Assembly: GCA_947036815.1 (NCBI GenBank)
Contig: CAMQRS010000014.1
Location: 1-36,414 of the forward strand
Direction of reading: 5' to 3'
Length of the DNA stretch: 36,414 bases
Origin: an uncultured Erysipelotrichaceae bacterium
Lineage (GTDB): Bacteria; Bacillota_I; Bacilli_A; Erysipelotrichales; Erysipelotrichaceae
Positions 1 to 36,414 of the stretch are shown here, piece after piece. The notes under the pieces are model-generated. The model was not told where the DNA came from and made no database searches. It was given only the letters and a program-made list of their open reading frames with translations. The translations under genes and the position numbers were made by a program. Every line of letters begins with the position of its first letter. Position 1 is the stretch's first letter.

Positions 1-432
1 GCTATTTTAGATATCGCTAATAATCAACTAACATCACTAAATGTGACACAGAATACTAAGTTAAGTGATTTGTGGTGTGAGAATAACCAACTAATATCAC
101 TAGATACGACACAAAATAATAAATTAGAGGAATTAAATGTATCAAGCAATCAGCTAACAAAACTAGACGTGACACAGAATACTATGTTAAATGCTTTAGA
201 TATCACTAACAATCAACTAACATCACTAGACGTGACACAGAATACTATGTTAGCTATTTTAGATATCGCTAATAATCAACTAACATCACTAAATGTGACA
301 CAGAATAAAGCGTTAATAGTATTGGTACTATTAAACAATCAACTAACATCACTAGACGTGACACAGAATAAAGAGTTAATTGTGTTAAATGTATCGAACA
401 ATCATTTAATAAAAATAGATTTATCAACCAAT
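1..432 (+). repeat. Array of 63-bp leucine-rich-repeat units
   Basis: Consecutive 63-bp units each encode one 21-residue leucine-rich repeat. The first 54 bases of the window (1-54) recur exactly at 253-306, an offset of 252 bp, which is four units. Other units differ at several positions, so this identity points to recent internal duplication or gene conversion. The array enters from the left edge, so total copy number is unknown. Confidence 0.85.
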
Positions 433-1230
433 CCTATGCTAGGGGATGGAGTGTATCTATCTACTCAAACACCAGTAATAAATGGTGTAGACTTAGTAGA
501 GAATAAGTATATATTAGATGTATCTTTGCTATTTACAGAAGAAGAATTAAATCAAGTGAGTAATCTAAGCATTCCTGACGGGGTATACGATGAGACAAAC
601 CAAACAATTACTTGGGAAAACCTAGCTGATGGAGTGAAAACACAAGAAGTTAATTATACGTATAATCCTAAGGGAGTTACTAAGGAGGATATGCTTGTAT
701 CAGCTAGTGTGAATTTACTTGGTGATACTACGGAATTAGTATCAATGGTAGAAAAAGCGCAAGGCTTAGTGAAATCAGAGTATACAGTAAGTAGTTATGC
801 AACATTAGAAACAGCGATAGAAGAAGGAATTGCAGTTTTAGAAAATAAAAAAGCAACACCAAAAGAAGTAGCGAATGCATTAGCGAACATAAACACAGCA
901 ATTGAAGGATTAGTAGCTGATACTACAGAATTAGTATCAATGGTAGAAAAAGCGCAAACCTTAGTGAAAGCAGAGTATACAGCAAGTAGTTATGCAGCAT
1001 TAGAAACAGCGATAGAAGAAGGAATTGCAGTTTTAGATAATAAAAAAGCAACACCAAAAGAAGTAGCGAATGCATTAGCGAACATAAACACAGCAATTGA
1101 AGGATTAGTAAAAGTAGATCCTCCAAAAACTGGAGATAACACGAATATAACTTTCTTGATGGGAACACTACTATTAAGTATGGGAGCATTCGTTGCGTTA
1201 AAGAAAAAGAAAAATATGGAAGAAAAATAG
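1..1230 (+). CDS. Leucine-rich-repeat, FIVAR-containing cell-wall surface protein (5' end missing)
   Basis: The reading frame is open from base 1, so the start codon lies outside the window; the GTG at 43 is an internal valine. The visible part begins with leucine-rich repeats of 21 residues (pattern LTSLDVTQNxxLxxLdvxnNQ), about six full copies to roughly base 430. A linker follows (bases 430-720), then two nearly identical 65-residue FIVAR-like repeats (724-918 and 919-1113). The C-terminus has a PPKTGD motif, a hydrophobic segment and the tail KKKKNMEEK, the layout of a sortase substrate. It is probably a wall-anchored adhesin or binding protein; the ligand cannot be told from sequence. 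The anchor is odd: the first position of LPXTG is proline. A bidirectional terminator follows. Confidence 0.85.
   Translation, partial: AILDIANNQLTSLNVTQNTKLSDLWCENNQLISLDTTQNNKLEELNVSSNQLTKLDVTQNTMLNALDITNNQLTSLDVTQNTMLAILDIANNQLTSLNVTQNKALIVLVLLNNQLTSLDVTQNKELIVLNVSNNHLIKIDLSTNPMLGDGVYLSTQTPVINGVDLVENKYILDVSLLFTEEELNQVSNLSIPDGVYDETNQTITWENLADGVKTQEVNYTYNPKGVTKEDMLVSASVNLLGDTTELVSMVEKAQGLVKSEYTVSSYATLETAIEEGIAVLENKKATPKEVANALANINTAIEGLVADTTELVSMVEKAQTLVKAEYTASSYAALETAIEEGIAVLDNKKATPKEVANALANINTAIEGLVKVDPPKTGDNTNITFLMGTLLLSMGAFVALKKKKNMEEK
724..1113 (+). repeat. Two tandem 195-bp FIVAR-like repeats
   Basis: Units 724-918 and 919-1113 are direct tandem copies of 65 codons each, beginning with Asp-Thr-Thr-Glu-Leu. 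They differ at only a few codons (for example G/T, S/A and E/D changes). The pattern of helical residues with ATPKEVANAL and AIEGLV resembles FIVAR domains, found as spacers or carbohydrate-binding modules in Gram-positive surface proteins. Near identity suggests recent duplication and possible copy-number variation between strains. Confidence 0.8.
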
Positions 1231-1280
1231 AAAACAACTTTAATTAGATGTCTTTATAAGTAAATAAGAAGTATATAAAA

Positions 1281-1323
1281 AATGATACAATCTCACCTTT
1301 ACAGTGGAGTGTATCGTTTTTTT
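1281..1323. terminator. Bidirectional intrinsic terminator between convergent genes
   Basis: The arm AATGATACA (1281-1289) pairs with TGTATCGTT (1310-1318, one G-U pair). A T-run follows on the plus strand (1317-1323), and an A-run precedes it (1277-1282), which reads as a T-run for the minus strand. It can therefore end both the surface-protein gene and the converging merR gene. Confidence 0.75.
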
Positions 1324-2137
1324 ATGTCAAAATAATACGTATCGATACTTTTAAGATATATCCTTCATCCGTATTGATTGCTAGTTCATCTATTATTCTT
1401 TCTTCATAACACCATTCTCCTAAACGAATATGATGAGTTTCAGCATATACAAACATTCTTTCATAAGTGAGATGTAGAGAATCATATTGTCCATGATGGT
1501 AGGTTGTCAGATAATCTCCACTAGATTTCGTATGTGGTGTAGCATCCTTTGTTGCTTGTGCAAGACATAGATAAAAGTAACAGTTATTATCATACTTCAT
1601 ATTTTTTAGGTCTTGGGTAGGATGCATCATACCTGATGCTTTAATAAGGGTATCATCCTCGATGGATCTTACTAAGTTTGCATAGGTTAGTGTCATTTCA
1701 AGGTCATCTGCTTCATGCATACACTTAGATATTGATAAGCGAGATTGAGTCTCATATTGTATACACGTATGATTAATTGAAAGTAGTGCTTGTTCCATAT
1801 GAGAACGAGTAGATGCCATTGCTTTTTTTATTTCTTTCAATTGCTTAATTTGTTGAGCAATAGCATCTTCTTGCTCTTGATATAGCGTGATTAATTGACG
1901 TGGAGTACGATTGTCTAGGAATGCTTTAATCTCGCTTAGAGACATCCCAATCGTACGTAGTTGTGCAATAGCACAAAAAGAATCATATTGAAGTGCATGA
2001 TAATAGCGATAGCCATTATCATCACTAAAGGCAGGTTCAAATAATCCAATATCATGATAATGAAAGAGTGTATGCTTTGTCACATTACATAATTTTGCGA
2101 ACTCTCCTGTTGTTAAATGATTCTTTTTATTAGTCAT
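1322..2137 (-). CDS. MerR-family transcriptional regulator with GyrI-like effector domain (BmrR type)
   Basis: This is a 271-residue regulator. An N-terminal MerR winged helix-turn-helix (about residues 8-75, LTTGEFAKLCNVTKHTLFHY then DNGYRYY) is followed by a coiled-coil helix (80-115). The C-terminal part (about 128-271) resembles the GyrI-like ligand-binding domains of BmrR and BltR, which sense drug-like molecules. The start at 2137 is preferred over an in-frame one at 2173: it has a GAGG ribosome site, and a clear minus-strand promoter (TATAAT at 2174-2179) would begin transcription downstream of 2173. It diverges from a flavodoxin-fold oxidoreductase, which it probably controls. The inducer is unknown. 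Confidence 0.9.
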   Translation of the reverse strand: MTNKKNHLTTGEFAKLCNVTKHTLFHYHDIGLFEPAFSDDNGYRYYHALQYDSFCAIAQLRTIGMSLSEIKAFLDNRTPRQLITLYQEQEDAIAQQIKQLKEIKKAMASTRSHMEQALLSINHTCIQYETQSRLSISKCMHEADDLEMTLTYANLVRSIEDDTLIKASGMMHPTQDLKNMKYDNNCYFYLCLAQATKDATPHTKSSGDYLTTYHHGQYDSLHLTYERMFVYAETHHIRLGEWCYEERIIDELAINTDEGYILKVSIRIILT

Positions 2138-2150
2138 ATGAATACCTCGC

Positions 2151-2181
2151 TTGACTGTAGGGTTACACGACACATTATACT
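2151..2181 (+). promoter_or_regulatory. MerR-type promoter (19-bp spacer) for the oxidoreductase gene
   Basis: TTGACT (2151-2156) and TATACT (2176-2181) are separated by 19 bp. This over-long spacer is the hallmark of promoters that MerR-family activators distort into a working geometry. Start of transcription would be near 2188, with the gene beginning at 2233. No perfect dyad is seen within the spacer. Confidence 0.75.
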
Positions 2182-2202
2182 GTGACTATGATAAGGTTTC
2201 AA
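2174..2202 (-). promoter_or_regulatory. merR promoter overlapping the divergent promoter
   Basis: On the minus strand TTGAAA (2197-2202) and TATAAT (2174-2179) are separated by 17 bp, close to the vegetative consensus. The -10 box overlaps the opposing -10 box by four bases, so polymerase cannot occupy both. An inverted repeat, GTTTCA-N7-TGAAAC (2196-2214), covers this -35 and may be an operator. Confidence 0.75.
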
Positions 2203-2214
2203 TAGAAATGAAAC
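2196..2214. promoter_or_regulatory. Inverted repeat GTTTCA-N7-TGAAAC, candidate operator
   Basis: The arms GTTTCA (2196-2201) and TGAAAC (2209-2214) are perfect. The site overlaps the merR -35 and lies in the 5' leader of the oxidoreductase transcript. It may be bound by the MerR protein or by another regulator; which one is inference. Confidence 0.45.
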
Positions 2215-2232
2215 ATAAAGGAGAGAGACTAT

Positions 2233-2832
2233 ATGAAAATTGTATTTGTTGTGGGAAGTCCTAGAAAAATGGGGAATACTTCCAATATAGTAAAGGCGAT
2301 TAGTGAACGACTACCAGACACGATCACAAGTGAAGTTTGTTTTTTACCAGACTATCAAATTCATGGTTGTTTAGGTTGTTCAAAATGTCAGGGAGTACTT
2401 GATGATATGGGGTGTGCACAACAAGATGATGCACCCAAACTACTACGTACATTAATTGAAGCGGATTTAATTGTGTATGCCACACCTTTATATGGGCATT
2501 CATATTCAGGGCAACTTAAAATATTCATGGATAGACATGTAGCTATGTTTAAATTCGTTGCAGGTAGTGATAAAGCAGTGAATGAAATGGAAATACGCTC
2601 ATTTATAAGTGATAAACCAGTGGCACTTATTGTGTCTTGCCAAGGACCTGAAGAAGATAATACAGAATTAATTAAACAACAGTTTGAGAGATTCGCTGAA
2701 TCTTCACTAGCGAAGAGTATGGGAAGCTATATCTTTCCATGGTGTGATCCAAGCACAAAAGAATCTATATATGATGAAATAACACTACAACAACTAGTGA
2801 ATGATATCACAGCTATTGCATGTAGTAAGTAG
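2233..2832 (+). CDS. Flavodoxin-fold NAD(P)H-dependent oxidoreductase / iron-sulfur-flavoprotein-like
   Basis: This is a 199-residue protein of the NADPH-dependent FMN reductase superfamily. The FMN phosphate-binding loop is GSPRKMGNTSN (residues 8-18). Four cysteines, C46-x2-C49-x2-C52 and C61, resemble the cluster-binding set of iron-sulfur flavoproteins, although many relatives in this family carry a similar Cys set without a proven cluster. ATPLYGHSYSGQLKIFMDR is the typical flavin-edge region. The start has an AAAGGAGA site at 2218-2225. It stands alone between a MerR-type promoter and a strong terminator, divergent from a BmrR-like regulator. This suggests induction by an electrophile, quinone or drug. 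The substrate is unknown. Confidence 0.88.
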   Translation: MKIVFVVGSPRKMGNTSNIVKAISERLPDTITSEVCFLPDYQIHGCLGCSKCQGVLDDMGCAQQDDAPKLLRTLIEADLIVYATPLYGHSYSGQLKIFMDRHVAMFKFVAGSDKAVNEMEIRSFISDKPVALIVSCQGPEEDNTELIKQQFERFAESSLAKSMGSYIFPWCDPSTKESIYDEITLQQLVNDITAIACSK

Positions 2833-2839
2833 AAAACTA

Positions 2840-2873
2840 AGAGTAGTCCCACATGAAAGGACTACTCTTTTTT
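2840..2873 (+). terminator. Intrinsic terminator of the oxidoreductase gene
   Basis: AGAGTAGTCC (2840-2849) pairs perfectly with GGACTACTCT (2859-2868) over a nine-base loop, and a run of six T follows (2868-2873). Confidence 0.9.
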
Positions 2874-2933
2874 ATTTAATTCCACGTATTACTATCAAAT
2901 TACCTGTAATGATAAAATAATAATACAGTTTTA

Positions 2934-2942
2934 TGCTATAAT
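2934..2942 (+). promoter_or_regulatory. Extended -10 promoter of the restriction-modification operon
   Basis: TGCTATAAT (TG at 2934-2935, TATAAT at 2937-2942) is a perfect extended -10. No good -35 is seen 17 bp upstream. It lies 25 bp before the start codon of the small HTH gene and is the only promoter recognised for the hsd operon. Confidence 0.65.
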
Positions 2943-2967
2943 CTAACAAAAGAAATGGAGTGTTTAT

Positions 2968-3159
2968 ATGAGTGAAACATGGAAGCCTGAAGCATGGGTA
3001 AGTACTAAAGAAATCTCTGAACATATGGGAGTTACGATAGAAACTACTCGTAAATGGATAAAACTAGATAAAATACCTTGCCATCGAATTGGTAAGCTAT
3101 GGAAGTTTAAAGTAAGTGAAGTAGATGCATGGGTAACAAGTGGACAAGCAGTAGAATAA
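2968..3159 (+). CDS. Small excisionase-like helix-turn-helix protein, first gene of the hsd operon
   Basis: This is a 63-residue protein that is almost entirely one MerR/excisionase-like DNA-binding domain: WVSTKEISEHMGVTIETTRK (helix-turn-helix) followed by HRIGKLWKFKVSEVDAWV (the wing and closing helix). It starts at ATG 2968 with GGAG at 2957-2960 and ends 27 bp before hsdM. There is no integrase, phage gene or attachment site nearby, so excision is unlikely. Its position as leader gene of a restriction-modification operon suggests local transcription control; this is inference. Similar small HTH genes occur next to type I systems, but no function is established here. Confidence 0.8.
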   Translation: MSETWKPEAWVSTKEISEHMGVTIETTRKWIKLDKIPCHRIGKLWKFKVSEVDAWVTSGQAVE

Positions 3160-3186
3160 ATAATATAACTAAATGGAGGAATGGCA

Positions 3187-4737
3187 ATGTCAAGTACAGC
3201 ACAAAGAGCAGAGATACAATCACAAATATGGAAAATAGCGAACGATGTTCGTGGATCAATAGATGGATGGGATTTTAAACAATACGTATTAGGAACTTTA
3301 TTTTATCGTTTCGTTAGTGAAAACTTCACTGCCTATATAGAAGCAGGGGATACAAGTATTAACTATGCAGGATTATCAGATGACCTTATTAGTGATGAAA
3401 TTAAACAAGAAGCAATTATGACACAGGGGTACTATATAAGACCTTCACATCTATTTGTTAATATAGCGAAATCTGCAAATACAAACGAAAGTTTAAACAC
3501 GGACTTAGCAGATATATTTACAGCAATTGAAGCTTCTGCTACTGGTTATCCATCAGAAGATGATATCAAAGGACTATTTGCAGACTTTGATACAACAAGT
3601 AATCGCCTAGGAAATACAGTAAAAGATAAAAACTCTCGATTAGCTTCCGTTATTAAAGGGGTAGAAGGACTTACCTTTGGTAGCTTTGAAGATAGCGACA
3701 TTGACTTATTCGGTGATGCGTATGAGTATTTAATTTCTAACTATGCAGCAAATGCAGGTAAATCAGGAGGGGAATTCTTTACTCCACAAAGTGTATCTAA
3801 ACTAATCGCTAAACTAGCAATGCACAATCAAACAACAATCAATAAAATATATGATCCAGCAGCGGGGTCAGGTTCATTGTTGTTACAAGCGAAGAAACAA
3901 TTTGATGCTCATATCATTGAAGATGGATTTTATGGACAAGAAATAAATCACACTACTTATAACCTTGCTCGTATGAATATGTTTTTACATAATATAAACT
4001 ATAATAAATTCAATATGAAACTGGGTAATACTTTATTAGATCCACACTTTGGAGATGATAAACCATTTGATGCCATCGTATCAAACCCACCCTATTCAAT
4101 CAACTGGATTGGTAGTGAAGACCCAACACTTATTAATGATGAACGCTTTGCACCAGCAGGTGTACTAGCACCTAAATCTAAAGCAGACTTTGCCTTCATC
4201 CTTCATACACTGAATTACTTATCAAGCAAAGGACGTGCAGCTATTGTATGTTTCCCAGGTATCTTTTATCGTGGAGGAGCAGAACAAAAAATAAGAAAGT
4301 ATTTAATAGACAACAACTTTGTAGAAACAGTAATATCATTAGCACCTAATCTATTTTATGGTACTTCTATAGCAGTTAATATATTAGTGTTATCTAAACA
4401 TAAAGAAAATACGACAACTCAATTTATTGATGCAAGTGGAGAAAATTTTTATAAAAAAGAAACAAATAATAATGTTTTAACAGAAGCTCACATTGATGAA
4501 ATAGAAAGAATATTTGATTGCAAAGAAGAAATAGAATATATCGCTACATCCGTAGACAATAGTAAAATTGCAGAAGAAAACTACACACTATCTGTAAGTA
4601 CATATGTAGAAGCGAAAGACACAAGAGAAGTAATTAATATAGTAGAACTTAATGCAGGATTGAAAACTACAGTATCAAAGATTAATAAACTTCGTAAGGA
4701 AATAGATACTATAATTTCTGAAATCGAGGAAGCTTAA
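3187..4737 (+). CDS. hsdM: Type I restriction-modification methyltransferase subunit HsdM (EcoR124I-like)
   Basis: HsdM is the catalytic adenine-N6 methyltransferase, working as an M2S1 complex. The protein (516 residues) has the N-terminal HsdM region ([20 protein letters not shown]), the type I signature [14 protein letters not shown], the SAM-binding motif [10 protein letters not shown] (about residues 223-231) and the catalytic motif IV NPPYS (about 300-304). By memory of the family it is close to EcoR124I HsdM, placing it in type IC. The ATG at 3181 sits one base from GGAGG (3175-3179). The ATG at 3187 has normal spacing and gives [12 protein letters not shown], so that start is used. 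hsdS begins one base after its stop. Confidence 0.95.
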
Positions 4738-4738
4738 A

Positions 4739-5884
4739 GTGAGTAAGTTAAATGACTTAATCGAAGAACTATGCCCGAATGGGGTGGAGTATAAAGCTTT
4801 AGAATTCTGCTGCAAAAATTTAGATAACAAAAGAAAACCTGTGACCAAATCGGATAGAGAGCAAGGTGAATATCCTTATTATGGAGCGAATGGAATACAA
4901 GATTATGTATCAAATTATATTTTCGATGGAACTTATGTGTTGGTAGGTGAGGATGGAAGTGTTCTAACAAAAAGTGGCACACCTATGGTTACTTGGGCAA
5001 AAGGGAAGATATGGGTAAACAATCATGCGCATATAATTGAAGAGATAGAAGGAGTATCACTTAGATTTTTATTTCATTATTTACAAACTATAAATATCTC
5101 AAAACTTATTCATGGGAACATACCCAAACTAACAGGTAAAGATTTTAAGGCTCTTGAAATTCCTCTCCCACCTCTACCTATTCAAGAAGAAATTGTACGT
5201 ATACTAGACACTTTCACAGAGCTTACAACAGAGCTTACAACAGAGCTTACAGCAAGAAAGAAACAGTATGAGTATTATGAAAATAATATTATTTTTAATC
5301 AAAATTACAATAATGTGATGTTAAATAAGGTTTGTAATGTGAATCAAGGGTTACAAATTCCTATAAGTCAAAGAAAAATTGAGAGTGGGGAAAATAGGTA
5401 CTTTTATATAACAGTGCAATTTTTAAAGGGGACTAATGAACTTTACTACATTGAAAATCCAGCATCAAGCGTTATTTGTGAATGTGATGATATATTGGTG
5501 ACTCGTACTGGTAGCACGGGGAAAATCATAACAGGTGTTAGAGGTTGCTTTCATAATAACTTTTTTAAAGTGAATTGTTTTGATACTATAAATAAAAGAT
5601 ATATGTATTATGTGTTAAAGAGTAAAAAAATATTTGATAAGATGCTGAGAACTGCATCAGGAGGGACGGTCCCTGATTTGCCTCATGGGAAGTTTTATAA
5701 AATTGAAATTCCTCTCCCTCCCCTTGAGGAACAACAGAGAATAGTTGATATATTGGATCGCTTTGATATGCTTTGTAATGATATATCACAGGGGTTGCCT
5801 GCGGAAATAAAGGCGAGACAACAACAGTATGAATATTATAGAGATAAACTACTTACATTTAAGAATTTAGATGTAGAGAGTTAA
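4739..5884 (+). CDS. hsdS: Type I restriction-modification specificity subunit HsdS
   Basis: HsdS (381 residues) recognises the bipartite DNA target. Two variable target-recognition domains (about 1-140 and 190-322) are each followed by a conserved segment beginning IPLPPL (about 141 and 324) and a helix ending in Q-YEYY. The central conserved region holds three tandem copies of a four-residue unit (TELT, residues 160-171), encoded by perfect 12-bp repeats. It starts with GTG at 4739, one base after the hsdM stop, with GAGGAAG upstream inside hsdM, so translation is probably coupled. The recognition sequence cannot be predicted by eye. There is no second or inverted hsdS copy in the window. 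Confidence 0.93.
   Translation: MSKLNDLIEELCPNGVEYKALEFCCKNLDNKRKPVTKSDREQGEYPYYGANGIQDYVSNYIFDGTYVLVGEDGSVLTKSGTPMVTWAKGKIWVNNHAHIIEEIEGVSLRFLFHYLQTINISKLIHGNIPKLTGKDFKALEIPLPPLPIQEEIVRILDTFTELTTELTTELTARKKQYEYYENNIIFNQNYNNVMLNKVCNVNQGLQIPISQRKIESGENRYFYITVQFLKGTNELYYIENPASSVICECDDILVTRTGSTGKIITGVRGCFHNNFFKVNCFDTINKRYMYYVLKSKKIFDKMLRTASGGTVPDLPHGKFYKIEIPLPPLEEQQRIVDILDRFDMLCNDISQGLPAEIKARQQQYEYYRDKLLTFKNLDVES
5216..5251 (+). repeat. Three perfect 12-bp tandem repeats in the hsdS central spacer
   Basis: The unit ACAGAGCTTACA occurs at 5216-5227, 5228-5239 and 5240-5251, adding four residues per copy (TELT). It lies between the two recognition domains. In EcoR124I-type enzymes two versus three copies of a comparable TAEL unit changes the spacing of the DNA target by one base pair. 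Slippage or unequal recombination here could switch specificity. Confidence 0.92.
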
Positions 5885-5983
5885 TAGAAAAGATAGTATA
5901 TAAGAATATAAAGTAAGGGTAATAGAAAATGATATGAATGTGCCTGTAGTGAGTAACTATGGTGAATAAAGGAGTAACTAATT

Positions 5984-8900
5984 ATGGATGCTTATAATAC
6001 GATTGCAGAGTCTAATAACTTCATAGTATTAGATAAATATAATAAAATACAACAGAGTGGTGCTGGTTATCAAAGTGAGGCTGAGTTAGAGCGTGAATTG
6101 GTAACTGATTTAAAGAATCAGGGGTATGAAAGTCTACCAAGATTAACGACTCCTAAACAGATGTATGATAATGTACGTGTGCAGTTACAAATATTAAATG
6201 ATAAACAATTTAGTGATGATGAGTGGAAGCGTTTTTGTGATGAGTATTTGGATAAACCAAGTGATAATCATGTGGATAAAACACGTAAGATTCATAATGA
6301 TTATATTTATGATTTTGTGTTTGATGATGGTAGTATAAAAAATATCTATCTTGTGAATAAGAAGGATATTACGAGAAATAAGTTACAAGTTATTTCTCAG
6401 TTTGAACAAAAGGGAACGCATGCGAATAGATACGATGTAACTATCTTAGTGAATGGATTACCTTTGGTTCAAATAGAGTTGAAAAAACGTGGAGTAGCGA
6501 TGCAAGAAGCGTTTAATCAAGTACATAGATATAGTAAAGAGAGTTTTAATTCAGATAACTCTTTATTTAAGTATCTACAAATATGTGTGATATCAAATGG
6601 TACAGATAGTCGCTATTTTGCGAATACTACGAAACGTGATCGAAACAGTTATGACTTTACAATGAACTGGGCAAGAGCAGATAATACACTAATTAAAGAC
6701 TTAAAAGATTTTACAGCTACTTTTTTTCAAAAGATAACTTTGTTGAATGTGTTACTTAAATATTCAGTATTAGATACAAGTGATAATTTACTAATAATGC
6801 GTCCGTATCAAATAGCAGCAACAGAGCGTATTTGTTGGAAAGTGAAGAGTTCATATTTAGCGAAAACATGGAAAACAGAACAGAGTGGTGGATATATTTG
6901 GCATACTACGGGGTCAGGAAAAACCCTAACTAGTTTTAAAGCAGCTCGTTTGGTTACAGAGTTTGATTTTATTGATAAAGTATTCTTTGTTGTTGATAGA
7001 AAAGATTTAGATTATCAAACAATGAAAGAGTATCAACGTTTTTCTCCTGATAGTGTAAATGGTTCAGAAAATACAGCAGCACTTAAACGTAATATTGAAA
7101 AAGAAGATAATAAAATTATAGTAACAACGATTCAGAAATTAAATAATCTAATTAAGAATGATACAGAACTAGACATATACAATAAACAAGTAGTGTTTAT
7201 TTTTGATGAAGCTCATCGTTCACAGTTTGGGGAAGCTCAAAAAAATATCAATAAGAAGTTTAAGAAGTATTATCAGTTTGGTTTTACAGGGACTCCTATC
7301 TTTGCTGAAAATGCATTGGGTGCAGAGACTACTGCTTCTGTATTTGGAAGAGAGTTACATGCGTATGTAATTACGGATGCGATACGTGATGAGAAGGTAC
7401 TTAAATTCAAGGTAGATTATAATGATGTACGTCCTAACTTTAAATATTTAGAAACTGAATTAGATGAGAATAAATTATCATCGACAGAAATGAAAGCAGC
7501 ACTGTTGCATCCGAAGCGAATTGAAGAGGTATCACAATACATTCTATCTAATTTTAGAACGAAAACACATCGTAATTACCCGGGAAATAAAGGCTTTAAT
7601 GCCATGTTTGCTGTGAGTAGTGTAGATGCTGCTAAATTGTATTATGAAGCGTTAAATGACTTGCAAAAGGGAACTGATAAACCATTGAGAATAGCTACTA
7701 TCTTTTCATTTTCTGCAAATGAAGAACAACATGCTATGGGAGAGATAGTAGATGAATCATTTGAACTTTCTGCCATGGATAGTAGTGCAAAGGAATTCTT
7801 AACACAAGCAATTCAAGATTATAATAAAATGTTTGTGACAACATATGGAGTCGATAGTAAGGAATTTCAAAACTATTATCGTGACCTAGCGAAGCGAGTG
7901 AAGAGTCAAGAGATTGATTTATTAATTGTAGTAGGTATGTTTTTAACTGGTTTTGATGCACCGACACTGAATACACTGTTCGTGGATAAAAACTTACGTT
8001 ATCACTCACTGTTACAAGCGTTCTCAAGAACGAATCGTATTTATAATTCTACGAAAAAGTTTGGAAACATTGTTACGTTTAGAAACTTGGAACAAGCAAC
8101 AGTAGATGCGATTACTTTGTTTGGTGATAAAAACACTAAAAATGTGGTACTTGAAAAAAGCTATGCAGAATATATGCAAGGATTTAAGGATATAACAACA
8201 GGAGAAGCTCGTAGAGGGTATATCGAAGTGGTGAATGAATTACATACTCGCTTCCCTGATATTGATGACATTGTTACTGAAAAAGATAAGAAAGAATTTA
8301 CGAAGTTATTTAGTGAATATTTACGTATGGAAAATATACTACAAAATTATGATGAATTTTCTAGTTTAAAAGCAATGCAGTTGATTGATATGAATGATCC
8401 TGAAGCAGTAGAGTTGTTTAAAGAGAATCATCATGTAACTGATGAAGACATAGTGGCGATGCAAGCGATTGCAATTCCTGAGGAAAGGACAATCCAAGAC
8501 TATCGTTCTACTTATAATGATATTCGTGAATGGATACGTCAGGAAAAAGCAGGAAAAGACATGGAAGAATCATCGATTGATTGGGATGATGTGGTATTTG
8601 AAGTAGATCTATTGAAGTCACAAGAAATAAACTTAGATTATATTTTAGAGTTAATTTTTGAGAATAATAAAAAAGTAAAAGATAAGGATAGTTTATTGGA
8701 AGAAGTGCGTCGTTTAATTCGTTCAAGTACGGGGAATCGTGCAAAAGAAAGTTTAATCGTCGATTTTATTCAACAAACAAACTTAGATGAGATAAAAGAT
8801 AAAGCGAGTATTATAGATGCATTTTTCTCTTTTGCTCAAGAAGAGCAAAAAAGAGAAGCAGAACTCTTAATTACAAGTGAAGAACTAAATGTTGATGCAG

Positions 8901-9082
8901 CTAAAAGATACATTATGACTTCATTAAAAAGAGAGTATGCAAGTGAAAAAGGAACAGAGCTATATGAAGCACTTCCTAAGATGAGTCCACTGAATCCTAA
9001 GTACTTAACGAAGAAACAAACGGTGTTTCAAAAGATGTCTGCCTTTGTTGAAAAGTTTAAAGGAGTGGGAGGATCACTATAA
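5984..9082 (+). CDS. hsdR: Type I restriction enzyme subunit HsdR (EcoR124I family)
   Basis: HsdR (1032 residues) is the motor and nuclease subunit that translocates and cuts unmethylated DNA. The nuclease residues are D151, E165 and K167 (RYDVT ... QIELKK), the same positions as I recall for EcoR124I. The helicase motor has Walker A TGSGKT (309-314), motif Ia [15 protein letters not shown] (408-411, where EcoR124I has DECH), GFTGTP, and motifs V and VI ([13 protein letters not shown] and [13 protein letters not shown]). The C-terminal assembly region ends [10 protein letters not shown]. It starts at ATG 5984 with AAAGGAG nine bases upstream, 99 bp after hsdS. Length and motifs are intact, so the system looks functional. 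Confidence 0.96.
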
Positions 9083-9127
9083 AAAGTATTGCCTATTTTT
9101 ACCAATATAAAGAAGTATAAATAAGGC

Positions 9128-9156
9128 TTGTAATATTATTGTATTTAAATTATAAT
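9128..9156 (+). promoter_or_regulatory. metK promoter
   Basis: TTGTAA (9128-9133) and TATAAT (9151-9156) are separated by 17 bp. Transcription would start about 9162-9165, only a few bases before the 5' strand of the riboswitch P1 helix. The resulting leader is about 175 nt. Confidence 0.75.
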
Positions 9157-9169
9157 AAACATGTAAAAA

Positions 9170-9309
9170 TTATCAAGAGTGGAGTAGAGAACTAGCTCAC
9201 ATCCCACACCAACCTGCGTAAACATATATATATGTAAGGTGGTACCGCTAGCATACGATAAGAGAAGAATCGATAGACACAACTGCCTTCTCTTAGAAGG
9301 CAGTTTTTT
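9170..9309 (+). ncRNA. SAM-riboswitch-like leader of metK with terminator (P4-less SAM-I-clan variant)
   Basis: P1 is TTATC (9170-9174) with GATAA (9257-9261). TTATCAAGAG is the usual SAM-I opening. P2 is GUGG (9179-9182) with CCAC (9204-9207) and GAG (9187-9189) with CUC (9196-9198). Loop CUAG (9192-9195) can form a pseudoknot with CUAG (9248-9251). P3 opens CAACC and closes AAGGUG (9236-9241). The terminator stem is 9281-9291 with 9295-9305, then six T. The antiterminator TAAGAGAAG (9259-9267) is fully complementary to 9287-9295 and overlaps P1, giving a SAM-off switch. The normal P4 hairpin and kink-turn bases are absent. A T-box reading was considered and rejected. Confidence 0.72.
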
Positions 9310-9336
9310 ATTAATATGCCGGAAAGGAAACACATT

Positions 9337-10437
9337 ATGAAAGATTACATTTTTACAAGTGAAAGTATAACTGAGGGACACCCAGATAAGATTTGCGATA
9401 TGATCGCAGATTCAATTTTAGATGCTGCTTTAAGTCAAGATGCAAATGCAAAGATGGCTGTAGAAGCAACAATTAAAGATGATTTTGTATTAGTTTATGG
9501 AGAAGCAAACACAAGTGCAATCATAGACTATGCAGCGATTGCGAAAGCAACGATTAAAACAATCGGATATGACGAAGAATACACAGTAGTAGTAAAAGTA
9601 AACAAACAATCAAGTGAGATTAACTCTGCGGTTGTCAATCAAAGCGCTGGAGAAGTAGGAGCTGGAGACCAAGGAATTATGTTTGGTTATGCATGTAATG
9701 ATACAAATGAATACATGCCTGCACCAATCTATTATGCACATTTATTGGCAAGACAATTAACGAAAGTTAGAAGAGCAAACCCGTTATTGAAACCTGATGG
9801 TAAAACACAAGTAAGTGTAGAATACAAAGACGATAAAGCAATTCGTATTGATACGATTGTGGTAAGTACACAACATGCCAAAGAAGCAACACAAGGCCAA
9901 ATTAGAGAAATCATCATGAATGATGTTATCCTACCTTGTATTGATACGAACATGATCGATGAAAACACGAAATTTTTAATTAATCCAAGTGGAAGTTTCA
10001 TCGTTGGTGGAAGTTTTGGAGATTCAGGAACGACTGGAAGAAAAATAGTAGTTGATACATACGGTGGTATGGGACGTATTGGAGGAGGATGTTTCTCTAG
10101 TAAAGACCCTACTAAAGTAGATCGTAGTGCAGCATATTATTCTCGTTACGTTGCAAAAAACGTAGTAGCAAATAAATTAGCTCAAAAATGTGAAATCCAA
10201 GTTGCTTATGCAATCGGTAAATCACACCCAGTTTCAATATGTGTTGATACATTTGGAACAGGAGTTAAAGCAGACGAAGAATTATTAGATATTATTAAAG
10301 CGAACTTCAACTTTGAAGTTGGAAATATCTTGAATGAATTAGAATTGAGAAACCCTATCTACTTTAGAACAGCATGTTATGGACACTTTGGTGATCCAGC
10401 ATTTAGTTGGGAAACAGTAAAACAAATGAAATTTTAA
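9337..10437 (+). CDS. metK: S-adenosylmethionine synthetase MetK
   Basis: MetK makes S-adenosylmethionine from methionine and ATP in the cytoplasm; SAM also serves HsdM upstream. The family motifs are ESITEGHPDK near the N-terminus, GAGDQGIMFGY (signature 1) and KDPTKVDRSAAY. Signature 2 reads GGGCFSSKD instead of the usual GGGAFSGKD, and the segment usually written NPTGRF reads NPSGSF, so it is a divergent member. The start at 9337 has GGAAAGGAAA upstream and gives 366 residues, slightly short for the family; the ATG at 9316 lacks a good site. The riboswitch-like leader and terminator fit feedback by SAM. Confidence 0.95.
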   Translation: MKDYIFTSESITEGHPDKICDMIADSILDAALSQDANAKMAVEATIKDDFVLVYGEANTSAIIDYAAIAKATIKTIGYDEEYTVVVKVNKQSSEINSAVVNQSAGEVGAGDQGIMFGYACNDTNEYMPAPIYYAHLLARQLTKVRRANPLLKPDGKTQVSVEYKDDKAIRIDTIVVSTQHAKEATQGQIREIIMNDVILPCIDTNMIDENTKFLINPSGSFIVGGSFGDSGTTGRKIVVDTYGGMGRIGGGCFSSKDPTKVDRSAAYYSRYVAKNVVANKLAQKCEIQVAYAIGKSHPVSICVDTFGTGVKADEELLDIIKANFNFEVGNILNELELRNPIYFRTACYGHFGDPAFSWETVKQMKF

Positions 10438-10443
10438 TGAATG

Positions 10444-10470
10444 ACCTTCCTAAATATAGGAAGGTTTTTT
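10444..10470 (+). terminator. Intrinsic terminator of metK
   Basis: ACCTTCCTA (10444-10452) pairs perfectly with TAGGAAGGT (10457-10465) over a four-base loop, followed by six T. Confidence 0.92.
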
Positions 10471-10525
10471 ATATACCCTATCTAAAAGAATAGTGTATAC
10501 TATAACTATATAAAGTGAGGTACTT

Positions 10526-11230
10526 ATGGATACATTTATACAATTTAAAAATGTGAAAAAGGTTTATCAAAAGGGTGATGTAGAAACATATGCATTGTCT
10601 GGTGTAGACTTTGAAGTAAATAAAGGAGAATTTGTTGTGATTGTAGGGCCATCAGGTGCAGGAAAAACAACGCTACTTAATTTATTAGGTGGCATGGATA
10701 GTGCAAGTGAAGGAAGTATTATTGTCAATGGATCAAATATTGCAGGGTATGATGAAAAGCAATTAACGAAGTATCGTAGAGATGATATTGGTTTTGTGTT
10801 CCAATTTTATAATTTAGTCCAAAACTTAACAGCATTAGAAAATGTAGAACTAGCATTACAAATTTCAAAAGATCCCTTAGATGCTGAAATGGTATTGGAG
10901 CGTGTTGATTTAGCACAACGAATGCACCACTTTCCTAGTCAGTTATCTGGAGGAGAGCAACAACGTGTAGCAATTGCTAGAGCCATAGCTAAGAACCCAC
11001 AACTCTTATTGTGTGATGAACCAACAGGAGCCTTAGATTATCAAACGGGAAAAGCTATTTTAGCCTTGTTAAAAGAAATGTGTAACAAATATAATATGAG
11101 CATCCTGATCATAACGCATAACGGAGCGCTTGCAGATATGGCAGATCGTGTTATTCATTTAAAAAATGGAAAAGTAGCGCAGTCATATAAAAATAAAGTA
11201 GTGAAACCAATAGAAGAAATAGAGTGGTAA
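10526..11230 (+). CDS. ABC transporter ATP-binding protein (LolD/MacB type)
   Basis: This is a 234-residue ATPase with Walker [10 protein letters not shown] (41-49), Q-loop [18 protein letters not shown], signature LSGGEQQR (140-147), Walker [13 protein letters not shown] (160-171) and the H-loop ITHN. This motif set is typical of the LolD/MacB/FtsE group, which powers FtsX-type permeases rather than small-molecule uptake. The permease starts one base after its stop, so the two are co-translated. The start has GTGAGG upstream. Function is inferred from family: extrusion of lipids, peptides or antibiotics, or mechanical signalling. No adjacent sensor kinase narrows this down. Confidence 0.92.
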
Positions 11231-11231
11231 T

Positions 11232-14200
11232 ATGAAAAATAAATTCGCCTTAAATCAATTGAGAATACTAAGGAAGACAAAATCAAGGTTCATTTCTATC
11301 TTTGTGATTGTCTTTTTAGGAGCATCATTCTTCGCTGGATTAAGACACACTCCTTTTATTATGCAACATTCAATGAATTCTTATTTACAAGAGTATGAAG
11401 TTCAAGACTTGAATTTGATTAGTACCCTTGCCTTTAGTGATGACGATATAAAAGTGATATTGGCTAATGAACAAGTATCAAACATAGATAAAGGGAATGT
11501 ATTTGATGCATTAATTGTAGAAGAAGATAGTAAGGGAGTTAGTGTCTATACAAGCGAAACGTTTGATTCAAATGTTAGTCAGTTAGAAATTAATGAAGGA
11601 AGACTTCCAAAATTAGATAATGAATGTGTAATGGATTACCAAATGATGCATAACTTTGGGTATGAGCTAGGTGATGAAATAACACTAGAAACAGCACAAG
11701 GATCGAAGGCATTTAATATCGTAGGGTTTGTCTCTGATACACGTTTTATTGCGAGTTTAGAAAGAGGGAGCAATTCGTTAGGAGATGGAGTGAACAACGG
11801 ATTTGTTCATATATTATCTGAAGAGAATACACATCTTATCTACCCTGATACGCTGTATGAGTTAAGAGAAGAAGATGTGTTATATAATGATCTTAGAATT
11901 CGATTACATGGGACGGAAGAGATGAGTCTATTTTCTGAAGAGTATTTGAAGTATGTAGAAACAGTAGAGTATGAATTGAACTTAGTGCTTAGTGAGCGCT
12001 TTATTGATTTATATGATTCGATTGTAGAAGATGCGAATGCAGAAATTGATACCTATCTACGAGAATATGATGAAGGGGAATTGCTGTATACGAACAATTT
12101 GCTTGATTTTAATAATGAAATTAATAATGCGAAGTTAGAATTACTGAATGCGAAAGAAATTTTGGTAGCAAATCAAAGTAAACTATTAGAAGCACAACAG
12201 CTTATGGGAGATGAACTAGCAGGACGAACCAATGAAATTGGTCAATTGCAGGCAAATATAAAAGAATTGCAAGAGATATTGAATGCGCTGTTAGAAAATC
12301 CAGAAGATGTGATTATCGATGGGGACTTGAGTGATGAATATCAAGAGAGTATTGATGAAATATTAGGAGATGCACAAACAACGTTAGATAACTTACAAAT
12401 CATGCTAGCCCATGTGATGAGTTTGCAAGAAGTGAATATTCAATTAGAAAAAGCACAACTTGAACTAGAACTGGCAGAAACAGAACTAAGTAAAAATGAA
12501 TTGTTGGCAGATCAAGAATTCGAATTAGCAAGAGAAGAACTAGAACTTGCGTATAGTCAAATTACACAGGCACAACAAGATGTGGCAAGTATACCCACGG
12601 GTGAACTATACATATTAAGTAGAAATGAAAATATCGGAATAATGAGTTTTGCGGCTAACACAGATTCTATTGACGCATTATCGCTTGTATTTCCATTGAT
12701 GTTCTTTTTGGTAGCTGCACTAGTTACTTTGACAAGTATGACAAGAATGATTGAAGAACAAAGATTACAGAACGGAACAATGAGAGCACTAGGGTATGAT
12801 AAAAAAGATGTGATTATGCAATATGTTGTGTATTCATTCTTCGTCACTTTTGTAGCAACGCTCTTAGGAATCTTCTTTGGAGTATATTTCTTTGCATGGT
12901 TAATATATTTCTTATATACGTCTATCTTGTATGGAGTAAGCGCACCGATTCAATACCAATTTGATTTATGGATTTGCTTGCAGACGCTATTTATATCAGT
13001 TGTGATAACGATGGGAGTATCGTTGTTTGTTAGTTATACAGAGTTGAAATCAACACCAGCTGAACTATTAAGACCGAAGGCTCCAAAGATGGGGAAACGT
13101 ATCTTTATTGAGAAAATTACGTGGCTATGGAAGAGATTATCATTTAATCAAAAAGTAACGTTGAGAAACTTATTCAGATATAAAAAACGCTTTCTTATGT
13201 TAATTATAGGGATCGGTGGATGTACAGCCTTGATGGTTGCAGGTTTTGGATTAAGAAACTCGATCGATGGTGTCGTTAGTAGACAGTATGGAGAAGTTTG
13301 GACGTACGATGGAATTGTAAGTTTTGATGATAACTATACAGCAGAGAAGAGTGAAGAAATAGAAAAAGAATTATTAGAGCGAAGTGAAATAGATGAAGTG
13401 AAAAGTTTCTACCAACAAATGATAATGATTGACGGAGAAGAAACGAATCATCAAGGAGTTTTGGTTGTTCCTAATCAGATGACAGGACTTGATGATATGA
13501 TTCATTTAGAAAACGGAACTACGAAAGAAGAAGTGCAATTAAGTGATGATGGTATTGTGATTAATCAAAAACTATCAGAAATACTAGGTGTTGAAGTAAA
13601 CGATTCAATAACAATTACAATTCAAAATAAAAAATACGAGGTAGAAGTACAAGGGATATATGATATTTACTATATGCATTATATCTTTATGTCAGATACC
13701 TTGTATGAAGAATTAAGTGAAAGTGAAATATCATTTAATAAGGCATTCATTAAGTTACCAAAAATCAATGAAACAACGATGAATTCCATTGATAACTATG
13801 TAAGCGAGAGTGAAACACTTACCTCTATTACATACTCCCAAAGTAATGCTGATGATTTTGTGAAGCAGGTGGAGGGAGTAAACAGTGTTGTAGTAATCTT
13901 AGTGGTATGTGCGGCTGCGTTAGCGTTTGTAGTACTATATAATTTAACGAATATAAATATACAAGAGAGAAAGAGTGAAATAGCAACAATTAAAGTGCTA
14001 GGTTTTTATCCAAGAGAAGTATACGATTATATATTTAGAGAGAATATCTTGCTTGCGATCTTAGGATCGATTGTTGGATGTTTCTTTGGTTACTTATTAC
14101 ATGGATTTGTGATACGAAGTGTCGAGTTAGAAATGACTATGTTTGTTAGAGAGTTAAACCTTGCAAGCTACGTATGCTCAATTCTGTTGACTCTTGTCTT

Positions 14201-14279
14201 TACGTTGCTGATTAACTTTGCGATGAGATCATCATTGAAAAAAATAGATATGGTAGAATCACTGAAGAGTGTGGAATAA
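11232..14279 (+). CDS. Large FtsX/LolE-type ABC permease with long extracellular coiled coil
   Basis: This 1015-residue membrane protein is the partner of the ATPase just upstream. TM1 is at about residues 19-37. A large extracellular domain follows, including a glutamate-rich, heptad-like helical region (about 255-470). An FtsX-type membrane block comes next (about 484-605), then TM5 (about 652-676), a second extracellular domain, and a final three-helix FtsX block (about 883-1005). It ends LKKIDMVESLKSVE. Duplicated FtsX domains fit an MacB-like mechanotransmission permease. The extended coiled coil resembles stalks in streptococcal and clostridial relatives. The substrate cannot be predicted. 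Confidence 0.9.
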   Translation: MKNKFALNQLRILRKTKSRFISIFVIVFLGASFFAGLRHTPFIMQHSMNSYLQEYEVQDLNLISTLAFSDDDIKVILANEQVSNIDKGNVFDALIVEEDSKGVSVYTSETFDSNVSQLEINEGRLPKLDNECVMDYQMMHNFGYELGDEITLETAQGSKAFNIVGFVSDTRFIASLERGSNSLGDGVNNGFVHILSEENTHLIYPDTLYELREEDVLYNDLRIRLHGTEEMSLFSEEYLKYVETVEYELNLVLSERFIDLYDSIVEDANAEIDTYLREYDEGELLYTNNLLDFNNEINNAKLELLNAKEILVANQSKLLEAQQLMGDELAGRTNEIGQLQANIKELQEILNALLENPEDVIIDGDLSDEYQESIDEILGDAQTTLDNLQIMLAHVMSLQEVNIQLEKAQLELELAETELSKNELLADQEFELAREELELAYSQITQAQQDVASIPTGELYILSRNENIGIMSFAANTDSIDALSLVFPLMFFLVAALVTLTSMTRMIEEQRLQNGTMRALGYDKKDVIMQYVVYSFFVTFVATLLGIFFGVYFFAWLIYFLYTSILYGVSAPIQYQFDLWICLQTLFISVVITMGVSLFVSYTELKSTPAELLRPKAPKMGKRIFIEKITWLWKRLSFNQKVTLRNLFRYKKRFLMLIIGIGGCTALMVAGFGLRNSIDGVVSRQYGEVWTYDGIVSFDDNYTAEKSEEIEKELLERSEIDEVKSFYQQMIMIDGEETNHQGVLVVPNQMTGLDDMIHLENGTTKEEVQLSDDGIVINQKLSEILGVEVNDSITITIQNKKYEVEVQGIYDIYYMHYIFMSDTLYEELSESEISFNKAFIKLPKINETTMNSIDNYVSESETLTSITYSQSNADDFVKQVEGVNSVVVILVVCAAALAFVVLYNLTNINIQERKSEIATIKVLGFYPREVYDYIFRENILLAILGSIVGCFFGYLLHGFVIRSVELEMTMFVRELNLASYVCSILLTLVFTLLINFAMRSSLKKIDMVESLKSVE

Positions 14280-14295
14280 TTAGCTTAAATAAATG

Positions 14296-14324
14296 TGTAC
14301 AATCAGTAGTATGTTTGGTATAAT
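14296..14324 (+). promoter_or_regulatory. rpsF operon promoter
   Basis: TGTACA (14296-14301) and TATAAT (14319-14324) are spaced by 17 bp. The start of transcription would be near 14331, at the base of the first leader hairpin. Confidence 0.7.
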
Positions 14325-14329
14325 ACTGA

Positions 14330-14375
14330 GGCGAGTAAGACAAACTTACTCCTTGCCTATTACTTGATAATAGGC
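14330..14375 (+). promoter_or_regulatory. Structured leader of rpsF with two competing hairpins
   Basis: Hairpin 1 pairs GGC (14330-14332) with GCC (14355-14357) and GAGTAAG (14333-14339) with CTTACTC (14345-14351), leaving a three-base bulge. Hairpin 2 pairs GCCTATTA (14355-14362) perfectly with TAATAGGC (14368-14375). Both use GCC 14355-14357, so the full forms exclude each other. S6:S18 autoregulatory leaders are known upstream of rpsF in many bacteria; whether this is that motif is uncertain. Confidence 0.5.
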
Positions 14376-14400
14376 CTAAGACCAGAAGGAGGTGTACAAA

Positions 14401-14694
14401 ATGAAAAAATATGAAATCATGTACATCGTGAACGCATCATTGCAAGAAGATGCACGTGCAACTTTAGATGAAGGATTACAAACAATCATCACTAAAGCAG
14501 GAGGAAGCATTACTAATGTGGATAACTGGGGATGCAAAGAGTTCGCGTATGAAATCAATCACATGACTAAAGGTTATTACACAGTAATGACTATAATGGC
14601 TAACAACGAAGGAATTTCTGAATTCAATCGTTTAACGCTAATCAACTCAAACGTAATTCGTTCTATGATAGTTAAATTAGATGAAGCTGCTTAA
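14401..14694 (+). CDS. rpsF: 30S ribosomal protein bS6
   Basis: bS6 (97 residues) sits on the platform of the small subunit next to bS18. The sequence MKKYEIMYIVNASLQEDA, then GCKEFAYEINHMTKGYY, is typical. The ATG at 14401 has AAGGAGG at 14386-14392; the upstream GTG at 14392 overlaps that ribosome site and is rejected. It is first in the conserved rpsF-ssb-rpsR operon, which lies close to the replication origin in many Bacillota. Confidence 0.97.
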   Translation: MKKYEIMYIVNASLQEDARATLDEGLQTIITKAGGSITNVDNWGCKEFAYEINHMTKGYYTVMTIMANNEGISEFNRLTLINSNVIRSMIVKLDEAA

Positions 14695-14709
14695 TAAGGA
14701 GGTTACATT

Positions 14710-15222
14710 ATGATTAATCGTGTTGTATTAGTTGGACGTTTAACAAGAGATTTAGATTTAAGAAAAACACCAAGCGGAGCTAGTGTTGTTTCATTCTCAA
14801 TAGCTTGTAATCGTAGAACTAAAGTAGAAGGACAACCTGATGCAGATTTTATTAACTGCGTCGCTTGGAATAAAACAGCTGATTTAATGGCACAATATTT
14901 ACATAAAGGTGCATTAATCGGTATAGAAGGAAGAATCCAAACTAGAACATATGATGATAAAGATGGAAAAAAAGTTTATGTTACTGAAGTAGTAACAGAA
15001 AGCGTTCAATTCCTAGAACCTAAATCTGCTAGTGGAAATTCTCAATCGTATTCTCAACCATCATATTCACAACCGTATTCTCAAGGAACTCAAAGTAACC
15101 AAGGGAATCAAGGATATGGAAATATGGGTGGGTATACACCAGATGAAACAAATCGTTCATCATTTGATAAAGAATTCGCTAATGATACATTAGATATCGC
15201 TAGTGATGATTTACCATTCTAA
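14710..15222 (+). CDS. ssb: Single-stranded DNA-binding protein
   Basis: SSB (170 residues) coats single-stranded DNA in replication and repair. The OB fold covers about residues 1-105 (INRVVLVGRLTRDLDLRKTP ... VTEVVTESVQFLE). A Q/S/G/Y-rich flexible linker follows (about 108-150), and the protein ends with the acidic protein-docking tip DDLPF. AAGGAGG lies upstream (14696-14702). It is sandwiched between rpsF and rpsR as in the usual Bacillota operon. Confidence 0.97.
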   Translation: MINRVVLVGRLTRDLDLRKTPSGASVVSFSIACNRRTKVEGQPDADFINCVAWNKTADLMAQYLHKGALIGIEGRIQTRTYDDKDGKKVYVTEVVTESVQFLEPKSASGNSQSYSQPSYSQPYSQGTQSNQGNQGYGNMGGYTPDETNRSSFDKEFANDTLDIASDDLPF

Positions 15223-15247
15223 ATATAAATAGGAAGGAGCAATTCAA

Positions 15248-15478
15248 ATGGCTTTCAAAAAACAAAGAATCGGAAGAAAAAAAGTATGTTTTTTCACGAA
15301 AAACAATATTGATACAATCGATTACAAAGATGTTGAGTTATTAAGAAGATTCATCTCTGCTAATGGAAAAATTATTCCTAGACGTGTTACAGGAACAAAA
15401 GCAAAATACCAAAGAATGTTAGCAACTGCTATCAAACGTTCTCGTCAAATGGCTTTATTACCTTACGTAGAAGAATAA
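15248..15478 (+). CDS. rpsR: 30S ribosomal protein bS18
   Basis: bS18 (76 residues) forms a heterodimer with bS6. Typical segments are [19 protein letters not shown] and [13 protein letters not shown]. There is an AGGAAGGAGC site before the ATG at 15248. It is the last gene of the operon and a perfect terminator follows. The cysteine in [10 protein letters not shown] is a single residue, not a zinc-binding set. Confidence 0.97.
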
Positions 15479-15492
15479 GAAACGAAAATATT

Positions 15493-15522
15493 AGGACTCC
15501 CAATAAGGGAGTCCTTTTTTTT
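15493..15522 (+). terminator. Intrinsic terminator of rpsF-ssb-rpsR
   Basis: AGGACTCCC (15493-15501) pairs perfectly with GGGAGTCCT (15507-15515), and eight T follow (15515-15522). Confidence 0.93.
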
Positions 15523-15709
15523 ATGTGAACTCTTTGCGTATTTTTCACACATTTACGATGACAATTGTCATTTAAAAAAATCAACACATCCTGTGTGGAA
15601 AGTAAAAACAGTAAGGAGAAGTAGCGAAAACCCTTTGTTTAAAGGCTTTTTTGCACTAAAACAAAAGAAAAAATAAAAAAACAATAAAATTAGCACCCTT
15701 ATTTTACCT
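15523..15709. other. Gene-free upstream region of the mannose PTS operon
   Basis: No gene is seen between the rpsR terminator and the manX promoter. The region holds a 14-bp perfect palindrome ATGACAATTGTCAT (15558-15571), an inverted repeat ACACA-TCC-TGTGT (15584-15596), and a terminator-like hairpin CCTTT-GTTT-AAAGG (15632-15645). That hairpin's flanks (GC plus A-run, then T-run plus GC, 15624-15654) extend the stem. The palindrome looks like a regulator site about 140 bp upstream of the promoter. None matches a regulator I can name with confidence. Confidence 0.5.
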
Positions 15710-15738
15710 TTGCATTCAAATAAAGTGTGTGATAGTAT
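15710..15738 (+). promoter_or_regulatory. Promoter of the mannose PTS operon
   Basis: TTGCAT (15710-15715) and TAGTAT (15733-15738) are separated by 17 bp, with TG at 15730-15731 giving an extended -10. Transcription would start near 15745, leaving a leader of about 125 nt that contains an 8-bp hairpin (15774-15781 with 15792-15799). Confidence 0.65.
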
Positions 15739-15743
15739 GTGTA

Positions 15744-15757
15744 TGTAAGTGGTTACA
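15744..15757. promoter_or_regulatory. cre-like site (CcpA operator candidate) at the man transcription start
   Basis: TGTAAGTGGTTACA matches the cre consensus TGWAANCGNTNWCA at every fixed position but one (T for C in the centre). Its outer arms TGTAA and TTACA are a perfect dyad. It covers the expected start point, where CcpA binding would block transcription. Confidence 0.55.
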
Positions 15758-15870
15758 GGCTTCACAACTTTGCAAATTATTCAGTAGCTACAATAATTTA
15801 TGAAGTGAAAAGCGCTAGTCCATTTTCATTTAAAAACTTATTATTAAGTAATGAGAAAGGAGACAAATTT

Positions 15871-16842
15871 ATGGTTAGAATTATACTAGCTAGTCATGGT
15901 GAATTCGCACTTGGTCTACACCAATCATCAGAAATGATTTTTGGAACTCAAGAAGAAGTTAAGTGTGTTACATTGATGCCTAGTGACGGACCTGAAACTT
16001 TTAGATCAAAAGTTGATGAAGCAGTTGTAGGTGCCGATGAAGTCTTATTTCTAGTTGATTTATGGGGGGGAACACCTTTCAACCAAATCAGTATGGCATT
16101 AAATGGTCACGAAGAAAAATGGGCGATTGTTACTGGAATGAATTTACCAATGGTAATTGAAGCGTATGTAGCAAGAAACTCAATTGAATCGGCTCATGAA
16201 ATGGCGACACTAATTTGTGAAAAATCAAAAGAAGGAATATTGACTAAAATCGCAACAGTACAAGCTGCTCCAAAAGCGAATTCAGCGCCTGCTCAAAAAC
16301 CTAAGGCAAATAAAATACCTGAAGGAACTGTAGTAGGAGATGGAAAAATTAATTATGTATTCGCACGTGTAGATACACGTCTATTACATGGTCAAGTAGC
16401 AACAACTTGGACTAAAGAAACAAAACCACAAAGAATTGTAATTGCATCTAATAGCGTTGCTAAAGATGAATTGAGAAAAACAATGATCGTTCAAGCAGCT
16501 CCTCCGGGAGTTAAAGTGCACGTTGTTGCTTTGGATCAATTAGTTAAGATTGACTCAGATCCTCGTTTCGGAGGAACAAGAATGATGGTTTTATTTGAAA
16601 CACCTCAAGATGCATTATATTGTATTGAAAAAGGTGTAGCAATTGAAAAACTATGTTTAGGTTCTATGGCTCATAGCCTTGGAAAAGTTGTTGCAACAAG
16701 AGCGTTAGCTTTTAATGCAGACGATGTTAAAACAGTTGAAGCTTTATTGGACAAAAACGTTAATGTTTATGGACAAACTGTTCCTAGTGAAAGTCCACTT
16801 AAAGTAGCAGACATTTTAAAAAAAGCAAAAGATTTATTATAA
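15871..16842 (+). CDS. manX: PTS mannose-type EIIAB component
   Basis: This is a 323-residue fused EIIA-EIIB. HPr phosphorylates H9 of EIIA (ILASHGEFA). EIIB carries its phosphate on H173 (RVDTRLLHGQVATTW) and passes it to the incoming sugar. The domains are joined by an Ala/Pro/Lys-rich linker (about 131-150). The start at 15871 has AAAGGAGA at 15856-15863; an in-frame extension back to 15739 has no ribosome site and overlaps the start of transcription. It is first in manX-manY-manZ-manO. The sugar may be mannose, glucose, glucosamine or related hexoses; sequence alone does not settle this. Confidence 0.95.
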   Translation: MVRIILASHGEFALGLHQSSEMIFGTQEEVKCVTLMPSDGPETFRSKVDEAVVGADEVLFLVDLWGGTPFNQISMALNGHEEKWAIVTGMNLPMVIEAYVARNSIESAHEMATLICEKSKEGILTKIATVQAAPKANSAPAQKPKANKIPEGTVVGDGKINYVFARVDTRLLHGQVATTWTKETKPQRIVIASNSVAKDELRKTMIVQAAPPGVKVHVVALDQLVKIDSDPRFGGTRMMVLFETPQDALYCIEKGVAIEKLCLGSMAHSLGKVVATRALAFNADDVKTVEALLDKNVNVYGQTVPSESPLKVADILKKAKDLL

Positions 16843-16869
16843 TAATAAAAACAAAGGAGAAACACAATT

Positions 16870-17673
16870 ATGGATATTTTAACAATTGTATTGGTTGTAC
16901 TTGTAGCATTTTTGGCAGGTGTTGAATCAATCTTAGACCAGTTCCAATTTCACCAACCTATTATCTGTTGTACATTAATGGGATTAGTAAGTGGTAACTT
17001 AGAAGCTGGGATTTTATTAGGGGGAACTCTACAAATGATGGCTCTTGGATGGGCAAACGTTGGAGCTGCAATCGCACCAGATGCTGCTTTAGCATCAGTA
17101 GGATCATCAATCGTAATGATTCTTGCTCTTGAAGGTGGAAATGTTGCTGTTGCAGATGCAATCGTAACTTCTATCGCAGTTGCTACACCAGTATCAGTAG
17201 CAGGAACTGGATTATCAATGATCGGTCGTACGATCGCTATTCCTATGGTTCATGCTATGGATAAAGCTGCTGAAACAGCAAACTTCAAAATGATCGAATT
17301 CTGGCACTGGGCTGCCATCACTATGCAAGGTGTAAAAGTTGCAATTCCAGCATTAGCATTATGTTTTGTTGCACCAGACGCAGTTGAAGCTGCAATGACT
17401 GCAATGCCTGTATGGTTAGTGAATGGTATGGCAGTAGGTGGTGGAATGGTAGCCGCAGTAGGATATGCTATGGTTATTAACTTAATGGCTTCTAAAGAAG
17501 TTTGGCCATTCTTCGCATTAGGATTTATCGTTGCAATTATTGGTGAAATCACATTAATCGGATTAGGAGTAATCGGGGTTTCATTAGCATTAGTATTCAT
17601 TACATTAAAAGAAGCTGGTTCTGCAGGTTCTGGTTCAGTAGATGCACTTGGTGACATCTTAGATGATTACTAG
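16870..17673 (+). CDS. manY: PTS mannose-type EIIC membrane component
   Basis: EIIC (267 residues) is one of the two membrane proteins of the mannose-family channel. It is hydrophobic throughout with several predicted membrane helices, and has the family segments SILDQFQFHQPI and GGTLQMMALGWANVGAAIAP. It starts 27 bp after manX with AAAGGAGAA upstream. It forms the translocation path with EIID. Mannose-family EIIC/EIID proteins are also known receptors for class IIa bacteriocins and some phages in other Bacillota; nothing here tests that. Confidence 0.95.
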   Translation: MDILTIVLVVLVAFLAGVESILDQFQFHQPIICCTLMGLVSGNLEAGILLGGTLQMMALGWANVGAAIAPDAALASVGSSIVMILALEGGNVAVADAIVTSIAVATPVSVAGTGLSMIGRTIAIPMVHAMDKAAETANFKMIEFWHWAAITMQGVKVAIPALALCFVAPDAVEAAMTAMPVWLVNGMAVGGGMVAAVGYAMVINLMASKEVWPFFALGFIVAIIGEITLIGLGVIGVSLALVFITLKEAGSAGSGSVDALGDILDDY

Positions 17674-17689
17674 GAAAGAGGAAATTAAA

Positions 17690-18502
17690 ATGACACAAGA
17701 AAGAATCGTATTAACGAAAAAAGACCGCCGTGCGGTAGCTACGCGTCACCAGTTCCTTCAAGCATCTTGGAACTACGAACGTATGCAAAATGGGGGATGG
17801 TGTTTCGCAATCATTCCTGCAATTAAAAGATTATACCCAAATAAAGATGACCAAATCGCAGCATTAAAAAGACATTTAGAGTTCTATAACACTCAACCTT
17901 ATTGTTCAGCTCCAGTTATGGGAGTTACATTAGCTTTAGAAGAAGAACGTGCAAACGGTGCTAATGTTGATGATTCAGCAATTCAAGGGGTTAAAATTGG
18001 TATGATGGGTCCTTTGGCAGGAGTTGGAGATCCAGTATTCTGGTTCACTGCTCGTCCAATTATTGGAGCTTTAGCAGCATCTTTAGCAATGGATGGAAGT
18101 ATCGTAGGTCCAATCTTATTCTTCGTATTATGGAATGTTATGCGTTATGCATTCATCTTCTATACACAAGAAATGGGATATAACTTAGGAACTACAATCA
18201 CTAAAGATTTATCTGGTGGTTTATTAGGAAAAATTACTACAGGAGCTTCAGTTCTTGGTATGTTCATTATTGGTGGATTAGTACAAAGATGGGTAAATAT
18301 TAGTATTTCTGCTGACATTCTTGTTAACAAAGACAGTGGTGCTACTTTACAAGCTCAAATTGATGCTTTAACTCCAGGATTATTAGGATTATTAGTAACA
18401 TTAGGATGTTGCTGGTTACTTAAAAAGAAAGTGTCTCCAATTGTTATCATCTTAGGATTATTCGTAGTTGGTATCGTTGGAACTTTAGTAAATATTTTCT
18501 AA
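17690..18502 (+). CDS. manZ: PTS mannose-type EIID membrane component
   Basis: EIID (270 residues) completes the membrane complex. Family features are RRAVATRHQFLQASWNYERM near the N-terminus, HLEFYNTQPY, KIGMMGPLAGVGDPVFWFT, and a C-terminal helix after LLKKKVSPIV. The ATG at 17690 follows GGAAAGAGG. An in-frame ATG at 17663 inside manY would add nine residues but has no good site. The gene follows manY by 16 bp. Confidence 0.95.
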   Translation: MTQERIVLTKKDRRAVATRHQFLQASWNYERMQNGGWCFAIIPAIKRLYPNKDDQIAALKRHLEFYNTQPYCSAPVMGVTLALEEERANGANVDDSAIQGVKIGMMGPLAGVGDPVFWFTARPIIGALAASLAMDGSIVGPILFFVLWNVMRYAFIFYTQEMGYNLGTTITKDLSGGLLGKITTGASVLGMFIIGGLVQRWVNISISADILVNKDSGATLQAQIDALTPGLLGLLVTLGCCWLLKKKVSPIVIILGLFVVGIVGTLVNIF

Positions 18503-18553
18503 AATAAAAGGATAACCTGTATTCACAAAATGTTTTAAAAGGAGGTGACGATA

Positions 18554-18937
18554 ATGTTACAATCAATGAATAGTTCTGTTGATTTAACGATCGATGCATC
18601 ATTGCTTATGGGAATGAGCGAACATGGTAAAATTATGATAGGAAATAAAGCTTTTGAATTCTATGATTCAAAAAAAGCTAAAAACTTCATATTGATTCCA
18701 TGGCAAGAGATAGATTATATCGCAGCCTCAATTATGTTTAATAAGAAAAAAATTAATCGTTTTGTAGTTTTTACAAAAGAAAGTGGTAAATTTATTTTCA
18801 CAACTAAAGATAATATAAAAACATTGAGTATGATCAAAAAGTATATTGACGCAGATAAGTTAATAAAATCTGAAACATTCTTTAGCAGTATTAAGCTTGG
18901 AGTAGTCGCTATATATAAAAAGATCTCAAAAAAATAA
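18554..18937 (+). CDS. manO: DUF956 family protein (ManO) of the mannose PTS operon
   Basis: This is a 127-residue cytoplasmic protein of the DUF956 family, which is almost always the last gene of mannose-type PTS operons in Bacillota. The core is the segment from VDLTIDASLLMGMSEHGKI to IPWQEIDYIAASIMFNKK, rich in beta strands. Its role is not firmly established; a regulatory or assembly role for the PTS has been proposed. ATG 18554 has AAAGGAGGT upstream; the GTG at 18545 lies in that ribosome site and is rejected. A strong terminator follows. Confidence 0.88.
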   Translation: MLQSMNSSVDLTIDASLLMGMSEHGKIMIGNKAFEFYDSKKAKNFILIPWQEIDYIAASIMFNKKKINRFVVFTKESGKFIFTTKDNIKTLSMIKKYIDADKLIKSETFFSSIKLGVVAIYKKISKK

Positions 18938-18941
18938 AATG

Positions 18942-18976
18942 AACTCAGACGTACTTAAGTACATCTGAGTTTTTTT
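18942..18976 (+). terminator. Intrinsic terminator of the man operon
   Basis: AACTCAGA (18942-18949) pairs with TCTGAGTT (18964-18971). The inner GTACTTAAGTAC (18951-18962) is itself a palindrome that extends the stem past a C/A mismatch. A run of seven T follows. Confidence 0.9.
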
Positions 18977-19030
18977 GTATAATTTAGAGAAAGAAGAAGC
19001 GATTGTAATGATTAAGATATGGTTGTTGTA

Positions 19031-19060
19031 TTGACAATGGCGTGCATGGAGGAGTAATAT
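19031..19060 (+). promoter_or_regulatory. Promoter of the lipoprotein gene
   Basis: TTGACA (19031-19036, full consensus) and TAATAT (19055-19060) are separated by 18 bp. Its position excludes a start codon at 19042 and supports the GTG at 19099. Confidence 0.65.
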
Positions 19061-19098
19061 TAATATATAAATACCCGAATGAATGGAGGGGTTCTATA

Positions 19099-20025
19099 GT
19101 GAAAAAAAATATGAGTATTCTTGTGATATTGCTTATCAGTGGGGGCTGTTCAACATCAAATAAAATAAATGTATTGAGTAGTAATTTTTTGTATGATAAA
19201 GAATTAGTTTGGGATGAGGGAATTGAATTACTTCGCCAAGAGGGGTTAGGAGATTCAATATTATATGAATCTCCTGATGGAGTTGTCTTCGAACCATTTG
19301 TATCAAACGAAAATGGACTACTATTTGGAATAGGTAATACTATCGAGGATGGAACGCGTACGTATGTAGCCAGTTATGATTTACACAATAATAGTTATAC
19401 TAACTTACATAAGCTAACTACACATTCCGAAACAATATCGGCGAGTTTGTTATATGCGAATAATGCTTATGTTGTATTTGAAGAATACGATTACGAACTA
19501 GAATTATCTAATTACATGGTTTACGATCTTAATAGTGAAATGTTTATAAAACTGTTGTCAATTAAAGATATGCCAGCCACACATTACAATGATGTATGTA
19601 TTCATAATGAGGATATCTTGATGAGCATATATGAACCAAAAAGTGATACATATACTTTATTTCATTTCAATACAACAACGAATGAGATGATAACAGTAGA
19701 TGCTTTAAATCACAGTAATACAGCACATAGTGTAACGTATTTTAATGATTCATTTTACTATGTGGGAAATGATGAAGATGGTCAATATATAAGTGCGTAT
19801 AATGAATCAGAAAATAAACTAACAACAGTGTTAAGTTTAAGCGAAACAGACAATAAGCATAATATATATTTTACTGATTTAGGCACAATGGAAAACGAAC
19901 TACTACTAGATGTTCAAAATGTAAAAGAAGGAATGAGTACCATGTTTGCGTTAGATATAAAAATAAATAAGTTAACTCCAATTTGGGAAGGAAAAGACGA
20001 ATTTATAGATAGTGATGATGAATAA
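19099..20025 (+). CDS. Putative exported lipoprotein of unknown function, beta-propeller-like
   Basis: This is a 308-residue protein, not recognised beyond its general type. The GTG at 19099 has GGAGGGG upstream and gives a lipoprotein signal (KKNMSILVILLISGGC, lipid attachment at about Cys17). The rest has recurrent strand-turn patterns with aromatic residues (YVASYDLHNNSY, NYMVYDLNSEMF, HSVTYFNDSFYYVGN, YISAYNESENKL) spaced about 45 residues apart, suggesting a beta-propeller or similar repeat fold. It ends in an acidic tail (DSDDE). The next gene, an exported serine hydrolase, follows within 60 bp, so they may act together at the cell surface. This is inference. Confidence 0.7.
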   Translation: MKKNMSILVILLISGGCSTSNKINVLSSNFLYDKELVWDEGIELLRQEGLGDSILYESPDGVVFEPFVSNENGLLFGIGNTIEDGTRTYVASYDLHNNSYTNLHKLTTHSETISASLLYANNAYVVFEEYDYELELSNYMVYDLNSEMFIKLLSIKDMPATHYNDVCIHNEDILMSIYEPKSDTYTLFHFNTTTNEMITVDALNHSNTAHSVTYFNDSFYYVGNDEDGQYISAYNESENKLTTVLSLSETDNKHNIYFTDLGTMENELLLDVQNVKEGMSTMFALDIKINKLTPIWEGKDEFIDSDDE

Positions 20026-20081
20026 CGTATCAAAATTATGCATCAAAATGAATGCAGTCAATATATGAAATAGGGGGATAT

Positions 20082-20123
20082 ATGAAGAAACAAACAGTTA
20101 TATTACTATTAGGAGGAGTATAA
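20082..20123 (+). other. Orphaned signal-peptide start ending in an in-frame TAA
   Basis: ATG at 20082, behind a TAGGGGG site, encodes MKKQTVILLLGGV and then TAA (20121-20123). The same frame continues without another stop into the serine hydrolase below, with ITGIVLLCTLIYFSN completing a normal signal anchor. One codon therefore separates the natural start from the body of the gene. AGGAGGAG (20111-20118) sits just before the TAA. Confidence 0.8.
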
Positions 20124-20135
20124 ATTACTGGAATT

Positions 20136-21002
20136 GTGCTATTATGCACGTTAATATATTTCAGTAATAAAAATGAAGTGGTAAACAATGTGAGTGACCC
20201 GTATCAGGTGGAATCTACTTGGACGGAATCAAATGTTAGAGAAGATGAATTCATGAAGCTAGTTGATACCTATTTAATAGAAGAAGGAATAGAAGATAAT
20301 GTTGGAATTTATATACATAACTTTGAAAGTGATTTTGTTTATACAAAGAATAGTGATGTTTACTTTACTGCAGCAAGCACATATAAATTGCCACTAGTTA
20401 TGCTTTACTATGAATTTATAAATAGTGGAGAATATTCAATGGATACGATGTTTCAATATAAAGAATCTCACTTTGAACCAGGTGGAGTAATTTGTGATAT
20501 GTATGTAGTAGGAGATATAATAAGTTTGAAAGAATTATTAGAGTGCGTTATCTTATATTCTGATAATACAGGTGCTCATATACTTTTTGATAATTTAGAA
20601 TATACAGATGAGGATGGATATACAGCAGGATGGATTGCCTATAAGGAGGCAATTACTAAGTATAGTGACCAATCTTATGAACCAATCTTTTTTAGTTACG
20701 ATAATATAATGAGTGCAAATTACGCGAATGATACACTGACTTATCTATATACAAATAGCGATGAATTCGAAACATTGGTGTCGCATTTGGAGCAAGCGAT
20801 GCCAATCCAATACTTAAATGCCAATATACCTGAAGTGGAAATACAAAAGTATGGAAGCTATCTTAGTGCAACTAACTCAATAGGTTTAGTCATGGAAGGT
20901 AGTCCTTACGCAATTTCAATCTTTACTAGTTTAGGGGTTGATGGAGAAAGACATATAGGAAATATTAATGAAATAGCATATACATACTTTAATGGAAAGT
21001 AG
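20136..21002 (+). CDS. Serine hydrolase of the class A beta-lactamase fold (5' end interrupted by a stop codon)
   Basis: The frame from GTG 20136 encodes 288 residues. The active-site set of penicillin-binding/class A enzymes is visible: S81-T-Y-K84 (AASTYKLPL) and S142-D-N (YSDNTGAHIL), with a KYG triad (QKYGSYLSATNS) where KTG is usual. Such proteins can be beta-lactamases, but many Bacillota homologs lack proven activity on beta-lactams. The intact gene would begin at ATG 20082; a TAA at 20121 interrupts the signal anchor. Translation might restart at ATT 20124 or GTG 20136, or the gene may be a fresh pseudogene or contain a sequencing error. The body is otherwise undamaged. Confidence 0.75.
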   Translation: MLLCTLIYFSNKNEVVNNVSDPYQVESTWTESNVREDEFMKLVDTYLIEEGIEDNVGIYIHNFESDFVYTKNSDVYFTAASTYKLPLVMLYYEFINSGEYSMDTMFQYKESHFEPGGVICDMYVVGDIISLKELLECVILYSDNTGAHILFDNLEYTDEDGYTAGWIAYKEAITKYSDQSYEPIFFSYDNIMSANYANDTLTYLYTNSDEFETLVSHLEQAMPIQYLNANIPEVEIQKYGSYLSATNSIGLVMEGSPYAISIFTSLGVDGERHIGNINEIAYTYFNGK

Positions 21003-21033
21003 TGAATAATATCTTTGAGTATTATTTATCACT

Positions 21034-21062
21034 TTGCAATTTATGGATGGATTCTATATAAT
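21034..21062 (+). promoter_or_regulatory. Promoter of the M18 aminopeptidase gene
   Basis: TTGCAA (21034-21039) and TATAAT (21057-21062) are spaced by 17 bp, 22 bp before the ATG at 21085. This rules out the in-frame upstream start at 21034. Confidence 0.75.
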
Positions 21063-21084
21063 AGAGTGGAAAATGGAGAAAATT

Positions 21085-22389
21085 ATGAATAAACAATTAC
21101 TGAAATTTATTGAAGAAAGTCCAAGTTGCTTTCATGCAGTGGAAAACTTAAAACAATTATTATTAAAAAATGGATACTGTTCATTAAACGAACAATCATC
21201 TTGGGAAATCAGCAAAGGTGGGAAATACTTTGTGACACGTAACGGAAGTAGTATAATCGCATTTAGTGTAGGACAAGATGTTGAAAAGGTTCATTACCAA
21301 ATGACGTCATCACATTCGGACTCGCCAACATTCAAGATTAAAGAAGTAGCAACTTTGAAAGGAAAAGGCGGAAGTGTACGTTTCAATACAGAAATGTATG
21401 GTGGATTAATCGCTGCCTCATGGTTTGATAGACCCCTTTCACTAGCTGGTCGTATTTTGATTCAAACAGAAAATGGAATCGAAAGTAAATTAGTAAATAT
21501 ACACAAAGATATATTAATGATACCTAATCTAGCAATTCATATGAATCGTACAATAAATTCTGGTTATACTTACAATATGCAAAAAGATACGCTACCTTTA
21601 GTGAGTATGAAAGACTTTAGTGAATCTGATTTTAATGATTTATTAGCTAACTCAATTGGAGTGAAAGCACAACAAATTTTAGGGAAAGATATTTACCTAT
21701 ATAATCGTCAAGTAGGAATGACTTGGGGAATTAATGATGAGTTTATTTCTGCACCTAAATTAGATGATTTACAATGTGCATATACAAGTTTTCAAGCACT
21801 ATGCGACAGCGCAAACGAAAATGTGGTGAATGTTTCTGCTTGCTTTGACAATGAAGAAGTAGGATCATCAACTAAACAAGGAGCAGAATCTACTTTCTTA
21901 TTTGATACATTACAGCGTATTCAAGAAGGCTTTGATTCATCTCACAATAGTTATGCATCAAGTATCGCAAGAAGCTTTATGGTTTCATGTGATAATGCAC
22001 ATGCCCTTCATCCGAATTATACAGAAGTTGCAGATGAAACAAATTATGTTTGTATGAATGCTGGAGTCGTAGTGAAACATAGCGCAAACCAAAAGTATAC
22101 GACAGATGCAATTAGTCATGCAGTGTTTAATGCGATATGCCAAAAAGCAAATGTTCCAATCCAACATTTTGCTAATCGTTCTGATATGGCGGGAGGTAGT
22201 ACCTTAGGTAATATTTCAAGTACCAAAGTAAGTGTACACAGTATTGATATCGGTCTTGCTCAACTAGCAATGCATTCATCATATGAAAGTGCAGGAGCAT
22301 TAGATACTGCATATATGTATGAGGCTTTAAAAGCATACTACAATACAACATTAGATATTCAAAGTGATAGCCAAATCGTACTAAAATAG
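21085..22389 (+). CDS. M18 family zinc aminopeptidase
   Basis: This is a 434-residue cytosolic dinuclear-metal aminopeptidase that removes N-terminal residues, often acidic ones, from peptides. It has the M18 hallmarks: LLKFIEESPSCFHAVENLK at the start, the metal ligand region SSHSDSPTFKIK, the catalytic DNEEVGSSTKQGAES, DNAHALHPNY, and the closing ADMAGGSTLGN. The ATG at 21085 has GGAGA upstream and matches the family start. It has its own promoter and terminator, so it is a single-gene unit lying between the PTS/lipoprotein block and gdpP. Confidence 0.94.
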   Translation: MNKQLLKFIEESPSCFHAVENLKQLLLKNGYCSLNEQSSWEISKGGKYFVTRNGSSIIAFSVGQDVEKVHYQMTSSHSDSPTFKIKEVATLKGKGGSVRFNTEMYGGLIAASWFDRPLSLAGRILIQTENGIESKLVNIHKDILMIPNLAIHMNRTINSGYTYNMQKDTLPLVSMKDFSESDFNDLLANSIGVKAQQILGKDIYLYNRQVGMTWGINDEFISAPKLDDLQCAYTSFQALCDSANENVVNVSACFDNEEVGSSTKQGAESTFLFDTLQRIQEGFDSSHNSYASSIARSFMVSCDNAHALHPNYTEVADETNYVCMNAGVVVKHSANQKYTTDAISHAVFNAICQKANVPIQHFANRSDMAGGSTLGNISSTKVSVHSIDIGLAQLAMHSSYESAGALDTAYMYEALKAYYNTTLDIQSDSQIVLK

Positions 22390-22470
22390 ATACAAATAAA
22401 AGCATATATACCTGTATTTAACTATTGAAATTATGAATTTATAGGCTATTTGAACCGTTTTAATGATTTA

Positions 22471-22501
22471 AAAGAAGAAGATTCGTCTTCTTCTTTTTTT
22501 T
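22471..22501 (+). terminator. Intrinsic terminator of the aminopeptidase gene
   Basis: AAAGAAGAAGA (22471-22481) pairs perfectly with TCTTCTTCTTT (22486-22496) over a TTCG tetraloop, and T continues to about 22501. Confidence 0.9.
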
Positions 22502-22526
22502 AATGGATGAAATAAACTAAAAAAAA

Positions 22527-22535
22527 TGGTAAAAT
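22527..22535 (+). promoter_or_regulatory. Extended -10 promoter of gdpP
   Basis: TGGTAAAAT (TG at 22527-22528, TAAAAT at 22530-22535) lies 35 bp before the gdpP start. The -35 region is weak (ATGAAA at 22507-22512). Confidence 0.5.
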
Positions 22536-22570
22536 AGAAGAAATAACATATAAATTTAGGAGGTATCTTA

Positions 22571-24562
22571 ATGAAATATATAGAAAGTATTAAAATGCAG
22601 GTTATTGTTATCTTGATAATGCAAGGGATAAGTCTTGCGCTAATTGCATTTTTAGGATTGATGGAAATATTAATGGCCTTAGTAATCTACTTTTTCATTA
22701 ATTTAATATTAATGGGATGGATTGTAATGACTTTGGAAAAAGCAAAGAAAACCCAAGATGTTGAGTTATCTAGAATTTTAGGTAATGAAGCAAAAAAAGC
22801 TCTAACAGTAGGAATGATTGGAATCATCGCCATAGATGAAAATCGTGATATCACCTGGGTAAGTGATTTTGTTCAACAAAGAAATTCAAAACTAGTAGGT
22901 AAGAAATTCACATCTTTCATAGAAGAAGTAAATCAATTGTTTGAACACCAATTAGATAGTGTCATCGGGGAACATAATGGATATCTATATGAAATATCTA
23001 GAAAAGAATCAGGATCTATCTTTTTTGTTAGAGACGTAAGTGTTGTAGAAACATTGACTAAGAAGTATGAAGAGGATAGTGTTGTCGTAGGAATTATTCA
23101 TTTAGATAATTACATGGAAGTTTCTGCATATGAAGATGAAGCAACAATCACTGCCATTAACATGGGATTGAGACAACCGATAGTAGAGTGGGCAACTCAT
23201 TATGGGATGCTAATTCGAAGACTACGAAGCGATCGATTCATTATTGTTTTAAATGAAAAAGTGTATCGAGAAATAGCAAATGATAAGTTTGATATACTAA
23301 ATAATACAAGAAAAAAAGCACATGAATTAGATGTTTCAATTACGTTATCAATGGCATTTGCTAGAGGCAGTGATGATTTTTCAGTGCTTGATGACATGGC
23401 GAATGACTTGCTCGAATTAGCTCAAAGTCGTGGTGGAGATCAGGCTGCAGTTAAACGTTATGGATTAGATGTTGAATATTTTGGAGGAAACTCTGAGGCA
23501 GTTTCTAAACGTAGTAGGGTTCGAGTTAGAGTAATGGCACAAGCAATTAATGAAGCTATTTTAGAGAGTGATAAAGTATTTATTACTGGTCATAAAACGA
23601 TGGATTTCGATTGCATGGGAGCTAATATAGCACTAAGTAGAGTAGCGCAAGCTTGTGGTAAAAAAACGTATATTGTTTCGCAAAGTGGAGGAATAGAAAT
23701 GTACCTACAAGGGGCGTTGGACTTTTATGAACATGAGTTATCACTTAGACATACCTTCATTAGTGAAGAAGAAGCATTGCGATTACAAGGTGTAAACGAT
23801 TTAGTACTAGTTGCAGACTATCATAATCCAACGCACAGTAATGCACCGGCATTGTTAGAAAATGCGAAACGAATAGTCGTTGTTGATCATCATCGTCGTA
23901 CTGAGAATTATATTCAAAAGCCACTACTCATGTACATTGAATCTGGAGCTAGTAGTACTTGTGAATTGTTAACAGAATGTTTTGAATACTTAGGGAATGA
24001 AGTAAATATAAATGAAGTAGAAGCAACCTTTATGTATTTAGGTATTATAGTAGATACGAATCGATTTAAGATGCGCACAGGATTTAGAACGTTTGAGGCT
24101 GCTGCACAACTTAAAAAACTAGGGGTTGACCCAATAGAAGCAGAAGACTTATTAAAAGAAGATTATGAAGAATTTGAAGCAAAAGTAAATATCTTTAAAC
24201 ACGGGGAAGTGTATCGTGAAAAATTTATGATTGCCTGTGTAGATGATGATGCGATATTAGCAAGGACTATGATGTCGATAGGTGCAGATGCACTACTTGC
24301 GATAAAAAATATTGAAGCTTCCTTTGTAATTGGGAAAACCAAACTCCAAGTGAGTGGTATTTCTGCAAGAAGTAAAGGGAATGTCAATGTGCAAAGAATT
24401 ATGGAAGAAATGAATGGGGGAGGACACTTTAGTGCAGCGGCAACGCAAGCAGAAGATACGACACCACAACAATTAAAGGCCGAGTTATTAAATCAAATTG
24501 ATTTATATATAAGTAGCCAGGAGGAACAAAATGATGAAAGTAATATTACTGAAGGATGTTAA
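22571..24562 (+). CDS. gdpP: Cyclic-di-AMP phosphodiesterase GdpP
   Basis: GdpP (663 residues) hydrolyses cyclic-di-AMP, a messenger for potassium and wall homeostasis. Two N-terminal membrane helices (about 9-28 and 33-54) are followed by a PAS-like region (about 80-155) and a degenerate GGDEF domain (about 170-300) in which the GGDEF loop reads RSDRF, as expected for this family. The DHH-DHHA1 catalytic part has H341/D345/D347 ([11 protein letters not shown]), VADYHNP, VDHHRR (438-443) and [17 protein letters not shown] precedes the ATG. Its last 32 bases overlap rplI, so translation is probably coupled. gdpP-rplI-dnaB order is conserved in Bacillota. Confidence 0.96.
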
Positions 24563-24986
24563 AAAATTAGGAAAAAAAGGAGAAACTAAAGAAGTGGCTG
24601 ATGGATACGGAAGAAACTTCTTAATTTCAGGTGGACTAGCAGTAGAAGCTTCTAAAGGAAGCATGAAAGTGCTAGTAACACAAAAGGCAGAAAATGAAGC
24701 AATGGATAAGCAATTAGAAAATGAAGCGGAACAATTGAAGGCGAATTTAAAAGAAATTGTTTTGGATTTTAAAATTAAAGCAGGAAAAGGTGGAAAAGTG
24801 TTCGGAAGTATTTCAACGAAGCATATAGTAGAAAAATTACGTGTGGAACACAACATCAAGTTAGATAAACGTAAGTTTATAGATACACACGGAGCTAGTG
24901 GGCTAGGAACAACTTTATTAAAAGTAGACTTATATAAAAATAAAGTAATCGGTGTAGTAAACGTTCATTTAACACAACAGGCATAA
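24531..24986 (+). CDS. rplI: 50S ribosomal protein bL9
   Basis: bL9 (151 residues) is a large-subunit stalk protein linked to reading-frame maintenance. The N-terminal rRNA-binding domain [17 protein letters not shown] and [11 protein letters not shown] are diagnostic; a long connecting helix and a C-terminal domain follow. AGGAGG at 24519-24524 lies inside gdpP. Two adjacent ATG codons (24531 and 24534) are possible starts; family alignment would favour the second, spacing allows either. dnaB starts three bases after the stop. Confidence 0.96.
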
Positions 24987-24989
24987 AAT

Positions 24990-26324
24990 ATGGCTAGAGA
25001 ATTACCTCACAACAATGAGGCGGAGCAAGCAATACTAGGGGCACTATTAGTATATCCTTCGGTAGTGAAAGTGGTATATGACCAAAACTTAATTATGGAT
25101 GATTTCTTCGTAGAAGCACATAAACGTATTTACGATGCAATGCTTTATTTAATGAATAACCACAATCCAATTGATCCGACTACTTTGTTAGCACGCTTAC
25201 AAGACAGTGATGAGTTGTCTTATGCAGGTGGAGCTGATTATATCGTGAATTTAAGTGATAGTGCAGTAAGTAGTGCGAATATTACTTATTATATAGAAAT
25301 AGTACAGAAGAAGGCATATGCAAGACATCTAATAGAAACGGCTGAAATGATTGCTGAAGAAGGATTTGATTCAAGTATTGACTTAGACGAATTGATGGAT
25401 AAGGCAGAACGTAGTATATTGAATGTCACAAGAAAACGAAATGCGACAAACTTTAAAGGATCACGTGAAGTAATTGGAAACGTCATGGAAGAGATAAATA
25501 ACCTACGAAATTCAAGTGATGGAATTACAGGGATTGAGACAGGATATCGTGATATTGATAAATTAACAAATGGATTACAACGTGGAGATTTAATTATACT
25601 GGCAGCTAGACCATCGATGGGGAAAACTGCATTTGCGCTTAATTTAGCATTGAATGCAAGTTTATCTACGAAAAACAAAGGTGCAGTAGCACTGTTCTCT
25701 TTGGAGATGCCTGCCGAACAATATATGCGAAGAATATTAAGTGCTAAATCACAAGTAGAAGGAAATAAGCTACGTAGTGGACAAGTACGCTCAGATGAAA
25801 TGAATAAATTAAGTGAAGCCGCAAATGAATTGGCAGCACTTAAAATCTTTATTGATGATAGTGCCATTGTGAAAATGCCTGAAATATTTTCAAAATGTCG
25901 TAAACTACAATCTGAACATGGACTAGACTTAATTGTGGTTGACTACTTACAGTTGATTACCTCAGCAGGTAAAGAAAGTAGACAACTAGAAATATCAGAA
26001 ATCTCAAGAAGTTTAAAAGCATTAGCTAGGGAATTAGAAGTGCCAGTATTAGCGTTGTCTCAATTATCACGTGGAGTTGAATCACGTCAAGATAAAAGAC
26101 CAATGCTATCTGACTTAAGGGACTCTGGAGCGATAGAGCAAGATGCCGATATCGTGGTATTCTTGTATCGTGATGACTATTATGATAGAGAAAATGATTC
26201 AGACGAATCAATTACAGAAGTAGATGTTCAAAAACATCGTAATGGTGCATTGAAAAAAATTAAACTACAATTTAAAAAATCAATTAATGCATTTTATACA
26301 GTAGACCAATTTGAAGAATACTAA
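24990..26324 (+). CDS. dnaB: Replicative DNA helicase DnaB
   Basis: DnaB (444 residues; DnaC in Bacillus naming) is the hexameric helicase that unwinds the fork. The N-terminal helical domain begins LPHNNEAEQAILGALL. The RecA-like motor has Walker A ARPSMGKTA (206-214), LFSLEMPAEQ, Walker B LIVVDYLQLI and LSQLSRGVESRQDKRP. A weak ribosome site is seen (AACAGGC), so it probably relies on coupling to rplI three bases upstream. A terminator hairpin begins within its stop codon. Confidence 0.97.
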   Translation: MARELPHNNEAEQAILGALLVYPSVVKVVYDQNLIMDDFFVEAHKRIYDAMLYLMNNHNPIDPTTLLARLQDSDELSYAGGADYIVNLSDSAVSSANITYYIEIVQKKAYARHLIETAEMIAEEGFDSSIDLDELMDKAERSILNVTRKRNATNFKGSREVIGNVMEEINNLRNSSDGITGIETGYRDIDKLTNGLQRGDLIILAARPSMGKTAFALNLALNASLSTKNKGAVALFSLEMPAEQYMRRILSAKSQVEGNKLRSGQVRSDEMNKLSEAANELAALKIFIDDSAIVKMPEIFSKCRKLQSEHGLDLIVVDYLQLITSAGKESRQLEISEISRSLKALARELEVPVLALSQLSRGVESRQDKRPMLSDLRDSGAIEQDADIVVFLYRDDYYDRENDSDESITEVDVQKHRNGALKKIKLQFKKSINAFYTVDQFEEY

Positions 26325-26346
26325 GAGTGAGAAATCACTCTTTTTT
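26323..26346 (+). terminator. Intrinsic terminator overlapping the dnaB stop codon
   Basis: AAGAGTGA (26323-26330, including the last two bases of TAA) pairs with TCACTCTT (26335-26342) over GAAA. T-run 26341-26346. Confidence 0.88.
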
Positions 26347-26375
26347 AGTATCCTATCAGTGAATATAGAAAAATG

Positions 26376-26384
26376 TGATATAAT
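26376..26384 (+). promoter_or_regulatory. Extended -10 promoter of the walJ-rlmH group
   Basis: TGATATAAT (TG 26376-26377, TATAAT 26379-26384) lies 26 bp before the start codon at 26411; no clear -35. Confidence 0.65.
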
Positions 26385-26410
26385 TAAACAATCGATTAGG
26401 AGAATTAAAG

Positions 26411-27160
26411 ATGTTGAAATATGCCTTATTAGCAAGTGGTTCTAAAGGGAACTGTTGTCTCATTAGAGATGAAAATACAAATATTATTATAGACTGTGGA
26501 AGTACCAAAAAATATTTAACTAGTTGTTTTGAAAGATTGAGCTATGATTACTTGAAAAGCGATGCTTTATTTATTACTCATACGCATGGCGATCATACAG
26601 CGCAAACGAAAATGTTTAATCAAGTACCGACTTACTGTAAAACAAAATTAGAAATAAACAATATGAATGTACTTTTGGATTTTGAATTGGTGGAAATAAA
26701 CTCATTGAAAATTCAAGAAATACCATTGTCCCATGATAGTGGATTATGTAGTGGTTATGTCATCACAAGTGATAATCAAAAGTTAGTGTATATCACAGAT
26801 GCAGGATATATTAAAGATGAATACTTAACTTATATTATCAATGCAGATTACTATATATTTGAAAGTAATCATGATGTTGAAATGTTGATGCAAACGAGTC
26901 GACCAATGTTTACGAAACAAAGAATTCTATCTGACGTAGGACATTTATGTAATGAAGATAGTGCGACTATATTAGCTAAAGTAATTGGAGAGAACACCAA
27001 AGAAATAGTCCTAGCACACATAAGTGAACAAGGGAACAGTATGGAAAAAGCAAAAGAAGTGTTATTGGAAACGTTACAACATCATCAAGTGAATACAGAA
27101 AACATTAAAATTGTGAGTGCTCCTCAATTTGAAATTATTGTCGGAGGAGAAAAGTTATGA
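26411..27160 (+). CDS. walJ: Metallo-beta-lactamase-fold hydrolase of the WalJ/YycJ family
   Basis: This is a 249-residue cytoplasmic metallo-hydrolase. The N-terminus YALLASGSKGNCCLI is the YycJ/WalJ signature (SGSxGNC), and the metal-binding HxHxDH motif is HTHGDH (residues 57-62). IIIDCG and SNHDVEMLM fit the family. YycJ has been linked to DNA repair and to coordination of wall synthesis with division; the exact substrate is not settled. It overlaps rlmH by four bases, a pairing seen across Bacillota. The walR-walK-yycHI genes that usually precede it are absent here. Confidence 0.88.
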   Translation: MLKYALLASGSKGNCCLIRDENTNIIIDCGSTKKYLTSCFERLSYDYLKSDALFITHTHGDHTAQTKMFNQVPTYCKTKLEINNMNVLLDFELVEINSLKIQEIPLSHDSGLCSGYVITSDNQKLVYITDAGYIKDEYLTYIINADYYIFESNHDVEMLMQTSRPMFTKQRILSDVGHLCNEDSATILAKVIGENTKEIVLAHISEQGNSMEKAKEVLLETLQHHQVNTENIKIVSAPQFEIIVGGEKL

Positions 27161-27633
27161 TTAAAATAGTAGCGATAGGTAAAATCAAAGATAAAGCGTT
27201 GAAAATGCAGATAGATGAATATACCAAAAGACTAAGTGGGTATACCAAATTAGAAATAGTAGAAGTGAATGATGAAGCTACTTCTGATAAATATTCGTTA
27301 GCTGATGTAGAAAGAGTGCTAGCAGTAGAAGGAAGTCGAGTATTAGGTAAAATCAAAGATAAGGAATATGTCATCCTTTTAGATTTGCATGGAGCAATGA
27401 TTAGTAGTGAAGCATTTGCTAAAAAAATGGATCAAATTCCAACCTATGGAAATAGTGATATCACTTTTGTTATTGGGGGAAGTTTAGGAGTGTCGAAACA
27501 ACTAATAACGCGAAGTCAATATCGTTGGAAGATAAGTGACTTAACCTTTACTCATCAAATGGTTCGAGTAATCGTTCTTGAACAAATATACAGAGCATAT
27601 AAAATTAATAAAAATGAAACTTATCATAAGTAA
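27157..27633 (+). CDS. rlmH: 23S rRNA (pseudouridine1915-N3)-methyltransferase RlmH
   Basis: RlmH (158 residues) is a SPOUT methyltransferase that modifies pseudouridine 1915 in helix 69 of 23S rRNA on assembled ribosomes. The knot sequences are clear: FVIGGSLGVSKQL for SAM binding, and LTFTHQMVRVIVLEQIYRAY and YHK at the end. Its ATG overlaps the walJ stop (ATGA), with GGAGGAG upstream. pcp follows by 12 bp. Confidence 0.97.
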   Translation: MIKIVAIGKIKDKALKMQIDEYTKRLSGYTKLEIVEVNDEATSDKYSLADVERVLAVEGSRVLGKIKDKEYVILLDLHGAMISSEAFAKKMDQIPTYGNSDITFVIGGSLGVSKQLITRSQYRWKISDLTFTHQMVRVIVLEQIYRAYKINKNETYHK

Positions 27634-27645
27634 GAGGAACATTGC

Positions 27646-28275
27646 ATGAAAGTACTAATTAGTGGGTTTGCACCCTTTGGGAAAGATAAAGTGAATCCTA
27701 GTTTAGAAGCAATTAGACAGTTACCGTTATTAATTGATAATAAGATAGTGATACCAATTGAATTGCCAGTCGTTGCCTATGAAAGTTTGAACCTTCTATT
27801 TGAAGCAATCGAAACACACAAGCCAGACTACGTGCTATGCATAGGTCAAGCAGGAGGAAGAAAAGATATTACGATTGAGCGAATTGGGATTAATATCGAT
27901 GATTTTGGAATTGAAGATAATAAAGGAAATATACGTATAGATCAAGCGATCTATGAAGATGGTGCTGATGCGTACTTTACCACATTACCTAATAAACGAT
28001 TGATAGAAGTGTTGAAGCAACATGAAATTCCTGCGAGCATTTCCAATACGGCAGGTACGTTTGTATGTAATCATGTAACGTATGGGGTGCAGCATTACTT
28101 GCGTAAACACCGTGTGCATTGTAAAGCTGGATTTGTCCACATTCCTTATATTCCTCAACAAAATCATTTGAATAGTCCAAGTATGGAACTTTCAATGATA
28201 GTGAATGCATTGACTCATATCATCACCCATATTAGTGATGAAGAAATAATAAAGAGTGAAGGGAAAATATGTTAG
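27646..28275 (+). CDS. pcp: Pyroglutamyl-peptidase I (peptidase C15)
   Basis: Pcp (209 residues) removes N-terminal pyroglutamate from peptides. The catalytic triad is visible: E78 (TIERIGIN), C141 (NTAGTFVCNHV) and H165 (GFVHIPYIPQ). The N-terminal ISGFAPFGKDKVNPS and CIGQAGGR segments are typical. Length is normal for the family. It lies downstream of rlmH by 12 bp and overlaps the DUF523 gene by seven bases. Confidence 0.96.
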   Translation: MKVLISGFAPFGKDKVNPSLEAIRQLPLLIDNKIVIPIELPVVAYESLNLLFEAIETHKPDYVLCIGQAGGRKDITIERIGINIDDFGIEDNKGNIRIDQAIYEDGADAYFTTLPNKRLIEVLKQHEIPASISNTAGTFVCNHVTYGVQHYLRKHRVHCKAGFVHIPYIPQQNHLNSPSMELSMIVNALTHIITHISDEEIIKSEGKIC

Positions 28276-28703
28276 AAAAAATTCTGGTAAGCGCCTGTTT
28301 GCTTGGGGAGTGTTGTCGTTACGATGGGAACCATAACTATGAGCAAGACATTGTTGATTATGTACAAGGTTACGAAGTGATTAAGGTTTGTCCTGAAGTC
28401 ATGGGAGGATTATCAAAGTTGGGAAGAACTCCTTGTGAAATTATAGAGGGAAAAGTAATTGATAAGTTTGGAAATGATAAAACTTATGAGTATGAAAAAG
28501 GGGCGAATATGGTAAAACAAATAGCTCAGGACCAAAATATAACGAAGGCTATTATGAAATCAAAGAGCCCGAGTTGTGGTTTTAAAAAGGTATATGATGG
28601 TACATTTACACGTACATTAATCGATGGAAATGGTGTCTGTGTGAAATCGCTTACTCAACTTGGGATTGAAATAATTAACAGTGATTCATTGATAAAAAAA
28701 TAA
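28269..28703 (+). CDS. DUF523 (TudS-like) protein
   Basis: This is a 144-residue DUF523 family protein. The three conserved cysteines are in SACLLGECCRYDG (C10), VCPEVMGGL and KSKSPSCG, the residues that hold the iron-sulfur cluster in 2-thiouracil desulfurase TudS of this family. Desulfuration of thiouracil or related thionucleobases is therefore possible, but the family is broad and activity here is inference. It overlaps pcp by seven bases. No terminator is recognised before the ptsH promoter. Confidence 0.85.
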   Translation: MLEKILVSACLLGECCRYDGNHNYEQDIVDYVQGYEVIKVCPEVMGGLSKLGRTPCEIIEGKVIDKFGNDKTYEYEKGANMVKQIAQDQNITKAIMKSKSPSCGFKKVYDGTFTRTLIDGNGVCVKSLTQLGIEIINSDSLIKK

Positions 28704-28758
28704 ATAATAGAAATACGCAAAAAAATGTGAAAAATGATGAAGTTACAGTGAAAAAGCA

Positions 28759-28787
28759 TTGTAAACATAGGGTATATAGTGTAAGAT
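28759..28787 (+). promoter_or_regulatory. ptsH promoter
   Basis: TTGTAA (28759-28764) and TAAGAT (28782-28787) are spaced by 17 bp, 42 bp before the ptsH ATG. It is the only good promoter I recognise in front of the ptsH-pgm-Dabb-glgB-glgP run. Confidence 0.6.
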
Positions 28788-28829
28788 AAAGGAGAAGTAA
28801 ATGACTTTAATCAAGGAGGAAAATTTATT

Positions 28830-29096
28830 ATGAAACAAATTACAGCAACAGTTATTGATCCAGTTGGATTACATGCTCGCCCTGCAACAGTTGCAGTAAA
28901 TGCAGCAAGCAAATTCAAATGTGAAATTAATGTAGCATTTGGAGGACGTGAAGTAAACATGAAATCAATTATGGGTGTTATGTCTTTAGGAATTCCAACG
29001 CAATCAGAAATCACAATTTCTTGTAACGGAGATGACGAAGATGCAGCAATCGCAGCAATTGAAGAAGTGTTAAGAACTCAAAAAATTATTGGATAG
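28830..29096 (+). CDS. ptsH: Phosphocarrier protein HPr
   Basis: HPr (88 residues) carries phosphate from enzyme I to all PTS EIIA domains, including ManX here. The active-site His15 lies in GLHARPAT and the regulatory Ser46 in MKSIMGVMSLG. Ser46 is the target of HPr kinase in Bacillota, and HPr-Ser-P is the corepressor of CcpA. AAGGAGG precedes the ATG. Unusually it is not followed by ptsI (enzyme I) but by a phosphoglucomutase gene. Confidence 0.97.
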   Translation: MKQITATVIDPVGLHARPATVAVNAASKFKCEINVAFGGREVNMKSIMGVMSLGIPTQSEITISCNGDDEDAAIAAIEEVLRTQKIIG

Positions 29097-29101
29097 TAAC
29101 T

Positions 29102-29127
29102 AAAAGGTGGGTTTTCCGCCTTTTTTT
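29102..29127 (+). terminator. Terminator-like hairpin after ptsH
   Basis: AAAAGGTGG (29102-29110) pairs with CCGCCTTTT (29116-29124, one G-U pair), with seven T at 29121-29127. Only 27 bases then remain before the next start codon, so downstream genes probably depend on read-through. GGGTTTT (29109-29115) is also complementary to AAAACCC (29132-29138), an alternative fold. Confidence 0.8.
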
Positions 29128-29154
29128 ATTAAAAACCCGGAAAGGACATGCGAA

Positions 29155-30849
29155 ATGTACAAAACAAATTACGAAAGATGGATTCAACATCCAAATTTAG
29201 ACAAAGCTTTGAAAACTGAATTAGATACAATGAATAAAAAACAAATAGAGGATGCTTTTTATACAAATATTGAGTTTGGAACAGCAGGAATGCGTGGTGT
29301 TTTAGGGCCAGGTACAAACCGCATTAATGTTCATACGATTGCTAAAGCAAATGTGGGGTTTGCTAAGTATATTGTTGGTTTAGGGGAAGCAGCGTTATCG
29401 CAAGGAGTGGCTATTGGTTATGATAATCGCCACATGTCTTATGAATTTGCGATAGTAAGTGCAAATGTTCTAGCTTCATATAATATTAGAAGTTATGTAT
29501 TTGAGAGTTTACGTCCAACTCCAGAATTGTCATATGCAGTTAGAGAATTAAACTGTGCTGGAGGAATTATGATTACAGCGTCACATAATCCGAAAGAATA
29601 TAATGGATATAAACTATATGACGATAAAGGATGCCAATTGGTACCTGCGTTAGCACAACAAGTAATTGATCATGTAAATGCAATTGAAGATGAATTAGGG
29701 TTAGCCATTGATTGTAGAGAAGACCAAAAACAACTAATTGAAATAATTGGGGAAGCAATTGATGAAAAATACTATGCAGAAGTATTGAAAATTCAAATGC
29801 AACCGAATATCAATAAAGAAGATGTTAAAATTGTATTTTCACCAGAACATGGAACAGCAAATGTGCCAGTAAGAGAAATTTATACAAGAAGTGGTTACCA
29901 CTTTATCGCGGTGGAAGAACAATGTTCGCCAGATCCAGATTTTTCTAATACGGAAACACCGAATCCAGAAGAAGCGGGAGCTTATACACTATCTATTGAG
30001 TATGCGAAAAGAGAAGATGCTGATTTAATATTAGTATGTGATCCAGATGCAGACCGTATGGGAGTAGGAGTTAAGCACGATAATGACTATGTATTGTTAA
30101 GTGGAAATCAAAGTGGAAGTATTTTGATTGAATATATGTTAGACCAATTAACGAAACAAAATATGATGCCAGCAAATCCAGTCATGTTTAACACAGTAGT
30201 AACAAGTGACTTAGGGGAAAAAATTGCCTCTCACTATAATGTAGCGACAGAAAAAACATTAACAGGATTTAAATTCATTGGTGAAAAAGTAGCGAAATAT
30301 GAAGTTACTGGTGAAAAACAGTATGTGTTTGGATATGAAGAAAGTTATGGTAGTTTAATTGCTCCTTTTGTAAGAGATAAAGATGCACCTCAAGCTTGTT
30401 TAATGCTTGCCGAAGCTACTTGTTACTACAAAGCACAAGGAAAAACGTTGGTGGATGTACTAGAAGATTTATACAAACGTCATGGATATTATGAAGAAAG
30501 CCAAGTTTCATTTACATTAAAAGGGATGGAAGGAGCTGCTAAAATTCAAGAAATTTTAACAACTTTACGTACTACAAATGTAGAAACAATTGATGCATAT
30601 AAAGTAGTTAGATATGAAGACTATAAACAATGTATTATTAGAGAAAACAATGAAGAAAAAGCATTAACAGGTTTTGCAGTTTCGGATGTGTTAAAATATT
30701 ACTTAAGTGATGGTAGTTGGATTGCAATTAGACCAAGCGGAACAGAACCAAAATGTAAATTCTATTACTGTGTTAAAGGCACAAGTATGGAAAATGCAAA
30801 TGTAAAAGGGGCTGCACTTAAAAAAGCAATGGAACAATTTACGAACTAA
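29155..30849 (+). CDS. pgcA: Alpha-phosphoglucomutase (phosphohexomutase family)
   Basis: This is a 564-residue phosphohexomutase that interconverts glucose 1-phosphate and glucose 6-phosphate. It has the catalytic phosphoserine S143 in TASHNPKEYNGYK, the metal loop DPDADR (296-301), the sugar loop GYEESYGS and the phosphate loop RPSGTEPK near the C-terminus. FGTAGMRG near the N-terminus is typical of the PgcA/PGM2 group. The start at 29155 has AAAGGA upstream. The gene sits ahead of glgB and glgP, so its likely job is to route glucose 1-phosphate from alpha-glucan into glycolysis or back. Phosphopentomutase-type activity cannot be excluded. Confidence 0.93.
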   Translation: MYKTNYERWIQHPNLDKALKTELDTMNKKQIEDAFYTNIEFGTAGMRGVLGPGTNRINVHTIAKANVGFAKYIVGLGEAALSQGVAIGYDNRHMSYEFAIVSANVLASYNIRSYVFESLRPTPELSYAVRELNCAGGIMITASHNPKEYNGYKLYDDKGCQLVPALAQQVIDHVNAIEDELGLAIDCREDQKQLIEIIGEAIDEKYYAEVLKIQMQPNINKEDVKIVFSPEHGTANVPVREIYTRSGYHFIAVEEQCSPDPDFSNTETPNPEEAGAYTLSIEYAKREDADLILVCDPDADRMGVGVKHDNDYVLLSGNQSGSILIEYMLDQLTKQNMMPANPVMFNTVVTSDLGEKIASHYNVATEKTLTGFKFIGEKVAKYEVTGEKQYVFGYEESYGSLIAPFVRDKDAPQACLMLAEATCYYKAQGKTLVDVLEDLYKRHGYYEESQVSFTLKGMEGAAKIQEILTTLRTTNVETIDAYKVVRYEDYKQCIIRENNEEKALTGFAVSDVLKYYLSDGSWIAIRPSGTEPKCKFYYCVKGTSMENANVKGAALKKAMEQFTN

Positions 30850-31154
30850 TGAATAGGATAAGACATATTGTAATGTGGAGTTTTGAGAGTAGTGTTTCTG
30901 ATGAAGAAAGAAATGTTATTGCTAAGAAGTTCAAAGAAGAGATGGAACAATTAGAAAATGAAATAGAGGGAGTGTTACACGTTCACGTGCAAACACAACC
31001 ATTAGATTCTAGTAATCGTCATTTATTATTAGATAGCAGTTTTGTAGATGAGAAGGCATTGATGGCTTATCAAACACATCAAAAGCACAAAGAGGCGGCA
31101 TCACTTATTAAAGGAAAAGTAAGAGATAGAGGTTGCTTTGACTATCAAGAATAA
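30849..31154 (+). CDS. Stress-responsive A/B-barrel (Dabb) domain protein
   Basis: This is a 101-residue single-domain protein with the Dabb pattern: RHIVMWSF at the start (conserved His on strand 1), a central helix, and YQTHQKHKEAASLI before the last strand. Dabb proteins form dimeric alpha-beta barrels; most are uncharacterised, so no reaction is assigned. Its ATG shares one base with the stop of the phosphoglucomutase, so translation is coupled. A strong hairpin follows directly. Confidence 0.9.
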   Translation: MNRIRHIVMWSFESSVSDEERNVIAKKFKEEMEQLENEIEGVLHVHVQTQPLDSSNRHLLLDSSFVDEKALMAYQTHQKHKEAASLIKGKVRDRGCFDYQE

Positions 31155-31185
31155 AATAAAGTAGAGGCGTCTCTACTTTATTTTT
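31155..31185 (+). terminator. Terminator-like hairpin directly before glgB
   Basis: AATAAAGTAGAG (31155-31166) pairs perfectly with CTCTACTTTATT (31171-31182) over a GCGT loop, with five T at 31181-31185. The glgB ribosome site (GAGGAGG) begins immediately after and the ATG is at 31198, so there is no room for a promoter. It may act as a partial terminator or a processing/stability hairpin. Confidence 0.75.
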
Positions 31186-31197
31186 GAGGAGGAAATT

Positions 31198-33030
31198 ATG
31201 GAACAACAAATTATACAATCATTTTTTGAGGGGCACTGTATTAATGCGTATGAAGTATTTGGAGCACAATTAGCTTTTGAAAATGTAGAAGGGGTACGTT
31301 TTCGTGTGTGGGCACCCAATGCTAAAAACATACAAATTATAGGTACTTTTAATCAATGGGGAGAAGAACTACATATGATGAATAGAGTAGACGATAGAGG
31401 AATCTATAGTCTGTTTATTCCTGGTGTAAAAGAGTTGGATATCTACAAATATCGAATTACTCAAGTTGGAGGAGAAGTCGTTGATAAAATGGATCCATTT
31501 AGTTTTTACAACGAACTTAGACCGAATACATCAAGTGTTGTGGTAGATAAAGATAGCTTCAATTGGAGCGATAAAAAATGGATGAATGCAAGAACTAAAA
31601 ACTTTGATTCAGCCATGAATATTTATGAGTTACACCTAGGTGCATGGAGACATGAAGAAGGTGGTAGACCCAATTATAAAACCATTGCTAAGCAATTAAT
31701 TGAGTATGTAAAAGAGAATCATTTCACCCATGTTGAGTTGATGCCGTTAAGTGAACATCCCTTTGATGGAAGCTGGGGATACCAAACAAGTGGATATTTT
31801 TCAATAACTTCACGTTATGGAAGCGTTAACGAACTTAAAAGTTTAATCAATGAGTTGCATAAAAATGGAATTGGGGTTATATTTGATTTTGTGCCAGTGC
31901 ATTTCGTCAAAGATGAATTCGCCTTAAATAAATTTGATGGAACACATTTATTCGAATATGATAACGAAAATGCGTATAGCGAATGGGGTACTGCGAACTT
32001 TAATTTATGGAAAGAAGAAGTACGTAGTTTCTTAATGAGTGCAGCCAGTTATGTGATGGATAAATTCCATGTAGATGGCATACGAATGGATGCCATAAGT
32101 AATGTAATTTATTGGCAAGGAAATAAGGACCGTGGAGTAAACGAAGGTGGTCTTTCATTTATTAAACGCATGAACTATTATTTGGGAACAGCATATCCTG
32201 AAGTAATGTTGATTGCAGAAGATTCAAGTGATTTTATGGATGTTACTAAGCCCACATTGGACGGGGGATTAGGCTTTGATTATAAATGGGATTTGGGTTG
32301 GATGAATGATACATTATCATATTTCAAGATAGATCCGATATATCGCCAATATGAACATAATAAAATCAACTTTTCTATGGCATACTATTATAGCGAACGA
32401 TTTATTTTACCGTTTTCACATGATGAGGTAGTTCACGGAAAGGCTACTATTGTCGATAAAATGTGGGGATCGTATGAAGATAAGTTTAAACAAGCAAGAT
32501 TGTTGTATACTTATATGTATACACATCCTGGTAAAAAACTGAACTTCATGTCTAATGAAATTGGACAAATGAGAGAGTTCGATGAAAGTGAAGAAAATGA
32601 TTGGTTCTTATTAAAGTATCCAATGCATGACTCTTTCCAAAAAATGTTTAGAGAACTTTCAAGCATATACGCTACTTATGGAGCAATGCATAAAAACGAA
32701 TTTGACCATAACTATTTTGAGTGGATAGATGCTGACAATAGTGATGAAAACTTATTCAGCTATATTAGAAAAGGCGATGATGAAACAATTGTGGTTATCT
32801 TAAATATGTCTAATAGAGCATATAGCGATCATTCTTTTGGAGTGTTAGAAACAGGATACTACAAAGAAATTTTCAATACAGATGCACATGAGTATAGCGG
32901 AGACGGTATGGTGAATAGAAAATCACTAAGAGCTAAAAAACAATTAGTTGATTTCAAACCATATTATATTAGTGTAGATGTAGCACCTTTTGCAGGTATT
33001 ATTTTACATCACAAAAACAAGAAAAAATAA
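31198..33030 (+). CDS. glgB: 1,4-alpha-glucan branching enzyme GlgB (GH13)
   Basis: GlgB (610 residues) cuts alpha-1,4 glucan chains and rejoins them as alpha-1,6 branches. The N-terminal CBM48-like module includes RFRVWAPNAKNIQIIGTFNQ (35-54). The GH13 barrel has DFVPVHF (region I, 230-236), GIRMDAI with nucleophile D298, acid/base E341 (IAEDSSDF) and FSHDEV with D409. A C-terminal beta domain follows. A GAGGAGG site precedes the ATG. glgP starts 12 bp downstream. glgA and glgC, the synthesis genes, are not in the window, so these two may handle imported or stored glucan together. Confidence 0.96.
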   Translation: MEQQIIQSFFEGHCINAYEVFGAQLAFENVEGVRFRVWAPNAKNIQIIGTFNQWGEELHMMNRVDDRGIYSLFIPGVKELDIYKYRITQVGGEVVDKMDPFSFYNELRPNTSSVVVDKDSFNWSDKKWMNARTKNFDSAMNIYELHLGAWRHEEGGRPNYKTIAKQLIEYVKENHFTHVELMPLSEHPFDGSWGYQTSGYFSITSRYGSVNELKSLINELHKNGIGVIFDFVPVHFVKDEFALNKFDGTHLFEYDNENAYSEWGTANFNLWKEEVRSFLMSAASYVMDKFHVDGIRMDAISNVIYWQGNKDRGVNEGGLSFIKRMNYYLGTAYPEVMLIAEDSSDFMDVTKPTLDGGLGFDYKWDLGWMNDTLSYFKIDPIYRQYEHNKINFSMAYYYSERFILPFSHDEVVHGKATIVDKMWGSYEDKFKQARLLYTYMYTHPGKKLNFMSNEIGQMREFDESEENDWFLLKYPMHDSFQKMFRELSSIYATYGAMHKNEFDHNYFEWIDADNSDENLFSYIRKGDDETIVVILNMSNRAYSDHSFGVLETGYYKEIFNTDAHEYSGDGMVNRKSLRAKKQLVDFKPYYISVDVAPFAGIILHHKNKKK

Positions 33031-33042
33031 GGATGGGGAAAA

Positions 33043-35442
33043 ATGAATTTAACAAAAAAACAGTTTATGGATATGTACCAACGTATGATGATAGAAACAT
33101 ATGGAAGATCTCTTGAGCAAGCTCATATAAGTGAAAAATACATGGTACTTGGATTATTGGTTAGAGAACTTTCAGGAAATAACTGGAAAACTTCAAAAGA
33201 AGAACTAGCAAAAACACAAGGGAAACAAATGTATTATTTCTCTATGGAATTTTTAATGGGTAGATTATTAACTAATAATCTAATGAATTTAGAAATTTAC
33301 GATGTTGTTAAAGAAGGATTAAGTGATATTGGTGTAAGTATCAATGAACTAGAAGAATTAGAAAGCGATGCTGGATTAGGAAATGGTGGACTAGGAAGAC
33401 TAGCAGCTTGTTTCTTAGATTCATTAGCCTCAACTCGCTATGCAGGACATGGAAACTGTATTCGTTATGAATACGGATTCTTTAAACAATTAATTAAAGA
33501 TCAAGAACAAAGAGAAGTTCCTGATTTATGGATGAAATTAGGAAATGTATGGGAAGTTAGAAAACCTAAATCAACTGTTCAAGTACATTTTGGTGGAAAA
33601 GTAAACCAATACATGAATGAGGAAGGGAAAATCAAAGTAGAAATCGTTGATGCAACGGTAATTAATGCAGTACCTTATGACATGCCAGTGGTAGGTCATG
33701 GAACTAAACTTACAAATACACTTCGTTTATGGAGTGCAGAACCAGCAGAAGAGAGTTTAGGCGGAGATTACCAAAAATATATTAACGATGTAAGAGAAAT
33801 TTGTCGTTGTTTATATCCTGATGATTCAACGGATGAAGGAAAACAATTACGTGTAAAACAACAATACTTCTTTGTATGTGCTGGAATTCACTCACTAATT
33901 AACTCACACTTAAAAGTGTATCCTAATCTAGATAACTTAGCGGATAAAGTAGCTATTCAATTGAATGATACTCACCCAGTGTTAGCGATACCTGAATTGA
34001 TGCGTATATTAATGGATGAATATGAATATGAATGGGATCAAGCTTGGCACATTACTAAAAACTGTATGGCATACACAAACCACACAGTATTAAGTGAAGC
34101 GTTAGAAAAATGGCCAATCCATTACATTGAAAATTTATTACCTAGAGTTTATATGATTATCGTAGAAATCCAACAACGTTTTGTTTATGATATTCATCAT
34201 AAATATCACCGTCCAGACTTAGAAGACCAATTGAAAATTATTAAATATGGACAAGTTCACATGGCTAATTTAGCAATCGTGGGAAGTCATAAAGTGAATG
34301 GAGTAGCGACACTACATTCTCAAATCTTAGTGGATGATGTATTCAAAGGGTTTAATGAAATAATGCCTGATAAAATCATTAATAAAACAAATGGAATTAC
34401 ACACCGTCGTTGGTTAGTGTATTCAAATCCTCAATTAACGAAATTAATTACTTCTAAAATTGGAGATGGGTTTATTATGAATCCAAAAGAATTATCAAAA
34501 TTAAGAGTATTTGCGGATGATGCTAAATTACAAGAAGATTTCTTAGCTGTTAAAACAGAAAGAAAACAAATTTTAGCTGCATATATTAAAGAACATTGCG
34601 GTATTGAAATTGATGTAAACTCTATTATTGATGTTCAAGCAAAACGTTTACATGCATATAAACGTCAGTTATTAAACGTGATGAATATTATTCATTTATA
34701 CAAAAAAATGAAAGCAGATGCTTCATTTAGAATCTATCCGCGTACATTTATATTTGCGGCTAAAGCAGCACCTTCATACGTATTTGCGAAAAAAGTTATT
34801 AAATTAATCAATGTATTACAAGATATGATTAATAATGATCCTGAAATTTCACCATTTATGAAAGTTGTATTTATTCCTAACTACGGAGTAAGTGTTGCTG
34901 AAATATTGATGAATGCTGCGGATGTATCTGAACAAATTTCAACTGCTGGTAAAGAAGCTAGTGGAACTGGAAATATGAAATTCATGATGAATGGTGCTAT
35001 TACATTAGGAACACTAGATGGGGCTAATGTAGAAATCGTTGATAATGTTGGATATGATTATGCTCAAATATTTGGATTACGTGCGGCAGAAGTTGCTGAA
35101 ATTTATGCACATAACTCATACAATGTTTGGGACTATTACCACCATGACAACGAATTAAAAGTAGTAGTTGATTCATTAATTGATGGAACATTCTCAAGTG
35201 ATGTAGACGAATTCAAAGTAATTTACGATGAATTAATGTTTAAAAACGATGAATATTTATTATGTGCAGACTTTAGATCATATTTAGAAGCTCAAGAAGC
35301 TGTTGAAGCTAGATATGTGGATAAAAAAGCATGGGCTAAAATGTGTATCGTGAATATTGCTGGAAGTGGATTCTTCTCAAGTGATCGTACGATAGAAGAA
35401 TATGCAAAAGAAATTTGGAATTTAGAAAAAGTTAATATTTAA
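33043..35442 (+). CDS. glgP: Glycogen/alpha-glucan phosphorylase GlgP
   Basis: GlgP (799 residues) releases glucose 1-phosphate from the ends of alpha-1,4 glucans using inorganic phosphate and pyridoxal phosphate. The PLP lysine is about K646 in EASGTGNMKFMMNG. MEFLMGRLLTNNL, DAGLGNGGLGRLAACFLDS, NDTHP and KTNGITHRRWL are diagnostic GT35 motifs. Full length. It follows glgB by 12 bp and is ended by a strong terminator. With the phosphoglucomutase upstream it forms a complete route from polymer to glucose 6-phosphate. Confidence 0.97.
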   Translation: MNLTKKQFMDMYQRMMIETYGRSLEQAHISEKYMVLGLLVRELSGNNWKTSKEELAKTQGKQMYYFSMEFLMGRLLTNNLMNLEIYDVVKEGLSDIGVSINELEELESDAGLGNGGLGRLAACFLDSLASTRYAGHGNCIRYEYGFFKQLIKDQEQREVPDLWMKLGNVWEVRKPKSTVQVHFGGKVNQYMNEEGKIKVEIVDATVINAVPYDMPVVGHGTKLTNTLRLWSAEPAEESLGGDYQKYINDVREICRCLYPDDSTDEGKQLRVKQQYFFVCAGIHSLINSHLKVYPNLDNLADKVAIQLNDTHPVLAIPELMRILMDEYEYEWDQAWHITKNCMAYTNHTVLSEALEKWPIHYIENLLPRVYMIIVEIQQRFVYDIHHKYHRPDLEDQLKIIKYGQVHMANLAIVGSHKVNGVATLHSQILVDDVFKGFNEIMPDKIINKTNGITHRRWLVYSNPQLTKLITSKIGDGFIMNPKELSKLRVFADDAKLQEDFLAVKTERKQILAAYIKEHCGIEIDVNSIIDVQAKRLHAYKRQLLNVMNIIHLYKKMKADASFRIYPRTFIFAAKAAPSYVFAKKVIKLINVLQDMINNDPEISPFMKVVFIPNYGVSVAEILMNAADVSEQISTAGKEASGTGNMKFMMNGAITLGTLDGANVEIVDNVGYDYAQIFGLRAAEVAEIYAHNSYNVWDYYHHDNELKVVVDSLIDGTFSSDVDEFKVIYDELMFKNDEYLLCADFRSYLEAQEAVEARYVDKKAWAKMCIVNIAGSGFFSSDRTIEEYAKEIWNLEKVNI

Positions 35443-35447
35443 TGACT

Positions 35448-35482
35448 AAGCACTCTTATCAATTGATAGGAGTGCTTTTTTT
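35448..35482 (+). terminator. Intrinsic terminator of glgP
   Basis: AAGCACTCTTATC (35448-35460) pairs with GATAGGAGTGCTT (35465-35477, one G-U pair) over AATT, followed by T to 35482. Confidence 0.92.
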
Positions 35483-35534
35483 GTTTAAATAATATAAATA
35501 TATACATCAAATTATTATATATATTTGAAAATAG

Positions 35535-35563
35535 TTTACAAACGGTTTTATATAGTGTACTAT
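35535..35563 (+). promoter_or_regulatory. Promoter of the YtrA-type operon
   Basis: TTTACA (35535-35540) and TACTAT (35558-35563) have 17-bp spacing. AGTGTAC overlaps the -10 and GTACTAG follows at 35573-35579, resembling an imperfect dyad of the kind bound by YtrA-type GntR repressors. Confidence 0.6.
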
Positions 35564-35574
35564 TTACCTATGGT

Positions 35575-35588
35575 ACTAGATAACTAGT
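35575..35588. promoter_or_regulatory. Inverted repeat ACTAG-ATAA-CTAGT, candidate operator
   Basis: The perfect arms ACTAG (35575-35579) and CTAGT (35584-35588) lie between the promoter and the ribosome site of the GntR gene, a natural position for autorepression. The binding protein is inferred. Confidence 0.4.
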
Positions 35589-35607
35589 TGAAAATAGGAG
35601 GTTAAAT

Positions 35608-35979
35608 GTGAGGTTTGATAATAATAATCCGATTTATATACAAGTAGTAAAAAAATTAAAACAGGACATCGTGAATGGTAAACTAACAACTGGAGATAAA
35701 ATCCCATCGACAAGAGACTTTTCAACAGAAATTTCTCTTAACATTAATACAGTGGCTAGAGTATATAAACATCTAGAAAAAGAAGGAATTGTAGAAACTA
35801 GAAGAGGACTAGGGACGTACATTATATCCACACCAGAAAAAATTGATGAGATGAGACAAGAAATAGCTAATTCATTAATTGAAGATTTCATGAAAGGGAT
35901 GAAAGATATAGGGTATGGAAAAAGTGAGATTATAACGATGGTTAATCATAATGAAACGGGAGGAACTAATAATGAATGA
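35608..35979 (+). CDS. GntR-family regulator of the YtrA subfamily
   Basis: This is a 123-residue protein: an N-terminal winged helix (NPIYIQVVKKLKQDIVNGKL, then SLNINTVARVYKHLEKEGIV and ETRRGLGTYI) and a short C-terminal helix pair (about 75-115), the size and layout of YtrA regulators that control ABC transporters. It starts with GTG at 35608, five bases after AGGAGG; the ATG at 35606 runs straight into TGA and is not usable. The next gene, an ABC ATPase, overlaps its end by eight bases. It likely represses its own operon in response to envelope stress or a peptide, by analogy. Confidence 0.9.
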   Translation: MRFDNNNPIYIQVVKKLKQDIVNGKLTTGDKIPSTRDFSTEISLNINTVARVYKHLEKEGIVETRRGLGTYIISTPEKIDEMRQEIANSLIEDFMKGMKDIGYGKSEIITMVNHNETGGTNNE

Positions 35980-36414
35980 TGCAATAAGTATGAAAAACAT
36001 TACAAAAAAATATAATAAAAAGATGGTGTTAGATGATATATCGATAACGTTTAAAAAAGGTAAAATTTATGGACTGCTAGGACCGAATGGAAGTGGAAAA
36101 ACTACATTGATGAAATTGATTGCTGGACTTCATAGACCGAATAGTGGGGAATTGATTGTAGGTGGAATGGGTGTATCCTACCAAACGAAAGCAAAAGTTG
36201 CTTACTTAGCGACAGAAAACTTTTTACCTGGTAAATTCACAGTAAATCAGTGTATTGATTTTTTTGAAGATATGTACCCTGGATTTAGTAAAGAAAAATG
36301 TTGTGGTTTGATGAATCAATTTACAATTGATCCTACTGCAAAAGTGTCGAAATTATCTACGGGAATGGTAGCTAAAGCGAAACTTGCATTAATTTTATCG
36401 AGAGACGCAGAAAT
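35972..36414 (+). CDS. ABC transporter ATP-binding protein (3' end outside window)
   Basis: The start ATG 35972 has GGGAGGA upstream and overlaps the GntR gene by eight bases. About 147 codons are visible: Walker A GPNGSGKTT, Q-loop region LATENFLPGKFTV, and a weak signature KLSTGM in place of LSGGQ. Walker B lies beyond the edge. The pattern is that of exporter ATPases paired with YtrA-type regulators; the permease would be expected just downstream. Confidence 0.9.
   Translation, partial: MNDAISMKNITKKYNKKMVLDDISITFKKGKIYGLLGPNGSGKTTLMKLIAGLHRPNSGELIVGGMGVSYQTKAKVAYLATENFLPGKFTVNQCIDFFEDMYPGFSKEKCCGLMNQFTIDPTAKVSKLSTGMVAKAKLALILSRDAE

Follow-up and report, generated by a model that had tools for sequence, protein, structure and literature searches.

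The metK leader of an uncultured Erysipelotrichaceae bacterium is, with a probability that we put at about 0.9, a SAM-OFF riboswitch that acts by transcription attenuation and belongs to a compact SAM-I-like subclass lacking the P4 helix. Relatives of this leader in the same family share its short linker between P3 and P1, pair it with the P2 loop in a covarying pseudoknot, and keep the SAM-I pocket residues.

The metK leader in the window

The window, that is, the whole stretch of 36,414 nucleotides that was analyzed, is one contig of a 1.68-Mb draft genome, and the host is a gut-type bacterium. At gathering thresholds, no Rfam family matched anywhere in the whole window. At relaxed thresholds, the sole meaningful match was to RF00162 (SAM-I), over its full length and just before metK, with 32.6 bits (E value, 8e-6) against a gathering cut-off of 44.4 bits; the score with RF01725 (SAM-I/IV), 30.3 bits, was likewise below its cut-off (41.1 bits). 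The genome has no other SAM-type element: the next RF00162 match reached 16.8 bits, and R1, a covariance model of the P4-less class that scores the window by construction because its training alignment includes it, found one place. None of 200 shuffles folded as well as the leader with its terminator (z, −3.0). The aptamer alone folded no better than shuffles (z, −0.9), as expected, since folding ignores both ligand and pseudoknot. Given the E value of the RF00162 match, the shuffles, and the family homologues with covariation (see below), the observation is more than chance, and the preliminary description of this DNA is supported in placing a SAM-clan OFF switch before metK; each element that it named was found, either exactly where it said or only a few bases away. 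The leader runs in the order candidate promoter, aptamer, terminator, and metK start codon (ATG at 9337) (Table 1).

Table 1. Features of the metK leader (positions in the window)
Feature	Position	Strand	Basis
Candidate sigma-70-type promoter, TTGTAA-17-TATAAT	9128..9156	+	Pattern scan, 10/12 matches; consensus match only
SAM-clan aptamer domain without P4	9167..9264	+	RF00162, 32.6 bits, E 8e-6; RF01725, 30.3 bits; homologues in alignment A1
P1 5' strand, UUAUC	9170..9174	+	Pairs with 9257-9261; alignment A1
J1/2, AAGA, holding invariant G (9177), equivalent of SAM-I G11	9175..9178	+	Invariant in 75/75; numbering of PMC3764141
P2	9179..9207	+	P2a 9179-9182/9204-9207; P2b 9187-9189/9196-9198; eroded kink-turn 9183-9186/9199-9203
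PK-1, P2-loop half, CUAG	9192..9195	+	Covarying pseudoknot columns
P3, ACC-A-(A)-CCU (9208-9215) with AGGUGGU (9237-9243); hairpin end 9216-9236	9208..9243	+	Invariant A1 columns
J3/1 linker, 13 nt, ACCGCUAGCAUAC, in place of J3/4-P4-J4/1	9244..9256	+	11-13 nt in Rfam-found relatives; no hairpin room
PK-1, 3' half, CUAG	9248..9251	+	Covarying pseudoknot columns
P1 3' strand, GAUAA	9257..9261	+	Pairs with 9170-9174; alignment A1
Antiterminator 5' strand, UAAGAGAAG, overlapping P1 3' strand	9259..9267	+	9-bp perfect complement to 9287-9295
Intrinsic terminator hairpin, then U run	9281..9305	+	11 pairs, 3-nt loop
metK, S-adenosylmethionine synthetase	9337..10437	+	PF00438, PF02772, PF02773

Within P3, which carries the equivalents of the SAM pocket residues A45, A46, U57, and G58, CCAACC lies at 9209 to 9214 and AAGGUGG at 9236 to 9242. 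The antiterminator overlapping P1 that had been proposed is present, and the stretch to which its 5' strand is perfectly complementary, CUUCUCUUA, makes up the 5' arm and loop of the terminator. When the leader in the window was folded without the 3' arm of the terminator, the antiterminator hairpin formed (−8.8 kcal/mol), while with that arm the terminator (−17.3) won. Among relatives, the longest complement of the P1-overlapping strand averaged 8.4 nt, versus 5.9 nt in shuffled controls (75 leaders), and a stable terminator-like hairpin with a U run followed downstream in 67 of 77 leaders. From this complementarity and the downstream terminators, transcription termination is therefore predicted when SAM stabilizes P1. 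SAM bound between P1 and P3 would stabilize P1, P1 would hold back the antiterminator strand, and the terminator would form, leaving metK untranscribed; at low SAM, the freed strand would pair with 9287 to 9295, no terminator would form, and metK would be read. The J3/1 linker, which is almost only the 3' half of PK-1, would take the place of P4 and, as its counterpart in SAM-I does, presumably pack P2 against P3. The sequence elements, their covariation, the complementarity behind the switch, the adjoining genes, and the lack of P4 throughout the class were observed directly; that SAM is the ligand, that it turns metK off, and that P2 and P3 pack in this way are what we infer from them.

On the same contig, the genes of a type I restriction-modification set (those for its modification, specificity, and restriction subunits) occupy 3181 to 9082 and stop 84 bases short of the aptamer. 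By eye, 43 to 1230 probably encodes a leucine-rich surface protein that has an LPXTG-like anchor, PKTGD, and a repeat present in two nearly identical copies, and an open reading frame at 20136 to 21002 resembles a serine beta-lactamase-fold protein with the motif AASTYKLPLVMLYY.

A class of leaders without P4

RF00162 at an E value of ≤1 had matches in 77 of 96 genomes of the same family. Relatives that carry the leader belong to Holdemanella, Faecalitalea, Faecalicoccus, Erysipelothrix, Solobacterium, and other named genera of Erysipelotrichaceae. Most of the P4-less leaders lay directly upstream of metK, and their common layout is UUAUC-AAGAG, a split P2 with the loop GUUAGC, CCAACC, P3, GGUGGU, 11 to 13 nt including GCUAAC, and GAUAA. 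The lack of P4 first remarked in the single leader proved to be class-wide: in 61 leaders of the family, window included, the linker between P3 and P1 was only 11 to 13 nt, and because RF00162 expects P4 in that very gap, its absence is not a product of the search. Long Rfam matches that might have hidden a P4 (L047, L117 to L119, and L125) had the same 12-nt linker, the model being stretched past P1, and conservation across the class rules out a deletion or an assembly artifact as the cause. Canonical copies with P4 also exist in the family (L039 to L046, UCCUACAGA..UCUG), before more distant metK genes (43 to 51% identity to that of the window). Among the 61 P4-less leaders, 24 exceeded the SAM-I cut-off, 5 others (L101, L104, L121, L098, and L095, all before metK) exceeded the SAM-I/IV cut-off only, and 32 exceeded neither. 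Rfam would therefore split one homologous class between families, and, with about half of these switches (32/61 in the family) missed by its cut-offs, metK control is under-annotated in Erysipelotrichaceae and their relatives.

To measure covariation, 75 P4-less leaders, window included, were aligned without reference to structure (alignment A1). Across P1, P2, P3, and PK-1, 97.3% of the cells were paired, with 112 double-sided changes versus 26.7 ± 8.5 in shuffle controls that ignore phylogeny, and the signal was lost when the partner was slid by one to three columns. Half of the J3/1 linker pairs with the P2 loop; in this pseudoknot alone (PK-1), 98.9% of the cells were paired and 25 double-sided changes were counted (3.6 in shuffles), four of the five pairs varying in both partners (UA/CG at two of them, GC/AU at one). 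The CUAG/CUAG pairing suggested beforehand is supported as a P2-loop pseudoknot that covaries in the class. The equivalents of G11, C44, A45, A46, U57, G58, U7, and U88, together with the P1 pairs A6-U88 and U7-A87, were invariant in all 75 leaders, including that of the window (SAM-I contact residues numbered as in PMC3764141).

With stricter filters that lose weak matches, as also applied in the family surveys with RF00162 and RF01725, R1 matched 125 of the 395 genomes surveyed from the taxonomic class and 106 of the 392 surveyed at the phylum level. In the further families, most matches had the short linker. Pattern searches found P4-less copies in Clostridium, Alkaliphilus, Peptacetobacter, and Pyramidobacter as well. 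The pattern used to fetch L132 to L211 fixed both how long the linker is and part of the pseudoknot 3' strand, so these copies are not independent evidence for either, as the set found with RF00162 is. Outside the family, the genes adjoining the P4-less form were metK, metF, ahcY, the metH activation domain, metY-like, and metN; all belong to the methionine/SAM cycle.

Compared with its relatives, the window copy is the weaker one: it scores below the Rfam cut-off, its PK-1 has 4 bp plus an A-C mismatch where relatives have 5 bp, and its kink-turn is eroded. In the SAM-I kink-turn, two sheared pairs in tandem, A20-G35 and G19-A36, are conserved (PMC3764141). In the class, the A-G pair was kept in 68 of 75 leaders, and the second pair was G-A in 26 and U-A in 43. 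The leader of Holdemanella biformis (L110) is one relative whose kink-turn is intact. No kink-turn with tandem G-A pairs was found in P2 of the window (3-nt bulge plus GA missing on the 3' side); this side is two bases shorter than in most relatives, and without them the window cannot form the motif. A four-base P2 junction was also present in L111 and L179. The preliminary description thus holds for the window in calling the kink-turn noncanonical, but not for the class, in which it is kept by most members and eroded in a few others (two more seen).

Affiliation within the SAM clan and competing readings

Four helices define SAM-I, P4 among them. The leaders resemble SAM-I in the P1-P2-P3 core, the pocket residues, the kink-turn of most relatives, the methionine genes that follow, a PK-1 joining the P2 loop to the strand that follows P3, and a terminator and antiterminator overlapping P1. 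They differ in the missing P4 and the short linker that replaces it, in a 5-bp PK-1 adjoining P1, in the frequent U-A at the second kink-turn pair, in the conserved P3 pair G43-C59, which is flipped to C-G in 75/75 leaders, and in that about half of them fall below the Rfam cut-off. SAM-IV is likewise without P4 and shares PK-1 and the core pocket, but adds PK-2 and P5 (PMC6890682; PMC2864571), neither of which was found in the leader class; RF00634 had no match in the genome at an E value of ≤10. Complementarity between the P3 loop and sequence 3' of P1, which PK-2 would require, showed no excess, at 4.29 versus 4.15 ± 0.11 in re-paired controls (75 leaders), and the position of P5 is occupied by the terminator. 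Because the RNA is nearest to SAM-I in mechanism, yet lacks P4 and, in the window copy, the kink-turn, we classed it within the SAM clan as a SAM-I-like variant without P4. Among the options raised beforehand, this corresponds to a further variant, and assignment to SAM-IV or SAM-I/IV found no support.

Membership in SAM-I/IV rather than SAM-I is the alternative closest in score, RF01725 nearly tying with RF00162 at the locus and scoring above its own cut-off in 5 of the 96 genomes of the family. Its Rfam consensus has no P4, shows CCAACC/GGUGG in P3 with the same flipped pair (gcCAACC/GGUGgc), and shares the common SAM core. We nevertheless consider it improbable, since SAM-I/IV has an undivided P2 with no internal loop (PMC2864571) and no PK-1 (PMC6890682), both of which the leaders possess, and since PK-2 and P5 find no counterpart here. 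That the window leader is a decayed, nonfunctional SAM-I remnant, as its eroded kink-turn, weakened PK-1, and low score might suggest, appears very unlikely: nothing has been lost from the pocket, P1, the antiterminator, or the terminator, the complementarity is perfect, the leader is the genome's sole SAM-type element and stands before metK, and the two other genomes with a shortened P2 junction keep PK-1.

Sequence by itself does not reveal which ligand is preferred, and a related compound such as SAH might be bound instead of SAM; we regard this as highly improbable in view of the unchanged SAM-I contact positions, including the near-sulfonium U7 and U88 equivalents, and of adjoining genes for SAM synthesis and the methionine cycle. 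Hardly credible is a SAM/T-box hybrid that would also sense tRNA through AAGGUGGUACCGC, an option raised by the identity of a 13-nt string, AAGGTGGTACCGC, with the T-box core and not without precedent, as the expression platform of a SAM-I leader in Xanthomonas binds initiator tRNA (PMC7270179). In other parts of the genome, RF00230 found 17 convincing T-boxes; at the metK leader it had no match and so did not score above the SAM models, and the leader has neither a specifier stem nor an antiterminator bulge. The string consists of the usual 3' strand of P3 and the linker after it: GGUGGU belongs to P3, the UGG that would face the tRNA CCA is base-paired there, and ACCGC occurs at this place only in this genome among the 75 aligned leaders. 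We therefore reject the hybrid and take the resemblance as chance.

It is possible, though we hold it only tentatively and as rather less than an even chance, that these SAM-I-like RNAs without P4 stand apart in the SAM clan as a widespread subclass of their own, one that joins the split P2 and PK-1 of SAM-I to the loss of P4 and the flipped P3 pair seen in SAM-I/IV, and of which the window would carry an extreme member working without a kink-turn. In the literature consulted, which was limited, we found no published description of a P4-less SAM-I subclass, and we assert no priority. A natural class that dispenses with P4 would show a smaller scaffold for the SAM pocket, linking SAM-I to SAM-I/IV and providing an obvious construct for structural work.

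A second P4-less form

Another P4-less SAM-I-like form, CCATAAAGAG ... GACAAGCTC ... CAGCAACC ... AGGTGCTAAAGCTTGAAtGATGG with an 11-nt linker, was seen in many families of the same taxonomic class (L053, L057, L061 to L063, L067, L070, L290 to L294, L301, L304 to L309, L316, L317, L322 to L324, L328 to L331, and others), and a single genome may hold as many as five copies (G120). The form precedes a terminator and mostly nonmethionine genes, namely, those for PriA (twice), a glutamyl-tRNA synthetase-like protein, an AAA ATPase, an EamA permease, an ECF S component, DUF4116, and small unknown proteins; some copies stand before metK-like genes. In 13 of 46 loci, its 5' end, CCATAAAGAG, was complementary over 8 to 12 Watson-Crick nt to an CTCTTTATGG-like stretch just past the terminator (for example, L062, L053, L324, L057, L061, and L306), and complementarity of at least 7 nt was present in 21 of these loci versus 3.5 expected. 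Such pairing could lock out the aptamer after readthrough. One copy of this form was located on an uncultivated viral contig from IMG/VR (L348, 8342 to 8387).
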